DNA from: Streptomyces sp. NBC_00582 | Lineage (GTDB): Bacteria > Actinomycetota > Actinomycetes > Streptomycetales > Streptomycetaceae | NCBI RefSeq assembly: GCF_036345155.1 | Contig: NZ_CP107772.1 | Span: 1,364,001 to 1,428,000, forward strand | DNA length: 64,000 bases | Reading direction: 5' to 3' | Part shown: positions 1-64,000 of the stretch, piece by piece | Layout: each line of letters opens with the position of its first letter | Position numbering within the stretch: position 1 is the first letter of the stretch | Program-made: the position numbers and the translations under genes | Notes under the pieces: generated by a model | The model's database searches: none | What the model saw: only the letters and a program-made list of their open reading frames with translations | What the model was told of the DNA's origin: nothing

Positions 1-34
1 GCTGGTAGGGGCTGGTCAGCCGGGCGGTGGTCAT
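1..34 (-). CDS. Start of STM4012-family radical SAM protein (partial)
   Basis: Only the first eleven codons are inside the window; they read MTTARLTSPYQ on the minus strand. The ATG overlaps the stop of the STM4013-type gene in an ATGA arrangement, so the two are translationally coupled. In known clusters of the STM4011-STM4015 type, the gene after the STM4013 hydrolase encodes an STM4012-family radical SAM protein, and a PYQ-type N-terminus fits that family. The identity rests mainly on gene order because the cysteine motif lies outside the window. Confidence 0.6.
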   Translation of the reverse strand, partial: MTTARLTSPYQ

Positions 35-891
35 ACGGCGGCCTCGGCACGGTCGTCGGCGGGGTCCAGGAAGAAGTGGGCGTACGGCACGGTCCACACC
101 GACTCGTGGCCGAGGCGGTGGCCGGTCCAGCCGTCGTCGCCGTAGGCGGTGCCGTGGTCGGAGCAGACGATCGCGAAGCAGCGGCGTCTGCTGCTCGCGG
201 CGGCGAGGAGCCGGCCGATGTGCCGGTCGACGTACTCCAGGGCTGCGGCGTGGGTCTCGCGGGTGTCGCCGGCCTCGCGGGTCGCGCCGGGCAGGTGGAA
301 CCAGTTCGGCTGGTGCAGGGCGGAGACGTTCACGAAGAGGAACAGCTTCCGGTCCGGCGGGAGTTCACCGATCACGCGTTCCGCGCAGGCGACCTGGTTC
401 TCGAAGGAGTGCGGTGAGGTGACGCCGAACTCCGGTGTCCAGTGGGCCTCGTGGAACAGTCCGGGGAGCACCGAGCCGAGCGGGCCCTGCTGGTTGAAGA
501 AGCCCACTCCCCCGACGCACACGGTGTGGTACCCGGCCTTCGCCAGTCCGGAGACCAGGTCGGGGGTGTCGTAGACGAAGGTGCCGTCGGCGGTGGTCTC
601 GCTGCCGGCGAAGCGCGCCGCGAACAGCCGCGGGTGCGGTCCGGGCGCGGCCGGGGTCGGCAGGAAGCCGGCGAAGATCGCCTGGTGGGACGCGTAGGTG
701 AAGCTGCCCGGCGCGTGCCGCTTCTCCCAGCGGCCGCCCGGGAGGTACCGGGCGAGACGCGGGATGCGGCCCGCCTCCGCCAGCTCCGCGGCCACGTCGT
801 AGCGCAGGGTGTCGAGGGTGACCAGGAGGATGTCGTGACGGCCGACGACACCCCTCATGTCGGGCGTGGCGGGCGGGGCGGTCTCAGGCAT
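31..891 (-). CDS. STM4013/SEN3800-family metallohydrolase (alkaline phosphatase superfamily)
   Basis: A 286-residue protein resembling phosphatase/sulfatase-type metalloenzymes. Near the N-terminus is a LVTLDTLRYD segment that places an early acidic metal-ligand region, followed by a SFTYASHQAIFAGF segment in the nucleophile region. Near the C-terminus is CSDHGTAYGDDGWTGH followed by HES, the distal metal-site region. No signal peptide is visible, so it should act in the cytoplasm. Its ATG lies inside the end of the ATP-grasp gene (8-base overlap), and its stop overlaps the next radical SAM start. The substrate is unknown. The family call comes from motif pattern and from the cluster order STM4015-4014-4013-4012. 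Confidence 0.85.
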   Translation of the reverse strand: MPETAPPATPDMRGVVGRHDILLVTLDTLRYDVAAELAEAGRIPRLARYLPGGRWEKRHAPGSFTYASHQAIFAGFLPTPAAPGPHPRLFAARFAGSETTADGTFVYDTPDLVSGLAKAGYHTVCVGGVGFFNQQGPLGSVLPGLFHEAHWTPEFGVTSPHSFENQVACAERVIGELPPDRKLFLFVNVSALHQPNWFHLPGATREAGDTRETHAAALEYVDRHIGRLLAAASSRRRCFAIVCSDHGTAYGDDGWTGHRLGHESVWTVPYAHFFLDPADDRAEAAV

Positions 892-2008
892 GGGGGGTTC
901 CTCCGTCGTGCCGGTCGTGCAGTACGGCGGCCACCTGGGCGCCGTAGGTGTCCAGGCCCTCGGCGCCGCTGCCGGGCAGGCCGGTCAGCCGGGGCAGCAG
1001 GTCGCCGAAGGCGTTGACCTCGCCGACTGCGGCCCGGCGCCAGCCGACGGCGGGGAGCAGGTCGACGCCGACGCAGAGGGTGCGCGGGAAGCAGGCCGCG
1101 GCCCGTTCGCACACCCCGAGGACGTCGGCCCAGCGGGTGCCCGCCGCCTCGAAGGACCGGCGGACGGCCTCCAGGTCGCCGCGGCTGCCGCCGAGGTGGA
1201 GGTTGGTCAGGGGGGAGCGGCTGGTGCGGACCACGGCGTGGGTGGCCCGGCCGGCCACGACGACGACCCGCAGATCGGCGGCGCGGCCCTCCTGGGAGGC
1301 CTTGGGCAGCCAGCGTTCGAGGTGCAGGCCGTCCGGGGCGAGGGCGTCGACGACGGCCGCGATGTCACGCTCGTCCTCGTAGCGCCGCACCCTGAGGGAG
1401 TTGTGGAGGCGGCCGTCCGGGGCCAGCTCCACCGAGGTGGTGGCCCTGATCCGGCCGGCGCCGCCCGCCTCCACGGCGAGGACGCCCGACGCGGAGGACC
1501 CGTGGGCGGGTTTCACGAACAGCCGGTGCATGCGGTGCCCGCGCATCAGCGCCCGTACGTCGTCCCAGCCGCGCACCGGAGCCGCGCCCGCACCCGAGGT
1601 GGGCGAGGCGGGTACGGGGACGCCGGCGGCGTCGAGGACGGCGTGGCAGCGGCGTTTGTCGAACAGGACGGCGAGCTCGTCCGGGTCGTCGAGGCGGCGG
1701 CCGCCGCGCAGACCGCGCACCGCGGCGGTGAAGCGGGCGTACCAGCGGGCCGAGCCCTCGACGCGGGTGGGGTCGTCGGCGCCCCGCAGCAGCCGGTCGA
1801 CCTCGGCGTTCTCCCCGGGTGAGTCGACGCGGACGGTCTCGTCGGCGGTGAAGTCGGCTCCGCCGTCGCGCAGGACGTCCGCCCAGGGGACGATCCGCGG
1901 GGTGGGCAGGCCGGCCGCGCGCACCGCGTCGCCGAAGAGGGCGACGCGGCGGTTCTCGGGGTTGCCGACCACCGCGAAACGCGGCGCCGACGGGAGGGGT
2001 GTGCTCAC
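884..2008 (-). CDS. STM4014-family ATP-grasp protein
   Basis: A 374-residue protein. The N-terminus (RFAVVGNPENRR) looks like a Rossmann-like preATP-grasp domain. The middle has a lid/ATP-binding stretch (FVKPAHGSSASGV), and the C-terminal half has DLRVVVVAGRATHAVVRTS and a GEVNAFGDLLP metal-site segment, the usual ATP-grasp order. ATP-grasp enzymes ligate a carboxylate to an amine or thiol through an acyl phosphate; the substrate here is not known. I chose the GTG start because it overlaps the stop of the STM4015 gene in a GTGA motif, and because the frame upstream is the antisense shadow of that gene. It is coupled on both sides within the operon. Confidence 0.85.
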   Translation of the reverse strand: MSTPLPSAPRFAVVGNPENRRVALFGDAVRAAGLPTPRIVPWADVLRDGGADFTADETVRVDSPGENAEVDRLLRGADDPTRVEGSARWYARFTAAVRGLRGGRRLDDPDELAVLFDKRRCHAVLDAAGVPVPASPTSGAGAAPVRGWDDVRALMRGHRMHRLFVKPAHGSSASGVLAVEAGGAGRIRATTSVELAPDGRLHNSLRVRRYEDERDIAAVVDALAPDGLHLERWLPKASQEGRAADLRVVVVAGRATHAVVRTSRSPLTNLHLGGSRGDLEAVRRSFEAAGTRWADVLGVCERAAACFPRTLCVGVDLLPAVGWRRAAVGEVNAFGDLLPRLTGLPGSGAEGLDTYGAQVAAVLHDRHDGGTPHA

Positions 2009-2958
2009 TCGCCCACGGCGACGTAGCGCCAGACCGTGCCGTCGTCCTCCGCGTCCTCCTCGGCACCGTCGCGGTCGAGGTCCAGTTCGACGCCCGCCAG
2101 GGTCTGCCGCAGCCGGTCCTGGAGCGGCTCGGTGAGGTAGTGGTGGTGCAGGTCGAGCTTCTTGAGGTGGGTGAGCGGCTGGCCGCCGAGCAGCGCGGCG
2201 GCGCCCTCGTCGGTCAGGACGCCCATCGAGAGGTCCAGCACCTCCAGGCGGGCGACGACCGGCGCGGAGGCGACGGCCGCGGCGACCGTGTCCTGCATCT
2301 CGCTGTTGCGCAGGGCCAGGTGACGCAGCCTCGGCAGGCGGGCGCCGGACAGGATCGGCGCCAGGTCGGCGGCCTCGCTGTCGCCGCCGTAGTCGGGGGT
2401 GCCGAGCCACAGGTCGAGGTGCTCCAGGGCGGGCAGGTCGCTGCCGCCGACCCCGCGCACCACCTCGGCGCGCAGGCCGCCCGCCTCGAGGACGAGTCTG
2501 CGCAGCGCGCCGTGGCTCACCGCGGGGAACTCCAGCCCGGAGCCGCCGCGCACCCCGAACTCCTCCAGCGCGGGGTAGGCCGCCAGCAGCGGGGTGACGT
2601 CGGTCTGGTTGATCCAGGAGATCTCGCACTCCTCCGACTCCATGTCGCCCACGAACAGGGCGCGCAGGGCGGGGAAGCGGTCGCGGGCCTCCACCAGGGC
2701 CTCGATGACGGCGGTCGGCTCGGTCTCGTACGCCTCCTGCCAGGCGCCGACGATCAGGGCCCGGACCCGGGTGGTGTCGACGGCGGCGCAGAAGCGGGCG
2801 AAGGCGTCGGTCCAGTCCTCGTCGGCGTCGTAGACGTCGCTGGTGATCCGCCAGGCGAAGCCGTCCGGGTCGGGCAGGTCGTCCGTGCGCCCGTCGGGTC
2901 CGGGGAAGGTGTAGGCGGGCAGCCCGTGCAGCGAGACGAGGTGGGTGGCGTAGGACAT
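2005..2958 (-). CDS. STM4015-family leucine-rich-repeat-like protein
   Basis: A 317-residue protein beginning MSYATHLVSLHGLPAYTF and ending RYVAVGE. The centre holds several LRR-like units such as LPALEHLDLWLG, LPRLRHLALRNSEM and LTHLKKLDLHHHYL. The fold is therefore likely a short solenoid used for protein binding, not an enzyme. The ATG follows a GGGAG ribosome site about nine bases upstream; an in-frame extension to 3051 would run into the promoter region and is rejected. It is the first gene of the leftward STM4015-4014-4013-4012 operon. A paralogue with the same N- and C-terminal signatures lies at 15222-16193. Confidence 0.87.
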   Translation of the reverse strand: MSYATHLVSLHGLPAYTFPGPDGRTDDLPDPDGFAWRITSDVYDADEDWTDAFARFCAAVDTTRVRALIVGAWQEAYETEPTAVIEALVEARDRFPALRALFVGDMESEECEISWINQTDVTPLLAAYPALEEFGVRGGSGLEFPAVSHGALRRLVLEAGGLRAEVVRGVGGSDLPALEHLDLWLGTPDYGGDSEAADLAPILSGARLPRLRHLALRNSEMQDTVAAAVASAPVVARLEVLDLSMGVLTDEGAAALLGGQPLTHLKKLDLHHHYLTEPLQDRLRQTLAGVELDLDRDGAEEDAEDDGTVWRYVAVGE

Positions 2959-3028
2959 ACGGCTGCTCCCGTGCGGAGGTGTGGATCTGCCGATGGGCGG
3001 AAGACCTGTGCGATCCCTGATGCCCGCA

Positions 3029-3051
3029 GTTGTACCAACAGGCACTGACAA
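3029..3051 (-). promoter_or_regulatory. PafBC-type (RecA-NDp-like) promoter for the STM4015 operon
   Basis: On the minus strand this reads TTGTCAGTG, eight bases, then TACAAC. The published mycobacterial DNA-damage promoter motif is TTGTCRGTG-N8-TAnnnT, recognised through the WYL-domain activator PafBC. The upstream element is a perfect match and the -10 differs only in the last base (C for T). It would place the transcript start about 65 bases before the STM4015 ATG. Regulation by PafBC in this organism is inferred. Confidence 0.65.
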
Positions 3052-3089
3052 CGCCCCTCGGCGGGGCCGGATTCGGGGCGTTGTCAGTG
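3043..3089. repeat. 15-bp perfect inverted repeat formed by two divergent promoter elements
   Basis: CACTGACAACGCCCC at 3043-3057 is the exact reverse complement of 3075-3089, with a 17-base spacer. Each arm contains the TTGTCAGTG element of one of the two divergent promoters, and identity extends six bases (GGGGCG) upstream of the element in each arm. The symmetry implies that both operons are driven by the same activator from one shared site. Confidence 0.85.
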
Positions 3090-3103
3090 GTGGTCCGTAC
3101 GGT
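3081..3103 (+). promoter_or_regulatory. PafBC-type promoter for the 108-aa/DUF6745 pair
   Basis: The sequence is TTGTCAGTG, eight bases, then TACGGT. This matches every position of the TTGTCRGTG-N8-TAnnnT motif known from LexA-independent DNA-damage promoters of actinobacteria. It lies about 50 bases before the ATG of the 108-residue gene at 3153. Confidence 0.72.
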
Positions 3104-3152
3104 CGTGGTCAGGAGGCCGGTGCGCGGTGCACCCGGCGGTGAGGGGAGAGTC

Positions 3153-3479
3153 ATGTACCGGCAGGGAGACGTGCTGATCGTGCCCGTGGCCGCGGAGGCG
3201 GTGCCGCCGCATGTCGCGCAGGCGCCGCGGGAGGCGCGGGACGGGCGGGGGCGGCTGGTGCTGGCGCTGGGCGAGGTCACCGGGCACGCGCATGCCGTGG
3301 TGGGGCCGGGGGATCTGGTGCGCGAGCCGGGGCCGTTCGGTCCGCTGCTGCTCCATCTGCCGCAGGGCGGGCGGGTGGTGCACGAGGAGCACGCGGTGAT
3401 CGCCCTGCCGAAGGGCTGGTACCGGGTGATCCGGCAGCGGGAGTACGTGCCGGGGTCCGTGCGGATCGTCGCGGACTGA
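3153..3479 (+). CDS. Conserved small protein of unknown function, partner of DUF6745
   Basis: A 108-residue soluble protein starting MYRQGDVLIVPV after a GAGGGGAGAG ribosome site. It looks beta-rich and has conserved-looking segments GEVTGHAHAVV (residues about 41-51), HEEHAVIALPKGWY and VIRQREYVPGS. The clustered histidines (HAH, HEEH) could form a metal site, but that is speculation. It is the first gene after the divergent PafBC-type promoter and is followed 55 bases later by the DUF6745 gene, so the two are probably one transcript. I do not know its function. An extension to 3030 in the same frame would cover the promoter and is not likely. Confidence 0.8.
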   Translation: MYRQGDVLIVPVAAEAVPPHVAQAPREARDGRGRLVLALGEVTGHAHAVVGPGDLVREPGPFGPLLLHLPQGGRVVHEEHAVIALPKGWYRVIRQREYVPGSVRIVAD

Positions 3480-3534
3480 AGAGGGCGTCCGGGAAAGACA
3501 GACGTCCGGGAAGACAGGCGTGGGGGAAAGACGG

Positions 3535-4581
3535 ATGACGACGACGGGTGTTCAGGTGACGGGTGTGGCCTCCGACGAGACGGTGCGGGCCTGGCGGGCG
3601 TGGGCCACGGCGACCGGTCCCGCCGACCGGGCGGCGGCCGAGGCCGGTGTGCGCCGGGCCTACCGGCAGGCCGGTCTCGCCGAGCCGGAACGGGTGGTGT
3701 GGGCGGGCTCGCCGCGCGAGGCGGTGACGCTGATCCGGGCGATGACGGACACGGGTCCGAGCGTGCGCGAGGCGGTGCGCAGCGCCCCCTGGGCACAGGA
3801 GCGGCAGCTGTTGCACGCGGAGTTGGGCACGGCGGGTTGGCCGGCGCACTGGGCGGCGACGGGCGGCCGGCTGTGGGACGCCACGCAGGCGCTGGTGGGC
3901 CGGATCCGCACCGGGATCCTGGAGGACCTGGCCGGTGGGGACACGGGCGGCCGGGCCGCGGAGATACGGCTGATCCTGCTGGACGCGGTGCTGGGGCAGC
4001 ACGACGCTCCGTGGCTCGCCGCGCTCGCCACCGACGGCGGCCCGCTCGACGGGCTGACCGCGGTGTCCCGCAACGCGGGCTGGTGGTGGCCGTTCGCGCG
4101 GGTGGCGGTGGTCTCCGAGCGGCCCGTGGCCCTGCACCGCGACGAGGCGGGCCGGCTCGACCACGGCGACGGCCCGGCGCTCGCCTACCCCGACGGCTTC
4201 GCCCTGTACGCCTGGCGGGGCATGCCGGTACCGGCCGGTTTCCTGGCGGAGCTGCCGGCGCTCACCCCGGAGCGGATCCGCGCCGAGGAGAACGCCGAAC
4301 TGCGCCGGGTGATGCTGGAGTACTACGGCTACGACCGGTATCTGACGGACTCCGGTGCCCGCCCGCTCCACCGGGACGGGACGGGCGTCCTGTGGCGCAT
4401 CGACCTCCCGGACGACGAGCCCGTGGTGATGGTGGAGGTCGTCAACTCCACCCCGGAGCCGGACGGCACCCGGCGCACCTACTGGCTGCGGGTGCCGCCG
4501 TCGACCCGGACGGCACGGGAGGGGGTCGCCTGGACGTTCGGCCTCGACGCGGAGGTGTACCGGCCGCTGCAGGAGACGTGA
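3535..4581 (+). CDS. DUF6745-domain protein
   Basis: A 348-residue soluble protein of unknown activity. The N-terminal half is alpha-helical and Ala/Arg-rich. The C-terminal half has the features I associate with DUF6745: HGDGPALAYPDGFALYAWRG, then LHRDGTGVLWRIDL, and a closing segment with YWLRVPPSTRTAREGVAWTFGL. I chose the ATG at 3535 because GGGGGAAAG lies just upstream; a GTG at 3520 is possible but has a poorer site. It is transcribed with the 108-residue gene from the TTGTCAGTG promoter, which suggests expression during DNA stress. It ends against a GC-rich hairpin shared with a convergent gene. Confidence 0.8.
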   Translation: MTTTGVQVTGVASDETVRAWRAWATATGPADRAAAEAGVRRAYRQAGLAEPERVVWAGSPREAVTLIRAMTDTGPSVREAVRSAPWAQERQLLHAELGTAGWPAHWAATGGRLWDATQALVGRIRTGILEDLAGGDTGGRAAEIRLILLDAVLGQHDAPWLAALATDGGPLDGLTAVSRNAGWWWPFARVAVVSERPVALHRDEAGRLDHGDGPALAYPDGFALYAWRGMPVPAGFLAELPALTPERIRAEENAELRRVMLEYYGYDRYLTDSGARPLHRDGTGVLWRIDLPDDEPVVMVEVVNSTPEPDGTRRTYWLRVPPSTRTAREGVAWTFGLDAEVYRPLQET

Positions 4582-4588
4582 GGCGCCC

Positions 4589-4607
4589 GCCCCCCGCGTC
4601 GGGGGGC
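4589..4607. terminator. GC-rich hairpin between convergent genes
   Basis: GCCCCCCG and CGGGGGGC pair across a three-base loop, eight bases after the DUF6745 stop and 25 bases before the end of the converging FAD-binding gene. There is no T-tract, as is common in Streptomyces. It could stop transcription from both sides. Confidence 0.6.
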
Positions 4608-4632
4608 AGGAGGGCCGGGCCCAAGGGCTGCC

Positions 4633-5355
4633 TCAGGCCTCGGCGGAGCGCGCGAGGACGTCCGTGACCTGTTCCCGGAGCTGTTCCCGGGCCGGAGCGG
4701 GCAGGGCTGCCAGGTCCGTCTGCTCCAGAGCGTGCAGCACCTGGTCGGCGTCGGTGCCGACGGGGGCGCTCTCGCCGAACACCTCGTAGCCGTCCCGTAC
4801 GGCCACACGGAGCAGTCGGGGACCGTCGCCGTCGGTGTGCACCGCGGCGGCCACGACGAGCGGCGGCGGGCCGCCCGCCTCGCCCTCCACCTTGCGGTAG
4901 CCGCTGACCAGCGGGGTGCGCCAGCGCAGGCCGAGCAGCAGCGGACGCTTGGCCACCAGCTCGGTGAGGTCGGTGTCGCGGACGCCGTCGGGTTCCAGGA
5001 CCGTGGCGCGGGCGTCGAGGGCGAGGGCCGCGGGGAGCAGACAGCGCAGGGTGCTGCCGACGATGTTGCCGCCGACGGTGGCGGTCCGGCGCACCGCGCC
5101 CGTGCCGATGCCGGAGGCCGCCCGGTGCAGCACCTCGGGCACGGTGGCGTCGACGCGGTGCAGCAGCACGGCCCCGCCGAGTTCCTCGGCGCCGACGACG
5201 TTCGCCTCGGGCACGTTGCGCAGGGACAGCGCCTGTTCCGGGAAGCCGTCCCGTTGCCAGGCGGCCCACACCAGGGTGGCCCCGCCTATCGGTACCGCCC
5301 CCTCGGCGAGACAGCGCTGTGCTTCGGATATGGAGGCGGGAAGACGCAACTGCAC
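4633..5355 (-). CDS. FAD-binding protein, CO-dehydrogenase medium-subunit (CoxM) type
   Basis: A 240-residue protein matching the FAD-binding domain of molybdopterin dehydrogenases: an early VPIGGATLVWAAW segment and a central RRTATVGGNIVGSTLRCLLPAAL segment, the two pyrophosphate-contact regions of the family. The C-terminus resembles the CO-dehydrogenase flavoprotein C-terminal domain. Family members normally work with a molybdopterin large subunit and a 2Fe-2S small subunit, but neither is encoded nearby, so it stands alone. I chose the GTG before QLRLP, with AGG nine bases upstream; an ATG at 5418 would extend it into the intergenic palindrome. It is convergent with the DUF6745 gene. Confidence 0.78.
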   Translation of the reverse strand: MQLRLPASISEAQRCLAEGAVPIGGATLVWAAWQRDGFPEQALSLRNVPEANVVGAEELGGAVLLHRVDATVPEVLHRAASGIGTGAVRRTATVGGNIVGSTLRCLLPAALALDARATVLEPDGVRDTDLTELVAKRPLLLGLRWRTPLVSGYRKVEGEAGGPPPLVVAAAVHTDGDGPRLLRVAVRDGYEVFGESAPVGTDADQVLHALEQTDLAALPAPAREQLREQVTDVLARSAEA

Positions 5356-5419
5356 GACAACCGACCTGCCTTCCCGGTAGTGCGGGGGGAGGCACGTGTC
5401 ACTCCCCCGCGTGATCAAT

Positions 5420-5437
5420 GGCAGAACGGATTCTGCC
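5420..5437. promoter_or_regulatory. Operator-like palindrome between divergent genes
   Basis: GGCAGAA and TTCTGCC form a perfect 7-bp inverted repeat around CGGA, in the 176-base gap between the FAD-binding gene (leftward) and the acetyltransferase (rightward). It is a plausible repressor or activator site for either. No regulator gene is adjacent. Confidence 0.4.
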
Positions 5438-5531
5438 CAGGCGCGCGGGGGCGCATACAGGGCTCATGGCGGCACCCGGCGCCGGGGGAAAATGCGTTGC
5501 GGCCGGTCGTGCCGCTGCCGACCCTTGCCCC

Positions 5532-6458
5532 ATGTCCTATGTCCTGCGCCCCGCCGCCCTCGCCGACGCGCCCGCCGTGACCGCGCTGCTCAACGCCGTC
5601 GACCTGATCGAGATCGGGCGGCCCGAGACGGATCTGCACACCGTCGAGGCGGATCTGAGGCATCCCGAGACCGATCTGGAGCAGGACAGCTGGCTCGCCT
5701 TCGACGGCGACCGGCTGGTGGCCTACGGGCTGCTGTGGGACGACTCGGGCGGTGAGCGGATCGACGTCGACCACTACGTCCTGCCCGACCGGCAGGACGC
5801 GGGGCGGCTCGTGCTGGAGGCGATGGAGGCACGGGCGCTGCGGCGGGCGCGGGACAACGGCGCCGGGCGGGCCGTGGTGCACCTGCACCTCAATACCGCC
5901 CCCACGCTGGACACTTCCCTGCTCAGGCAACGCGGGTGGTCCGTCGTACGGCGCTATCACGTGCTGCGGCGGGCCCTGGACCGTGCCGAGGACACGGCGC
6001 CGGCGGTGCCCGCCGGGGTGCGGCTGCGGGCCTGCGCCACGGAGGAGGACCGCGGACGGGTCCACGAGCTGTACCAGGCCACGTTCGCCGAGCACTTCGA
6101 CTTCCAGCCGCGCGGCTACGAGCAGTGGCTGCACGACGTGGACGGCGCGGGACTCGACTGGTCGCTGGTGTGGATCGTCGGCACGGACGAACTCGGGGAC
6201 GCCGGGTTCCTGCTGGCCCGCGACGACCGTGAGGCGATGGGCTGGATCCGCAGCCTCGGTGTCCTGCGCGAGGCGCGCGGGCGCGGTCTCGCCGGGCTGA
6301 TGCTGCGCCACGCCTTCGCGGCCTTCGCCGCCCGGGGGCGGGACACCGTGGGGCTCGGCGTGGACACCGCCAACGCGACGGGCGCGCCCCGGCTGTACGC
6401 CCGCCACGGGATGACGGTGCACTACGCGGTGGACACCTGGGAGGGCGTCCTGTGCTGA
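5532..6458 (+). CDS. GNAT-family N-acetyltransferase (tandem GNAT)
   Basis: A 308-residue protein with two GNAT units. The N-terminal unit (about 1-140) is degenerate. The C-terminal unit (about 160-308) contains the acetyl-CoA pyrophosphate loop as VLREARGRGLAGLMLRHAF, followed by GLGVDTANATGAPRLYARHGM, the usual motif B. It should transfer an acyl group from acyl-CoA to an amine, substrate unknown. The ATG at 5532 begins MSYVLRPA, the common start of this family; no strong ribosome site is visible before it. It is divergent from the FAD-binding gene and convergent with the metalloprotease. Confidence 0.85.
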   Translation: MSYVLRPAALADAPAVTALLNAVDLIEIGRPETDLHTVEADLRHPETDLEQDSWLAFDGDRLVAYGLLWDDSGGERIDVDHYVLPDRQDAGRLVLEAMEARALRRARDNGAGRAVVHLHLNTAPTLDTSLLRQRGWSVVRRYHVLRRALDRAEDTAPAVPAGVRLRACATEEDRGRVHELYQATFAEHFDFQPRGYEQWLHDVDGAGLDWSLVWIVGTDELGDAGFLLARDDREAMGWIRSLGVLREARGRGLAGLMLRHAFAAFAARGRDTVGLGVDTANATGAPRLYARHGMTVHYAVDTWEGVLC

Positions 6459-6513
6459 AGGGCGCGGTGACGGCCCAGGTCGCCGCGTCACCAAACCTGT
6501 CCGGTCAGCACAC

Positions 6514-7407
6514 CTAGGGGGTCGCGGCGGGCAGTCGGGTGGGGACGACCGGCAGCATCATGCCGTCGCCGATCGGCGCGGTGTGCGGGACGAGGGCGCC
6601 TTCGCGGGCGATCTGGAGCAGATCCGGAAGGCTGTAGCGTTCGGCGCCCTCGAGGTCGACGGTGTAGCCCAGGTCGCCGAGGCTCGCGGCGGTCATCCGG
6701 CTCAGCGGGTTGCCCGCGCCGGAGATGAACGGCGACATGAGTTCGTTGACGAAGACGGCCTCCCGCCAGTGGCTGTCCTGGGTGCCCGGGCCGCCGAAAT
6801 TCGCGACCGGTACCGGGACGGGTTCCACTTCGCCGAGGAGCGAGGCGAACTCGGACATGGCGCCCAGCCCCACGAAGGTGGGGTTCTTCGTGCCGGCTCC
6901 CTTGAGCAGGCCGAACTGCGTCCAGAGGACGCCGATGCCGAGGACGTGTCCCATTTCATGGGTGATCACGTCGACGAGGGTGCCCTCCGCTTCCATCTGG
7001 GCGAGATCCGCGGCGTCGAAACGCATCACGCCCTTCGCCGGCAGATTCGCCCCGAACTGCGCGGATCCGTCGCGGAAATCGGTGGGTCCCGCCATGCCCA
7101 GAATGCGGCCGGGGCCGTCGATGGTCACACCTTCGGCCTCGATCAGCAGGTCGTCGATGACGTCCTCGCCCACGACGGCGGTGTCCAGGTCACCGACGAC
7201 GACCCGCGCCCACCGGTCGGCCGCCGCCGCGAAGGCGTCCTGCTGATGACTGGTCAGTCCGCCGAGGAAGCGCACCTCGATGGTGAACGGCGACGTCGTA
7301 CGGGCGACTTCCCTGGCCCGCTCGAAACTGGCGACCGCGCGATAAGTCTGGAAATTGTTGGTGGCGACCTTGCCCATTTCTTCTCTCCCGTCCGTCGACC
7401 CCGACAT
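6514..7407 (-). CDS. Leishmanolysin-like zinc metallopeptidase
   Basis: A 297-residue protein with the metzincin signature HEMGHVLG at residues 150-157 (zinc ligands H150 and H154, catalytic E151). The usual HExxHxxGxxH third ligand is absent at 160. Instead, a His in DSHWRE (H213) followed by NELMSP (Met-turn, M224) fits the leishmanolysin type, where an insertion separates the third ligand. There is no signal peptide or membrane segment. Either the protein is intracellular or it leaves by a route I cannot see. ATG 7407 has AAGGGGGG upstream; a second in-frame ATG at 7377 with GGGAGAG is equally well placed. Confidence 0.83.
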   Translation of the reverse strand: MSGSTDGREEMGKVATNNFQTYRAVASFERAREVARTTSPFTIEVRFLGGLTSHQQDAFAAAADRWARVVVGDLDTAVVGEDVIDDLLIEAEGVTIDGPGRILGMAGPTDFRDGSAQFGANLPAKGVMRFDAADLAQMEAEGTLVDVITHEMGHVLGIGVLWTQFGLLKGAGTKNPTFVGLGAMSEFASLLGEVEPVPVPVANFGGPGTQDSHWREAVFVNELMSPFISGAGNPLSRMTAASLGDLGYTVDLEGAERYSLPDLLQIAREGALVPHTAPIGDGMMLPVVPTRLPAATP

Positions 7408-7461
7408 GAATCACCCCCCTTTCCACCCTAGGCCGAACGGATGACCGGTGCCCGCTCGGGA

Positions 7462-7501
7462 GAATTCAACGGGTGGACGGAAGTGTCGAATTCAATTGAA
7501 T
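7462..7501. promoter_or_regulatory. AT-rich repeated GAATTCAA boxes between divergent genes
   Basis: GAATTCAA occurs at 7462-7469 and again at 7488-7495, 26 bp apart. The second copy runs into the perfect 12-bp palindrome ATTCAATTGAAT (7490-7501). Such AT-rich boxes stand out in this very GC-rich region. They lie between the leftward metallopeptidase and the rightward oxygenase cluster, where an operator would be expected. Confidence 0.4.
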
Positions 7502-7596
7502 GCGTACCTGCTCCGAGGTGCAGGTGAGCAGCGGATTTCCTAGACTGGTACGGCGGGTTTTTCCAGGGGGGTTTCACCGCAGCTTCAGGAGAGATC

Positions 7597-8010
7597 ATGG
7601 CCGTGAAGCATGCCCTCCCCCGCGCCGCCCCGCGCTACGCGCTCGCGGCGATCCGCGTGTTCAACGGAGCCACCGGACTGCTGGCGCCCGAGCTGCTCAT
7701 CCGGCGTCTGGACCCCGACCGCGCGCCGCAGAGCCCGGCGGCCGTCTACGCCTTCCGGCTCTTCGGCATCCGTACCGTCCTGCTCGGCCTGGACCTGCTG
7801 ACCCATCGCGGCGAGCGGCTCCGGGAGGACCTGCACGACGCCGTCCTGATCCACGCGGCCGACACCACGACGGCGGCCCTGCTCGGTCTCAGCGGCCGGC
7901 TCCCGCCGCGCACCGCGATCCTGACCACGCTCATCTCGGCCACCAACACCGCCCTGGCCGTGACGGCCGGCCTCCCGCCGACCAACCCGTCCAAGGGCAG
8001 GCGGACATGA
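7597..8010 (+). CDS. Small integral membrane protein leading the oxygenase cluster
   Basis: A 137-residue protein with three or four hydrophobic helices, for example YAFRLFGIRTVLLGLDLL and AILTTLISATNTALAVTAG. It has no enzyme motif that I recognise. The ATG follows AGGAGAG at good spacing. Its stop overlaps the ATG of the GMC oxidoreductase (ATGA), so the two are co-translated. It may anchor or serve the oxidase that follows; this is inferred only from the coupling. Confidence 0.75.
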   Translation: MAVKHALPRAAPRYALAAIRVFNGATGLLAPELLIRRLDPDRAPQSPAAVYAFRLFGIRTVLLGLDLLTHRGERLREDLHDAVLIHAADTTTAALLGLSGRLPPRTAILTTLISATNTALAVTAGLPPTNPSKGRRT

Positions 8011-9935
8011 CCGACACGACCAAGGGGCTGCCCGGTCCGGACGCCGTTCCGCAGGCCGAGACGGGCTTCGACTACGTCGTCGTCGGCGCCGGTGCCGGAG
8101 GCGGGCCGCTCGCGGCCAACCTCGCCGCCGCGGGCCGGCGCACCCTGCTGCTCGACGCGGGCGGCGCCCCGGAGAACGACACCTATCTGGTCCCCGCCTT
8201 CCACGCCGACGCCTCCGAGGACCCGCTCCAGTGCTGGAACTACTTCGTACGGCACTACGAGGACGAGCGGCAGCAGCGGCGCGACAGCAAGTTCGTCGCG
8301 GACCGGGGCGTCCTCTACCCGCGCGCGGGCACCGTCGGCGGCTGCACCGCGCACCACGCGCTGATCACGGTCTATCCGTACAACCGCGACTGGGACGCGA
8401 TCGCCGAGGAGACCGGCGACCCGAGCTGGCACAGCACGGCCATGCGCGGGTACTTCGAGCGGCTGGAGCGCTGCACCTACCGGCCCCGGCCCAAGGAGCC
8501 GCCCGCCGTCCCGCTGCTGGCGCGGCTGCTGAAGGCGCTGCCGTTCCTCGCCGGCCGGTACCGCAACACCGCGCGGCACGGTTTCGACGGCTGGCTGCCG
8601 ACCGCCCTGGCCGACCCCGAACTGGTCGTCCAGGACCCGCAGTTGCTCAAGGTGATCCTCTCCGCCGCGGAGAGCGCGCTGGCCGACTTCCTCGACCGGC
8701 CGCTGTCCCCGCTGGAGGGGCTCGGTTCCTTCGTCGACCCCAACGACTGGCAGGCGCAGACACGGGCCCTGCAAGGGCTGTGGCAGATCCCCCTCTCCAC
8801 GGCAAACGGGCGGCGCAGCGCCGTACGGGAGCGGGTCCGGGCGGTGGAGCGCGCTTGTCCGGGCCGTCTGGTGGTCCGTACGCACGCGCTGGCGGCCCGG
8901 GTGGTGCTGGACCGGAGCGGGGCGGCGACGGGCGTCGACTATCTGGACGAGGCGCACGTCTACCGGGCGGACCCGGCGAGCCGGCCGGCCGCCGGACCCC
9001 CCGTCCCGCGCAGGGTCCTCGCCTCCCGCGAGGTGATCCTGGCGGCCGGGGCGTTCAACTCCCCGCAGCTGCTCATGCTGTCGGGCATCGGGCCGCGCGC
9101 GGAGCTGAGCCGGCACGGCATCCCGGTGCGGGTCGATCTGCGGGGTGTGGGCGCGCATCTGCAGGACCGGTACGAGGTGGGCGTGGTCAGCCGGATGGAC
9201 CGGGAGTTCCCCGTGGTCGCGGACTGCGACTTCCACGCGCCGCGGCCCGGGACCGCCCCGGACCGCTGCTACCGGGCCTGGCAACGGGGCGAGGGACTGT
9301 ACACGACCAATGGCGCCGTCGTCGGCATCACCCGCACGTCCCTCCCCGAGCTGGACGTTCCCGATCTGTTCGTGTTCGGCGGGCCCTTCGACTTCCGTGG
9401 CTACCGGCCCGGGTACTCCCTCGACCTGACCCGCCACCGGGACCGTTTCACCTGGGCCGTCCTCAAGAGCCGTACCCACAACACCGGCGGCCGGGTGCGG
9501 CTGCGCTCCGCCGACCCCAGGGACACCCCGCTGGTGAACTTCCACTACTTCGCCGAGGGCACCGACAAGGACGACCTGGATCTCGAGGCGATGGCCGACG
9601 CCGTGGAGTTCGTGCGCGGCATGAACCGCAGGGCCGGTCCGGTGATCCGCGAGGAACTGTGGCCCGGCAAGGAGGTCGACGGCCACGAGGACGTCCGCCG
9701 CTTCGTACGGGACGAGGCGTGGGGCCACCACGCCTCCTGCACCTGCCGGATGGGGCGGGCGGACGATCCCTCGGCCGTCGTCGACAGCGACTTCCGGGTG
9801 CGGGGGGTGGACCGGCTGCGGGTGGTCGACGCCTCGGTGTTCCCCCGTATCCCCGGATTCTTCGTCGCCGTACCCGTCTACATGATCAGCGAGAAGGCGA
9901 GCGACGTGATCCTCGCCGACCGGGGAACGGCGTGA
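8007..9935 (+). CDS. GMC-family FAD oxidoreductase
   Basis: A 642-residue flavoprotein. The N-terminal FAD-binding fingerprint is VVVGAGAGGGPLAANL (glycines 27, 29, 32). RAGTVGGCTAHHAL is the GMC signature region, ILAAGAFNSPQLLMLSGIG is GMC signature 2, and WGHHASCTCRMG near residue 575 carries the active-site His. In the second active-site position, many family members have His or Asn; here the aligned stretch is IPGFFVAVPVYM, which lacks both. Members oxidise alcohols or similar groups. It sits between a coupled membrane protein and an alpha-dioxygenase-like enzyme, so a lipid-derived aldehyde or alcohol is a reasonable guess for the substrate. Confidence 0.88.
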   Translation: MTDTTKGLPGPDAVPQAETGFDYVVVGAGAGGGPLAANLAAAGRRTLLLDAGGAPENDTYLVPAFHADASEDPLQCWNYFVRHYEDERQQRRDSKFVADRGVLYPRAGTVGGCTAHHALITVYPYNRDWDAIAEETGDPSWHSTAMRGYFERLERCTYRPRPKEPPAVPLLARLLKALPFLAGRYRNTARHGFDGWLPTALADPELVVQDPQLLKVILSAAESALADFLDRPLSPLEGLGSFVDPNDWQAQTRALQGLWQIPLSTANGRRSAVRERVRAVERACPGRLVVRTHALAARVVLDRSGAATGVDYLDEAHVYRADPASRPAAGPPVPRRVLASREVILAAGAFNSPQLLMLSGIGPRAELSRHGIPVRVDLRGVGAHLQDRYEVGVVSRMDREFPVVADCDFHAPRPGTAPDRCYRAWQRGEGLYTTNGAVVGITRTSLPELDVPDLFVFGGPFDFRGYRPGYSLDLTRHRDRFTWAVLKSRTHNTGGRVRLRSADPRDTPLVNFHYFAEGTDKDDLDLEAMADAVEFVRGMNRRAGPVIREELWPGKEVDGHEDVRRFVRDEAWGHHASCTCRMGRADDPSAVVDSDFRVRGVDRLRVVDASVFPRIPGFFVAVPVYMISEKASDVILADRGTA

Positions 9936-9960
9936 TCCTCCCCGCTCAAGGAGCACCGCG

Positions 9961-11814
9961 ATGAGCAAGCACCGACACCCCGCACCACGGTCCACGGCCG
10001 GATACCGCACCTCCCTGCCCTGGCGGATCGTCACCGCCGGCGCGCAGTACGTCGACCGGCGCATCGGCTGGGACCGGCTGCCCGTGCCCGCCGGTCTGCT
10101 GACCCTCCTCGGACTGCGTGTCCGGCTCCGGCAGAAGAACCTTCACGACACCGGCGCCGTCCCCTCCGTGAACCAGCCCGAGCCCGCGCCGCCCTCCGAG
10201 CTGCACCGGGTCAACCGGACCGCGGACGGCAGCCACAACGACCTCGGCGAGCCGAGGATGGGCATGGCGGGCAGCCGCTTCGGCCGGAACATCCCGCTGG
10301 ACCGCATCGCCCCGGCCGCCCCCGAGGACGTCCTCGCCGAACCGAGTCCGCGCGAGGTCAGCCGCGCCCTGCTCACCCGGGAGGCGCTGACGCCGGCCGA
10401 GTCGGTGAACTCGCTGGTCGCCGCCTGGCTGCAGTTCATGGTCCGCGACTGGTTCAGCCACGGGACGAGCCCCGAGGACCGGCCCTGGGAAGTGCCCCTG
10501 AGGGACGACGACCCCTGGCCGGAACAGCCCATGCGGATCATGCGGACCCCCGACGACCCGACGCGCGACCCGTCGGCGCCCGCCAGGACGCCCGACACCC
10601 GGGTGAACGTCTCCTCGCACTGGTGGGACGCCTCGCAGATCTACGGCACCAACGAGGCGGAGCAGCGGCTGATGCGCACCGGGGAGTCGGGCAGGCTGCA
10701 TCTGTGGGACGACGAGCAGTCCCCGATCCCCTCTGACCCCTCCCGCGACCCGTCGCGCGTGCCCGGCTTCTGGCTGGGACTGGCCATGATGCACGACCTG
10801 TTCACCCGGGAGCACAACGCGATCTGCGACCACCTCCACGGCGCGTACCCGTCGTGGGGCGACGAGGAGCTGTTCCAGCGGGCCAGGCTGGTCAACGCCG
10901 CGCTGCTGGCCAAGATCCACACGGTGGAGTGGACCCCGGCCGTGATCAGCCACCCCACGACCGTGACGGCCCTGCGGGCCAACTGGTGGGGCATCGCGGG
11001 CGAGCGTGCGCACCGGCTGTTCGGCCGGATCAGCGACAGCGAGGTGATCAGCGGCATCCCGGGCGGTGAGACCGACCACTACGGCGTCCCGTACTCCCTC
11101 ACCGAGGAGTTCGTCGCGGTGTACCGCATGCATCCGCTGATCCGGGACGAGTGGCATCTGCGCTCCGCCGCCGACGACGGGTCGCTGCGCCACTGCACCC
11201 TGCGCGACCTCTCCGGGCCCGGGGCCCTGAAGGTCCTGGAGACCACCGGGATGGCGGACCTCCTCTACAGCTTCGGCACCCTGCACCCCGGGCTGGTCAC
11301 CCTGCACAACTTCCCCAGGTTCCTCCAGGAGTTCGAACGCCCGGACGGTCATCTGCAGGACCTCGCGGCCACCGACATCCTGCGCTCCCGCGAGCTGGGC
11401 GTGCCCCGCTACAACGAGTTCCGGCGGCTGCTGCGCCTGAAGCCCGCCGGCTCCTTCGCGGAACTGACGCACGACGCGGAGTGGGCGCGGCAGATCGAGC
11501 GGGTCTACGACGGCGACATCGAGAAGGTCGACCTCATGGTCGGGCTGTACGCGGAGAAGCTGCCGGCCGGTTTCGCCTTCAGCGACACGGCGTTCCGCAT
11601 CTTCGTCCTGATGGCCTCGCGCCGGCTGAACAGCGACCGCTTCTTCACCGAGTACTACACGCCCGAGGTGTACTCCCGGGCCGGGATGGCCTGGATCGAC
11701 GACAACAGCATGATCACGGTGCTGCTGCGCCACCACCCCGGGCTGCGCACGGCTGTGGCGGGGCTGGAGAACGCCTTCGAGCCGTGGCACACCGCTGGAA
11801 GGACGGTGGACTGA
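9961..11814 (+). CDS. Alpha-dioxygenase/animal-type haem peroxidase family protein
   Basis: A 617-residue protein resembling plant alpha-dioxygenases, which insert oxygen at C2 of fatty acids. The N-terminal third has LHDTGAVP and the RTADGSHNDLGEPRMGMAGSRFGRN-type region (quoted in part), then VSSHWWDASQIYG. The catalytic Tyr and proximal haem His appear as YRMH (Y388, H391), matching the Tyr385/His388 spacing of cyclooxygenases. The distal position is unusual: where I expect QFxxHDW, the sequence is QFMVRDW, giving Arg162 in place of the distal His. No signal peptide is clear, although residues 14-50 are mildly hydrophobic. The gene starts 25 bases after the GMC gene and ends two bases before the next ATG. 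Confidence 0.83.
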   Translation: MSKHRHPAPRSTAGYRTSLPWRIVTAGAQYVDRRIGWDRLPVPAGLLTLLGLRVRLRQKNLHDTGAVPSVNQPEPAPPSELHRVNRTADGSHNDLGEPRMGMAGSRFGRNIPLDRIAPAAPEDVLAEPSPREVSRALLTREALTPAESVNSLVAAWLQFMVRDWFSHGTSPEDRPWEVPLRDDDPWPEQPMRIMRTPDDPTRDPSAPARTPDTRVNVSSHWWDASQIYGTNEAEQRLMRTGESGRLHLWDDEQSPIPSDPSRDPSRVPGFWLGLAMMHDLFTREHNAICDHLHGAYPSWGDEELFQRARLVNAALLAKIHTVEWTPAVISHPTTVTALRANWWGIAGERAHRLFGRISDSEVISGIPGGETDHYGVPYSLTEEFVAVYRMHPLIRDEWHLRSAADDGSLRHCTLRDLSGPGALKVLETTGMADLLYSFGTLHPGLVTLHNFPRFLQEFERPDGHLQDLAATDILRSRELGVPRYNEFRRLLRLKPAGSFAELTHDAEWARQIERVYDGDIEKVDLMVGLYAEKLPAGFAFSDTAFRIFVLMASRRLNSDRFFTEYYTPEVYSRAGMAWIDDNSMITVLLRHHPGLRTAVAGLENAFEPWHTAGRTVD

Positions 11815-11815
11815 C

Positions 11816-13867
11816 ATGGATACGGCGGAGCGGACCCGCGAGGAGCGCCGGCACCAGACCGAGGCGGCCGCCGCGCGGTACGACGAGACCACGCAGGAGC
11901 GACGGGCCGTCGAGCGGCAGCAGGACGCCGGCGTGACCTTCCCCGACTCGGAACAGGCGCTGGCGGCCCGCGCGGCCCGGCTGCTCGACCGGCACGCGGT
12001 GTCCCCCGCGCTGGCGGTGGAGGCCGTCCGCGCCGAACCGCTTGCGCCGGGCGCGGCGTACGAACGCATCCTCGGGGTGTCCACGGAACTGCAGGCCTGG
12101 AGCTTCCTGCCGCGCGGCGCCCGGGCGGCGCGGACCGTGGCCCGGATCTCGGTGCGGGAGAACGGGCGCGAGCTTCCGCTCGGCACCGGGTTCCTGGTGT
12201 CGCCGCGGCTGCTGATGACCAACCATCACGTCCTGCCCGACGCGGACACCGCCCGGCAGTGCTTCGTGGAGTTCGACGCCCAGGTCAGCATCGACAACGC
12301 GCCGCAGGCGCCGATCCGGCTGGCCCTCGACCCCGACGGGTTCTTCACGGCGGACGAACGCCTCGACTACGCCCTGGTGCTGCTCGTGCCGGGCCCGGAC
12401 GGACGGCCGCCCGGGGAGACGTTCGGCTGGAACCGGCTGAGCGCCCAGCCGGGGAAGCTGGTGATCGGCGAACCCGTCAATGTGGTGGGCCACCCGATGG
12501 GGCGGCTGAAGGAGATCGCCGTACGCGACAACATGCTCCAGGTGCGCCTGGACGACTTCCTCCACTACAAGACGGACACCGAGCCCGGAAACTCGGGTTC
12601 GCCGGTCTTCAACGACCAGTGGGAGGTCGTCGCGCTGCACCACAGCGGCGTGCCCAGAACGGACGAGCAGGGCCGTGTGCTGCGCACCGACGGTCAGGTG
12701 TGGCGGCCGGGGGACGGCGACGACGCCATCGACTGGGTGGCCAACGAAGGCGTCCGCATCAGTTCCGTCCTCCGGCATCTCGCCGCGCTGCCGCGTACGG
12801 CGCGGCCGTCACCGCTGGAGGAGATGGGCCCCGAGTCGGGTCTGGTCCAGGCGCAGGCCGCGGCCCCCACCGCTCCCTCTGCTCCCACCGCTCCCGCGGA
12901 GACCCCCTCGGTCACGCCGCCGCCTGGCCTCGCCGAGCGGGCGCCGGTGTTCATCGGCCTGCGCGCCCGGGCGGGGGCCTTCGGCGGCAACCGGCATCTG
13001 GTCTTCCTGCACGGCCGTTCCCAGGAGAAGCAGCAACCCGTGGACCTCCGCCGGGACTGGACCGCCGGTCTCAACCGGGGGCTCGCGCGGGCCGGGCTCG
13101 CGCCCGTCGACCCGGAGGACATCTGGTACCCCTACTACGGCGACACTCTCATCGAGTCCCTCAAGACGCACGAGGCCGTACCCCGCACGGTCGAGGCGGC
13201 CGGTGCCACGGCGGCCGAGGTGGTCGCCCCCTCCTCGCCCTCCGCCCGCGCGGTGTACGAGGAGCTGCTCGGCGAGGCGGCCGCCAAGTGGGACATGCCG
13301 CGGGAGCAGCAGCCGGCCACCGAGCGCATCGGTCTCGGGGACGCCGTCGGGGCGCTGCACCGGCGGCTGAGCTGGCTGGCCGCCAGGAGCGACCTCGACG
13401 CCTGGGCCATCGCCCTCGTCTTCCGTGACGTGGCCGCGTATCTCGACGCCGACCGGCACGTCCGGGACGAGGTCCTGAACTGCGTGCTGCGGACGATGCC
13501 GGACTCGGGAGACGTGGTCCTCGTCAGTCACAGCCTCGGCACGGTCGTGGCCCTCGATCTCATCACCCGGCTGTCCCCGGGCGTGAACCTCGTCCACCTC
13601 ACCACGGCGGGCAGCCCCCTCGGACTGGACAGCGTGTACAACAGGCTGCTGGTCGGCGGGCCGAAGCGTCCGGACAAGGTGGCGGACTGGCTCAACGTCT
13701 GGTGCCCGACGGACGCGGTGGCCATCGGCTGCCCCCTGGGCGACGACTGGGCGGACGGCCTCGTCGACCTCGCCGTCCTCAACGCCCGCGGCGAGGCCCA
13801 CGACATCGGGGAGTACCTCGGCCACCCGGACGTCGCCCGGTCGATCGGCGGCCGGCTCAGGCCCTGA
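11816..13867 (+). CDS. Trypsin-like serine protease fused to an alpha/beta hydrolase
   Basis: A 683-residue two-domain protein. Residues about 95-320 form a trypsin-like domain with a complete triad: H138 in TNHHV, D184 in LDYALV and S260 in GNSGSP. A Pro/Ala-rich linker (about 345-380) follows. Residues about 385-680 look like an alpha/beta hydrolase with the nucleophile elbow VSHSLGT (S573). The first 60 residues are charged and helical. No signal peptide is seen, so it is likely intracellular. It begins one base after the oxygenase stop, with GGAAGGACGG as ribosome site. The domain pair could process a protein and hydrolyse a lipid ester; the substrates are unknown. Confidence 0.82.
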   Translation: MDTAERTREERRHQTEAAAARYDETTQERRAVERQQDAGVTFPDSEQALAARAARLLDRHAVSPALAVEAVRAEPLAPGAAYERILGVSTELQAWSFLPRGARAARTVARISVRENGRELPLGTGFLVSPRLLMTNHHVLPDADTARQCFVEFDAQVSIDNAPQAPIRLALDPDGFFTADERLDYALVLLVPGPDGRPPGETFGWNRLSAQPGKLVIGEPVNVVGHPMGRLKEIAVRDNMLQVRLDDFLHYKTDTEPGNSGSPVFNDQWEVVALHHSGVPRTDEQGRVLRTDGQVWRPGDGDDAIDWVANEGVRISSVLRHLAALPRTARPSPLEEMGPESGLVQAQAAAPTAPSAPTAPAETPSVTPPPGLAERAPVFIGLRARAGAFGGNRHLVFLHGRSQEKQQPVDLRRDWTAGLNRGLARAGLAPVDPEDIWYPYYGDTLIESLKTHEAVPRTVEAAGATAAEVVAPSSPSARAVYEELLGEAAAKWDMPREQQPATERIGLGDAVGALHRRLSWLAARSDLDAWAIALVFRDVAAYLDADRHVRDEVLNCVLRTMPDSGDVVLVSHSLGTVVALDLITRLSPGVNLVHLTTAGSPLGLDSVYNRLLVGGPKRPDKVADWLNVWCPTDAVAIGCPLGDDWADGLVDLAVLNARGEAHDIGEYLGHPDVARSIGGRLRP

Positions 13868-13893
13868 GTGAGCCGGCTCCGGCCGACGTCCCG

Positions 13894-15015
13894 TCAGCCG
13901 GAGGGCGCGAGCCAGGGCTGCGGGTCGGTGTAGTAGCCGTCGTAGATCACCTCGAAGTGCAGATGCGGGCCGGTGGACAGGCCGGTGGAGCCGACCCGTC
14001 CGACGGGGGTGCCGGTCTGCACGCTCTGGCCGGCGGTGACGTCGATACGGGAGAGATGGCTGTACGTCGTCTGCAGCCGCTTGCCCTCGATGGTGCCGTG
14101 GTCGACGACGACCCGGTTGCCGTAGGCCTTGGTCATGGCCGCGAAGACGACCGTGCCCGCGCGGGCCGCGGAGACCTGGGCGCCCTGGGGCGCGCCGAAG
14201 TCCACGCCGGTGTGGAGCTTGGTGACGCCGGTGAGAGGGTGCTTGCGGGAGCCGTAGGGGGAGGTGATGGTGAGGGTGGTGACCGGAGGGGCGAGGACGG
14301 CGTCCGCCGGGGCGCCCGCGCCGCCGCCGCTCGGGTCCTCGTTGTCGAACTCCGCGTACCGCGCGACCAGGGCCTTGACCTCGGTGAGGTAGGTCTTCGC
14401 GGCGACGGGGACGGCTCCCGCCTTCTCCACCGCGTCCGTGCCGACGGCGTACGCGGCGAGGGTGAGGTCGACCAGGTCCCCGTTGACGGTTCCGTCGGTT
14501 CTGAGGTCGGTGACCTTTCGGGCGAGGGAGCAGTCCTGACGGCCGAGTGCCATGATCGCGTCGGCCGGATCGCCGGGCGAGGACGTGCCGTTGCCGTCGT
14601 CGTCCTTGCCCCAGGTCCGCCACTGGGCGTCGGTGAAGGCGGCGACGCCCCGGCCGCCGGAGGCACCGGCGGTGGCGTTGTCCCAGCCGGTGAGCTGGTC
14701 GATCTGGGCGGCGAGGACGGACGGTGTGACGACCGTGCAGGCGCCGGCGGCCTTGCGCAGCCAGGGGCCGTAGGTGTCGTTGACGCCGGCCACCGCGTCC
14801 TGCCGGGTGCCGCCCCCCGGGGTCCAGTCGTCGGGGAGTCCGCCGGTCAGCGCCAGGGCTCCGGCCACGGCGGAGAGGGTGAGCAGTCCGGGGAGGACCA
14901 GGAAGACGACGGGGCCGGGGCCGCGCCGGCGGGGTGAGGGGGGTGGCGGGGTCTGCGTCGGTGCTCCGGGCCCGGTGTCCCGCACGGGGGTGTCGACGGC
15001 GGGCTCTTCGCTCAC
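13894..15015 (-). CDS. M23 peptidase with N-terminal membrane anchor and degenerate transglycosylase-like domain
   Basis: A 373-residue protein. A Pro-rich cytoplasmic start is followed by one membrane helix (VVFLVLPGLLTLSAVAGALAL, about 36-56, quoted in part). An SLT-like region (about 95-215) comes next, then a C-terminal M23 LytM-type endopeptidase with HTGVDFGAP and HLHFEV zinc-site motifs. The SLT-like part aligns with bifunctional murein hydrolases, but where a QESGW-type catalytic Glu is usual the sequence reads QLTGW. Only the endopeptidase is therefore likely to be active. It should cleave peptide cross-links outside the membrane. The GTG at 15015 is the start. It is convergent with the protease/hydrolase fusion. 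Confidence 0.85.
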   Translation of the reverse strand: MSEEPAVDTPVRDTGPGAPTQTPPPPSPRRRGPGPVVFLVLPGLLTLSAVAGALALTGGLPDDWTPGGGTRQDAVAGVNDTYGPWLRKAAGACTVVTPSVLAAQIDQLTGWDNATAGASGGRGVAAFTDAQWRTWGKDDDGNGTSSPGDPADAIMALGRQDCSLARKVTDLRTDGTVNGDLVDLTLAAYAVGTDAVEKAGAVPVAAKTYLTEVKALVARYAEFDNEDPSGGGAGAPADAVLAPPVTTLTITSPYGSRKHPLTGVTKLHTGVDFGAPQGAQVSAARAGTVVFAAMTKAYGNRVVVDHGTIEGKRLQTTYSHLSRIDVTAGQSVQTGTPVGRVGSTGLSTGPHLHFEVIYDGYYTDPQPWLAPSG

Positions 15016-15094
15016 GCGGAGGGCTCCGCGGGGAGGGTGCAGGTGTTCACGGGCGGACGGTAGCCCGGGACCGGGCCGGTGTCAGCGGACGCGA

Positions 15095-15128
15095 GGGCAG
15101 AACCGGTGCCCACAGGGGCAGAACCGGT
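15095..15128. promoter_or_regulatory. Two direct GGGCAGAACCGGT repeats before the second STM4015 gene
   Basis: The 13-base word occurs at 15095-15107 and again at 15116-15128, exactly 21 bp apart, which is two helical turns. The pair lies in the divergent region between the M23 peptidase and the STM4015 paralogue, 94 bases before the GTG of the latter. It could be a regulator-binding pair. No TTGTCAGTG element is present here. Confidence 0.45.
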
Positions 15129-15221
15129 CGGCGGTGTGCCGCCGGGGGCACTGGTAGAAAGAGCCGCCACAGGGCGGGTCCTCGGGTGCCGGCCGTCGCC
15201 CGCGCTCGGAAGGATCCCGTC

Positions 15222-16193
15222 GTGTCCCTCGACCACGTCTCCCGACTGCACGGCCTGCCCGTGCACGTCTTCCCTCAGCCCGGCGCCGGGGAACGGCCGT
15301 TGCCGGAGGCCGGGACGGTCGCCTGGAAGCTGGTGAGCGGTCTGCGGAGCGACGAGGAGGACTTCGACGAGCACTGGCAGCGCTTCCTGGACACCGTGGA
15401 CCCGGCGGGGGTGCGCGCGCTGGTCCTCGGCGGGGGTGCCTACGGCGGTGACCTGGACGGCTGCGACCCCGGGGAGACGGCGGAGCTGCTCGCCGGAGCC
15501 GCCGACCGGCTGACCGGCCTTCAGGCCCTGTATCTCGCCGACCTCATGTTCGAGGAGTCGGAGCTGTCCTGGATCGTCCAGGGTGACGTCAGCCCGATCC
15601 TTCAGGCGTATCCCCGGCTGCGGGAGCTGGCGGTACGCGGTTCGACCGACGGCTTCGGCGAGGGTCCGGGGCTGGAGTTCAAGCCGATCGGCCACGACGG
15701 GCTGCGCGTCCTGCGGTTCGAGAACGGCGGGCTGCCCGCGCATGTGCTGCACGGGCTCGCCGCCTCGGAACTGCCCGCCCTGGAGCACCTGGACATCTGG
15801 CTGGGCGCCGAGTGGTACGGCCGTACCGCCACCGTCGAGGACCTGGCGCCGGTCCTGGACGGCTCCGCACTGCCCGCGCTGCGCCGGCTGGGTCTGCAGA
15901 ACGCCGACGTCCAGGACGAGGTGGCCGCCGCCGTCGCCTCGGCCCCCGTGGTGCCCCGGCTGACCGCCCTGCACCTGGGCCGCGGCACCCTCACGGACGC
16001 CGGGGCCGAGGCGCTGCTGACCGGGCAGCCGTTGACGCATCTGGAGGAACTGGACCTGCACCACCACTATCTGTCCGACGCGATGGCGGAGCGGGTGCGG
16101 CGGACGCTGGAGCCGCACGGGGTGAGGGTCGACCTGTCCGGCAGGCCGGAGCTGGAGGAGGGCGAGGAGCGGTACGTGGCCGCCGGTGAGTGA
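15222..16193 (+). CDS. Second STM4015-family LRR-like protein (orphan paralogue)
   Basis: A 323-residue paralogue of the protein at 2005-2958. Shared features include the N-terminal LHGLPxxxFP segment, SWI..DV.P.L.AYP in the middle, LPALEHLDIWLG and LTHLEELDLHHHYL repeats, and the same RYVAxGE ending. The GTG start has GAAGGAT nearby; longer in-frame extensions run back through the direct-repeat region and are rejected. Unlike its paralogue, it has no ATP-grasp, hydrolase or radical SAM gene beside it and lacks the PafBC-type promoter. It is convergent with pyruvate carboxylase, with only 20 bases between stops. Confidence 0.87.
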   Translation: MSLDHVSRLHGLPVHVFPQPGAGERPLPEAGTVAWKLVSGLRSDEEDFDEHWQRFLDTVDPAGVRALVLGGGAYGGDLDGCDPGETAELLAGAADRLTGLQALYLADLMFEESELSWIVQGDVSPILQAYPRLRELAVRGSTDGFGEGPGLEFKPIGHDGLRVLRFENGGLPAHVLHGLAASELPALEHLDIWLGAEWYGRTATVEDLAPVLDGSALPALRRLGLQNADVQDEVAAAVASAPVVPRLTALHLGRGTLTDAGAEALLTGQPLTHLEELDLHHHYLSDAMAERVRRTLEPHGVRVDLSGRPELEEGEERYVAAGE

Positions 16194-16213
16194 TCCCACC
16201 GGCGGCCGTCCGC

Positions 16214-19200
16214 TCAGTCGACGACCACCAGCAGGTCGCCGCCCTCCACCTGCTGGATCCGGTTGATGGCGAGCCTGCTCACCCGTCCGGCCTTGGGCGC
16301 GGTGATGGTGGCCTCCATCTTCATCGCCTCGATGGTGGCGACGGTGGCGCCGGCCGCGACCTCGGCGCCCTCGGCGACGGCCAGGGTCACCACGCCCGCG
16401 AACGGGGCGGCGACATGGCCGGGGTTGGCGCGGTCGGCCTTCTCGGTCACCGGGATGTCGGAGGCCGCCGCCCGGTCACGGACCTGGATGGGGCGGAGCT
16501 GGCCGTTGAGGCTGGACATCACCGTGCGCATGCCCCGCTCGTCGGCCTCGCCGACGGCCTGGAGCTCGATCAGCAGCCGCACGCCGGGTTCCAGGTCGAC
16601 GGCGTACTCCTTGCCCGGGCGCAGCCCGTAGAAGAAGTCCTTGCTGTCCAGGACGCTGGTGTCGCCGAACGCCTGGCGGTGGGCCTCGAACTCACGGGTC
16701 GGGGCGGGGAACAGCAGCCGGTTGAGGGTGGCGCGGCGGGACTTCTCCAGGCCGTCGCGGTCCTCGGCGGTGAGGTCGTTGACCGGCTTGGCGTCGGCGC
16801 GGCCCTCGAGGGCCTTGCTGCGGAAGGGCTCGGGCCAGCCGCCGGGCGGGGTGCCGAGCTCGCCCCGAAGGAAGCCGATGACGGAGTCGGGGATGTCGTA
16901 GCGGTTGGGGGCCGCCTCGAAGTCCTGCGGGGAGACCCCGGCGCCGACCAGGTGCAGGGCGAGGTCGCCGACCACCTTGGAGGAGGGGGTGACCTTGACG
17001 AGGTGGCCGAGGATGCGGTCGGCGGCGGCGTACATCGCCTCGATGTCCTCGAAGCGGTCGCCGAGGCCGAGCGCCACGGCCTGGGTGCGCAGGTTGGAGA
17101 GCTGGCCGCCGGGGATCTCGTGGTGGTAGACGCGCCCGGTCGGGGAGGCGAGGCCCGCCTCGAACGGGGCGTAGATACGGCGGACGCTCTCCCAGTACGG
17201 CTCGAGGTCGCCGACGGCCTGGAGGTCGAGGCCGGTGGGCCGCTCGGAGTGGTCGGTGGCGGCGACGAGCGCCGACAGCGACGGCTGGGAGGTCGTCCCG
17301 GCCATGGAGGCCACCGCGCCGTCCACCGCGTCCGCGCCCGCCTGGATGGCGGCGAGGTAGGTGGCGAGCTGGCCGCCGGCGGTGTCGTGGGTGTGCAGGT
17401 GCACCGGCAGGTCGAACTCGCGGCGCAGGGCGGAGACCAGCTTGGCGGCGGCGGGGGCGCGCAGCAGGCCCGCCATGTCCTTGACGGCCAGGACGTGGGC
17501 GCCGGCCTCGACGATCTGCTCGGCGAGGCGCAGGTAGTAGTCCAGCGTGTACAGGCGCTCGTTCGGGTCGGACAGGTCGGAGGTGTAGCAGAGGGCGACC
17601 TCGGCGATCGCGGTGCCCGTCTCGCGTACGGCGTCGATGGCGGGGCGCATCTGGCCGACGTCGTTGAGGGCGTCGAAGATGCGGAAGATGTCGATGCCGG
17701 TGGCGGCGGCCTCCTGGACGAAGGCGTCGGTCACCTCCGTCGGGTACGGGGTGTAGCCGACGGTGTTGCGGCCGCGCAGCAGCATCTGGAGACAGATGTT
17801 GGGGACGGCCTCGCGCAGGGCGGCCAGCCGCTCCCAGGGGTCCTCGGCGAGGAACCGCAGGGCGACGTCGTAGGTGGCGCCGCCCCAGCACTCCAGGGAG
17901 AGCAGGTTCGGCAGGGTCCGGGCGACCAGCGGGGCGGAGGCGAGGAGGTCCTTGGTGCGCACCCGGGTGGCCAGCAGGGACTGGTGGGCGTCGCGGAAGG
18001 TGGTGTCGGTGACGCCGATGGTCGGGGACTCGCGCAGCCAGCGGGCGAAGCCCTCGGGGCCGAGCTGGACCAGCCGCTGCCGGGAACCGGCCGGCGGCTC
18101 ACCGGCGGGCAGCGGGGGCAGCTTGGTGGTGGGTTCGATCAGCTCGGGGCGCTCGCCGTGCGGCTTGTTGACGGTGACGTCGGCGAGGTAGGTGAGCAGC
18201 TTGGTGCCGCGGTCGGCGGAGGAGCGGGCGGTCAGCAGGTGCGGGCGCTGCTCGATGAACGAGGTGGTGACCCGTCCGGCCTGGAAGTCCGCGTCGTCCA
18301 GGACGGCCTGGAGGAACGGGATGTTGGTGGCCACGCCGCGGATGCGGAACTCGGCGACGGCCCGGCGGGCGCGCCGGATGGCGGCCTCGAGGTCGCGTCC
18401 CCGGCAGGTGAGCTTCACCAGCATGGAGTCGAAGTGGGCGCTGATCTCCGTACCGGCGTGGGTGGTTCCGCCGTCGAGGCGGATGCCGGAGCCGCCCGGG
18501 GAGCGGTAGGCGCTGATGCGGCCGGTGTCGGGGCGGAAGCCGTTGGCGGGGTCCTCGGTGGTGATACGGCACTGCAGGGCCGCGCCGCGCAGGGTGACCG
18601 ACTCCTGGGACAGGCCGAGGTCGGCGAGGGTCTCGCCGGAGGCGATGCGCAGCTGGGCCTGGACGAGGTCGACGTCGGTGACCTCCTCGGTGACCGTGTG
18701 CTCGACCTGGATGCGCGGGTTCATCTCGATGAAGACGTGGTTGCCGGCGCGGTCGAGGAGGAACTCGACGGTGCCCGCGTTGCGGTAGCCGATCTGGCGG
18801 GCGAAGCGGACGGCGTCGGCGCAGATGCGTTCGCGCAGCTCCGGGTCCAGGTTGGGCGCGGGGGCCAGCTCGATGACCTTCTGGTGGCGGCGCTGGACGG
18901 AGCAGTCGCGCTCGAAGAGGTGCATGACGTTGCCCTCGCCGTCGGCGAGGATCTGCACCTCGATGTGGCGGGGGTCGACGACGGCCTTCTCCAGGAAGAC
19001 GGTGGGGTCACCGAACGCGGACGCGGCCTCGCGGGAGGCGGCCTCGATGGACTCGCGCAGCGCGGCCGGGTCCTCGACGCGGCGCATACCGCGCCCGCCG
19101 CCGCCCGCGACGGCCTTCACGAACACGGGGAAGCCGATCTCCTCGGCGGCCCGGACCAGTTCGTCGACGTCGTTGGAGGGTGCGGAGGAGCCGAGGACGG

Positions 19201-19588
19201 GGACGCCCGCCTCGCGGGCCGCCGCGACCGCGCTCGCCTTGTTGCCCGTCAGTTCGAGGGTGCGGGCGTCGGGGCCGACGAACGTGATGCCGGCCTCCTC
19301 GCACGCGCGCGCGAGCTCGGGGTTCTCGGAGAGGAACCCGTAGCCCGGGTAGACGGCGTCGGCGCCCGCCCGGCGGGCGGCGGCGACGATCTCCTCCACG
19401 GAGAGGTAGGCGCGCACCGGATGCCCCGGTTCGCCGATCTCGTAGGCTTCGTCGGCCTTCAGCCGGTGCAGTGAGTTGCGGTCCTCGTGCGGGAAGACGG
19501 CGACCGTGCGCGCGCCCAGCTCATAGCCGGCGCGGAACGCACGGATCGCGATCTCACCACGGTTGGCGACCAGCACCTTGCGGAACAT
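16214..19588 (-). CDS. pyc: Pyruvate carboxylase
   Basis: A 1124-residue single-chain enzyme, the normal length. It carboxylates pyruvate to oxaloacetate using bicarbonate and ATP, feeding the TCA cycle. Domains in order: biotin carboxylase (about 1-450, with VLVANRGEIAIR at the start and GGGGRGMR in the ATP-grasp part), carboxyltransferase (about 530-800, with TFRDAHQSLLATR), and biotin carboxyl carrier at the C-terminus with EAMKMEA (biotinylated Lys about 1090). The ATG at 19588 has AAGGGG and CCAGG just upstream; a longer in-frame extension to 19666 has no family support. The gene appears monocistronic. Confidence 0.96.
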   Translation of the reverse strand: MFRKVLVANRGEIAIRAFRAGYELGARTVAVFPHEDRNSLHRLKADEAYEIGEPGHPVRAYLSVEEIVAAARRAGADAVYPGYGFLSENPELARACEEAGITFVGPDARTLELTGNKASAVAAAREAGVPVLGSSAPSNDVDELVRAAEEIGFPVFVKAVAGGGGRGMRRVEDPAALRESIEAASREAASAFGDPTVFLEKAVVDPRHIEVQILADGEGNVMHLFERDCSVQRRHQKVIELAPAPNLDPELRERICADAVRFARQIGYRNAGTVEFLLDRAGNHVFIEMNPRIQVEHTVTEEVTDVDLVQAQLRIASGETLADLGLSQESVTLRGAALQCRITTEDPANGFRPDTGRISAYRSPGGSGIRLDGGTTHAGTEISAHFDSMLVKLTCRGRDLEAAIRRARRAVAEFRIRGVATNIPFLQAVLDDADFQAGRVTTSFIEQRPHLLTARSSADRGTKLLTYLADVTVNKPHGERPELIEPTTKLPPLPAGEPPAGSRQRLVQLGPEGFARWLRESPTIGVTDTTFRDAHQSLLATRVRTKDLLASAPLVARTLPNLLSLECWGGATYDVALRFLAEDPWERLAALREAVPNICLQMLLRGRNTVGYTPYPTEVTDAFVQEAAATGIDIFRIFDALNDVGQMRPAIDAVRETGTAIAEVALCYTSDLSDPNERLYTLDYYLRLAEQIVEAGAHVLAVKDMAGLLRAPAAAKLVSALRREFDLPVHLHTHDTAGGQLATYLAAIQAGADAVDGAVASMAGTTSQPSLSALVAATDHSERPTGLDLQAVGDLEPYWESVRRIYAPFEAGLASPTGRVYHHEIPGGQLSNLRTQAVALGLGDRFEDIEAMYAAADRILGHLVKVTPSSKVVGDLALHLVGAGVSPQDFEAAPNRYDIPDSVIGFLRGELGTPPGGWPEPFRSKALEGRADAKPVNDLTAEDRDGLEKSRRATLNRLLFPAPTREFEAHRQAFGDTSVLDSKDFFYGLRPGKEYAVDLEPGVRLLIELQAVGEADERGMRTVMSSLNGQLRPIQVRDRAAASDIPVTEKADRANPGHVAAPFAGVVTLAVAEGAEVAAGATVATIEAMKMEATITAPKAGRVSRLAINRIQQVEGGDLLVVVD

Positions 19589-19710
19589 CCTGGACCCCTT
19601 CAGCCTGACGGTGACGGGACCCATGGTGGCGGTGAGTGACTTTTTTGACCATGTGAGCCGGGCCACTCACCGGCATGTCTCGCTCGATGAGACGTGTTCC
19701 GCGGGGTGGA

Positions 19711-19974
19711 TCAGGTCGCGGTCGCCTCCGTCGCCGCCCGGCCCGCCTGGCGTCCGGAGCACAGACAGAGGCAGAGGAAGGCGCCCTCCAGGGAGCGGTG
19801 GCCGTGGGCCCCGCCGCCGCCGAAGCCGGCGACCTCCCCGTGGCCGAGGGCGTTGCGGATGTCCATGACCTGGACGTCCTTGGTGTACGGGGTCTCGATC
19901 TCGCGGTCGCGGGCCGCGATCTGCCGCTCGAGGTCGGCGAGGTCGATGAGGTGCTCGCCGGTGAGCTTGTTCAT
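19711..19974 (-). CDS. Small conserved hypothetical protein
   Basis: An 87-residue protein starting MNKLTGEHLIDLADLERQ. I chose the ATG at 19974 because a strong GGAGGTGA site lies eight bases upstream; the GTG at 20001 has no site. The first half is helical and charged (LERQIAARDREIE). The middle is a Gly/His-rich stretch (GFGGGGAHGHRS), and the end has CLCLC. The His/Cys content suggests metal contact, but nothing firm can be said. It is read leftward, 122 bases before the pyruvate carboxylase ATG. Confidence 0.55.
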   Translation of the reverse strand: MNKLTGEHLIDLADLERQIAARDREIETPYTKDVQVMDIRNALGHGEVAGFGGGGAHGHRSLEGAFLCLCLCSGRQAGRAATEATAT

Positions 19975-20215
19975 CCCGCAGATCACCTCCGCCTCGCTCA
20001 CCGACGGCGACGGCGGTCCGCTCGCCGCCCTGCACTGGTGGTGGGCCCTGACGGCGTGACTGGAGTCGTCAACACAGCGTTGAACAGCGGGGCTTGAGAC
20101 CCGAGACCTTTTCCGTTCGACCTGTCGGACATTGTTCGAGAAGTCTTGACGCGACCGTGTACACCGTTTGACACTCTCGCAACATCACGTCACACGGCTG
20201 AAACGGCGGTCTCCT

Positions 20216-23200
20216 ATGACGCAGAGAAAACGCTTCCGCTTCCGTGCGAGACGCGGGGCGGGCCAACTGGCCGCCGTGACCGCCGTTTCGCTGCTCATGG
20301 GTCTCACCGCGGCGGCCTCACCCGCCCAGGCCGCGGGCGACCTCACCGACGGCCTCGCCCTCTGGTACAAGCTCGACGGCGCCTCCGGCACGACCGTGCC
20401 CGACGCCTCCGGCCACGGCCTGGACGGCACCCTCAACGGCACGGGCGACTGGTCCGGACAGGGGCTGGGCTTCAACGGCACGGACACCTACGTCAAGGTG
20501 CCGAACGATGTGATGAAGGGACTGACGTCGATCAGCGTCGCCTTCGACGTGAAGATCGACGCCACGCAGACCACGCCGTACTTCCTCTACGGCTTCGGCA
20601 ACTCCAGCGGCAGCAACGGCAACGGCTACCTCTTCGCCACCGGCAACTCCCTGCGCACCTCGATCGCCACCGGCAACTGGTCGACGGAGCAGACCACCAA
20701 GCCCTCCGACTCGCGCAACCTCACCCGCTCGGTGTGGAAGAGCGTCACCTACACCCAGACGGGCACCACCGGTGTCCTGTACGAGGACGGTGTCGAGGTC
20801 GCCCGCAACACCTCGGTGACCATCACGCCCGGCGCCATCGGCTCCGGCACGACCACCGCCAACTACGTCGGCAAGTCGGTCTACTCGGGCGACAAGCTGT
20901 TCAAGGGGAGCATGCGCGACTTCCGGGTGTACGACCGCGCCCTGGCCGCGTCCGAGGTCGAGCAGCTCGCGCTGCCCGTCGCCACCCAGGGCGTCGAGGA
21001 CGACAAGGCGGCCCTCGACCTGGGCGACACCAGCGCGGTCACCGCCGACCTGACGCTGCCGAAGACCGGTACGGCCGGCGGCTCAACCATCACCTGGGCC
21101 AGTGACGACACCGACCTCGTCACGGACGCCGGCAAGGTGACCCGGCCCACCGCCGGTCAGCCCGACGGCCACGCCACCCTCACCGCGACCCTGAAGAAGG
21201 GCACGGTCACCGCGACCAGGACCTTCGACGTCACGGTCCTCGCCGCGTTCGACGACGCGACGGCGACCGAACAGGCCGCCGAGGCCCTGACCGTCCACAA
21301 CCTCGACGACGCACGCGGCAACCTCACCCTGCCCGCGTCCGGCACCTACGGCACGGACGTCACCTGGTCCTCCGCCGACCCGGACGTGGTCTCGGCCGAG
21401 GGCGTGGTCCACCGCCCCGCGCACGGCGCGGGCGCCACCACCGTCGACCTCACCGCGACGGTCACCAAGGGCGAGGCGCGGACGACCCGGGTGTTCACCG
21501 CGAAGGTCCCCGAACTCCCGGAGAAGGAAGCCCTCAAGGGCTATATGTTCAGCTACTTCACCGGCGAGGGCACGGCGAACGGCGAGCAGCTCTACGCCGC
21601 GCTCAGCAAGGGGAACGACCCGCTGCACTGGCGGGAACTGAACGACGGCGAGCCGGTGCTGACCTCGACGCTCGGCGAGCAGGGCCTGCGCGACCCGTTC
21701 ATCATCCGCTCCCCCGAGGGCGACAAGTTCTACCAGATCGCCACCGACCTCAGGATCTACGGCAACGGCGACTGGGACGCCGCCCAGCGCACCGGCAGCA
21801 AGTCCATCATGGTCTGGGAGTCCACCGACCTCGTGCACTGGACCAACCAGCGCCTGGTCAAGGTCTCCCCCGACAGCGCCGGCAACACCTGGGCACCCGA
21901 GGCGTACTACGACAGCACCCTCGGCGAGTACGTCGTCTTCTGGGCGTCGAAGCTGTACGACAACGAGGCACACTCCGGCGACACCTACAACCGGATGATG
22001 TACGCCACCACCCGTGACTTCTACACCTTCAGCGAGCCGAAGGTCTGGATCGACCGCGGCTACTCGGTGATCGACTCCACGGTGATCCAGCACGACGGCA
22101 CCTACTTCCGTCTCTCCAAGGACGAGCGCAACAACACCTCCTCCACGCCCAACAGCAAGTTCATCTTCGAGGAGAAGAGCGACTCGCTGCGGAACCTCTC
22201 CTGGGACGCCGTCGCGGAGGGCATCGGCAAGGGCGCGATGAGCGCGGCCGAGGGCCCGCTGGTGTTCAAGTCGAACACCGAGGACAAGTGGTACGCGTTC
22301 CTCGACGAGTTCGGCGGCCGCGGCTACATCCCGTTCGCGACCACCGACCTCGCCGCCGGGAACTGGACGCCGGTCGCCGACTACGACCTGCCCTCGCGGC
22401 CCCGCCACGGCACGGTCCTGCCGGTCACCCAGGCCGAGTACGACCGGCTGCTGACCGCCTACCAGCCCGACCAGCTCGTCACCGGCGTCGAGGACATCGC
22501 GGTGAAGACACGGATCGGCGAGGCGCCGGTGCTGCCCGCGACCGTGATCGCCGGCTACGCCGACGGCGTCAAGCGGCCGGTGGCCGTCAGCTGGGACGAC
22601 GTCCCCGAGTCGGCGTACGCGCAGGCCGGTGAGTTCACGGTGACGGGCAGCCTGCCCGACGGCGCCGCGCTCCCCGTGCGGGCCGAGGTGACGGTCTCCG
22701 AGGAGGGCGCCGACGTCCCCGCCGACCTGCTGCTGCACTACGGCTTCGACGAGACGTCCGGCAACATCGCCGTCGACTCCAGCGGCCACGGCTACCACGG
22801 CACCTATGTCCGTACGCCCGCCTTCGGCACCGGCGTGAGCGGCGGCTCGTTCAGCATGTCCGGGGCGAGCGACTCGCCGTATGTGAAGATCCCCAACGGG
22901 GTGCTGAAGAACGCCGACAGCGTGACCGTCTCGACGTACGCGAAGTGGAAGGGCGGCAGCAGCTGGCAGTGGCTGTTCGGGCTCGGTCCGGACAGCGACA
23001 AGTACCTCTTCGCCAGCCCCTCCAACGGCTCCTCGAAGCTGTACTCGGCCATCACCAAGGCGAGTTGGTCGGCGGAGTCCAAGCTGACGGCGGGCTCGCA
23101 GCTCACCGCCGGCGAGTGGCGGCACGTCACCGTCACCCTCGACGGCTCGACCGGCACGATGGTCCTCTACGTGGACGGCATCGAGGCGGCCCGGGCGACC

Positions 23201-25363
23201 GGCGTCACCATCAAGCCCTCCGAGCTGTACGACGCCGACAAGGACTACAGCGGCTACATCGGACGCTCCCTGTACGCCGCCGACCCCTACTTCGGCGGTG
23301 AGGTCGACGACTTCCGGATCTACGACCGCGCGCTGTCGGCGGCCGAGGTGATGGAACTCAGCGGCAACACCACGGGCATCGCGCGCGCCACCCACCCGGC
23401 GCTCAAGGTCGACGCTCTGATCGACAACGCGAACAGCCGGATCACCCTGCCCGTCAAGGAGGGCACCGACCTCACCTCGCTGGCGCCGGAGTTCTCCCTC
23501 GCCCACGGCGCGGCCATCAGCCCCGCCTCCGGCAGCGTGCGGAACTTCACCGAGCCCGTGACGTACGAGGTCACCGGCTCCGACGGCGAGAAGCGCACCT
23601 GGACGGTGTCGGCGCTGGAGATGAAGAGCCCGGTGCTGCCGGGACTCAACGCCGACCCGAACATCGTCCGCTTCGGCGACACCTTCTACCTGTACCCGAC
23701 GACCGACGGCTTCGACGGCTGGAGCGGTACGCAGTTCAAGGCGTACTCCTCGACCGACCTGGTGCACTGGACGGACCACGGCGTCATCCTCGACCTGGGC
23801 CCCGACGTCAGCTGGGCGGACAGCAGGGCCTGGGCGCCGACGATCGCCGAGAAGAACGGTAAGTACTACTTCTACTTCTGCGCCGACGCGAACATCGGCG
23901 TGGCCGTCTCGGACTCGCCCACGGGTCCCTTCAAGGACGCGCTCGGCGCCCCGCTGCTGAAGGCGGGACAGCTGAGCGGCCAGATGATCGACCCGGCCGT
24001 GTTCACGGACGACGACGGCACGTCGTACCTCTACTGGGGCAACGGCCACGCGTACGTGGCGCCGCTGAACGCCGACATGACCTCGATCGACACCGCGCAG
24101 ATCAAGGACATCACCCCGAGCGGCTACAACGAGGGCTCGTTCGTGGTGAAGCGCAAGGGCACCTACTACTTCATGTGGTCGGAGAACGACACCCGCGACG
24201 AGAACTACCGCGTCGCCTACGCCACCGGCTCCTCGCCCACCGGCCCCTGGACCGAGCGGGGCGTGATCCTGGAGAAGGACGCCTCACTGGGCATCCTGGG
24301 CACCGGCCACCACTCGGTCGTCCAGGTGCCGGGCACCGACGACTGGTACATCGCCTACCACCGCTTCGCGATCCCCGGCGGTGACGGCACCCACCGCGAG
24401 ACGACCATCGACAAGATGGAGTTCGACGCGGACGGCCTGATCAAGAAGGTCGTGCCCACACTCACGAGCATCGACCCGGTGGCCGTCGTGCACGCCGGTC
24501 CGGACGCCACGGGCACGGAGGGCGACGCGATCGCCCTCCACGGCACGCACTCCGGCGCGGGCACCCCGAAGTGGACGGCCGAGCGGGGCGCGCCCTGCAC
24601 GATCGCCGACCCGGGCGCCGCCCGGACCACGGTCACCTGCACCGACAACGGCACGTTCACCCTCACCCTGACCAGTGGGCGCAGCACCGACACGGCCGTG
24701 GTGACGGTCGGGAACGCAGCTCCCGCCCTCACCTCCGTCACCGGTCCGAGGGCCCCCCTCCCGGTCGGCCGCCGGACGACCGTCGCGGTCTCCTTCACCG
24801 ACCCGGGCACCGCCGACACCCACACCTGCACGGTCGACTGGAAGGACGGCACCAAGCCGGCTGCGGGCAAGGTCATCTCGTCCGGCTGCCTCGCGGAGCA
24901 CACCTACACCTCGGCGGGCATCCGCCGGCCCGTGGTCACGGTCACGGACGACGACGGCGCGTCGGTGAGCCGTACGCTCGGCGAGGTCGTCGTGTACGAC
25001 CGCTCGGCCGGTCCGGTGATGGGCGCGGGTGCCGTCGGCACCCGGGGCTTCTTCACCGTCGCCGCCCGCTACCTGCCGCAGGCCGTCACCCCGCTCGGCC
25101 AGGTCACCTACGTCTCCGGCCCGGCCCGCGTGAAGTTCCGCTCCACCGGCCTGGACTGGCTCGTCGTCAGCGGCTCCAAGGCCGTCCTCGAGGGCTCGGG
25201 CACGGTGGCCGGCAAGAAGGGCTACGGCTTCCGGGTCACGGCCACCGACAACCCCGACTCCTTCGCCATCAGGATCTGGAAGAAGTCCGACGGCACGGTC
25301 GTCCTCGACACGGGGGCGGGGGTGAAGCCGGGCAGCGTGACGATCGGCACGCACCGCCGCTAG
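20216..25363 (+). CDS. Secreted multidomain protein with two GH43 glycosidase domains
   Basis: A 1715-residue exported protein. A Sec signal peptide ends near AQA-AG (residue about 39). Next come a LamG-type carbohydrate-binding domain (about 44-245), two bacterial Ig-like repeats, a first GH43 domain (about 441-746, with LRDPFIIRS holding the likely catalytic Asp), another Ig-like unit, a second LamG (about 836-1051), a second GH43 domain (about 1139-1418, with NADPNIVRFG and a later DPAVF), and PKD-like domains to the end. GH43 enzymes remove arabinose or xylose from plant polysaccharides. The ATG before TQRKRFRFR starts the signal peptide; upstream in-frame codons lack family support. A hairpin follows the stop. 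Confidence 0.9.
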   Translation: MTQRKRFRFRARRGAGQLAAVTAVSLLMGLTAAASPAQAAGDLTDGLALWYKLDGASGTTVPDASGHGLDGTLNGTGDWSGQGLGFNGTDTYVKVPNDVMKGLTSISVAFDVKIDATQTTPYFLYGFGNSSGSNGNGYLFATGNSLRTSIATGNWSTEQTTKPSDSRNLTRSVWKSVTYTQTGTTGVLYEDGVEVARNTSVTITPGAIGSGTTTANYVGKSVYSGDKLFKGSMRDFRVYDRALAASEVEQLALPVATQGVEDDKAALDLGDTSAVTADLTLPKTGTAGGSTITWASDDTDLVTDAGKVTRPTAGQPDGHATLTATLKKGTVTATRTFDVTVLAAFDDATATEQAAEALTVHNLDDARGNLTLPASGTYGTDVTWSSADPDVVSAEGVVHRPAHGAGATTVDLTATVTKGEARTTRVFTAKVPELPEKEALKGYMFSYFTGEGTANGEQLYAALSKGNDPLHWRELNDGEPVLTSTLGEQGLRDPFIIRSPEGDKFYQIATDLRIYGNGDWDAAQRTGSKSIMVWESTDLVHWTNQRLVKVSPDSAGNTWAPEAYYDSTLGEYVVFWASKLYDNEAHSGDTYNRMMYATTRDFYTFSEPKVWIDRGYSVIDSTVIQHDGTYFRLSKDERNNTSSTPNSKFIFEEKSDSLRNLSWDAVAEGIGKGAMSAAEGPLVFKSNTEDKWYAFLDEFGGRGYIPFATTDLAAGNWTPVADYDLPSRPRHGTVLPVTQAEYDRLLTAYQPDQLVTGVEDIAVKTRIGEAPVLPATVIAGYADGVKRPVAVSWDDVPESAYAQAGEFTVTGSLPDGAALPVRAEVTVSEEGADVPADLLLHYGFDETSGNIAVDSSGHGYHGTYVRTPAFGTGVSGGSFSMSGASDSPYVKIPNGVLKNADSVTVSTYAKWKGGSSWQWLFGLGPDSDKYLFASPSNGSSKLYSAITKASWSAESKLTAGSQLTAGEWRHVTVTLDGSTGTMVLYVDGIEAARATGVTIKPSELYDADKDYSGYIGRSLYAADPYFGGEVDDFRIYDRALSAAEVMELSGNTTGIARATHPALKVDALIDNANSRITLPVKEGTDLTSLAPEFSLAHGAAISPASGSVRNFTEPVTYEVTGSDGEKRTWTVSALEMKSPVLPGLNADPNIVRFGDTFYLYPTTDGFDGWSGTQFKAYSSTDLVHWTDHGVILDLGPDVSWADSRAWAPTIAEKNGKYYFYFCADANIGVAVSDSPTGPFKDALGAPLLKAGQLSGQMIDPAVFTDDDGTSYLYWGNGHAYVAPLNADMTSIDTAQIKDITPSGYNEGSFVVKRKGTYYFMWSENDTRDENYRVAYATGSSPTGPWTERGVILEKDASLGILGTGHHSVVQVPGTDDWYIAYHRFAIPGGDGTHRETTIDKMEFDADGLIKKVVPTLTSIDPVAVVHAGPDATGTEGDAIALHGTHSGAGTPKWTAERGAPCTIADPGAARTTVTCTDNGTFTLTLTSGRSTDTAVVTVGNAAPALTSVTGPRAPLPVGRRTTVAVSFTDPGTADTHTCTVDWKDGTKPAAGKVISSGCLAEHTYTSAGIRRPVVTVTDDDGASVSRTLGEVVVYDRSAGPVMGAGAVGTRGFFTVAARYLPQAVTPLGQVTYVSGPARVKFRSTGLDWLVVSGSKAVLEGSGTVAGKKGYGFRVTATDNPDSFAIRIWKKSDGTVVLDTGAGVKPGSVTIGTHRR

Positions 25364-25378
25364 GACCGGGTTAAGGTC

Positions 25379-25408
25379 ATGGGCCCCCTGCGCTCGCAGG
25401 GGGCCCAT
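25379..25408. terminator. Strong 14-bp hairpin after the GH43 gene
   Basis: ATGGGCCCCCTGCG at 25379-25392 pairs perfectly with 25395-25408, leaving a minimal loop. It starts 15 bases after the GH43 stop. It may also stop leftward transcription from the DUF5682 operon, which ends at 25533. There is no T-run. Confidence 0.75.
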
Positions 25409-25432
25409 GCGCTGCGTCCGGGGGGACGACGG

Positions 25433-25539
25433 CATGCGCACACCCGAGCGGATCTGGAGCTGGTGCGGCACGCCGCCGCCAACCCGGCGCTGGGCGTGGA
25501 CGCCATCCGTGGGTGGGTGGCGGCGCTGCCGGTCAGTTG
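25433..25539 (+). pseudogene. Possible 3' remnant of an unidentified gene
   Basis: One forward frame reads HTRADLELVRHAAANP and continues to GWVAALPVS and a stop at 25537-25539, with coding-like third positions (almost all G or C) and a protein-like composition. It has no credible start codon or ribosome site and begins immediately after the GH43 terminator. It may be the tail of a deleted gene, or a chance frame. The family cannot be identified. Its last bases overlap the end of the DUF5682 gene on the other strand. Confidence 0.2.
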
Positions 25540-28334
25540 ACGGCCAGCAGGGCCTCGAGGGCCAGGGCGGTCCCCGGGTGCCGGGCCAACAGCTCCGCCC
25601 CGCCCGGTTCCGCCGTCTCCCAGGTGCCCTCGCAGCCCAGCAGGCCGGCCAGCGCGTCGCAGGTCGCGGGGTGGGCGGCGAGGAGGGCCACGCCGCCGCC
25701 GGTGGGCGCGGACGGTACGGCCAGGGGCGGTGCCTCGGGGAGGCGCCACGGTGGTACCCAGGTGTCCAGCTCCGCCAGCCGCGCCGGGAAGACGCGACCG
25801 GCCTCGCGGACGATCAGCGGGGCCAGTTCGGTGCCGCCCGCGCGCAGGGTGGTGATGAGGGTCGGCAGCCAGGGCAGCAGGACCCGGTCGGGGAGGCGGG
25901 CGAAGGCGTTCGACACCGCCTCGACGACGAAGTCGGCGAGCGCCGGCACCGGTTCGAGGGCGTGGACGAACCCGCTGAGGTAGCGCGGGTAGGCCGGGAC
26001 CACCAGCGGGTTGGCGAGCAGGTCGTCGCAGCGCTCCCGCAGGGCCGTGCGGGGCAGGGTGCCCAGGTGGGTCTGGGCCGCCCACAGCAGGGCGGTCCGC
26101 GCGGGCTCATCGGGATGGGACTGGGCCAGGGCCAGTTCGAGCTGGGTGCGGTCGCAGCCGAGGGAGAGGGCGAGGCTCTCCATGCTGAACAGGAAGCCCA
26201 GCATCGCGGCGACCTGCCGGACGCTCGCGTCCTCGTCGGTGAACGCGGTCGGCAGCAGCGTGCAGTAGTGCGCGTAGCCGGTCTTGACGAAGGACTCGAT
26301 CCAGGACGGCAGGACCGGTTCGGCGGTGCGGTAGTACGCCAGCAGCCGGCGGACGCGGCGCAGCACCTCCGGGGCCCCGTCGACACTGCGCTCCGCCGCC
26401 AGGACCTCCAGGGCCCGGGTGCCCAGTTCGTCGGCGAGCCGACGGCTGCGCAGATAGAGGATCGCGTCCTCGACCGTCGCGAGGACGGTCGCCGCCGTGG
26501 CCTGCGGAGCGTACGCGGTGCGGCGCAGCCGCTGCTCCAGGACCTGTTCGATGCTGACGCCCTCGTAGCCCAGTTCGATCAGCGACCGCTGGTGGGTGCC
26601 GAGGGCGAGGTCCCAGGACTCCTGGATGGGACGCTCACCGAGGCTGCGGTCGCCCATGATGGGGCGGGCGGCACCCTCGGGCAGCAGTCGGCGCAGCATC
26701 CACAGCACGTCGGAGCAGTGCGCCAGTTCGGGCCGGGCCGCGATGTCCAGCAGGGCCCGCTGGACCCCGCGCTGCTGGAGTTTCAGGTTCAGCGGGGTGA
26801 GCCGGTCGTGGACGTCCCGGGCCAGCGGCGGCAGCGCGTCGTAGCCGACCTGGCCGACCCGGTCGCCGCCCATCATGATCTCGACCAGCCGGCCCACGTC
26901 CCGCCGGCCCGGCACGCGGTCCTTCTCGATGCAGGTGACGGCCGCGTCCTGGAAGTCGTACGGCGTCGGCTTGGCGCGGTCGCGCATGCCGGCCAGCAGG
27001 ATCGACGTCTCGAAGACGGCGATGGCGTCGGCGGTGGAGGCGAGGTAGCCGTTGCGTCGGGCGGCGCGCACGATCTCCACCGACCAGCCGAGCAGTTCGG
27101 CCTCGTCGAGGGAGTCGAGGACCGGCGGCCTCTGGAGGAACCCGGTGAGCCTGTCGGCGGGCGGAACCTGGGCGGGCATGGGCGCTGCCGGTGCGGCGAG
27201 GCTCTTCCTCGGTTTCGTGCCCGCCTGGCCCGCCAGCCGGTACGGCTTGACGCGGGTGCGCTTGAGGTTCTTGGCCCATTCCGTGGCGGCGATGGAGACC
27301 GAGCCCGCGGCGAGGCCGAACTGGGCCTCGATCGCGGCGTGGCTGGACGGGATCAGTCCGTGCCGCCACCTGGTGCCGCTGGGCGCGGTGATGGTGAAGG
27401 TGTCGCTGCCGTGCACACCGAACTCGGCGACCCGGCTGGCCGCGTGGAACGCTCCGCAGACGTAGAGGCAGTCGGCGGGGTCGGTGCCGGTGGCGGCGAG
27501 GTGCTCGCGCATCCGCGTCCACATGTGGCGCTCGCGGTCCTCGTCGACGCGCACCTTGTGCGGCTCGCCCGGTGCGAGGCGCCGGAACAGGCTGCCGATG
27601 AGCAGCATCACCTGACGGTAGGTGTCGTGGTCGCTGTCGCCGAGGGGCAGTTCGACGTACTGGTGCCACCACTCGGACCAGTGGCGGACCCGGCCGTGCC
27701 GCAGGAGGTGCTCCTCCAGCTCGGCGAAGCGGGGGCGCAGGTCGCCGATCTCCACGCCGACGGCGTCGCCGTGCAGGGCGCTCTCCTCGCCGGCCGCCGG
27801 GTCCGCCGGGGTCGCTTCACCCGTCTCCGTCCCGGGCTCCCCCTCTTTCTCCCACTGGAACACATGGTCCGAGGAACGGTCGACGAGGACCAGTTCGACG
27901 CCGGGGGTGTCGAGGGCGTAGGCGATGGCCTGGTACTCGGCGGAGGCCTCCGTGATCGGGGCGACGACCGACAGCGGGGACCAGTCGGCGGGGAAGCCCT
28001 CGACCTCCGACGCGAACGCCTGAACGGCCACCGGGAGGCGGCAGTTGCGCAGCTCGGTCAGGAGGGGGGCCATGTCCTCGCACAGCTCCAGGTAGACCAC
28101 TTTCGGCTGCTTCTCGCGCAGTCTGCGGGCCATGGCGATCGCCGAGGCCGGCGAGTGGTGGCAGACGGGGAAGATCTCCAGCGGCTCCCTCACCGCGCGC
28201 TCGACGTCGTCGACGATGCCGCGCAGGATGCCCTCCAGGGCGCCGGGTCCGTCGGCGAACGCCGTGGCGGCCTCGTGGAGTTGACCGCGCAGGCCCTCGA
28301 AGGTGCTGCCGGTGCTCCTCTGTGCGCCGCTCAT
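25533..28334 (-). CDS. DUF5682-family protein (YehM-like)
   Basis: A 933-residue soluble protein, last gene of the SWIM-VWA-MoxR-DUF5682 operon. The N-terminal region has EIFPVCHHSPASA and KVVYLELCEDM segments, which look like a conserved core. A mid-region has YVCGAFHAA and TITAPSGTRWRHGLIPSSHAA. The C-terminal half is a long alpha-helical, HEAT-like stretch. In E. coli the corresponding gene set is yehL (MoxR ATPase), yehM, yehP (VWA) and yehQ (SWIM); none has an established function. The ATG overlaps the MoxR stop (ATGA). It is probably the effector or scaffold of the complex, but that is a guess. Confidence 0.82.
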   Translation of the reverse strand: MSGAQRSTGSTFEGLRGQLHEAATAFADGPGALEGILRGIVDDVERAVREPLEIFPVCHHSPASAIAMARRLREKQPKVVYLELCEDMAPLLTELRNCRLPVAVQAFASEVEGFPADWSPLSVVAPITEASAEYQAIAYALDTPGVELVLVDRSSDHVFQWEKEGEPGTETGEATPADPAAGEESALHGDAVGVEIGDLRPRFAELEEHLLRHGRVRHWSEWWHQYVELPLGDSDHDTYRQVMLLIGSLFRRLAPGEPHKVRVDEDRERHMWTRMREHLAATGTDPADCLYVCGAFHAASRVAEFGVHGSDTFTITAPSGTRWRHGLIPSSHAAIEAQFGLAAGSVSIAATEWAKNLKRTRVKPYRLAGQAGTKPRKSLAAPAAPMPAQVPPADRLTGFLQRPPVLDSLDEAELLGWSVEIVRAARRNGYLASTADAIAVFETSILLAGMRDRAKPTPYDFQDAAVTCIEKDRVPGRRDVGRLVEIMMGGDRVGQVGYDALPPLARDVHDRLTPLNLKLQQRGVQRALLDIAARPELAHCSDVLWMLRRLLPEGAARPIMGDRSLGERPIQESWDLALGTHQRSLIELGYEGVSIEQVLEQRLRRTAYAPQATAATVLATVEDAILYLRSRRLADELGTRALEVLAAERSVDGAPEVLRRVRRLLAYYRTAEPVLPSWIESFVKTGYAHYCTLLPTAFTDEDASVRQVAAMLGFLFSMESLALSLGCDRTQLELALAQSHPDEPARTALLWAAQTHLGTLPRTALRERCDDLLANPLVVPAYPRYLSGFVHALEPVPALADFVVEAVSNAFARLPDRVLLPWLPTLITTLRAGGTELAPLIVREAGRVFPARLAELDTWVPPWRLPEAPPLAVPSAPTGGGVALLAAHPATCDALAGLLGCEGTWETAEPGGAELLARHPGTALALEALLAVN

Positions 28335-29452
28335 GACAGGGTCGCGATCGTGTCGCGGCCGCCTTCGAGGAACTCCGGCCAGGAGCCGCCCTCTTCCTTG
28401 CTGCGCGGCTCGACGACGCCGTGCAGGTACTTGTTGAGGATGGCGAGGTCCTCGGGCTCGCGCCGGGCGAGGGAGCCGACGAGGGAGGAGGCGAGGGTGC
28501 GGGCGGTCAGGGCCCGCTCGCCGAAGAAGTTGCTGTGCAGGATGGCGTCCTCCAGGACGCCGATCTGCTCGGCGGTGGACAGGGCGGACTCCAGTTTCTC
28601 GTCGTCGCTGCCGGCGGCGGCCGCGGAGGCCCGCAGGTCGGCGAAGCTCTGCAGCAGCACGTCCAGCAGGGTCGGCGGGACGTCGAGTTCGATCCGGTGG
28701 CGGCGCAGGAGTTCCTCGGTGCGGAAGCGGACGATCTCCGCCTCGCTCTTCTTGTTCGTCACCACCGGGATGCGGACGAAGTTGAAGCGGCGCTTGAGGG
28801 CGGAGGAGAGGTCGTTGACGCCCCGGTCGCGGCTGTTGGCGGTGGCGATGATCGAGAAGCCCGGCTGGGCGAAGACGATGTTCTCCCCGCCGGCGCCGTC
28901 CAGTTCGGGGACGGAGATGTACTTCTCGGAGAGGATCGAGATCAGCGCGTCCTGGACGTCGCTGGTGGACCGGGTGAGTTCCTCGAAGCGGCCGATGGTG
29001 CCGGTCTCCATCGCGGTCATGATCGGCGAGGGGATCATCGACTCGCGCGACTGGCCCTTGGCGATCACCATGGACACGTTCCACGAGTACTTGATGTGGT
29101 CCTCGGTGGTGCCCGCCGTACCCTGCACGACCTGGGTGGAGTTGCGGCAGATCGCCGCCGACAGCAGCTCGGCGAGCCAGCTCTTTCCGGTGCCGGGGTC
29201 GCCGATGAGCAGCAGTCCCCGGTCGGAGGCCAGGGTCACGATGGAACGCTCGACGAAGCTGCGGTCGCCGAACCACTTCTGGTCGATCGTCCGGTCGAGG
29301 CCGTCGGCGCGCTCGGAGCCCAGGATGAACACCCGGATCATCTTCGGCGACAGCCGCCAGGAGAACGGCTTGGGGTGGTCGTCGATCGACTCCAGCCAGT
29401 CCAGTTCCTCGGCGAACTTGATCTCGGCGGGGGCGCGCAACAGGTCGGTCAT
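28331..29452 (-). CDS. MoxR-family AAA+ ATPase (YehL-like)
   Basis: A 373-residue AAA+ protein with Walker A GDPGTGKS (residues 84-91). A FEELTR segment lies in the Walker B region, TANSRDRG is sensor 1 and LKRRFNF provides an arginine-finger-like region. MoxR ATPases work as ring chaperones that act on partner proteins through a VWA adaptor, and the VWA gene lies directly upstream (34-base gap). I prefer the ATG at 29452 (AAAGG seven bases away) to the GTG one codon earlier. The stop overlaps the DUF5682 ATG. It probably remodels a target in response to the stress that turns on this operon. Confidence 0.9.
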   Translation of the reverse strand: MTDLLRAPAEIKFAEELDWLESIDDHPKPFSWRLSPKMIRVFILGSERADGLDRTIDQKWFGDRSFVERSIVTLASDRGLLLIGDPGTGKSWLAELLSAAICRNSTQVVQGTAGTTEDHIKYSWNVSMVIAKGQSRESMIPSPIMTAMETGTIGRFEELTRSTSDVQDALISILSEKYISVPELDGAGGENIVFAQPGFSIIATANSRDRGVNDLSSALKRRFNFVRIPVVTNKKSEAEIVRFRTEELLRRHRIELDVPPTLLDVLLQSFADLRASAAAAGSDDEKLESALSTAEQIGVLEDAILHSNFFGERALTARTLASSLVGSLARREPEDLAILNKYLHGVVEPRSKEEGGSWPEFLEGGRDTIATLS

Positions 29453-29486
29453 CACAGTGCCTTTCTGAGAACGGGGGGTGGGGGTG

Positions 29487-30923
29487 TCAGGTGAGGAACG
29501 TCTTGAGCTCGTGGACGAGCTTGCGGATGTGACCGGAGATCACCGGTGTGCCCTGGTCCTTGAAGCGCTCCCGGAACCAGGGGTTGACACTGCCGCGCCC
29601 GGAGCTGGTCACCGAGCCGACGGGGATGAACTTGACCCCGGAGCGGTGGAGGGCGGCCATGCTGTCGAACAGCGGCTGGTGCTGCCATTCGTAGAAGTCG
29701 GAGATCCACACCACGACGGTGTTGCGGGGCTCGGCGATCTTCGGCTGGGCCAGGGCCATCGCCACCGTGCCGTCGGTGCCGCCGCCGAGCTGGGTGCGCA
29801 GCAGGGTCTCGAAGGGGTCGTGCACCCAGGGGGTGAGGTCGACGGCCCGGGTGTCGTACGCGACGAGGTGGACGTCGACCTTCGGCAGTCCGGCGAAGAT
29901 CGACGCCAGGATGGTGCAGTTGACCATCGAGTCGACCATCGAGCCCGACTGGTCGACGACCACGATCAGCCGCTGCGGGGTCGTCTTGCGCGCGGTGTGC
30001 CGGTAGTAGAGGCGGTCGACGTAGAGCCGCTCCTCCTCGGGGCTGTAGTTGGTGAGGTTCTTCCAGATCGTGCGGTCGAGGTCGAGGTTGCGGAAGACGC
30101 GCTTGGGCGGGATCGAGCGGTCGATCGCGCCGACGGTGGACTTCTCGACCTGGGTGCGCAGGACTTCCGCGACCTCGTCGACGAACCGGCGGATCAGCGA
30201 CTTCGCGTTGGCGAGGGCCACACCGGAGAGGTTGTTCTTGTCGCGCAGCAGCTGCTCGATGAGCGACATGCTCGGGGTGAGGCGGGCGGCGAGCGCGGGG
30301 TCGGCGAGTACCTCGCGCAGCCGCATACGGCGGACCAGGTCGGCCTCCAGGGCGCCCAGTTCCGGTCCGATCGCCGGGATGAGGGTGCCGAGGTCGGGGG
30401 TGGCACGGTGGCCGCCGGTGCCGGTGGGGCTCACGCCCCGGCCCGCGCCCCGGCCCGCGCCGCGGCCGCCGCGCAGGTCGCCGGGTGAGCAGCCCAGGGC
30501 GCGCTCCAGCCAGCCGGCGTCGGACTGCCAGCGGGAGAGCTGCCCCGCGCTGACGGCTCCGTTGCCGGTGGCGAACACGTTGAGCAGGACCTTGGACACC
30601 AGGGCGGCGCGGCGCACCTCCGCGGCACCGTCGCGCACGTCGTCGGTGTCATCGGCGTCGTCGGCCACCATCAGGCCGTCGAACTCGTCCGCCAGGTGCG
30701 GATGGCGCTGCACGATCGAGTCGACGGCGGTCTGCGGGTCCAGCAGGGCGGGCGGCAGGCCGATGTCCTCGACGACGGCGAGGCTCGCCGACTCCAGCGC
30801 GGCCTGCTCCTCGGGATCGAAGAGACGGGCGAGGAGCCGCCAGTACAGAACCTGCCGGCGGTTGTCGTACGGAGCGGGCTCGGGCGCCGGGGCGGGTACC
30901 GGAGCGGAGGTCGGTTCGGTCAT
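29487..30923 (-). CDS. VWA-domain protein, MoxR partner (YehP-like)
   Basis: A 478-residue protein. Residues 1-310 are mostly helical, with a Gly/Arg-rich linker near 150-170. The C-terminal von Willebrand A domain has a complete MIDAS: D324-x-S326-x-S328, the GGGTDG loop with T383, and D409 in WISDFYE. Such proteins are metal-dependent adaptors for MoxR ATPases. The ATG overlaps the stop of the SWIM gene (ATGA), so the two are coupled. No export signal is present; the complex should be cytoplasmic. Confidence 0.9.
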   Translation of the reverse strand: MTEPTSAPVPAPAPEPAPYDNRRQVLYWRLLARLFDPEEQAALESASLAVVEDIGLPPALLDPQTAVDSIVQRHPHLADEFDGLMVADDADDTDDVRDGAAEVRRAALVSKVLLNVFATGNGAVSAGQLSRWQSDAGWLERALGCSPGDLRGGRGAGRGAGRGVSPTGTGGHRATPDLGTLIPAIGPELGALEADLVRRMRLREVLADPALAARLTPSMSLIEQLLRDKNNLSGVALANAKSLIRRFVDEVAEVLRTQVEKSTVGAIDRSIPPKRVFRNLDLDRTIWKNLTNYSPEEERLYVDRLYYRHTARKTTPQRLIVVVDQSGSMVDSMVNCTILASIFAGLPKVDVHLVAYDTRAVDLTPWVHDPFETLLRTQLGGGTDGTVAMALAQPKIAEPRNTVVVWISDFYEWQHQPLFDSMAALHRSGVKFIPVGSVTSSGRGSVNPWFRERFKDQGTPVISGHIRKLVHELKTFLT

Positions 30924-32869
30924 GTGCGCAGCAGCCTTCCCGCTCGTTCCCGCAGGACGGTCACGGCGTCGGTGGCGGCCTTCTCGGCCTTGACGCCCGC
31001 CTTGTCGGTGGTGCCGCCGGCCCAGGCGCCCGCCTGGAGGGCGACGGTCTTCCTGCGCACGGTGGTCTCGACCGCGAGCGGCTGGAGCCGGAAGGCGCCG
31101 CCGTCCCAGCGGAGCAGGCCGATGCAGGCGCCGGAGCCCGCGACGGCCTCGGGGGTGAGCGGGCCCGCGACCGGGATGCGGTCGGTGTCGACGACGAGGT
31201 CGTCGCCCGCGCTGGTGAGGACGAGGGTGTCGCCGTCCTGCCGGGTGGTGTAGCCCTCCAGGAACACCGGTTCCGCGAGACGCGCGGGGTGGCGGTCCAG
31301 GGGTGCGGTGGCCGTGGCGGTGGCGGTCGGCAGGGCGACGCGGGCGGTGGCGAAGGGGTCCGCCGGTTCGCCCGGCCGGGCCCGGGTGTCGTCCCAGAGG
31401 AGGTCGCCCTCGTCGGTGAGCGGCATGGCGTCCAGACGCATCGCCCGGCCTTCGCCGAGGGCGGCCAGCAGCGACAGATGCGGTCGCAGCAACTGCCAGA
31501 CGCCGGCCGCGACCACGGTGTCCGGCTTGGGCACCGAGACGCTCGCGCGGACCAGGCGGGGCGTGCTGCCGTCGTCGGGTTCGAAGACGGCGTGGACCTG
31601 GGCCTGGGCGGCGGTCGCGTGTTCGTGCAGATCGATGCCGAGGGGCAGCAGCCGGCCGGTGGCGGTGCCCGGGGCGGGCCGGTCGGCGGCGCCGGGCCGG
31701 GTGAGCAGCAGGGCGCGCGCCCACAGATCGCCCCAGCGGCGGGCCGGGATGTGCTCCAGGGCGGATCCGGGGCAGGAGGCGGCGAGTTCGGCGGAGAATC
31801 CGTCGAGGAGGGAGGCCAGGCGGCGCAGTTCGGGCCGGGGCAGCATCGCGGAGACGATCTGGGCGGCGCCGCCGACGAGTTCGTGGTCGATGCCCTGCCA
31901 GCCGGCGCGGGCGAGGTCCGCGAGCCAGGTGCGGGCGGCGGCGAGCAGGTTGGCCTGCTGCGGGTCGCCGGGAGCCGGGGCGGTGTCGTCGTCGCGGGTG
32001 CGGCCGGTGGAGGCGTCGGCGCGGGCGGTGAGGGCGTCGTGGACGGCGCCGAGGAGGGCGGTGCGGGCGGCGGCCAGGGCGAGGAGGTGGTCCTCGCCGG
32101 CGGTGCCCGCGGCGGCCTTCTCGGCGGCCTCGGCGACCGGGGAGGCCAGGGGGCTGCCGGCGACGGCCCGGGCGAGGTCGGCGAGACCTGCGACCTGTTC
32201 GGGCCGGGGCCGCAGGAGCCCCGCGACGAGACAGCGGTCGAAGGCGTCGGTCGCGGCCAGGGCCTCTTCCAGCCCGTCCACCGGGGCGCCGAGCACGCCG
32301 GCGGACTCTCCCGCGCCGCCGGGATCCACGGCCCCCTCGGAGGCGGACGCCCCGCTGGTCTCCGCGCGCGTCGGGGCGAACCACTGCATCTCGGGCAACG
32401 GAGCGGTGACCGGCGCCTGTTCGAGATAGGCGAGGTGGCGCAGGAACCGGCTGAAGACGGGGGCGGCGGCCGCCTTGCCGTCCGCCTGCTGAGGGCGGGT
32501 GCCGGTCATCGCGGCGGTGAGGGCGGCGGCGTCGGGCTCGCCGCCCGTCGGCTCGACGCGCAGATAGCGGGCGACGCGCAGACCGCCGTACTGAAGGACC
32601 GCCTCGGTGATCAGGGCGCGCAGGTGATTGCAGAACGAGCCGCGCGCGCCGCCGCAGGGCCGGTTGTTGTTGGTGCTGCACGCGAAGGCGTAGGTCCCGG
32701 ACGCGATCGACGAGACGTACACCCGCTCGATGTCCGAACCGCTGGAGACGACCCCTTGCAGTCGTCCGTCGGCCAGTTCGACGAAGGGGACCTTGGCGAG
32801 TTTGCGCGGCCGGGCGGGCGGCACCACCCGGGCCGTGCTCGCCCTCTCCCAGTTCTCCCAGTCCGACAA
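30920..32869 (-). CDS. SWIM-type zinc-finger protein (YehQ-like)
   Basis: A 649-residue protein, first gene of the operon. Residues 64-82 carry C-x7-C-x7-C-x-H, a SWIM-like zinc motif (the standard form is CxC..CxH, so this is a variant). The rest is alpha-rich with a beta-rich C-terminal part. SWIM modules bind DNA or protein. The start is a TTG codon before SDWENW, with AAAGGAG eight bases upstream; the longer in-frame reading from 32938 lacks a ribosome site. A perfect TTGTCAGTG-N8-TAGGTT promoter lies about 90 bases upstream. The likely role is target recognition for the MoxR-VWA machine. Confidence 0.82.
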   Translation of the reverse strand: MSDWENWERASTARVVPPARPRKLAKVPFVELADGRLQGVVSSGSDIERVYVSSIASGTYAFACSTNNNRPCGGARGSFCNHLRALITEAVLQYGGLRVARYLRVEPTGGEPDAAALTAAMTGTRPQQADGKAAAAPVFSRFLRHLAYLEQAPVTAPLPEMQWFAPTRAETSGASASEGAVDPGGAGESAGVLGAPVDGLEEALAATDAFDRCLVAGLLRPRPEQVAGLADLARAVAGSPLASPVAEAAEKAAAGTAGEDHLLALAAARTALLGAVHDALTARADASTGRTRDDDTAPAPGDPQQANLLAAARTWLADLARAGWQGIDHELVGGAAQIVSAMLPRPELRRLASLLDGFSAELAASCPGSALEHIPARRWGDLWARALLLTRPGAADRPAPGTATGRLLPLGIDLHEHATAAQAQVHAVFEPDDGSTPRLVRASVSVPKPDTVVAAGVWQLLRPHLSLLAALGEGRAMRLDAMPLTDEGDLLWDDTRARPGEPADPFATARVALPTATATATAPLDRHPARLAEPVFLEGYTTRQDGDTLVLTSAGDDLVVDTDRIPVAGPLTPEAVAGSGACIGLLRWDGGAFRLQPLAVETTVRRKTVALQAGAWAGGTTDKAGVKAEKAATDAVTVLRERAGRLLRT

Positions 32870-32960
32870 CTCATCAGCTCCTTTGCGGCACACGGCTGCA
32901 CACGCCGGACCGGCGCGGCACAGGGGGATTCGTCGCACCAGAGCGGCGCGACACCAATCA

Positions 32961-32983
32961 ACCTATCGGCGACCACTGACAAC
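32961..32983 (-). promoter_or_regulatory. PafBC-type promoter for the SWIM-VWA-MoxR-DUF5682 operon
   Basis: On the minus strand the sequence is TTGTCAGTG, eight bases, then TAGGTT, an exact match to the RecA-NDp-type motif TTGTCRGTG-N8-TAnnnT. The upstream element is identical to the two at 3043-3089. The transcript would start about 85 bases before the TTG of the SWIM gene. Damage induction is inferred from the motif. Confidence 0.75.
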
Positions 32984-33098
32984 GCCTCCGACCTGCGCAA
33001 ACAACGTCCGGATCGGGCCTTGGACGCTCCGCTCCCCTAGAATCCCGACGATCACGAACGATGTTCGGAGCAGCCCGGGACGGGCGGAGGGGACGGGA

Positions 33099-35354
33099 TT
33101 GAGCGGGCAGGGGGCGGCGTTCGGGGCGCTGCTGCGGGAGTTGCGGCTGGCCGCGTCGCAGACCATCGAGGGTCTGGCGGAGGCGTCGGGGGTCAGTGTG
33201 CGGGGCATCGGCGACCTGGAGCGGGGGCGGCGGGCGGCTCCGCAGCGCCGTACGGTCGCGGCGCTCGCGGACGGGCTGGGCCTGGACGAGTCGCTGCGGG
33301 AGCGGCTGCTGGCGGCCGCCCGGGCGGGACGCGCTCCCGGTTACAGTCCGGTGGGCGTCCGGGCGTTCCCGCGCGGGATCGACGACTTCGTGGGCCGGGA
33401 GCCGCAGGTGGCGCGGCTGACGGAGCTGGCCGGTCGGCGGGACGCGGCGCAGCCGGTGGTGGTGGCGGTGTCGGGGCCCCCGGGCGCGGGCAAGACGACC
33501 CTCGCGCTGCACGCGGCCCGCGCGCTCGCCGACCGGTTCCCCGACGGGCAGTTGGTGGTCGACCTGTGCGGCACGGACGACGAGCCGCCCGCTGCCCCGG
33601 AGCTGGTCCTGCGGGTGCTGAAGGCCCTCCAGGTGGCCGACCGGGATCTCGCCCAGGCCGGTCCTGACGGTCATCCGGCCCTGTACCGGCAGGTGATGGC
33701 GGATCGGCGCTGTCTGCTGGTGCTGGACGACGCGCGGGACGAGGCCCAGGTACGGCCGCTGCTGCCGGCGGCGGGCGCGGCCATGGTGGTCGTGACGAGC
33801 CGGCGCATGCTGACCGGGCTGGACAGTGTGCACCGGCTGCCGCTCGGGGAGCTGAGCCCGGCGGAGGCCGCCGCCTTCCTCACCGCGCTGGTCGGCGCCG
33901 AGCGGGCGGCGGCCGATCCGGACGCCCTCGCCGATGTCGCCGCCCGCTGCGGGCATCTGCCGCTGGCGCTGCGGGTGGCGGGCAACTGGCTGGCCACCCG
34001 CACCGGTTGGACGGTACGCCGGCTCGCCGACCGGCTGGCGGCCGAGGACCGGCGTCTGGACGCGCTGGCCGCCGGTGACGTACGCGTCGCCGCCGCCTTC
34101 GACCTGTCGTACCGTCAGCTCACCCCCTCGGCGGCCCGGTTGTTCCGGCGGCTCGCGCTGCTCCCGGGCCCGGACACGGGGGCCGCGGGGGCCGCCCGGC
34201 TGACCGGGCAGGCGCTGTTCGACGCCGAGGACACCCTGGAGGAGCTGGTCGAGGCCGGGCTGCTCGGGGCGTACGGCGAGCGGTACCGGCTGCACGATCT
34301 TCTGCGGCTGTACGCCCGTTCGCGCCTGGCGGCCGAGGAGAGCGCGTCCGACGCCGTACGCGCGCGTGCGGCCCTCGACGACTGGCTGCTGGACACCACG
34401 GTGGTGGCCGGGCGCTGGTTCGAGCCGGACCACGGGGCGCCGCCCGCCGACTGGGACGGGGCGGTCGATCTGTCGAGCGCGGACCGGGCCCGGGTCTGGC
34501 TGCAGGCGGAGAGCGCGAACTGGCTGGCGGCGCTGCGCGCGGCGGCGGCCGAGGGGGCGCACCCGACCGTGGTGGAGGTGGCGGAGGCGCTGCACTGGTT
34601 CTCCGACCAGTGGATCTTCTGGGGACACTGGCCCGAGGTCTTCGGCACGGCCGCCCGCTCGGCGCGCGAGCTGGGCGATCCTGTGCTGGAGGCGACGCAC
34701 CTCAACTACCACGCGTGGGCGCTGCTCACCTGCGAGGGACGCCCGCACGACAGCCTGGACCGCTCCGCCGAGGCGCTCGAGGCCGCGCGGCGGGCCGGTG
34801 ACGTACGGCAGGAGGCGTGGGCGCACATCTATCGGGGTCTGGCGTTCCGCCGCCTGGGCGACCACGGCCCGGCCGCCGGGCACATGCACGGCGCGGTCAC
34901 GCTGTTCGAGGCCGCGGGCGATCTGCACGGCGGTCTCCAGGCCCGGCACGGGCGCGCGCTGATCCTGATGGACTCGGGCCGCCCCGAGGAGGCCCTCGTG
35001 GTGTACGAGGAGACGCTGGCGTTCCTGGAGCGGGTCCAGGACCGGCTCGCGCCGCACATCGCCGAGTTCGGCCGGGCCGGTATGCACTCGGGGATGGGCG
35101 CCTGCCACGCCCTGAGGAGGCGCTGGGCGGACTCGGTCGCGCACCACCGCGCCGCCATGGCCATCTGGCGCGGCACCGGCAACACGGCCATGGAGAGCCG
35201 CCAGCTCGTCCACCTGGGCGAGGCCCTGCTGGCCGCCGGTCGGCGGGCCGAGGCGCGGGAGGCCTTCGTCCGCTGTCTCTCCCTCGGCCCGGACGCCGAC
35301 CCGCAGCGTGTCACGGCGGCCCGCGACGCCCTCGCCCGCCTCGACACGCCCTAG
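33099..35354 (+). CDS. HTH-NB-ARC-TPR (STAND) regulator
   Basis: A 751-residue protein. Residues about 8-75 form an XRE-like helix-turn-helix (TIEGLAEASGVSVRGIGDLERG). Residues about 95-380 are a STAND NB-ARC ATPase with P-loop GPPGAGKTT (126-134), CLLVLDDA as Walker B, and a GHLPLALRVAG (GxP-type) motif. Residues about 480-750 are TPR-like repeats. Such proteins hold a signal-gated ATP switch that controls the HTH. A TTG start is chosen because GGAGGGG lies six bases upstream. It is divergent from the MoxR operon, and with its position 229 bases away it is a candidate regulator of it. Confidence 0.85.
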   Translation: MSGQGAAFGALLRELRLAASQTIEGLAEASGVSVRGIGDLERGRRAAPQRRTVAALADGLGLDESLRERLLAAARAGRAPGYSPVGVRAFPRGIDDFVGREPQVARLTELAGRRDAAQPVVVAVSGPPGAGKTTLALHAARALADRFPDGQLVVDLCGTDDEPPAAPELVLRVLKALQVADRDLAQAGPDGHPALYRQVMADRRCLLVLDDARDEAQVRPLLPAAGAAMVVVTSRRMLTGLDSVHRLPLGELSPAEAAAFLTALVGAERAAADPDALADVAARCGHLPLALRVAGNWLATRTGWTVRRLADRLAAEDRRLDALAAGDVRVAAAFDLSYRQLTPSAARLFRRLALLPGPDTGAAGAARLTGQALFDAEDTLEELVEAGLLGAYGERYRLHDLLRLYARSRLAAEESASDAVRARAALDDWLLDTTVVAGRWFEPDHGAPPADWDGAVDLSSADRARVWLQAESANWLAALRAAAAEGAHPTVVEVAEALHWFSDQWIFWGHWPEVFGTAARSARELGDPVLEATHLNYHAWALLTCEGRPHDSLDRSAEALEAARRAGDVRQEAWAHIYRGLAFRRLGDHGPAAGHMHGAVTLFEAAGDLHGGLQARHGRALILMDSGRPEEALVVYEETLAFLERVQDRLAPHIAEFGRAGMHSGMGACHALRRRWADSVAHHRAAMAIWRGTGNTAMESRQLVHLGEALLAAGRRAEAREAFVRCLSLGPDADPQRVTAARDALARLDTP

Positions 35355-35468
35355 GTGTGTTGTCCGCACGCCCAGGGCGGCACCGGCGGGCGAGGTTCCC
35401 CGCGCCGTGGCACCCATCCTCGCCGCCGCCGCTCCCGCGTGTCTTGTCCCTGAGCGCACCGGGCTGTT

Positions 35469-35482
35469 CCGTGCGCGCACGG
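35469..35482. promoter_or_regulatory. Perfect 14-bp palindrome upstream of the AraC gene
   Basis: CCGTGCGCGCACGG is fully self-complementary. It lies about 135 bases before the AraC-family start, in a 263-base gap that has no gene. It could be an operator; GC-only palindromes also arise by chance in such DNA. Confidence 0.3.
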
Positions 35483-35617
35483 TCGCGGCCGGTGGGTTTC
35501 TGCCTGCTTCCTGCCTGGAGGCGGGCGCGGCGCGCTGCTTGGCTGGAGGCGGCGGGGAGACCGGGCCGCCGCCGTTCCGTGTTCTCCTGCGCCTCGTACG
35601 GCTGGAGGGAGAACCGG

Positions 35618-36571
35618 GTGAGCCTGGTGTGGACGACGGATGCGGTTCCCGAGGAGGAGCGCCTCGCGTACTGGCGGGACGCGCTGGGCAGAGCGCTGGT
35701 GCCGATGACCGTCACCGCCCGCGGGGACGGCCCCTTCTCGGGCCGGGTCTCCACGGGACGGCTCGGTTCGCTGCGGATCTCCACCGTCGAGGCCGACGCG
35801 CAGCGCGCGAGCCGCACGCCCGCCCAGATCGCCCGCGCGGCCTCGGACTGCGTGGCGGTCGGGGTCCAGACGGCGGGCACGGCGACGCTCGTGCAGGACG
35901 GCCGGCACGCGCGCGTGGGCGAGGGCGACCTCGTCGTGTACGACACGTCACGCCCGTACGCCCTGGACTATCCGCAGCGGTTCTCGACGCGGGTGCTGCA
36001 CATGCCCCGGCGGGCGCTCGGTCTGCCCGAGGAGGAGCTGCGGCGGGTCACCGGTACCGCGATCGCGGGCGCGGAGGGTGCCGGTGCGCTGCTGGGGTCG
36101 TTCCTGACCGGACTCGCGGCGTCGCTGCCCTCGTGTTCCCCGGCGGTCGCGACGAGGCTGGCGGCCAGTGTCGTGGACCTGTTCGCCACGCTGGTGGACG
36201 AGCGGACGACGGCCGACGGGCCCTCCCCCGCCGACCACCACCACCTCGTCCCCCGGGTCCGGGACCACATCGACCGGCATCTCGCGGATCCCGGGCTGTC
36301 CCCGGCGACCATCGCGGCGGCGCACCACATCTCCGTGCGCTATCTGCACCGGCTGTTCGAGGACGAGGGGGTCACCGTGGCCCGGCTGATCCAGCGGCGG
36401 CGGCTGGAGGAGTGCGCCCGGGACCTGACGCGGAGTGACCCGGCGGCGCCGACGGTGTCGGCCGTCGCGCAGCGCTGGGGGTTCACCAACCCGGCCCATT
36501 TCAGCAGGGTCTTCCGGGCGGCCTACGGACGGTCGCCGCGCGAGTGGGCGCGCTCCGGAGCGGTCGGCTGA
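35618..36571 (+). CDS. AraC-family transcriptional regulator
   Basis: A 317-residue regulator. The N-terminal part (about 10-180) is an AraC-binding-domain-like cupin of the NphR/FeaR kind, with EADAQRASRTPAQIARA-type and EGDLVVYDTSRPY segments (quoted in part). The C-terminal part (about 215-315) holds two helix-turn-helix units, ending with WGFTNPAHFSRVFRAAYGRSPREW, shown here in pieces as WGFTNPAHFS and FRAAYG. The GTG at 35618 has GGAGGGAG upstream. It is on the same strand as the STAND gene but 263 bases away, so it probably has its own promoter. The ligand and targets are unknown. Confidence 0.88.
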   Translation: MSLVWTTDAVPEEERLAYWRDALGRALVPMTVTARGDGPFSGRVSTGRLGSLRISTVEADAQRASRTPAQIARAASDCVAVGVQTAGTATLVQDGRHARVGEGDLVVYDTSRPYALDYPQRFSTRVLHMPRRALGLPEEELRRVTGTAIAGAEGAGALLGSFLTGLAASLPSCSPAVATRLAASVVDLFATLVDERTTADGPSPADHHHLVPRVRDHIDRHLADPGLSPATIAAAHHISVRYLHRLFEDEGVTVARLIQRRRLEECARDLTRSDPAAPTVSAVAQRWGFTNPAHFSRVFRAAYGRSPREWARSGAVG

Positions 36572-36590
36572 GCCGGCGTCCGGCGGGCCC

Positions 36591-36956
36591 TCACGTCGTG
36601 GGGCGGCTCGCCCTCCAGGCGTGGAGCACGGCCACTCCGGCGAGCGTGGCCGCCGCCGCGCCGATCGCCCGGCCGCCGCCCGCGCGGGAGCACCAGGCCA
36701 GCACCGCGCCCGTCGACTGCGCCGACAGGACCGAGCCGGCGCTCAGCCAGGAGCCCACGGAGGCGAAGGAGGCGGCGGAGCCGACGGACCCCACGGACAG
36801 GAAGCCGCCGACGGAGGCGACGGACAGGGAGCTGCCCACGGAGCCGATGGAGAGGAAGGAGTCGACCGAGCCGATCGACAGCGCCGAGTTCCTCGACCAC
36901 AGCGAACGCCAGGAGGAGCCGTCCGCGCCGTCACGCTCCGCCACCGCTCTCGTCAT
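36591..36956 (-). CDS. Nonapeptide-repeat hydrophobic protein
   Basis: A 121-residue protein. About residues 24-87 consist of seven tandem nine-residue units: SALSIGSVD, SFLSIGSVG, SSLSVASVG, GFLSVGSVG, SAASFASVG, SWLSAGSVL and SAQSTGAVL. The consensus is SxLS(I/V)(G/A)SVG. The tail is hydrophobic (AIGAAAATLAGVAVLHAW) and looks membrane-embedded. The strict nine-residue period suggests a small beta-solenoid or a stacked structure. The opposite strand has an open frame of repeated PTD/E residues, which I judge to be a shadow. It is 24 bases after the flavin reductase and probably in its operon. The function is not known. Confidence 0.62.
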   Translation of the reverse strand: MTRAVAERDGADGSSWRSLWSRNSALSIGSVDSFLSIGSVGSSLSVASVGGFLSVGSVGSAASFASVGSWLSAGSVLSAQSTGAVLAWCSRAGGGRAIGAAAATLAGVAVLHAWRASRPTT

Positions 36957-36980
36957 GATCCGATCATAGGGCGGGACGGG

Positions 36981-37589
36981 TCAGGAGGACGGCCGGTCGC
37001 GGTAGGCGATGCGGGCGAGGTCGTGGACCTCGCCGACGGTGCCCCATTCGTTGCGGCCGAGCCGGGACAGGGGCCGCAGCCGCCGTATGTCGGGGTGGCC
37101 GTCGACGACGACGTCCTCACGTACGGCGGCGTGCACCACCTGGCCGAGGACCAGGGTGGAGTCGCCGATGCCGAGGGTGGAGTGCAGCCGGCACTCCAGC
37201 GCCACGGGTGAGGCGGCCACCCGGGGCGGCTTCACCCGCAGCGAGGGCTCGCGGTCGATGCCCACGGCGTCGAACTCGCCCTGGTCGGCGGGGAAATCGG
37301 TGCCGGTGGCGTTGATCTGCTCGAGGAGCGGCTCGGGCGCGAAGTTGACGACGAACTCGCCGGTGGCCTCGACGTTGCGCAGGGAGTCCTTGCGGCCGAC
37401 GGAGGTGAACTGGACGATCGGCGGGTCGGTGCAGGCGACGGTGAAGAAGGAGTGCGGGGCGAGATTGGCGGTGGTGCCGTCGGCCGACAGGGTCGACACC
37501 CAGGCGATCGGCCGGGGGACGACGACGGCGGTCAGCAGCCGGTAGAAGGCTCCCGCGCCCAGGGACTCGGGATCGAGGTCAACGCGCAT
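36981..37589 (-). CDS. Flavin reductase family protein
   Basis: A 202-residue FMN-binding split-barrel protein. The signature is PRPIAWVSTLSADGTTANLAPHSFFT (seen in pieces as PRPIAWVST and NLAPHSFF), followed by TDPPIVQFTSVG and NVEATGEFVVNFA, the flavin-contact segments. It may reduce flavin for a monooxygenase or act as a flavin-dependent oxidoreductase. The ATG at 37589 starts MRVDLDPESL, with AGGGTGG upstream. It lies 34 bases after the Lrp gene and is probably co-transcribed with it and the aminotransferase. Confidence 0.88.
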   Translation of the reverse strand: MRVDLDPESLGAGAFYRLLTAVVVPRPIAWVSTLSADGTTANLAPHSFFTVACTDPPIVQFTSVGRKDSLRNVEATGEFVVNFAPEPLLEQINATGTDFPADQGEFDAVGIDREPSLRVKPPRVAASPVALECRLHSTLGIGDSTLVLGQVVHAAVREDVVVDGHPDIRRLRPLSRLGRNEWGTVGEVHDLARIAYRDRPSS

Positions 37590-37623
37590 ACCGGCCACCC
37601 TACGGCGCCGTCGTCGGCCCAGG

Positions 37624-38064
37624 TCATCCCACGTCCCACAGGAACCGGTGGGTGTGGATCGCGAAATAGGGGAAGGACTGGACGCCGCTGACGCCCTCGA
37701 CGAGCCGCACGGTGTCGTTGACGAAGTCGAGGAGGTCCTTCGCGGTGGCGCCGACCACCTCGGCGAACAGGTCGAAGCCGCCCGAGGTGAGCACCGAGTA
37801 CACCACCTCGGGGTGGGCGGCCAGCGCGTCGGCGACGGGGCGCGGGTCGCCGTCGACGGTGATGCCGAGGAGCGCCATGGCCTGGCCGCCCATGGCCATC
37901 GGGTCGGTGACGCCGACGACCTGGACGGCACGGGAGTCCAGCAGCCGTTGCAGCCGCTGGCGGGCGGCGGAGGCGGACAGGCCGACCCGGGGGCCGAGGT
38001 CGGCGTAGGCGATGCGTCCGTCGGTCTGGAGTTCGCGCAGGATGGCCCGGTCGATGTCGTCCAC
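37624..38064 (-). CDS. Lrp/AsnC-family transcriptional regulator
   Basis: A 146-residue regulator. The N-terminal winged helix reads DDIDRAILRELQTDGRIAYADLG in pieces (DDIDRAILREL, then GLSASAARQRLQRL). The C-terminal half is the RAM ligand domain, ending GVQSFPYFAIHTHRF. The GTG start has GAGGAGAG at good spacing. It lies 17 bases after the aminotransferase stop, in the same operon. Lrp proteins often control the gene beside them and sense an amino acid; the twin palindrome at 39506-39543 before the aminotransferase is the likely target. Confidence 0.92.
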   Translation of the reverse strand: MDDIDRAILRELQTDGRIAYADLGPRVGLSASAARQRLQRLLDSRAVQVVGVTDPMAMGGQAMALLGITVDGDPRPVADALAAHPEVVYSVLTSGGFDLFAEVVGATAKDLLDFVNDTVRLVEGVSGVQSFPYFAIHTHRFLWDVG

Positions 38065-38081
38065 GTCGCTCTCCTCGGGGG

Positions 38082-39431
38082 TCAGCCGGCCAGTTCGGCG
38101 AGGGCGGCGGCGAACAGGTCGGTGTGGGTGTCGACGTCCTGCTCGGTGGTGTCGGGGCACATCAGGGCCATGTTGTGGAACGGGGTGAGGAGGATGCCCC
38201 GGTTGGCGAGGTACAGGTGGAGGAAGTCCTCCAGCTCGGTGTCACCGGCGGCCGCCGCCTCGGTGCCGGTGCGGGGCGCGGGGTCGGTGAAGCGGTACTC
38301 GGTGCGGGCGCCGAGGCGGCTGACGGACCAGGGCAGGGCATGGGCGTCGATGCCGGCGCGCACGCCCGCCTCGAAGCGCTCGGACAGCTTGTGCATATGG
38401 GTGAACGCCTCGTCCGTGAGGACGTGTTCGAGGGTGGCGCGGGTCGCGGCGACGGAGAGCGCGTTGCCCGCGAGGGTGCCGCCGACCCCGCCCATGTCGA
38501 CGAGGTCCAGGTCGCCGCGGCCCAGCAGCCGGTCGGCGAGCTCCGCGGAGAGGCCGTAGGCGCCGGCCGGGATGCCGCCGGCGATGGCCTTGCCGATGGT
38601 CAGCACGTCCGGCTCCAGATCCCAGGCGGCGGTACAGCCGCCCGGTCCGGCGGAGAAGGTGTGCGTCTCGTCGTTGATGAGCAGCGTGCCGTACCGGCGG
38701 GTGAGCTCGCGCACGCCCTCCAGATAGCCGGGCTCGGGCAGGACGATCCCGATGTTGGTGAGGGCGGGTTCCATGAGGACGGCAGCCACGTCGCCGTGGG
38801 CGAGTTCGCGCTCCAGATGGTCCAGGTCGTTGAACTCGGCCACCCGGCTGGTGAGGGTGACGTCGCAGGGCGCGCCCACGTTCCCGGGGCGGGCGGCGCC
38901 CCGGCCGTCGGGGCCGGTCACGATCAGGGACTCGTCGACGCTGCCGTGGTAGCAGTAGCTGTTGAACAGGATCTTGGGGCGGGCGGTGACGGCCCGGGCG
39001 AGGCGGATCGCCCAGCGGTTGGCGTCGGTGGCGGTGAGCGCGAAGCTCCAGCGGGTCGGGCCGAAGCGGCGGGTCAGCTCCGCGCCGACCCACTCGGCGT
39101 CCTCCGTGGGCAGCATCGCGGTCGCGCCGCCGAGCGTGGTGAAGCGGTGCTGCACTGCCTCGGCGACGGCGGCGGGCGAGTGCCCCGCCATGGCGCCGGT
39201 GTCACCGAGACAGAAGTCGATGTACTCGTGCCCGTCGACATCGCGGACCCGGGCGCCCCGCGCGGACTCCAGGTACCGGGGGAAGGCGCCGGCCGTCTTG
39301 TTCATCCAGGTCATCGGTACCCGGCCGAACAGATGCTCGGCACGTGCGTAGGCGTCCCGGGAGCGGGGGTTGCGCCGCTCGGCGTCCGCGCTCTCGCGAG
39401 CCAGGAGATGACGCAGTCGGGCACGGTCCAT
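38082..39431 (-). CDS. Class III PLP-dependent aminotransferase
   Basis: A 449-residue transaminase related to glutamate-1-semialdehyde aminomutase and aspartate aminotransferase-family (class III) enzymes. YIDFCLGDTGAMAGHSP is in the N-terminal domain, LLINDETHTF carries the cofactor-ring Asp, and LTIGKAIAGGIPAGAYG carries the PLP Lys (K281). PTEDAEWV is the substrate-side region. It moves an amino group to a keto acid or aldehyde; the substrate is unknown. It is first in an operon with the Lrp regulator. An extension past the ATG at 39431 runs into the operator and is not used. Confidence 0.9.
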   Translation of the reverse strand: MDRARLRHLLARESADAERRNPRSRDAYARAEHLFGRVPMTWMNKTAGAFPRYLESARGARVRDVDGHEYIDFCLGDTGAMAGHSPAAVAEAVQHRFTTLGGATAMLPTEDAEWVGAELTRRFGPTRWSFALTATDANRWAIRLARAVTARPKILFNSYCYHGSVDESLIVTGPDGRGAARPGNVGAPCDVTLTSRVAEFNDLDHLERELAHGDVAAVLMEPALTNIGIVLPEPGYLEGVRELTRRYGTLLINDETHTFSAGPGGCTAAWDLEPDVLTIGKAIAGGIPAGAYGLSAELADRLLGRGDLDLVDMGGVGGTLAGNALSVAATRATLEHVLTDEAFTHMHKLSERFEAGVRAGIDAHALPWSVSRLGARTEYRFTDPAPRTGTEAAAAGDTELEDFLHLYLANRGILLTPFHNMALMCPDTTEQDVDTHTDLFAAALAELAG

Positions 39432-39505
39432 GGCACATCCCTGGTCGAGTCGGACGACTGAATGCGGCAAACCTACGGCCCTCAGCGCGGCGAAGGCAAG
39501 CATTC

Positions 39506-39543
39506 ACGCTCGATTCGATTGCTGCCACACTCGAATCGAGCGT
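39506..39543. promoter_or_regulatory. Twin-palindrome operator before the aminotransferase-Lrp operon
   Basis: ACGCTCGATTCGA (39506-39518) and its exact reverse complement (39531-39543) flank a 12-base spacer. Each arm contains a near-palindromic TCGANTCGA word, and the two centres are 21 bp apart, so they lie on the same DNA face. That is the layout expected for an Lrp dimer-of-dimers. The site lies 75-112 bases before the aminotransferase ATG. Confidence 0.7.
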
Positions 39544-39875
39544 CGATCTTTTCATCCCTCCCCCCGTACGGGGCTGGTCAGGGCGGCTTCCATGCGCGAT
39601 CATGAACGGTGGTGAACCGGTCGTCGCGGGCCCCTCCGAGGGCACGAGAGACGAAGGTCACGAATACGTATCGGACATTTAACGCTTCAATCTTCACACC
39701 AGTCACACAAGTTGGTTAGGTTGACGCCAGACCGCACGATCGACTCCGGCGCACACCGCCGGGTCCGGCGGCCCAACCGCCCGGCAGGGCACTGAGCTTG
39801 GGGCACCCCTTCGCGGGGTCGCCCGGATCCGCAGGCGGGCACGGCCCGGCGGAGCACGGAAGGAGTACGTCTTCC
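39544..39875. other. Intergenic leader region before the NlpC/P60 gene, no gene seen
   Basis: This 332-base stretch holds no convincing gene on either strand. The first 180 bases are relatively AT-rich (TTTAACGCTTCAATC near 39680 and AGTTGGTTAGGTTGACG near 39710) and probably contain the promoter of the NlpC/P60 gene. The rest is GC-rich and can fold; ACCCC and GGGGT pair around 39805-39819. I looked for a ydaO-type c-di-AMP riboswitch, which often precedes such genes in actinobacteria, but could not match its conserved core. Confidence 0.4.
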
Positions 39876-42407
39876 ATGGCGATGGAGGTCGGCGAGCCGA
39901 GCCGGGCGGAGATCCAGCAGGCGGTCAACGCGCTGTACGACCGGGCGGAGAGCGACACCGGGAAGTACAACGTGACGCGCGCGCAGTCCGGTGGCCGCCG
40001 CTCCGGTGTCTCCCTGACTCGCGACGGACGCGCGTCCGACCCGTCGACCGAGGCCATGGCCCGCAAGTGGTTCGACGGAGCGCGCAACAGCATCGGCCCC
40101 ACCGTGGCCGCGGCCCTGCCCGCCGACCGGATGCCGGCCCGTGCCATCGGTGGCCCGGCCGCTCCCCGGGTCCCCAAGGAGCTGGAGGAGGCGTTCGAGA
40201 AGCGCGCTCCGCGCGCGCTGGAGTCGGGCCGACGGCTCGAACTCGAGGCGCCCGCACGGCAGGTCCCCGAGCTCCCGGCGCGGGCCGTCGCCGCGCTGCC
40301 CCCGGCGCCGGGGCCCACGGCGCCTCCGCAGGCCCCCGCGGCGCTGGAGCCGGCCCAGCCCTCGCCCGCGGCGACGATGGCGATGCCGATGGTCTCGCAG
40401 CAGATGGCGGCACAGCCGATGGCCGCCCAGGGGATGATGGCGCAGGGGATGGCGCCCCAGGGGATGGCGCCTCAGACACCGGCACCTCAGCCGACGGCGG
40501 CTCAGACGATGGCGGCTCAGACGATGGTGCCGCAGCAGATGGCGCCGCAGGCGATGACGGCTCAGGCGACCGTGCCGCAGCAGATGGCGCCGCAGGCCGT
40601 GGCGCCGCAGCAGATGATGCCTCAGGCGCCGCAGGCGTCTCGGCCCATGACGGGGCAGCAGCCCGCCGCGCCCGCGCAGGCCATGGTCGCGCAGCCCATG
40701 GCGACCCAGCGGATGAGACCTCCGGCCACCCCCGTGGCGAGACCCGGGGACACCGCGGAGCAGCAGGCGTACCGTGCCGAGGCCACGGCCGCCTGGACGG
40801 GCCAGGGCACCTCCACGCAGGCCGTCCTGAACTCCGACACGGGCCCTCAGCCGGTGGTGAGCGGCACGGACGGGATGCCGGAGGCCAAGATCATGACTCC
40901 GGGGGCCGGCAAGGCGGCGGCGCGTGGCGCCAGACCCGCGCCCGCCTTCCCGAAGTCCGAATTCGGCACGCCCAAGCCCGCGTTCAGCTTCCCGATGCCC
41001 GAAGTGGACCCCACCACCGGCACGTTCATCCTTCCCGACTTCGACGCCCCGCCGTCCGCACCGACGACCGGCGCCTCCGCCCCGCAGGCGGGCCCGGGCA
41101 CCGGTTCGTTCGGCTTCCCGATGCCGGACGCGGGCACCGCCACACCGGCCCCGGGCACGCCGATGCCCCAGGCGGGCCCCGGCACCGGCTCCTTCGCCTT
41201 CCCCATGCCGGACGCCGCCGCCCCCGCGCCGACTGCTCCGATGCCCCAGAACGGCCCCGCGAGCGGTTCGTTCAGCTTCCCCGTGCCCGACGCCACCGCC
41301 GCCACGCCCGCTCCGGGCACCCCGATGCCCCAGGCGGGCCCCGACAGCGGCTCGTTCACCTTCCCCATGCCGGGTGCCGCCACGCCCGCCGGCGGTACGC
41401 CGGTCCCCGGGGCCGGTGCTCCCGGCGCGGTCTTCCCGCCGTCCGAATTCGGGGTCGCCCAGGCCCCGTTCAGCTTCCCGTACCCGGAAGCGGCTCCGGC
41501 CGGGCCCGCCGTCGGCGCGCCGATGCCCCAGAGCGGCCCGGGGACCGGCTCGTTCGCGTTCCCCATGCCCGACGCCGTGGCGAGCACTCCCCCGGCCGGT
41601 ACGCCGATGGCCCAGGCCGGCCCCATGACCCCGCCGTCCGGTGTCCTCATGCCCCAGGCGGCCATGGCCGCGCCCGGCATGGGTTTCCCCGCCCCCGAAC
41701 TCGTGGGTGCCGCTCCCCTGGCGGCGCCGATGCCGGGTGCGGCGGCCCCGATGATGCCGGGCATGGCCGCCCCGATGCCGGGCATGGCCACCGCCGCCGT
41801 GCCGGGCGGGCCCGTGGCCGCGGTGCCGGGCGCCGTCGGCCCCACGACCGGCTTCATCGCGGCGCCGATGGGCATGGCCGCCGAGCCCGCTCTCGCCGCT
41901 TCCGCGACCGCCCCGATGGCGATGCCCGCCCCGGCCGCCGCGCCCATGCCCACCGCGGCCCCCATGCCCGCCGCCGCGCCCATGCCGGCCCCCGTGACCG
42001 TCCCCGCTCCCGCCGGTCCCACCTTCGCCGGCACCGGCACCGGCTATCTCGGCAAGGCCGACAAGGCGTTGGCCTTCGCGCGGGCGCAGATCGGGCGGCC
42101 CTGTCTGCCGGGCGCGACGGGACCGGAGTCGTACGACTGCTCCAGCCTCACCCAGGCCGCCTGGCGCGCCGCCGGCGTCACACTGCCGCGGGCCGCGATC
42201 GACCAGGCGAAGGCGTTCACCCGGGTGGGCCTCGATGAACTCCGCCCGGGTGACCTCGTGTTCTTCCACGACGACCTGAGCCATGTCGGCCTGTGCACCG
42301 ACGGCGGCATGATGATCCACGCCCCGGGTCCCGGCGCGGCCATCCGCGAGGAACCCGTCATGGCGGTCGGCGAGGGCACGGTCCGGGGCGCCGTACGGCC
42401 CGCGTGA
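39876..42407 (+). CDS. NlpC/P60 peptidase with long repetitive linker
   Basis: An 843-residue protein. Residues 1-75 are helical, with no signal peptide or membrane span. Residues about 165-255 are tetrapeptide-like M/Q/A/P repeats (such as MAPQ and MVPQQ). Residues about 350-600 contain at least seven units related to GSFxFPMPDA, joined by TPxPGTPMPQAGP linkers. The C-terminal NlpC/P60 domain (about 725-843) has C755 in YDCSS, H803 in SHVGL and H815 in MIHAPG, a complete Cys-His-His site. It should cleave peptidoglycan stem peptides, but the export route is unclear. The ATG at 39876 follows GGAAGGAG. Confidence 0.85.
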   Translation: MAMEVGEPSRAEIQQAVNALYDRAESDTGKYNVTRAQSGGRRSGVSLTRDGRASDPSTEAMARKWFDGARNSIGPTVAAALPADRMPARAIGGPAAPRVPKELEEAFEKRAPRALESGRRLELEAPARQVPELPARAVAALPPAPGPTAPPQAPAALEPAQPSPAATMAMPMVSQQMAAQPMAAQGMMAQGMAPQGMAPQTPAPQPTAAQTMAAQTMVPQQMAPQAMTAQATVPQQMAPQAVAPQQMMPQAPQASRPMTGQQPAAPAQAMVAQPMATQRMRPPATPVARPGDTAEQQAYRAEATAAWTGQGTSTQAVLNSDTGPQPVVSGTDGMPEAKIMTPGAGKAAARGARPAPAFPKSEFGTPKPAFSFPMPEVDPTTGTFILPDFDAPPSAPTTGASAPQAGPGTGSFGFPMPDAGTATPAPGTPMPQAGPGTGSFAFPMPDAAAPAPTAPMPQNGPASGSFSFPVPDATAATPAPGTPMPQAGPDSGSFTFPMPGAATPAGGTPVPGAGAPGAVFPPSEFGVAQAPFSFPYPEAAPAGPAVGAPMPQSGPGTGSFAFPMPDAVASTPPAGTPMAQAGPMTPPSGVLMPQAAMAAPGMGFPAPELVGAAPLAAPMPGAAAPMMPGMAAPMPGMATAAVPGGPVAAVPGAVGPTTGFIAAPMGMAAEPALAASATAPMAMPAPAAAPMPTAAPMPAAAPMPAPVTVPAPAGPTFAGTGTGYLGKADKALAFARAQIGRPCLPGATGPESYDCSSLTQAAWRAAGVTLPRAAIDQAKAFTRVGLDELRPGDLVFFHDDLSHVGLCTDGGMMIHAPGPGAAIREEPVMAVGEGTVRGAVRPA

Positions 42408-42523
42408 GGTGACCGACCGTAGCCCCGGCGTTCCCACGGCCCGGCGCGCGTGGCCGAAAGCAGGGCATCGCGGAGCCCGTCGCTCCCCTCACACTGGCGT
42501 TGCGGTGTGAGGGAGGAGGTCCG

Positions 42524-43702
42524 GTGGCGGACGAGCGGGAGAGCGTGCGCAAGGTGGACCGGGGGTCCGCGCCGCCCGGCTGTCCGGTGAGCCGTGCGGC
42601 GGACGGCAGCTGGGTCGTGCGCGGGTACGCGGCCGCCCGGGAGGTGCTGCGCAGCACGGAGACCGTCCAGGCGGGTCTCGGGATCGAGACCGTGGAGAAG
42701 CTGCCGCGGCGCGTCCGCCGGCCCGTGCTGTACCAGGACGGGCCGGAGCATCGGGAGCAACGCCGACAGACCGCGCGGTTCTTCACCCCCCGGCGGGTGG
42801 ACGAGCACTACCGCGCGCTCATGACCCGCGTGGCCGTGGAGCAGGTGGCGGCGCTGCGGGCGGCCGGGACCGCGCAGGTGGCCGACCTGGGCTTCACCAT
42901 GGCGATCGAGGTGGTGCGGGAGATCATCGGGCTCACGCACAGCCGCCCGGGGCTGAAGCGGCGGCTGGAGCGGTTCTTCCCCGAGGAGTTCGGGCGGCCG
43001 GGGCTGACCAGCGCGCGGGGTCTGTACTGGCTGGTGCGGGGGAACGCGAACTGGCTGGCGATCCATCTCGGCGACGTCCGCCCGGCGATCCGCGCCCACC
43101 GGCGCCGCGAGCGGGACGATCTGATCTCACATCTGCTGGCCGAGGGCTGCTCGGAGGCGGAGATCCTCGGTGAGTGCCTGACGTACGCGGCGGCGGGGAT
43201 GGTCACCACTCGGGAGTTCATCTGTGTGGCCGCCTGGCATCTGTTCGCCGATCCGGGGCTGCTGGAGCGGTACCGGGCGGCGGCGGAGCCGGAGCGGCTG
43301 GCGCTGCTGCAGGAGATCCTGCGGCTGGAGCCTGTCGTGGGGCGACTGGCCCGCCGGACCACCGCGCCCGTGACGGTCGGCGGGACACCGGTGGCGGCCG
43401 GTGAGCTGCTGACGGTGCATGTGGACGAGGCCAACGCCGATCCGGCGGTGGTGGGCGGCGGTCCGTGTCTCGTGCGTCCCGGCCGGGCGATGGAGCTGGG
43501 CCCGGGTGCGGCCGGGCTCGCCTTCGGGGACGGTGCCCATCGCTGTCCGGGCGCCCCCGTCGCCGTACTGGAGGCGGACGTCCTGCTCAGCCGGCTGTTC
43601 GCGCTCGACGGGCTGCGGATGACGGGCGTACCGCGTGTCTCCTTCAAGGAGGAGATCGGCGGTTACGAGATCAGGGACCTGACGGTGACCGTCCCGGCGT
43701 GA
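42524..43702 (+). CDS. Cytochrome P450
   Basis: A 392-residue P450. The haem-binding loop is FGDGAHRCPG with C341, the K-helix motif is EILR, and the haem-propionate contact region HREQRRQTARFF is intact. The I-helix reads AAGMVTTRE, so the usual acidic residue of the (A/G)Gx(D/E)T oxygen-activation motif is Val. That suggests an altered or non-monooxygenase reaction. The GTG follows GGGAGGAGGT. It is 116 bases after the NlpC/P60 gene. No ferredoxin partner is adjacent, although an FprA reductase is at 58945. The substrate is unknown. Confidence 0.9.
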   Translation: MADERESVRKVDRGSAPPGCPVSRAADGSWVVRGYAAAREVLRSTETVQAGLGIETVEKLPRRVRRPVLYQDGPEHREQRRQTARFFTPRRVDEHYRALMTRVAVEQVAALRAAGTAQVADLGFTMAIEVVREIIGLTHSRPGLKRRLERFFPEEFGRPGLTSARGLYWLVRGNANWLAIHLGDVRPAIRAHRRRERDDLISHLLAEGCSEAEILGECLTYAAAGMVTTREFICVAAWHLFADPGLLERYRAAAEPERLALLQEILRLEPVVGRLARRTTAPVTVGGTPVAAGELLTVHVDEANADPAVVGGGPCLVRPGRAMELGPGAAGLAFGDGAHRCPGAPVAVLEADVLLSRLFALDGLRMTGVPRVSFKEEIGGYEIRDLTVTVPA

Positions 43703-43717
43703 GCCGTGGGGGCCGCG

Positions 43718-43933
<216 letters not shown>

Positions 43934-44095
43934 CTACTCACGAGTAGGCCCACGACGAAGGAAAGTGGACCATGTTACTCACGGTAGCGGAAAATGGGAT
44001 TCCGGCCGTTTCGGGGGCGGTTCCCGCTCACCTGGCGTGAACCGATCACCGTCTGCCCGCCGATTCACCCGTCGGACCCGCCCGGAAGTGCGAAA

Positions 44096-44770
44096 ATGCC
44101 CGGGATCCGCTCACCACGAGGCAAAGGGGCCGACTTGGCAGGCGAGGACGACGGGCGGCGCGCGGCGGCGGTGTTCGACGCGCTGGGCTCCGGCTACGAG
44201 AAGGCGTTCGCGCACGCGGAGGCGCACCGCAGGTCCCTGGAGTGGCTGCTCGGGCGGCTCGCGCCGGGCAGCAGGGTCCTGGACGTCGGGAGCGGCACGG
44301 GCCGGCCGACGGCGGAGACCCTCGTGGCGGCGGGGCACGAGGTGCTCGGGGTCGACGTCTCCCCGGTCATGGTCTCGATCGCCGAGCGGCAGGTGCCCGG
44401 GGCGAGCTTCGTCTGCGCCGACGTGCGGGATCTTCCGCTGGACGAGGGCTCGTTCCACGCGGTCTGTGTCTACTTCTCGCTGCTCCAGATGGACCGTGCC
44501 CGGCAGTCGGCGCTGATCGGGCGTCTCGCGCGGGCCCTGCGGCCGGGTGGCAGTCTGGTGCTGGCCACCGTGCCGCTGGACGTGGAGGGCGTGGACGCGG
44601 TGTTCATGGGGCAGCCGGTCCGGGTCACGAGCTTCGCCGGGGAGGATCTCGTCGAGGTGGTCCGGGCGGCGGGACTGACGGTGCTGGCCGAGGAGGACAC
44701 CCTGTTCACCCCCGACCATCCCCAGGCCGTGCCCGAACCCCACCTCTTCCTCTGCTGCGGCAGGAGCTAG
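44096..44770 (+). CDS. Class I SAM-dependent methyltransferase
   Basis: A protein of 224 residues (or 211 if the TTG at 44135 is used). SAM-binding motif I is VLDVGSGTGRPT, followed by VLGVDVSPVMV (acidic loop), FVCADVRDLPLDEGSF (motif II) and LRPGGSLVLATV (motif III). This is the small-molecule Methyltransf_11/25 type. ATG 44096 has GGAAG seven bases upstream; the TTG at 44135 has AAAGGGG and starts nearer the conserved core, so the start is uncertain. The acceptor is unknown. It is convergent with the PAP2 gene. Confidence 0.87.
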   Translation: MPGIRSPRGKGADLAGEDDGRRAAAVFDALGSGYEKAFAHAEAHRRSLEWLLGRLAPGSRVLDVGSGTGRPTAETLVAAGHEVLGVDVSPVMVSIAERQVPGASFVCADVRDLPLDEGSFHAVCVYFSLLQMDRARQSALIGRLARALRPGGSLVLATVPLDVEGVDAVFMGQPVRVTSFAGEDLVEVVRAAGLTVLAEEDTLFTPDHPQAVPEPHLFLCCGRS

Positions 44771-44803
44771 CGCCGCGGCCTGCCGGGGCGCCAGGCCGGG
44801 GGC

Positions 44804-45376
44804 TCAGCGCTGTGCGTGGCCCGCGAGGGCCAGGACCAGGGCCGCGGAGCCGGTGCCGAGGAGCGCGCCGGCGATGACGTCGCCCGGATAGTGCACACCG
44901 GTGTGGACCCGGGAGTAGCCGACCGCGCAGGCGAGCGCGCCCAGCGGGACGGCGGCGACCGGGAGCGCCGGGCCGACGGCGGCCGCGAAGGCGACGGCCG
45001 AGGCGGTGTGCCCGGACGGGAAGGACGCCGACTCCGGCATGGGGACGTGCCGGCCCGGGAACGGCGAGTCCTCCGAGCGGTGCGGCCGCCGGCGCCGTAC
45101 GAGCCGTTTGCCGACCAGGTTCGCGGTCGTCGAGGCCACCCCGATGGCCGCGACGCCCAGCACGGCGGCACGGCGCGAGCGGCCGCCGCACAGGGCCAGT
45201 CCGGCGGCGACCGCGAAGGACAGCTTGGAGTGGTCGGCGGCGGCGGACAGCCGGCGCAGCGCGGTGTCCAGGGTGGGGGTCCTGGTGATGGTGACCGTCT
45301 CGTAGAGCGCCTGGTCGAGGGTGGCGAGGTCGCGGACCAGCGGCGGGGTGGTGAGCTTGGGCAGGCGGTCAGACAT
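44804..45376 (-). CDS. PAP2-family phosphatase
   Basis: A 190-residue membrane phosphatase with all three PAP2 motifs: KRLVRRRRP, PSGH, and SRVHTGVHYPGD. Four or five hydrophobic helices surround them. It should remove phosphate from a lipid phosphate (phosphatidate or an isoprenyl diphosphate) at the outer face of the membrane. The ATG at 45376 overlaps the end of the lipid-kinase-like gene by 8 bases and has AAGGATG upstream; an ATG three codons earlier is possible. The coupling to a diacylglycerol-kinase-type gene suggests an opposed kinase and phosphatase acting on the same lipids. Confidence 0.9.
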   Translation of the reverse strand: MSDRLPKLTTPPLVRDLATLDQALYETVTITRTPTLDTALRRLSAAADHSKLSFAVAAGLALCGGRSRRAAVLGVAAIGVASTTANLVGKRLVRRRRPHRSEDSPFPGRHVPMPESASFPSGHTASAVAFAAAVGPALPVAAVPLGALACAVGYSRVHTGVHYPGDVIAGALLGTGSAALVLALAGHAQR

Positions 45377-46748
45377 CGTAGGCATCCTTGATCGTCCGGG
45401 GGTCGTGATGGCCGAGGGCGAGGCGCACGATGCGCCGCCAGTCGACCGTCGGTGGCGCGTAGGCGGCGCCGGGGCGGTGTCGGGGCACCCGGACCCGGAG
45501 CACGCTGGGCCGTACGGTGCACACCACCGGGGTGGGCAGTTCGAGCGCCTCGCCGTCGACGGCCACCGAGATACGGTCCCGGTCGGCGTCGACGACCACG
45601 CGGTGCGGCGCGAGGGTGGTGATGCCGCTGGCCCGTTCCCCGAGCAGGGCGAGTTCGGCGGCCTGGGCGGCGCCCTCCACGCGGACGCCGATCACTCCGA
45701 GCCGACCGGCGTCCAGCCGGGGCCGGCGGCCCCCGCCGAACGGGTCGGCGCGGGCGTAGGCGTTGTTGCTGACCAGGACCGCCTGCGGAGCGTGCAGGAC
45801 GATGTCGTCCGCGCGGACGTCGAGGGTCGGTCCGGCGGCGCCCTGCAGCAGGTCGGGCAGGTGTTCCAGGGCGGTGGCGGCCTTGGCATCGCGGTACTCG
45901 GGGCTCTGCACGATCTCCGCGTACGCCCCGAAGGAGACGGTGTTGACGAACGCCCGCCCGTCGACGTCCCCGAGGTCCACGCGCAGTTCCACCCCGTGGG
46001 TGAGGGCGTCGAGGCTGAGCGCGGGGTCCGTGCGGTCCAGGCCGAGGTCCATGGCGAAGTGGTTGCGGGTGCCGGCGGCGATGACCATGAAGGGCACGTC
46101 GTGCTCGGCGGCGACCGCCGCGACGAGCGCCTGGGTGCCGTCGCCGCCCGCGACGCCGAGCAGGTCCGCGCCCTCGGCGACGGCCTTGCGGGCCTCCACG
46201 ACCGGGTCGGTCCAGCCCTCGCCGGTGCCGAGCAGCACCACCTTGGCGCCCAGCGCCTCGGCGCGCGCGACGAGGCCGTACTTCTCCACCTTTCCGCCGC
46301 CCGACCGCACGTTCATGATCAGGACCGGTCGGCGGGGCGGCGGGACGCGTCGGCCGTGGGTGCCCTTGGGGCGGCGCAGGCTGCGCAGCGACTGACGGGC
46401 CGAGGCCAGGGCGGCCCCCCACAGGGCGAGGGCGCCGACCGCCACCACCCACAGCCCGGAGGTGGCGTACAGGACCAGCACGCCCACGGGCGAGGTGACG
46501 GCGAGCACCCCGCCGAGGAACCGGGCGCCGCCCCGGTGGGCGAGCATCCACCAGACGCCGGCCCCGGCGAGGGCGAGACCGGCGAGGCCGGTGAGCAGGA
46601 CGACCCAGCCGCCGGACCCGGCGCCGCCGGCCACGACCGCCGCACAGCCGAGGACGAGGACCAGGGCGAGCCGGGCCCATCTGCGTGCGCGGGCGACGGC
46701 GTCCTTGGCCGTCATGCCCGCGGTCCACTTCGAAAGCGTCTCGTTCAC
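45369..46748 (-). CDS. Diacylglycerol/sphingosine kinase-type protein with membrane helices
   Basis: A 459-residue protein. The N-terminal 130 residues hold about four hydrophobic helices (for example LALVLVLGCAAVVAGGAG). The remainder is a DAGK catalytic domain with VLIMNVRSGGG, the nucleotide loop VAGGDGTQALVAAVA and the AAGTRNHFAMDLGL segment. It should phosphorylate a lipid alcohol with ATP. The GTG at 46748 is chosen because the frame upstream overlaps the end of the TPR gene; the ribosome site is weak. It is followed, with overlap, by the PAP2 gene. Confidence 0.87.
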   Translation of the reverse strand: MNETLSKWTAGMTAKDAVARARRWARLALVLVLGCAAVVAGGAGSGGWVVLLTGLAGLALAGAGVWWMLAHRGGARFLGGVLAVTSPVGVLVLYATSGLWVVAVGALALWGAALASARQSLRSLRRPKGTHGRRVPPPRRPVLIMNVRSGGGKVEKYGLVARAEALGAKVVLLGTGEGWTDPVVEARKAVAEGADLLGVAGGDGTQALVAAVAAEHDVPFMVIAAGTRNHFAMDLGLDRTDPALSLDALTHGVELRVDLGDVDGRAFVNTVSFGAYAEIVQSPEYRDAKAATALEHLPDLLQGAAGPTLDVRADDIVLHAPQAVLVSNNAYARADPFGGGRRPRLDAGRLGVIGVRVEGAAQAAELALLGERASGITTLAPHRVVVDADRDRISVAVDGEALELPTPVVCTVRPSVLRVRVPRHRPGAAYAPPTVDWRRIVRLALGHHDPRTIKDAYDV

Positions 46749-46800
46749 TGTGCGCCCGCCATGCTCCGAGGTCCCCCCGATGTGTCTGGACAGCAGTCGG

Positions 46801-48546
46801 TCAATTGTCCATGGCACAGCAATCAGCTGCGCCATCCGGGTCGTTGGGGGGCTCCAGACGGCAGAAGCAGGACGCCCGGACGGGTACGTCGGCGAGGGCG
46901 GCGGCGAACTTGAGCTGCTGGGCGACGATCCGGGCCTCCGCGTCCTTGCCCTGGCGCACCAGGCACTCGTGGAAGCCGTGCAGGGACCAGACGTTGCCCG
47001 GGTGCTGGGACGGGCGCGGCAGGGTGTCGTCGAGCCCGAGGTCGGCCCGGTACACGGCCTCCGCCTCCGCGACGCGGCCCTGTTCCAGGAGCAGGGCGCC
47101 GTAGGCGTGCCGGGTGGGCTGCATCCAGCCCCACGGCTCGTCGTACGGCAGGCTGTCGTCCAGTGCGATGGAGCGTTCGAGGGCGGCGAAGGCGAGGTCG
47201 TGGCTGCCCTTGCGGTAGGCGAGCTCGCCGTCGAGCATCGCGGAGGCGATCGCGAGGATGTCGGCGCAGGTGTTGTTGAACAGCATGCGGGTCTCCTGCA
47301 CCCGTCCGGCCGCCGCCCGGAACAGCGCGCGTTCGGACTCGGCCTCCGCGACCCGCCCGGTGGCGGAGAGGGCGACCCCGCGGGCGTAGCGCAGCAGCGC
47401 GGTCGTGAAGCTGTAGAGGTCCGGGTCGGCGGGGAGCGGCAGGGCGAGGATGTCGGCCCAGCGGCCGAAGCGGATCAGGACGTGGAACCGCATGCCGAGG
47501 AAGGCCTCCAGCCAGTCGGCCATGGGCGGGCTCTCCACCCGCAGCAGGTCCTCCGGGATCGTGGCCTCCAGACGGTCCACGGTCTCCAGGGCCGTCGCGC
47601 ACCGGCCGAGGAACATCGCGCCGTAGATCTTGAAGTGGAGGTCGTGGCACCGGTACAGCGTGTAGAAGTTCATCGGGCCGGAGCGGGCCAGGACCTTCTC
47701 GTCGGCGGCGATCGCCGCGGTGTTGTCGGTGACGACCCGCCGGTAGTCGCCGCACAGCACGTCCAGGTGCGAGGGCATGTGCTGGAGATGCCCGGCGTCC
47801 GGCACCAGCCCGCGCAGCCGGTCGGCGACCCGGAGGGCGGCCTCGGGGGCGGGCGACATCTCCATCAGGTGGATATAGAAGTGCAGGACACCGGGGTGCA
47901 CGGCCGCCGCCGGGTCGGTGAGCGCCCGGTCGAGCACCTCCTGGGCCTCCCGGGTGCGGGCGCCCTCGGCGGGGCGGCCGGTGCGCACGTCCCAGAGCTG
48001 CCAGGGGGTCAGGTTCATCAGGGCGTCGGCGTAGAGCGCGGCGACGTCGAGGTCGTCGGGGGCGAGAGCGTGGACGGCGCGCATGGCGTCGGCGTACGGC
48101 TCGTTCCACACCGCGCAGTCGGGCGCCGGCCGGGGCTGCGGATAACGGGCGCGCAGCGCGCCGATCAGCGCCCGTTCCACGGGGGTGGCGCCGGCCGCCC
48201 TGGCGTGGGCCAGCTCCACGGCCGCGTGGGTACGGGTCACGGTCCGCTCGAGGTCCTGGTCGTCGAAGAACTCCCAGGGCTTGTTGTAGTTGGGGCCGAG
48301 GGCGTAGGCGATGCCCCAGTACGCCATCGCGCAGCCGGGGTCGGCCCGGGCCGCCGCCTCGAAGCAGACCACCGCCTCCTCGTGGTGGAAGGCGTACGAC
48401 CACACCAGCCCTCGGTCGAACCACCGCTGGGCCTGCGGGGAGGAGGTCGTCACGGGCCGGCCATGGGCGCCGAGGTCGTAGTAGTCGACGTCGTCGGTCC
48501 GTACGGCCCCGTCCCCGTCCGCATTCACGTACTCCACGGATTCCAT
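46801..48546 (-). CDS. TPR-repeat protein
   Basis: A 581-residue soluble protein starting MESVEYVNADGDG. It is built of helical TPR-like pairs (such as WFDRGLVWSYAFHHEEAVVCFEAAARADP, seen here as FHHEEAVVCFEAAARADPG), with further repeats to residue 540. The C-terminus is Cys-rich (CFCRLEPPNDP, then CCAMDN). It belongs to a widespread family that I know only as TPR proteins. The ATG has GGGAGCACC upstream. It ends 52 bases before the lipid-kinase-like gene and may share its transcript. The role is probably protein binding. Confidence 0.82.
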   Translation of the reverse strand: MESVEYVNADGDGAVRTDDVDYYDLGAHGRPVTTSSPQAQRWFDRGLVWSYAFHHEEAVVCFEAAARADPGCAMAYWGIAYALGPNYNKPWEFFDDQDLERTVTRTHAAVELAHARAAGATPVERALIGALRARYPQPRPAPDCAVWNEPYADAMRAVHALAPDDLDVAALYADALMNLTPWQLWDVRTGRPAEGARTREAQEVLDRALTDPAAAVHPGVLHFYIHLMEMSPAPEAALRVADRLRGLVPDAGHLQHMPSHLDVLCGDYRRVVTDNTAAIAADEKVLARSGPMNFYTLYRCHDLHFKIYGAMFLGRCATALETVDRLEATIPEDLLRVESPPMADWLEAFLGMRFHVLIRFGRWADILALPLPADPDLYSFTTALLRYARGVALSATGRVAEAESERALFRAAAGRVQETRMLFNNTCADILAIASAMLDGELAYRKGSHDLAFAALERSIALDDSLPYDEPWGWMQPTRHAYGALLLEQGRVAEAEAVYRADLGLDDTLPRPSQHPGNVWSLHGFHECLVRQGKDAEARIVAQQLKFAAALADVPVRASCFCRLEPPNDPDGAADCCAMDN

Positions 48547-48641
48547 GGTGCTCCCATCGTCGCGCGGCGGCTCGAGCGACGTATACCGCGCGGGCCGGGG
48601 GCGGGGCGGTGGCTTCGGGCGGGAGCACCCGTACGGGGTGA

Positions 48642-48669
48642 GGGGCCCGTCGGCGCTGCGACGGGCCCC
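48642..48669. terminator. Hairpin after the DUF1996 gene
   Basis: GGGGCCCGTCG pairs with CGACGGGCCCC around a six-base loop. It lies 20-47 bases past the DUF1996 stop in its reading direction and before the TPR gene. It is a strong intrinsic-type stem with no T-run. Confidence 0.7.
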
Positions 48670-48688
48670 ACTTCCGTGATCCGGTGTC

Positions 48689-50842
48689 TCAGGCGGTGCG
48701 GCGGACGTTCCGGTAGAGCACGACGAACCCGGCGATCACCAGGAGGCCGCCGCCGGCCGCGGGCCACAGGTTGCCGCCGGTCTCGGCCAGGCTGCCCGAG
48801 ACGGCCTGCGGCTCGGTGACGTTGCCGGTTCCGGCCGGGGGCCGGGCACCGCTGTCGACGGGTGCCCGGGTGTCGTCGCCGGCCGGTGCCGGGTTCCCCG
48901 CCGGGGCGGTCGCGGCGGTGCCGACCTCACCGGCCGGCCGGCCCGCCGGCTTGTCCGCGGGCTTGTCCGCGGCGGGCTTGTCCGCCGGCTTCTCGGCGGG
49001 GGCGGAGACGGCCGCCTTGGGCGAGTCCACGTCGGGCCTGGTGTCGTCCCGGGTGTCCGTGCCGGCCGAGGCGCCGCCGTTGCCGGTGCCGCCCTTCTCG
49101 GGCTCCGTGCCGGCGGGCTCGGTCGCCGGGACCTCGGGGGCCTGGGACTGGGCTGGGGGCTGCTGGCCGCCGTCACCGGTGTCGTCGTCCGAACCGCCGC
49201 CGTAGCCGCCGTTCGCCCCGCCGCCCTGACCGGCCCCGTCACCGGAGCCGTTGTCGGAGCCGTCACCCGCGCCGTTGCCGGTACCGCCGCCCGACCCGTT
49301 CCCGGAACCGTCGTCCGAGCCGTCGTCACCCGTCCCGGCGCCGCACGTGCGTCCCTCGTTGATGCAGTCGACCATCTGCCGCATCAGGTCCTCGTCGAAG
49401 ACGTTGATGAAGTCGCCGTGGTCCGTCACCGGCTTGTGGAGCTGCTCGGGGAACGAGTCCACCGCGAACAGCGGCGTCGTACGGCCCCCGTCGCCGAGGC
49501 TCGGCGCGTCGACGTCGTAGACGATGCGCTGCACAAGCTGCGGGATGGCCTCGAAGCCGGACGGGCAGGTGCCGTCGGGGGCGGCGAAGGCCACGTGCGT
49601 GCGGTGGTTGGCGCTGTCGATGTTGCTGCCGTCCCAGCAGCTCTGGAAGCGGAAGGTGCGCACCACGTCGCTGCCGGACGGGCACAGCGGGTACTTGTCC
49701 TTGAGCTGCCGGTCCTCGAAACCGGTGCAGCTCCAGGAGGCGTTGGCGTTGGCCGGGCCGTTGACGAAGGCCTTGGCGTCACCCGTGATAATGCGCAGCA
49801 GCCGGGGCATCTCGGTGACCTTGGACACCGGGTTGCCGACGAAGGTCAGCGTGACGTCCTTCGGGGTGACGATCTCGCCCGCGTTGCCCTCGACGCCGCC
49901 GCCGGGGCTCTTGGCGTCCTGCTCCTGCGTGCCGTTCTGCAGCCGCAGGACCGGCCAGTAGTACGTGGACCTGTCGCCCTGGTCCACACAGCTCGTCTCG
50001 GCGTTCGCCAGGTCCTCGTCGGAGGCGAAGGCGGTGTTCGACTGGTTGCCGATGTAGTCGTGGAAGTGGTGGGCGCCGTTGCTCACACCGGGGGCGACGA
50101 TCACGTTGTCCGAGTTGAACAGCCCGTTCTCGTTCACGCCGCAGCTCGTGACGAAGGTGCCGCGCGAGGGGCCCGAGCGGGGGTCGGGGAGCTGCTGGGT
50201 GGCCGCGACCCCGGTGATGTCGACGTAGTCCCCGGCGACGGGACCGTTGCCGGCCTGCCCGCCGTTGCCCTGCTGACCGTTCTGACCGGGCTCCTGAGCC
50301 GAGCCCTGTCCCTGGCCTGCGTTCTGCCCCTGCTGCTGCCCCTGCTGCTGCCCCTCCTGGCCGCCCTGCCCCTGCTGCTCCTGCTCCTCGGTGACGCGCA
50401 GGGAACAGGCGGCCAGGGAGTCCAGGCCGTCCGGGCGGTCGCCGTCACGGTCGATGGCCTCGGCGATCCGGCCGATCGTGGCGCCCCGCTTCTCCTTCAG
50501 GGGGTTCATCACCGCGTTGTCGGCGAAGCCGGGGTCCTGGCGTACCGCCTGCGCCTGATCCTGGAGTTGCTGGTAGGCGGCGGCTATCTGCTGGTCCAGG
50601 GCGGCGAGTTCGCGGTCGACCTCCTGCCTGGCGCCGTCGGGGACGCTGGTGAGGCCGGTGCCGACGTCGGGGCAGTCGATGGTGACCGAGCCTCCACCGG
50701 TCAGCTCGACCGTGTCGCCGTTGGAGGTGGCCGAGGCGTAGACGTTCACCGCCATCAGCCCGCCGCCGCCGAGGATCAGGGCGACCGCGGCGAAGGTCGC
50801 CCGCCGTCCGCCCGTCGGGCGTCTGCGTCTGTTCTGTACCAA
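48689..50842 (-). CDS. Sortase-anchored DUF1996 surface protein
   Basis: A 717-residue exported protein. An N-terminal hydrophobic segment (FAAVALILGGGGLMAVNVYA) is the signal or anchor. A short coiled region (about 70-110) and a Gln/Gly-rich spacer follow. The DUF1996 domain (about 205-500) has the HHFHDYIGN and SCWDGSNIDSANHRTH segments. A long Gly/Asp- and Pro/Ala/Lys-rich stalk leads to LAETGG, a hydrophobic helix and an Arg-rich tail, which is an LAxTG-type sortase signal. The start is TTG with AGGAG six bases before it. It should be displayed on the wall; the domain activity is unknown. Confidence 0.88.
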   Translation of the reverse strand: MVQNRRRRPTGGRRATFAAVALILGGGGLMAVNVYASATSNGDTVELTGGGSVTIDCPDVGTGLTSVPDGARQEVDRELAALDQQIAAAYQQLQDQAQAVRQDPGFADNAVMNPLKEKRGATIGRIAEAIDRDGDRPDGLDSLAACSLRVTEEQEQQGQGGQEGQQQGQQQGQNAGQGQGSAQEPGQNGQQGNGGQAGNGPVAGDYVDITGVAATQQLPDPRSGPSRGTFVTSCGVNENGLFNSDNVIVAPGVSNGAHHFHDYIGNQSNTAFASDEDLANAETSCVDQGDRSTYYWPVLRLQNGTQEQDAKSPGGGVEGNAGEIVTPKDVTLTFVGNPVSKVTEMPRLLRIITGDAKAFVNGPANANASWSCTGFEDRQLKDKYPLCPSGSDVVRTFRFQSCWDGSNIDSANHRTHVAFAAPDGTCPSGFEAIPQLVQRIVYDVDAPSLGDGGRTTPLFAVDSFPEQLHKPVTDHGDFINVFDEDLMRQMVDCINEGRTCGAGTGDDGSDDGSGNGSGGGTGNGAGDGSDNGSGDGAGQGGGANGGYGGGSDDDTGDGGQQPPAQSQAPEVPATEPAGTEPEKGGTGNGGASAGTDTRDDTRPDVDSPKAAVSAPAEKPADKPAADKPADKPAGRPAGEVGTAATAPAGNPAPAGDDTRAPVDSGARPPAGTGNVTEPQAVSGSLAETGGNLWPAAGGGLLVIAGFVVLYRNVRRTA

Positions 50843-50956
50843 GGAGTGCTCCTACGCGAGTTCGTCGTCGTCGGCGGCCTGGGCATGAAATCCCCCGGCC
50901 CTATACGCGGAAGGGCGCAGGAGTGTTCAACCGACCCACGAATTCATAGCAAGATC

Positions 50957-51799
50957 TCAGGTGGACCCTCCCGGCCGGGTCTTCGGTGCCGCGGCGGGCA
51001 GGAACACCGGCGTCCCGAAGAGCCGCCTGAGCCGGGCCCGTTCGTGGTAGAGGCCCAGGGCGACGGCGGCGGCGACGGCTATCAGATGCTCGCGGCCGGC
51101 CAAATTGGGCTTGGCGATCGACTCGACCACCATCGAGCCTCCGGTGAGGAAGAAGACGACGGGGGCGCGGCGCACCACCGAGAGGTAGGTGAACAGGCCC
51201 ACGACGGCGGCGGACGGGCCGGTGTCGAGCACCTGCCCCGCCTCGGGCGGCAGTCCGAGCCCCCACCAGCCGGGCCCCATCGCGATCATCACCCGCACGG
51301 TGAGGGTGCCGGCCAGGGTGGCGGCGTAGGCGACGGCGAGTGTCCTGAGCCGGCCGAGGGCGAGTTCGGCGAGGGCGAAGGCCAGGAAGAGCTGGGTGAT
51401 GCCGGCCCACACCGGAAGGTCGAGGGCGGGGACGTACAGGGAGATCGGGGTGCGCAGGAGGGCGAGCCACAGCGGGAGGTCGCCCTGGACGCCGCCGACG
51501 ATCCGCACGGCCGTCTCCCCGGCCGGGTGTTGCGCGATCGCGTGGAAGAAGATCACGCCGCCGCAGGCCACGAAGGCCAGCAGCAGCGCCGAGGGGCCAC
51601 GCCGGCGCAGCTGCCGGAGGGGGTCGACGACGATGCCGTACAACTCGTCGCGCAGCGTCCGGCCGACGAACGCGGCGGCCCGGAGCGGGGCACCGCGGCG
51701 CCGTCCGCCCGCGCCGTCCCCGGCCTGGCCGGTGCGGCGCCCCTCCACTTCTGGACGCAGGATCACCAAGGGGTCCCCCAAGTAAGCTCGTCGCAACAA
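50957..51799 (-). CDS. Rhomboid-like polytopic membrane protein
   Basis: A 280-residue protein with about six membrane helices after a charged 60-residue start. DTGPSAAVVGLFTYL resembles the rhomboid GxS nucleophile helix, and REHLIAVAAAVALGLY resembles the helix that carries the rhomboid catalytic His. These are suggestive, not decisive; many actinobacterial relatives of this kind are simply called rhomboid-like. The start is a TTG pair directly after GGGAGGGGGAG. It is 114 bases downstream of the DUF1996 gene in map terms, but upstream of it in reading direction, so the two may be co-transcribed. Confidence 0.7.
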   Translation of the reverse strand: MLRRAYLGDPLVILRPEVEGRRTGQAGDGAGGRRRGAPLRAAAFVGRTLRDELYGIVVDPLRQLRRRGPSALLLAFVACGGVIFFHAIAQHPAGETAVRIVGGVQGDLPLWLALLRTPISLYVPALDLPVWAGITQLFLAFALAELALGRLRTLAVAYAATLAGTLTVRVMIAMGPGWWGLGLPPEAGQVLDTGPSAAVVGLFTYLSVVRRAPVVFFLTGGSMVVESIAKPNLAGREHLIAVAAAVALGLYHERARLRRLFGTPVFLPAAAPKTRPGGST

Positions 51800-51969
51800 C
51801 TCCCCCTCCCGTGCGCGCGGTGGGATCGCCGCACGTCACCGGCAAGGGACGCCACCCCGGCGGGTCGGCCGGTGTCGCTCCTGTGAAGACGCCGGGAGGG
51901 CCCGCCAGGATCACTCCGACGCGCACCGCGACTGCGGGCATCCGCACGACGACGCACCGTCACCGGCGC

Positions 51970-52591
51970 TCACACGTGCGGTCGGCTCCCCGGCTCCTGC
52001 CGCGGGAGCGTCTGCGCCGAGCCCGGCAGGATGGGCGCGGGCAACGTGGCCACCGCCTCCTGCGCCCGCGCCAGTCGCTCGGCGGTGTCGTCGGGCAGGC
52101 GGGGTGCGAGCGGGCTGGGGCCGTACGCCACGCTCGTACAGCTCGGAGCCCGGCGGGGCGTCGCGGAACGCGGCGAACTGTTCCAGCAGGTTGCAGGCGT
52201 AGTCGTCGTCCTTCTGGGACACCTTCCAGCTGATCCCGGCCGCCTGGAGCCGCTCGGCGTACGTCATCCAGCGGTAGGGCACCGCAGCGGTGTTGTCGGT
52301 GACCGGACCGCGAAGACCGAGCGGCCGGTGTCGAGGGTGAGCGCGTCGGGGTCGGCGAAGCCGCGCACACCGGACAGGGTGCCGAAGTAGTCGTCGAACG
52401 AGCGGTTCTCCCGCATCAGCAGGACCACGTGCTCGACGTCGGCGAGCGAGCCGCGCCGGGGCGCTCCGGCGGCGACGGCCCGGCGCACGCCCGGCGGGAG
52501 CAGGGATCGGCGGGAGCAGGGACAGGGCCGCGGCCCCGCCCAGCGCGCCGGCTGCCGAACCGAGGAGTCCGCGGCGGGTCGGCTCGGCCAC
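51970..52591 (-). pseudogene. Decayed phospholipase C (phosphocholine-type, acid-phosphatase-like)
   Basis: Homologous pieces occur in order but in different frames. A twin-arginine signal (TRRGLLGSAAGALGG) is read from the ATG at 52591. LADVEHVVLLMRENRSFDDYFGTLSGVRGF lies in a second frame around 52380-52450 (seen as MRENRSFDDYFGTL). VPYRWMTYAERLQAAGISWKV returns to the first frame near 52240-52280. A last piece, YGPSPLAPRLPDDTAERL, runs in a further frame to a stop at 51970. Intact family members are near 500-700 residues; only about 200 remain, and a large internal part is missing. It is dead through several frameshifts and a deletion. Confidence 0.8.
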
Positions 52592-52782
52592 GGTGCCCCC
52601 CTGTCGAGCGGTGTTCCCGATAGGGCCATGGGTGCCCGGTCGGCCGGGGAAGGTGACGGAAGGTCAGCCGCCCTCACCCGAAGGCCTGAACCGGGCCTCG
52701 GCGGAGCTCGGCCGTATTTCGGTACGGGACCGCTGACCTCGCGCGTTACAGTGCACGACCGACGTCGAGAGGAGACCGCGCG

Positions 52783-53436
52783 GTGCGCCACGGGGTGGGG
52801 AACGGACGGCGGGGGCTGACCCTGGCCGTCACGCTGACGGGAATGCTGACGGCCCTGGTGACGGGCTGTGCCGGCGAGGACGGCGAGGCGGAGTCCGCGG
52901 GGGCGGCGGTCGCGCGGCGCGGGGCGAGCGTCGGTGCGGCCGGGTCGGCCTGCCCGCTGCCCGTCACCTTCGACGTCGCCGAGTCCTGGAAGCCGAAGGC
53001 CGTCGACGCCGAGGCGGAACGGGACGGGGTGAGCGAGGAGCTGGCCGGTCTGGCCGACGCGTTCCTGCGCCAGGGCCCCGTCACCATGGCCTGCGAGATC
53101 GACGCCAAGCCCGCCGGGAACATCGGCTTCCTCCGGGTGTGGACCGGCGAGCCGGGTGACGCGGACTCCCGCGCCGTCCTGGAGGGCTTCGTGGCCGCCG
53201 AGCACGGCGCGGGCCGGGAGAAGTACCGCACCTTCGCTTCGGGCGACCTCACCGGCACCGAGGTCGAGTACGTCACCCCCGGCGGCGGCAAGGAGACCAA
53301 GCCCGCCCACGCCCTCGCGGTCGTCACCCCGGACGGCCCGGTCGTCCTGCACCTGGGCGGCCTGGACAGCGAGGAGCACGAGGAGATGCTCCCGGCGTAC
53401 GAGCTCGCGAAGAAGACCTTGCGCGCGACGGCCTGA
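52783..53436 (+). CDS. Putative lipoprotein
   Basis: A 217-residue protein with a signal peptide ending in the lipobox LVTGC (Cys about 29), so it is anchored to the outer leaflet by lipid. The mature part resembles small secreted lipoproteins of Streptomyces, with the segments PLPVTFDVAESWKPK and GLDSEEHEEMLPAYELAKKTL near the end. The start is GTG after GAGAGGAG. The function is unknown. It is divergent from the phospholipase remnant and is followed by a SpoIIE-type phosphatase 106 bases on. Confidence 0.83.
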   Translation: MRHGVGNGRRGLTLAVTLTGMLTALVTGCAGEDGEAESAGAAVARRGASVGAAGSACPLPVTFDVAESWKPKAVDAEAERDGVSEELAGLADAFLRQGPVTMACEIDAKPAGNIGFLRVWTGEPGDADSRAVLEGFVAAEHGAGREKYRTFASGDLTGTEVEYVTPGGGKETKPAHALAVVTPDGPVVLHLGGLDSEEHEEMLPAYELAKKTLRATA

Positions 53437-53542
53437 CGCCACCGCGACGCGCCCCGCTCCCGGGTCCGGATGCACATCCCGCCAGGTGTGGCGCATTCTT
53501 GCTGTGTCGCCCACGCGGCGGCGCACGGACGAGGTAGGGCCG

Positions 53543-56047
53543 ATGACTGGGAGCGCCGGGGACGAGCGGAGGCCGTCCGGGCCGCCGCCCGCGCTGCTGA
53601 CCGCGGCTGCGGTCGACGCGCTGCGGGCGGCGGACGGGCGCGCCGGGGGCGTGTACCTGTGCTCCCGCGTTCCGGAGACGATGCGGCTCGCCGTGCTCGC
53701 GGGGCTGCCCGGCCGGCTGTTCCGGCCCTGGTGGCGGGTGCACATGGACCGGCCGTTCCCGGTGGTGGACGTCCAGCGGACGGGCGTACCGGTGGTGCTG
53801 GCGAACGCGACGGAGGCGATGCGGCGGTATCCGCAGCTGGCGGCGGGGCTGCCGTTCGCGTTCGGTTCCCTGTACGTCCCGGTCGCGGCACGGGGGCGGT
53901 CCTTCGGGGTGCTGATCGTGCTGCGGGCGCCGATCGCCGACGCGGCGGAGGCGCTGGCCGGGCGTGAGCGGCTGGAGCGGGTGGCGGAGGGCCTGGCGGT
54001 GGAGCTGCTGCGGCTGGAGGCCGAGGGCGCGCCCGCCACCTGGGACGAGGAGCCGGTGTGCGTACGGCCGCCGGTCGCGGGGCCGGCGCCGGGGCGGGTC
54101 GGCCGGTTCTCCTGGAACCCCGGGTCCGACACCGTCGTCGCCGACGAGCGGGCGCGGGCCCTGTTCGGGCTGCCGCCGGGGGACGTACCCGGCACGCTGG
54201 AGGCGCTGGCGAGGGCCGTGGACCCCACCGACGCCCACCGGCTTCCCGAGCTGCTGAGGGAGACGGCGCGGGGCAGCCCGCCGCCGTTGCCGCTGGAGGT
54301 GCGGACCACGGAGGGCGGGCTGCGGCTGCTGGAGCTGTGGGCGGCGGCCGAGGGGCCGTCCGGGTCCGTCACCGGCGTCCTCCTCGACCCCGGTGCGGGC
54401 GCCCTCTCCGACGGCGCCGCCGATCTGCTGCCGGAGGGCGTGTTCTGCGTCGACCGGCTGGGGCTGATCGTGTACGCCAACGCCCGGGCCGCGCACTTCC
54501 TGGGCGTGGACCACGCCGAGCTGACCGGCCGGCTGCTCTGGGACGCCGTGCCCTGGCTGAACCAGACGACCAGCGAGGAGCATCTGCGCGGTGCGCTGCT
54601 GTCGCCGGAGCCGGTGCACTTCCATGTACGGCGGCCCGCCGACGGTCCGCGGGTCTTCGAGGGCGACTGGCTGAGCATCTCCGTCTACCCCGGCGCGGAC
54701 CTGCTGACCTGTACCGCCGTCCCGGCGAACCGGGTGCCGTCCGACGGGAGTCCCGAACCGGTCGACACCGAGGTCCCGGCGCCGGACCCGGCCGCGCAGA
54801 CCGCCCCGCTGTACCGGCCGATCGTGCTGGCGATCGCGCTGACCGAGGCGGTGACCGCCCGCCAGGTGTCGGCGGTGGTCATGCAGGAGCTGCTGCCCGC
54901 GTTCGGCGGCCGGCGGCTCGCGATCTACCTGCTCCAGGAGCGGCATCTGTACCTCGCGTGGGAGAGCGGTTTCCCGGAGGGTTTTCTCGCTCCGTTCGAG
55001 GGGGTGGGCCTGGACGCCCGGCTGCCCGGCGTGGAGACGCTCACCACCGGCCGTCCGCTGTTCTTCGACTCGATGCAGCAGCTCGCGGCCGCCTACCCCG
55101 GCATCGAACTGGACGCGACGCGGGGCGCCCGCGCCTTCCTCCCGCTGATCGCCTCGGGCCGGCCGGTCGGCACCTGCATCCTCGGCTTCGACGTGCCGCG
55201 CGCCTTCAGCTCCGAGGAGCGCACGGTCCTCACCGCGCTCGCCGGGCTGATCGCCCACGCGATGGAGAAGGCCCAGCGCTACGACACGGAGGCGGCCCTC
55301 GCGCGCGGGCTGCAGCAGGCCCTGCTCCCCCGGCGGCTGTCGCAGCACGCGCGTGTGGAGACCGCCGGGCGCTATCTGCCGGGCACCGAGGGCATGGACG
55401 TGGGCGGCGACTGGTACGACGTCGTGGAGGCCGGCGAGGGCCTGGCGCTGGTCATCGGGGACGTCCAGGGGCACGGGGTGCAGGCGGCGGCCACCATGGG
55501 GCAGCTCCGCAGCGCGGTACGGGCGTTCGCGCTCGGCGACCATCCGCCGCAGGAGGTCATGTCCGGCACGAACCACCTCCTCATCGACCTCGACCCCGGC
55601 CAGTTCGCCAGTTGCTGCTACGTCCGCCTCGACCCGGCGACCGGCCGGGCGCACGCCGCCCGGGCCGGCCATCTGCCGCCGCTGCTGCGCCACCCCGACG
55701 GCCGTACGACGACGGTGGACCTGCCGGGCGGGGTGGTCCTGGGGGTCGACCCGCGCGCCCGGTACCCGGTGACGGAACTGCGCCTGGAGCCGGGCGCGAT
55801 CCTCGCGCTCTACACCGACGGGCTGGTGGAGCGGCCGGGGCACGACATCGACGAGGGCATCGCCGCCCTGCGCACGGCCCTCGCCGAGGCGGGTGACGGG
55901 GCCGGGCGCTCCCCCGGCCGCTACCTCGGGGAGGTCGCCGACCGGCTGACCGCCTCGGCCCGGCAGGCGGCGGACCGGGCCGACGACATCGCGCTGTTGC
56001 TCGCCACCCTCCCCACCCACCCCGAAGATCACGCTGGGAGAGCGTGA
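53543..56047 (+). CDS. PP2C/SpoIIE-type phosphatase with sensory domains
   Basis: An 834-residue cytoplasmic protein. Residues about 15-160 are GAF-like, about 180-300 PAS-like, about 300-400 a second PAS-like unit (LLPEGVFCVDRLGLIVYANARAA, seen as GVFCVDRLGLIVYAN), and about 430-570 a GAF domain (FGGRRLAIYLL, ARAFLPLIASG). Residues about 590-834 are the SpoIIE PP2C domain, with GGDWYDV, GDVQGHG and ADDIALLL as metal and phosphate contacts. It should dephosphorylate an anti-sigma factor antagonist. It has no HATPase domain, unlike the next gene. The ATG at 53543 has AGGTAGGG upstream. Confidence 0.9.
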   Translation: MTGSAGDERRPSGPPPALLTAAAVDALRAADGRAGGVYLCSRVPETMRLAVLAGLPGRLFRPWWRVHMDRPFPVVDVQRTGVPVVLANATEAMRRYPQLAAGLPFAFGSLYVPVAARGRSFGVLIVLRAPIADAAEALAGRERLERVAEGLAVELLRLEAEGAPATWDEEPVCVRPPVAGPAPGRVGRFSWNPGSDTVVADERARALFGLPPGDVPGTLEALARAVDPTDAHRLPELLRETARGSPPPLPLEVRTTEGGLRLLELWAAAEGPSGSVTGVLLDPGAGALSDGAADLLPEGVFCVDRLGLIVYANARAAHFLGVDHAELTGRLLWDAVPWLNQTTSEEHLRGALLSPEPVHFHVRRPADGPRVFEGDWLSISVYPGADLLTCTAVPANRVPSDGSPEPVDTEVPAPDPAAQTAPLYRPIVLAIALTEAVTARQVSAVVMQELLPAFGGRRLAIYLLQERHLYLAWESGFPEGFLAPFEGVGLDARLPGVETLTTGRPLFFDSMQQLAAAYPGIELDATRGARAFLPLIASGRPVGTCILGFDVPRAFSSEERTVLTALAGLIAHAMEKAQRYDTEAALARGLQQALLPRRLSQHARVETAGRYLPGTEGMDVGGDWYDVVEAGEGLALVIGDVQGHGVQAAATMGQLRSAVRAFALGDHPPQEVMSGTNHLLIDLDPGQFASCCYVRLDPATGRAHAARAGHLPPLLRHPDGRTTTVDLPGGVVLGVDPRARYPVTELRLEPGAILALYTDGLVERPGHDIDEGIAALRTALAEAGDGAGRSPGRYLGEVADRLTASARQAADRADDIALLLATLPTHPEDHAGRA

Positions 56048-56114
56048 CCGACCCGCCCCGTGACCCTGTGTGACGCCTCTCGCCTCAGGGGGCCGGGCAG
56101 TGTAGGAATGGCAC

Positions 56115-58811
56115 ATGGCACGAGTCCTGGGGCGCCCGAGTGCCCGGCCGGCCCGTCGTCCCCGGGGCCCGGGCAACCGGCGTGCGCCCGAATCGGCCCT
56201 GGGCGGGCGCAGTCTCGCGGCGCAGGTGTTCGTCCTGCAGGTGGCGATCGTGCTGCTGCTGGTCGTGGCGGCCGTCGTGGCGCTGCTGCTGCAGGTGCGG
56301 CACGACAGCACCCAGGAGGCCCGCAACCGCTCCGTCGCCGTCGCCCAGACCTTCGCCAACTCCCCGGGCATCGTGGAGGCCTTGCGCAGTCCCGACCCGA
56401 CGGCGGTGCTGCAGCCGTCGGCGGAGGCCGCCCGCAAGGCGGCCGACATGGACTTCGTCGTGGTGATGAACACCGACGGCATCCGCTACACCCATCCCAA
56501 GCCGGACCGCATCGGCAAGAAGTTCGTCGGCAACTTCCAGCCCGCGCTGGACGGCGGGGTCGTCGTCGAGGAGGTCGACGGCACCATCGGGCGGCTGGTG
56601 CAGGCCGTCGTCCCCGTGAAGGCGCCCGACGGGACGGTCGTGGGGCTGGTGTCGTCCGGCATCACCACCGAGCACGTCGGCGGCAACGCGGACCGTCAAC
56701 TGCCCCTCGTCCTCGGCACCGCCGCGGTGGCCCTCGCCCTGGCCACCGCGAGCACCGCGCTGGTCAGCCGGCGACTGCTGCGGCAGACCCACGGCCTCGG
56801 GCCGCGCGAGATGACGCGGATGTACGAGCACCACGACGCGGTGCTGCACTCGGTGCGCGAAGGGGTGATCATCGTCGGCGAGGACGGCGAGCTGCTGCTC
56901 GCCAACGACGAGGCGCACCGCCTGCTCGATCTGCCGCCGGACGCGGAACGCCGTCAGGTGCTGGACCTGGGCCTCGATCCCGGCACGGCCGAACTGCTGG
57001 CGTCCGGGCGGATGGTCACGGACGAGGTGCATCTGGTCGGCGACCGGCTGCTGGCGATCAACCAGCGGCCCACCGATCTCACGGGCGGCCCGGCGGGCAG
57101 TGTGGCCACACTGCGCGACTCCACGGAGCTGCGCGCCCTCTCCGGCCGGGCGGAGGCGGCCCGGGAGCGCCTCGACCTGCTGTACGCGGCGGGCGTGGGC
57201 ATCGGTACGAGCCTGGACGTGACCAGGACGGCGGAGGAGTTGACGGAGCTGGCGGTGCCCCGGTTCGCGGACTTCGTCACCGTCGATCTGTTCGACGCGG
57301 TCCTCGCCGGGGAGGAGCCGGAGGCGCGGGGCGCGCTGCGGCGCACGGCGATGGGCGGGGTCCGCAAGGGTTCCCCGCTGTACGCGGTGGGCGAGCGGAT
57401 CCGGTTCGTGGACTCGGCGCCGCAGGCCCGCGCCCTGGCGAACACCCGGGCCGTGCTGGAGGCGCGGCTGGCGGAGGCGCCGGGCTGGCGCGCGCAGGAT
57501 CTGGAGCGGACCGAGCAGATCGTGGAGTTCGGCATCCACTCGCTGATCACGGTGCCGGTGCGGGCGGGCACGCTGGTGCTGGGCGTGGTGAGTTTCCTGC
57601 GGTCGGAGCGGCCCGAGCCGTTCGACCCGGAGGAGGTGGCCCTGGCGGAGGAGTTGGTGGCGCGGGCGGCGGTCTCCATCGACAACGCGCGCCGCTTCAC
57701 CCGGGAGCACGGCATGGCGGTCACCCTGCAGCGCAGTCTGCTGCCGCGCACCCTGCCCGAGCAGAACGCGCTGGACATCGCCTACCGCTATCTGCCGGCG
57801 CAGGCCGGTGTCGGCGGCGACTGGTTCGACGTGCTTCCGCTGTCCGGGGCCCGGGTGGCGCTGGTCGTCGGTGACGTCGTCGGGCACGGGCTGCACGCGG
57901 CGGCCACGATGGGCCGGCTGCGCACGGCGGTGCACAACTTCTCCGCGCTGGACCTGCCGCCGGAGGAGCTGCTCGGGCTGCTGGACGAGCTGGTGACCCG
58001 GATCGACCAGGACGAGGCGGCGGACGGGGCCCATGGCCCGGTGTCCGGGGCGACCTGTCTGTACGCGATCTACGACCCGGTGTCGCGGCGGTGCACGGTG
58101 GCGCGGGCGGGGCATCCCCCGCCGGCGCTGGTCCACCCGGACGGCCGGGTGGAGTACCCGGACGTACCGGCCGGGCTGCCGCTGGGCCTCGGCGGGCTGC
58201 CGTTCGAGACGGCCGAGCTGGAGCTGGCCGAGGGCAGCCGGCTGGTGCTGTACACGGACGGGCTGGTGGAGGACCGGCAGCGGGACATAGACACCGGTCT
58301 GGAGCTCCTGCGCACGGCCCTGGAGCGCAGCGCCGGCGGAACGCCGGAGGAGGCCTGCCGCAGCGTCCTGGACGCGCTGCTGCCGGCCCGCCCGAGCGAC
58401 GACATCGCGCTGATCGTGGCGCACACGCGGGCGCTCGGCGCGGACCGGGTCGCCGAGTGGGACGTACCGGTGGATCCGGCGGCGGTGGGCGAGGTGCGGG
58501 CGGCGGTCGTGCGGCAGCTCGGAGTGTGGGACCTGGAGGAGCTGTCCTTCACGACCGAGCTGATCCTGAGCGAGCTGGTCACCAACGCGATCCGCTACGG
58601 CATCGCGCCGGTCCGGGTCCGTCTGCTGCGCGACCGCACGCTGATCTGCGAGGTGTCCGACGCGAGCAGCACCTCGCCGCATCTGCGGTACGCGGCGATG
58701 ACGGACGAGGGCGGTCGCGGACTGTTCCTGGTGGCACAGCTCACCGACCGCTGGGGCACCCGGTACACCCCCACGGGCAAGGTCATCTGGGCGGAACAGC
58801 CGCTGCCGTGA
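56115..58811 (+). CDS. Membrane sensor SpoIIE phosphatase with anti-sigma kinase domain
   Basis: An 898-residue protein. A membrane helix (about 35-60) leads to an extracellular Cache-type sensor (about 65-190, with a NTDGIRYTHPKPDRIGK segment), followed by a second helix (about 195-218). Inside the cell come PAS (about 230-350), GAF (about 360-540) and SpoIIE PP2C (about 560-770, GGDWFDV, GDVVGHG, SDDIALIV) domains, and a HATPase_c kinase domain (about 780-898, ELVTNAIRYG, DEGGRGLFLV). It can therefore both phosphorylate and dephosphorylate partner-switch proteins in response to an outside signal. It begins 68 bases after the first phosphatase and is probably co-transcribed with it. Confidence 0.92.
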   Translation: MARVLGRPSARPARRPRGPGNRRAPESALGGRSLAAQVFVLQVAIVLLLVVAAVVALLLQVRHDSTQEARNRSVAVAQTFANSPGIVEALRSPDPTAVLQPSAEAARKAADMDFVVVMNTDGIRYTHPKPDRIGKKFVGNFQPALDGGVVVEEVDGTIGRLVQAVVPVKAPDGTVVGLVSSGITTEHVGGNADRQLPLVLGTAAVALALATASTALVSRRLLRQTHGLGPREMTRMYEHHDAVLHSVREGVIIVGEDGELLLANDEAHRLLDLPPDAERRQVLDLGLDPGTAELLASGRMVTDEVHLVGDRLLAINQRPTDLTGGPAGSVATLRDSTELRALSGRAEAARERLDLLYAAGVGIGTSLDVTRTAEELTELAVPRFADFVTVDLFDAVLAGEEPEARGALRRTAMGGVRKGSPLYAVGERIRFVDSAPQARALANTRAVLEARLAEAPGWRAQDLERTEQIVEFGIHSLITVPVRAGTLVLGVVSFLRSERPEPFDPEEVALAEELVARAAVSIDNARRFTREHGMAVTLQRSLLPRTLPEQNALDIAYRYLPAQAGVGGDWFDVLPLSGARVALVVGDVVGHGLHAAATMGRLRTAVHNFSALDLPPEELLGLLDELVTRIDQDEAADGAHGPVSGATCLYAIYDPVSRRCTVARAGHPPPALVHPDGRVEYPDVPAGLPLGLGGLPFETAELELAEGSRLVLYTDGLVEDRQRDIDTGLELLRTALERSAGGTPEEACRSVLDALLPARPSDDIALIVAHTRALGADRVAEWDVPVDPAAVGEVRAAVVRQLGVWDLEELSFTTELILSELVTNAIRYGIAPVRVRLLRDRTLICEVSDASSTSPHLRYAAMTDEGGRGLFLVAQLTDRWGTRYTPTGKVIWAEQPLP

Positions 58812-58833
58812 ACGGGGTGGACACGATCACTGG

Positions 58834-58854
58834 CTCATAAACGACGTTTATGAG
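58834..58854. promoter_or_regulatory. Perfect 10-bp inverted repeat operator before fprA
   Basis: CTCATAAACG and CGTTTATGAG are exact reverse complements around a single central A. The element is AT-rich and stands out in this DNA. It lies 23 bases after the sensor-phosphatase stop and about 90 bases before the fprA ATG, so it is probably a dimeric regulator site for fprA. Confidence 0.65.
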
Positions 58855-58880
58855 TCCATAGACCGGACCCACGTACCGAC

Positions 58881-58899
58881 TTAGGTATGCCTCAGCTTA
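58881..58899 (+). promoter_or_regulatory. Degenerate iron box (DmdR/IdeR-like) before fprA
   Basis: The 19-base window starting TTAGGTATGCC matches the DtxR-family consensus TTAGGTTAGSCTAACCTAA at 13 positions by eye. The left half is perfect and the right half is weak. Iron control of a ferredoxin reductase would make sense, but the match alone is marginal. Confidence 0.3.
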
Positions 58900-58944
58900 G
58901 GCTTCCCCCGAGTCGATCTGTCGCCGCTCGAAGGGAACCTGATC

Positions 58945-60309
58945 ATGCCCCGCCCCTTGCGGGTAGCCATCGTCGGAGCCGGCCCCGCCGGGATCTACGC
59001 CGCCGACGCGCTGCTCAAGTCCGATGCGGCCGCCGACCCCGGTGTCTCCATCGACCTCTTCGAGCGGATGCCGGCCCCGTTCGGACTGATCCGCTACGGC
59101 GTGGCCCCGGACCACCCCCGGATCAAGGGCATCATCACCGCCCTGCACCAGGTCCTCGACAAGCCGCAGATCCGTCTCTTCGGCAACGTCGACTACCCGT
59201 CCGACCTCAGCCTGGACGACCTGCGCGCCTTCTACGATGCGGTGGTCTTCTCGACCGGCGCGATGGCCGACCGCGAGCTGTCCATACCGGGCGTCGAGCT
59301 CGAGGGCTCCTACGGCGCCGCCGACTTCGTCTCCTGGTACGACGGCCACCCGGAAGTGCCGCGCACCTGGCCGCTGGAGGCCGAGAAGGTCGCCGTGCTC
59401 GGGGTCGGCAACGTCGCCCTCGACGTCGCCCGCGTCCTCGCCAAGACGGCCGACGAGCTCCTGCCCACGGAGATCCCGCAGAACGTCTACGACGGTCTGA
59501 AGGCCAACAAGGCGCTGGAGGTGCACGTCTTCGGCCGCCGTGGCCCGGCGCAGGCGAAGTTCTCCCCGATGGAGCTGCGGGAGCTGGACCACTCCCCGAA
59601 CATCGAGGTCGTGGTCGACCCCGAGGACATCGACTACGACGAGGGCTCGATCGCGACCCGGCGCGGCAACAAGCAGGCCGACATGGTCGCCAAGACCCTG
59701 GAGAACTGGGCGATCCGCGACACCGGCGACCGCCCGCACAAGCTGTTCCTGCACTTCTTCGAGTCGCCCACCGAGATCCTCGGCGAGGACGGCAGGGTCG
59801 TCGGTCTGCGCACCGAGCGCACCGCCCTCGACGGCACCGGCAACGTCAAGGGCACCGGCGAGTTCAAGGACTGGGACGTCACCGCGGTCTACCGCGCGGT
59901 CGGCTACCTCTCCGAGAAGCTGCCCAAGCTGCCCTGGGACCTCGACTCGGGCACGGTGCCCGACGAGGGCGGCCGGGTCATCGAGGAGAGCGGCGCGCAT
60001 CTGCAGTCGGTGTACGTCACCGGCTGGATCCGGCGCGGTCCGGTCGGCCTGATCGGCCACACCAAGGGCGACGCCAACGAGACGGTGGCGAACCTGCTGG
60101 ACGACCACGCGCACGGCCGTCTGCACACCCCGTCCTCGCCGGAGCCGGAGGCCGTGGACGCGTTCCTCGCCGAGCGCGAGGTCCGCTTCACCACCTGGGA
60201 GGGCTGGTACAGGCTGGACGCCGCCGAGAAGGCGCTGGGCGAGCCGCAGGGCCGCGAGCGCGTGAAGATCGTCGAGCGCGAGGACATGCTGCGGGAGAGC
60301 GGCGCCTAG
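58945..60309 (+). CDS. fprA: Ferredoxin-NADP reductase, FprA type
   Basis: A 454-residue FAD/NADP enzyme related to mycobacterial FprA and mammalian adrenodoxin reductase. The N-terminus has the FAD motif VAIVGAGPAGIYAA, the middle the NADP motif VLGVGNVALDVARVL, and the C-terminal part GWIRRGPVGLIGHTKGDA. It passes electrons from NADPH to ferredoxin, for example for P450 enzymes such as the one at 42524. The ATG starts MPRPLRVA with GAAGGGAAC upstream. Two candidate operators lie in the 133 bases before it, suggesting tight control. Confidence 0.93.
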   Translation: MPRPLRVAIVGAGPAGIYAADALLKSDAAADPGVSIDLFERMPAPFGLIRYGVAPDHPRIKGIITALHQVLDKPQIRLFGNVDYPSDLSLDDLRAFYDAVVFSTGAMADRELSIPGVELEGSYGAADFVSWYDGHPEVPRTWPLEAEKVAVLGVGNVALDVARVLAKTADELLPTEIPQNVYDGLKANKALEVHVFGRRGPAQAKFSPMELRELDHSPNIEVVVDPEDIDYDEGSIATRRGNKQADMVAKTLENWAIRDTGDRPHKLFLHFFESPTEILGEDGRVVGLRTERTALDGTGNVKGTGEFKDWDVTAVYRAVGYLSEKLPKLPWDLDSGTVPDEGGRVIEESGAHLQSVYVTGWIRRGPVGLIGHTKGDANETVANLLDDHAHGRLHTPSSPEPEAVDAFLAEREVRFTTWEGWYRLDAAEKALGEPQGRERVKIVEREDMLRESGA

Positions 60310-60365
60310 GCACCGGCCGTGGGAGGGACCCCGGGTATTCGGTGGGCGGCATGATCGCCGCCTGC

Positions 60366-60377
60366 TAGCTTCCCGGG
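60366..60377 (+). promoter_or_regulatory. -10 element of a leaderless promoter for the DUF1152 gene
   Basis: TAGCTT at 60366-60371 is followed by CCCGGG and then the GTG start at 60378. With the usual 6-7 base distance from -10 to transcript start, the mRNA would begin at the GTG. No ribosome site is present, which fits a leaderless message. Confidence 0.5.
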
Positions 60378-61343
60378 GTGTTCTCCCTCCACGAACCTCC
60401 CCTGTTCACCCGGCTGCGCGAGGCGCGGCGGGTGCTCGTCGCCGGAGCGGGCGGCGGTTTCGACGTCTACGCGGGCCTGCCGCTGGCACTCGCCCTGCGG
60501 TCGGCCGGCAAGGACGTCCACCTCGCCAACCTGTCCTTCACCGAGCTGTACGGACTGCCCACCGAGGTCTGGCTGGAGCCGGACGTGGCGGCGGTGCGCC
60601 CCGACACCCCGGCGCGCGGCGACTACTTCCCCGAACACGCCCTGGCCCGCTGGCTGGAGGGGCAGGGGCTGCCCGCCACGGTGTACGCCTTCCCGCGCAC
60701 CGGTGTGGCTCCGCTGCGGGACGCCTACCGGGCCCTCCTCGACCACCTCGGCGGCGTCGACGCCGTCGTCCTGGTGGACGGCGGCACGGACATCCTGATG
60801 CGGGGCGACGAGCACGGGCTGGGCACACCCGAGGAGGACATGGCCAGTCTGGCCGCCGTGCGGGCGCTCGACGAGGTCGAACACCGGCTGGTGGCCTGTC
60901 TGGGGTTCGGCGTGGACGCCTATCACGGCGTCAACCACTCCCTGGTCCTGGAGAACCTGGCCGCGCTGGACCGCGAGGGCGCCTACCTCGGCGCGTTCTC
61001 CCTGCCCCGGGACAGCCGCGAGGGGGCCCTGTACCTGGACGCGGTGGCGCACGCCCAGGCCTCGACGCCGGGGCATCCGAGCATCGTCAACGGCTCCGTG
61101 GCCGCCGCCGTGCGGGGCGAGTTCGGCGACGTGCGCTTCACCGAGCGCACCCGGAACGGCGAACTGTTCGTCAACCCGCTCATGTCGCTGTACTTCTGTG
61201 TGGACGCCGTGGGTCTGGCCCGCCGCAACCTCTATCTCGACCGTCTCACGGACACCGTCCTGATGCGCCAGATCAGCACCCGCATAGAGGAGTTCCGCGA
61301 GGAACTCCCCCTCGTGCGGCAGCCACGGGCGTTCCCCCACTGA
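60378..61343 (+). CDS. DUF1152-domain protein
   Basis: A 321-residue soluble protein. It has an N-terminal nucleotide-loop-like segment VLVAGAGGGFDVYAGLPLA, then VDAVVLVDGGTDILMRGDE and HGVNHSLVLENLAAL; these are features of DUF1152. No catalytic activity is established for the family. The Gly-rich loop and Asp pattern suggest phosphate or nucleotide binding. The start is GTG, apparently leaderless. It is convergent with the Ser/Thr kinase, with 22 bases between stops. Confidence 0.87.
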   Translation: MFSLHEPPLFTRLREARRVLVAGAGGGFDVYAGLPLALALRSAGKDVHLANLSFTELYGLPTEVWLEPDVAAVRPDTPARGDYFPEHALARWLEGQGLPATVYAFPRTGVAPLRDAYRALLDHLGGVDAVVLVDGGTDILMRGDEHGLGTPEEDMASLAAVRALDEVEHRLVACLGFGVDAYHGVNHSLVLENLAALDREGAYLGAFSLPRDSREGALYLDAVAHAQASTPGHPSIVNGSVAAAVRGEFGDVRFTERTRNGELFVNPLMSLYFCVDAVGLARRNLYLDRLTDTVLMRQISTRIEEFREELPLVRQPRAFPH

Positions 61344-61365
61344 GGCGGCGACCCGCGCGCACGGG

Positions 61366-63120
61366 TCAGCCGTCGTCGCGCGGGTGCGCCTCGATCACGT
61401 TGCCCTTCTGGTCGGCCTCCAGGTAGGCGCCGCCGTAGTCGTCGACGAGGTAGACGTTCATCGTCGGCGGGTCGTTGAAGATCGTGGACGCCGGGTTGAT
61501 CACCAGATAGCGCATGGTGGGGTCGCTGATGTTGAGGGTCTTCCCGGCCTTCTCGAGCAGCCCGGGCACCGCGTCCCAGTTGAAGCTGTCCAGGTCGACC
61601 GGGGTCTCGCCGCTGGTCACGGTGCCACCGGGACCGTTCTTCACCGCCACGTCCCCGCCCCGGTACTCGTAGCGGTCGTAGAGCTTGGCGTTGCCTGCGA
61701 CCGGGGCCTCGGCGATGGCGTACTCCGGGTACACCGTGAGGTCGGTGACCTTCGAGCCGCCCATGGCCGCCTTCAGCTTCTTCACGACCGTGCGGACCCC
61801 GTCCTCGGTGAGGAGGTCGAGCTTCTCCCCGGACTGGGCCGTACCGGACGAGGCGCTCGCGGAGGAGGACCCCGAACGGGCGCTCGCCGAGGCACCGGTG
61901 GAGGCACCGGCCCCGGAGGCACCGTCGTCCCCGCCCCCGCCGGTCAGCAGCGGGACCACGTTCCACACGAGGACACCGGTCAGGACGGTACCGGAGACGG
62001 CCAGGAGGACGGCGCTCGTACGGTTGCGGCGCGGCCGCGGCGGCACGCCCGAGGAAGGGACCGTCACGCCGCCGGGTGACAGGGTGGGAACGGACGGGGG
62101 CGGGGCGAGCTGATAGGAGGTCGGCGCGCCGGTGTACGCCGGGGCCTGGTCCGCGTAGGGAGTGACCGTCGCGGGCGACGGCGGCGGCCCGAAGCCCGCG
62201 GGCGGAGCCGGTGGGGCCCCGAATGCGACGGCGCCCCCGGCCGGAGGCCCGAAGACGCCCGGCGACGGGTCCGCCGGTGCCTCCCCCGTCGCCACGGCGA
62301 GCAGCCGGTCGACCTCCTCGGCGTCCGGGCGGGCCTGGGGGTCGCGGACCAGGAGAGCGGTGAGCAGACCGGTCAGCGGGCCCGCCTGCCGGGGCGGCGG
62401 CACCTCCTCGCCGAGTACGGCGGCCAGGGTGGCGAGCGTGCTGGAACGGCGCAGTGGGTGGTGGCCCTCCACGGCGACGTAGAGCAGCATCCCGAGCGAC
62501 CAGAGGTCGGCGGAGGGGCCGCCGTCCTTGCCGGTGACGCGCTCCGGTGCCATGAAGTCGGGCGAGCCTATGACGGAGCCGGTGGCGGTGAGGCTGGTGG
62601 CCTCGCGCAGGGCGGCGATGCCGAAGTCGGTGAGCACCGGCCGTCCGTCGGGGCGCAGCAGCACGTTGGCCGGCTTCACGTCGCGGTGCTCGATGCCGAC
62701 GGCGTGCGCGGCGCGCAGCGCGGACAGCACCTCGCGCCCCATGCGTGCGGCCTCGACCGGGGTCAACACGCCCTGCTGGAGCCGGTCCTGGAGCGAGCCG
62801 CCGGTGACCAGCTCCATCACGATCCAGGGGTACGTGTTCTCCCCGCCGTCGACGATGTGGTGGATGGTGACGACATTGGGGTGGTGGACGCGGGCGAGGG
62901 CGCGCGCCTCCCGCAGGACGCGCTCCCGCAGGGTGCGGGCGCCCTCCGGGTCGTATTCGGCCAGCGCCGGATCCGGCGGCCGTACCTCTTTCACGGCCAC
63001 GTCACGGTGCAGTGCCAGGTCGCGGGCGCGCCACACCCACCCCATGCCTCCGCCCCCGAGCCGGTGCAGCAGCTCGAATCGGCCATCGACGACGCGTCTG
63101 TCGGGTTCCCCGGTGTTCAT
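61366..63120 (-). CDS. Hanks-type Ser/Thr protein kinase, membrane-anchored
   Basis: A 584-residue kinase. The kinase domain (residues about 15-275) is complete: glycine loop LGGGGMG, K44 in VAVKEV, HRDVKPAN (D147), DFG at 165-167 and APE. A Pro/Ala-rich linker (about 280-365) leads to one membrane helix (about 368-392), then a Ser/Ala-rich spacer and an extracellular domain of about 165 residues that has no PASTA repeats. It should sense something outside the cell and phosphorylate proteins inside. The ATG starts MNTGEPDRR; no strong ribosome site is obvious. Confidence 0.92.
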   Translation of the reverse strand: MNTGEPDRRVVDGRFELLHRLGGGGMGWVWRARDLALHRDVAVKEVRPPDPALAEYDPEGARTLRERVLREARALARVHHPNVVTIHHIVDGGENTYPWIVMELVTGGSLQDRLQQGVLTPVEAARMGREVLSALRAAHAVGIEHRDVKPANVLLRPDGRPVLTDFGIAALREATSLTATGSVIGSPDFMAPERVTGKDGGPSADLWSLGMLLYVAVEGHHPLRRSSTLATLAAVLGEEVPPPRQAGPLTGLLTALLVRDPQARPDAEEVDRLLAVATGEAPADPSPGVFGPPAGGAVAFGAPPAPPAGFGPPPSPATVTPYADQAPAYTGAPTSYQLAPPPSVPTLSPGGVTVPSSGVPPRPRRNRTSAVLLAVSGTVLTGVLVWNVVPLLTGGGGDDGASGAGASTGASASARSGSSSASASSGTAQSGEKLDLLTEDGVRTVVKKLKAAMGGSKVTDLTVYPEYAIAEAPVAGNAKLYDRYEYRGGDVAVKNGPGGTVTSGETPVDLDSFNWDAVPGLLEKAGKTLNISDPTMRYLVINPASTIFNDPPTMNVYLVDDYGGAYLEADQKGNVIEAHPRDDG

Positions 63121-63296
63121 GGGGGGAGCTTAGGGGTAGACGCGGACGGTGGTGTGTCCGCCAAGGGGGGCACAGCGCGAATGGTCCGTCCCGGCACGGG
63201 CATGCTGTGAACGAGGTCACTTCCGGCGGGCCGTCGTGCCGGGACCGTTCCGGACTCGTCGCCCTCCCCCCACGAACGCCACGAAGGACATGTGCA

Positions 63297-63890
63297 TTGG
63301 CTCTTACGTACCCTGACGCCCCCTCGGCCCGCCGTCCCGGCCGCTGCTGGACGATCCGTGTGGTCGGGCACCGCGACCGCAGCGCTTCGGTCACCTGCTC
63401 GTCGTCGTGCGCGATGCCGCCCCGCTCGCGGGACCTCGCGGCGCTGCGCCGCTTCGCGGAGGCCCACGCGGCCGCGCACGCCAGAGCGGCGGCGGTGCAT
63501 CACGACGCCGCCTGCTGGTGCCGGCGCCAGCGGTGTGCGCTGCACGAGGGCACCCGGGTCAACTGCGCGGGGGCGGTGGTTCTCGTGATGCGGCACGATC
63601 CGGCGGTCGGCCAGGTGTGGACGCTCACCGAAGTGTGCTCCGCGTGCGCCCCGTTGATGCCTCACGCGCGGGTGCTGAGCCGTGCCGTCCCGCCGCCGCC
63701 CGCGCCCAGGGACGCGGAGCAGGAGGGCCGTGCCCGTCCCCCGTCGGCCACTCCCCCGACGGTGGCCCCGCCCCGCCTCGTCCCCGGCGGCTTCAGCGCG
63801 CCCTCGGGCCCCGGTCCCGGCCCCGACCGGGTGGGACCCCGCCGCCGTACGGCCACCGGACGCCGCGGCCGCGAGGGCACCGCCGACTGA
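63297..63890 (+). CDS. Cys-rich hypothetical protein
   Basis: A protein of about 197 residues if read from the TTG at 63297 (AAGGA about ten bases upstream). Residues about 20-125 hold paired cysteines (CSSSC, CWCRRQRC, CSAC) with intervening His (HAAAHARAAAVHHD), a pattern that could bind zinc or another metal. GQVWTLTEVCSACAPLMPHA is the most protein-like stretch (seen in part). The C-terminal 70 residues are Pro/Arg-rich and disordered. The function is unknown. It is divergent from the kinase gene. Confidence 0.55.
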   Translation: MALTYPDAPSARRPGRCWTIRVVGHRDRSASVTCSSSCAMPPRSRDLAALRRFAEAHAAAHARAAAVHHDAACWCRRQRCALHEGTRVNCAGAVVLVMRHDPAVGQVWTLTEVCSACAPLMPHARVLSRAVPPPPAPRDAEQEGRARPPSATPPTVAPPRLVPGGFSAPSGPGPGPDRVGPRRRTATGRRGREGTAD

Positions 63891-63909
63891 AGGGGCCTTG
63901 GCGGGTACA

Positions 63910-64000
63910 TGACACGCCGGGGGCAGCGCCCCCCGGCACACCTCGACCTCCGCGGGCCGTGACACACCGGGGGCAGCGCACCGCCCGGCACACCTCGACC
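63910..64000. repeat. Two imperfect direct copies of a hairpin-forming ~40-bp unit
   Basis: A unit beginning TGACACGCCGGGGGCAGCG and ending CACACCTCGACC lies at 63910-63948. A near-identical copy lies at 63960-64000, 50 bp away and cut by the window edge. Each copy holds complementary CCGGGGG/CCCGG-type arms. They may be tandem terminators after the Cys-rich gene, or part of a longer repeat array to the right. Confidence 0.6.

Follow-up and report, generated by a model that had tools for sequence, protein, structure and literature searches.

A four-gene yeh-type operon of Streptomyces sp. NBC_00582, encoding a MoxR-type AAA+ ATPase and a VWA partner, very probably belongs to the PafBC regulon. 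We regard this as the best explanation of its sequence context, because a RecA-NDp/PafBC-type promoter is kept before the operon and its two paralogues, because the genome encodes PafB and PafC, and because the same motif precedes classical repair genes in this genome. The operon lies within the 64,000-nt stretch of DNA analyzed here, hereafter referred to as the window.

On the minus strand, positions 32960-32982 read TTGTCAGTG-GTCGCCGA-TAGGTT, a RecA-NDp/PafBC-type motif. The putative promoter, assigned from the motif match and from conservation in orthologous promoters, consists of the upstream TTGTCAGTG element (32974-32982), an 8-nt spacer and, as its 3′ part, the TAGGTT -10 box (32960-32965). 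In sequence and spacing it agrees with TTGTCRGTG-N8-TANNNT, which we take to be the RecA-NDp/PafBC consensus. The initial annotation had correctly recognized the motif on the minus strand but set it one base off, at 32961-32983. It had also placed the motif about 90 bases before the first gene, and we measured 91 nt from the end of the -10-like box to the likely TTG start at 32869. The pattern TTGTCAGTG-N8-TAGGTT matched the window at this site only and had no match in 100 dinucleotide shuffles. The adjoining divergent gene (33099-35354) encodes an HTH/NB-ARC/TPR regulator.

The window has three copies of the nine-base element, one here and two near 3 kb, and all nine bases are identical, as had been claimed for the element at 3 kb. 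The two 3-kb copies face apart (3043-3051, minus strand; 3081-3089, plus strand). The plus-strand copy has a TANNNT box and forms a second strict motif, TTGTCAGTG-N8-TACGGT (3081..3103), 50 nt before a 108-aa frame (3153-3479); the minus-strand element misses TANNNT at the right spacing by one base. Together these back-to-back RecA-NDp elements span 3029-3103, the strict one leading to the 108-aa frame, which has no Pfam family, and the one-mismatch one to a 317-aa frame.

Just past the -10 box, the 5′ leader holds a conserved, imperfect inverted repeat (32932..32952, minus strand), which we propose with weak to modest confidence as a 5′-end hairpin or a second operator. Across 92 distinct leaders of type A, the type of the window's operon (five diverged leaders were left out), inner stem pairing was 0.787, compared to 0.709 on average and 0.750 at most in column shuffles. 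Two-sided changes numbered 29 for the true partner versus 31 when the partner was slid three columns. RNAalifold on a MAFFT alignment of the leaders returned no consensus structure, and leader folding energy, calculated without locus L104, was near that of shuffled sequence (mean z -0.6). A loose version of the palindrome sequence is also present in other promoter sets.

The operon consists of four minus-strand genes with 4-nt overlaps at two of the three junctions. The first (30920..32869, 649 aa, TTG start) is a gene call without a Pfam family. It is followed by a YehP-like gene for a CoxE-like VWA protein (29487..30923, 478 aa, PF05762), which overlaps the first gene by 4 nt, and by a YehL-like gene for the MoxR-type AAA+ ATPase (28331..29452, 373 aa), assigned by Pfam and by BLAST against E. 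coli YehL. The last gene (25533..28334, 933 aa), which overlaps the MoxR gene by 4 nt, encodes a DUF5682-type protein with a YehM-like N-terminus. The initial annotation had equated the operon with E. coli yehL, yehM, yehP and yehQ. This stood for YehL (41% identity over 340 residues) and YehP (32% over 290 residues); for YehM it stood over a 104-residue N-terminal stretch (29%), the only part with significant BLAST similarity, and it was not confirmed for YehQ, to which the first protein showed no significant BLAST similarity. The 933-aa protein has no Pfam family and no PF18934 match, nor did it match any solved structure in a profile search; several of its close orthologues carry the NCBI name DUF5682. 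The P-loop (GDPGTGKS) and the VWA metal-site motif (DQSGS) are readable, suggesting that the machine is active.

The first protein had no Pfam match at E ≤ 1, and its putative “SWIM” label derives from gene position and a Cys/His cluster in the sequence; its system B paralogue gives a SWIM match that is weak and falls below threshold (E 0.054). As most relatives have two coupled genes here, one for a small Cys/His SWIM-like protein and one for a protein of ~470 aa, the single frame in the window looks like a fusion. The split arrangement was found in 61 of 80 named relatives and in 17 of 17 Pseudonocardiales. The paired genes overlap, and in the cases inspected (40 of the 61) the stop and start codons share a TGATG.

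The initial annotation had named loss of the motif from orthologous promoters as grounds for rejecting its proposal; we found the motif retained. For this comparison we used the best 80 of 171 first-gene relatives in named genomes, from Streptomyces and Pseudonocardiales; S. griseoruber DSM 40281 and S. exfoliatus NRRL B-2924 belong to this set. Within these 80, the motif was strict in 69, within one mismatch in 77 and within two mismatches in all 80, and 300 permuted motifs gave no match on the same promoters. The 17 Pseudonocardiales, which we take to comprise Actinophytocola, Lentzea, Streptoalloteichus, Crossiella, Amycolatopsis, Goodfellowiella, Actinocrispum and Saccharopolyspora, contributed 10 strict sites, 5 with one mismatch and 2 with two. 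In the motif-aligned promoters, the majority-base frequency was 0.96 in the nine-base element and 0.83 in the -10 box, whereas the flanks averaged 0.46 (45 bases on the upstream side) and 0.56 (60 bases on the downstream side). The surrounding DNA has thus diverged while the motif was kept. A genus sample of system A gave 22/27 strict sites; with three loci from other genomes added, 24/30 were strict and 29/30 were within one mismatch. The named-locus set and the genus genome sets overlap in part and are therefore not independent.

These figures also bear on whether the site is a weak constitutive promoter, similar to RecA-NDp but unconnected with damage. The TANNNT box alone is common in promoters, but the nine-base element is better conserved than the -10 box and permuted strict motifs found no match in the promoter sets, and we consider this explanation very improbable.

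The genome encodes three YehL-type MoxR genes, the other two being about 42-44% identical to that of the window, and all three yeh-type MoxR systems carry the motif. System B is a divergent pair in which a strict motif faces the SWIM-like and DUF5691 genes and, on the other side, a one-mismatch copy (-10 box CACGGT) faces MoxR-DUF5682-VWA. In system C, a strict motif precedes a DUF4132 gene, which is followed by a gene for a 1671-aa protein that has no Pfam family, the MoxR gene, a frame with matches to YehM as well as YehP, and a gene for a 606-aa protein. A further lineage, D, found in other Streptomyces, is closest to E. coli (YehL 63-64%) and has the motif too.

We scored these lineages in type C/D loci (40) and type B loci (40) hand-picked among the matches listed, together with further loci; one (L174) was unscored, its first gene lying off the stretch. 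In type B, a strict site precedes the SWIM gene in 50/52 operons (within 350 nt of the SWIM start), 46/52 have the SWIM-facing strict site within 700 nt of MoxR, and in 48/52 MoxR is preceded by a site with no more than one mismatch. None of the 52 operons lacks both sites. Nearly all MoxR-facing copies (47/48) have CANNNT in place of TANNNT (e.g., L098:6931-6953). For type C, counted without L112, which comes from another genus and has no site, 23/40 were strict and 35/40 within one mismatch; for type D, 6/8 were strict. Five type C and two type D operons of Streptomyces have no site within one mismatch. Permuted strict motifs gave no match on the lineage promoter sets. Beyond what had been noticed at the outset, then, three yeh systems in this genome carry the motif, as do most sampled operons of four lineages.

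Across the 11.1-Mb genome, the strict pattern TTGTCRGTG-N8-TANNNT has 29 copies, compared to none for a reversed-pattern control. Twenty-six lie outside called genes and three (L020, L025 and L028) overlap a call. We submitted 20 first genes downstream of motif copies to Pfam and identified recA, uvrB, ruvC, xseA and an O6-methylguanine methyltransferase, as well as helicase genes (two UvrD-like and one DEAD helicase). Others encode RecD2-type, macrodomain, SUKH-4, DUF4253, methyltransferase and HAD hydrolase proteins, and 6/20 had no Pfam family at the limits used. We take the motif, from this distribution, to mark a real regulon in this genome. At L020, the overlapping call conflicts with a macrodomain protein gene (780-1457) located behind a RecA-NDp site.

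The strict pattern was present in each of 61 Streptomyces genomes, at 11-44 copies per genome and 1504 in total versus 6 control matches. According to a remark in PMC9380542, an initial motif search suggested that S. venezuelae lacks a conserved PafBC motif. The count in 61/61 genomes speaks against that remark as it stands in the passage, with S. venezuelae itself not identified among the genomes counted.

The genome holds seven WYL matches. An adjacent WYL pair (G000:C1, about 8459.9-8461.1 kb) is the PafB/PafC match, aligning over nearly the full length with M. smegmatis PafB/PafC in structure 7p5x (E 1.3e-50 and 8.6e-51). A regulator different from PafBC, for instance another of these WYL proteins, is quite unlikely to bind the motif. 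The number of WYL matches and one genome with a fair PafB and no motif would fit such a regulator, but the motif corresponds in sequence and spacing to the mycobacterial RecA-NDp consensus, and the adjacent pair matches PafB/PafC. RecA-NDp promoters are tied to PafBC in the passages used here (PMC8223512, PMC6789036), and PafBC is described in published excerpts as activated by single-stranded DNA. We infer that Streptomyces PafBC works like the mycobacterial one.

Membership in the PafBC regulon is weakened by several operons. Among 11 other actinobacterial genomes with yeh operons, all with PafB-like matches, nine have no strict motif anywhere. Of the two that do, G348 has 12 strict motifs, of which one precedes its system A operon while its type B operon lacks one; the five in G169 all lie elsewhere than before its type B operon. 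The clear exception is G317 (L104 and L112), which has two yeh operons and a PafB of 45% identity but nowhere a strict motif; PafBC may recognize a different sequence there. The Embleya, Nonomuraea and Nocardia operons have two-mismatch versions only, which we count as unclear. The PafBC reading thus loses strength from G317, from the seven type C and D operons without a site and from the type B operons of G348 and G169, and further from the two-mismatch operons and the remark in PMC9380542.

We take the LexA box to be GAAC-N4-GTTC, and no exact copy was present in the sampled actinobacterial yeh upstream sets. With the conserved motif and the encoded PafB/PafC, this supports the earlier suggestion that the operon may be part of a LexA-independent damage response. 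We infer that the operon is induced by damage, with PafBC as activator and no need for RecA or LexA. By analogy with mycobacterial work, DNA damage would yield single-stranded DNA that activates PafBC, and active PafBC would let the housekeeping RNA polymerase start at RecA-NDp promoters, so that the operon is transcribed. From what is known of the families, the products would assemble as a MoxR AAA+ ring joined by its VWA partner, the SWIM-like first protein possibly serving as an adaptor and the large DUF5682 protein as a partner. As the cell recovers from DNA damage, the machine may then remodel a protein or nucleoprotein client.

A damage-induced promoter could also drive a defence or cell-fate device triggered by damage, for example by phage, in which a harmful DUF5682 or SWIM-like partner is released once a threshold set by MoxR-VWA is reached. 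We consider this rather improbable. MoxR-vWA pairs are found in conflict systems of multicellular bacteria according to passages of PMC7159879, system A is patchy (27/121 Streptomyces genomes), and plasmid records from several phyla carry yeh operons. However, YehL-type MoxR is present in 116/121 Streptomyces genomes, unlike most defence systems. Pfam found no VMAP or other recognized effector domain in the proteins scanned, and the match of MoxR to the MoxR family of beta-propeller conflict systems was only sub-threshold (E 0.07). The near-universal presence of YehL-type systems across the genus sample leads us to prefer a role as a repair aid over one in defence.

We also looked for damage boxes before yeh operons of other phyla. 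A plasmid operon of Deinococcus taeanensis has the order SWIM-DUF5691-MoxR-hypothetical-DUF5682-VWA, and just upstream of it lies TTACGCCAGAAACATAA, one mismatch from TTATG-N7-CATAA, which we take to be the radiation-response consensus. It is the only such site in a 25-kb stretch, and shuffling the single bases of the upstream region 2000 times produced one in 4 cases. E. coli K-12 yehF-yehQ includes homologous MoxR, VWA and, in part, DUF5682 genes, with a YehQ that is not BLAST-similar to the window's first protein. Just before yehF, the start of the yehF-I cluster that we take to be MolR, it has an SOS-like CTG-N10-CAG site, CTGGATAAAATTACAG (L030:450-465). In an 18-kb CTG-N10-CAG scan this site was joint best (13/20 consensus positions) with an unrelated one, and since that site scores equally, the yehF site is weak on its own. 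yehL lies about 8 kb downstream of it, and the site does not imply co-transcription. MolR is described in a passage of PMC8533742 as a member of the LexA regulon, and the same source names DdrO as the regulator of an operon that contains genes for DUF4132 and WGR-domain proteins.

Yeh operons occur on 40 plasmid records from several phyla, some of them chromosome-sized, and 14 of the 40 matches were examined. Three Rhizobiaceae, one Methylosinus and one Hymenobacter operon had no exact LexA-type box and no radiation-response site within one mismatch; one-mismatch LexA-like matches occur in some of these operons. Two further Rhizobium, one Methylobacterium and one Proteus locus (~7 kb upstream) likewise had no exact box apart from one CTGT-N8-ACAG, which in a Rhizobium lies about 0.6 kb ahead of the MoxR gene. 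An Iodobacter operon had no damage box, but its first gene sits behind an insertion sequence, making it uninformative. Thus eight proteobacterial plasmid-record operons and one Hymenobacter operon had no convincing damage box, which weakens a general damage link across phyla. We tentatively suggest, as a possibility that falls well short of even odds, that yeh systems are linked to damage across phyla through several regulators, with a damage-stalled nucleoprotein or repair complex common to them as the client.

Among known systems, RavA-ViaA, NorQ-NorD and other MoxR-VWA chaperones share the AAA+/VWA pair. We know of no SWIM or DUF5682 partner for them, and their clients, in the reports as excerpted, are respiratory or metal enzymes. 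The MoxR-vWA-VMAP ternary conflict systems (PMC7159879) likewise combine MoxR, vWA and a further partner, whereas no VMAP domain was detected in the four operon proteins (Pfam, E ≤ 1); the passages of that paper used here make no mention of YehL, YehM, DUF5682, DUF4132 or SWIM. The SCO6735 macrodomain gene of S. coelicolor has the same RecA-NDp promoter type in Streptomyces, and is UV-induced about 5-fold in the passage drawn on (PMC5087735). It is a single macrodomain gene without a MoxR machine, and for the window operon induction is a prediction. As described in a passage of PMC2669436, D. deserti has a radiation-response motif before a putative five-gene operon, beginning with Deide_18730, that likewise includes MoxR (18710) and VWA (18690), in an order that fits that of D. 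taeanensis. That operon has a different damage regulator, DdrO, and its likeness lies in MoxR and VWA of the five genes; the passage does not name the E. coli yeh genes.

The nearest published result comes from M. smegmatis, where a pafBC mutant shows lower MoxR1, MoxR2 and von Willebrand factor protein (PMC5656591). No paper linking yeh systems to PafBC was found in the open literature among the matches listed.

K-12 annotation describes yehLMPQ as putative or by domain only. To our knowledge, these genes form a conserved E. coli set without an assigned function. The motif data bear on the existence of a PafBC damage response in Streptomyces, a question left open in the passage of PMC9380542. 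A conserved damage-type promoter precedes all three copies in this genome and most of those sampled in the genus; this shows which condition deserves testing, and the function of the machine can now be sought in the response to broken DNA.
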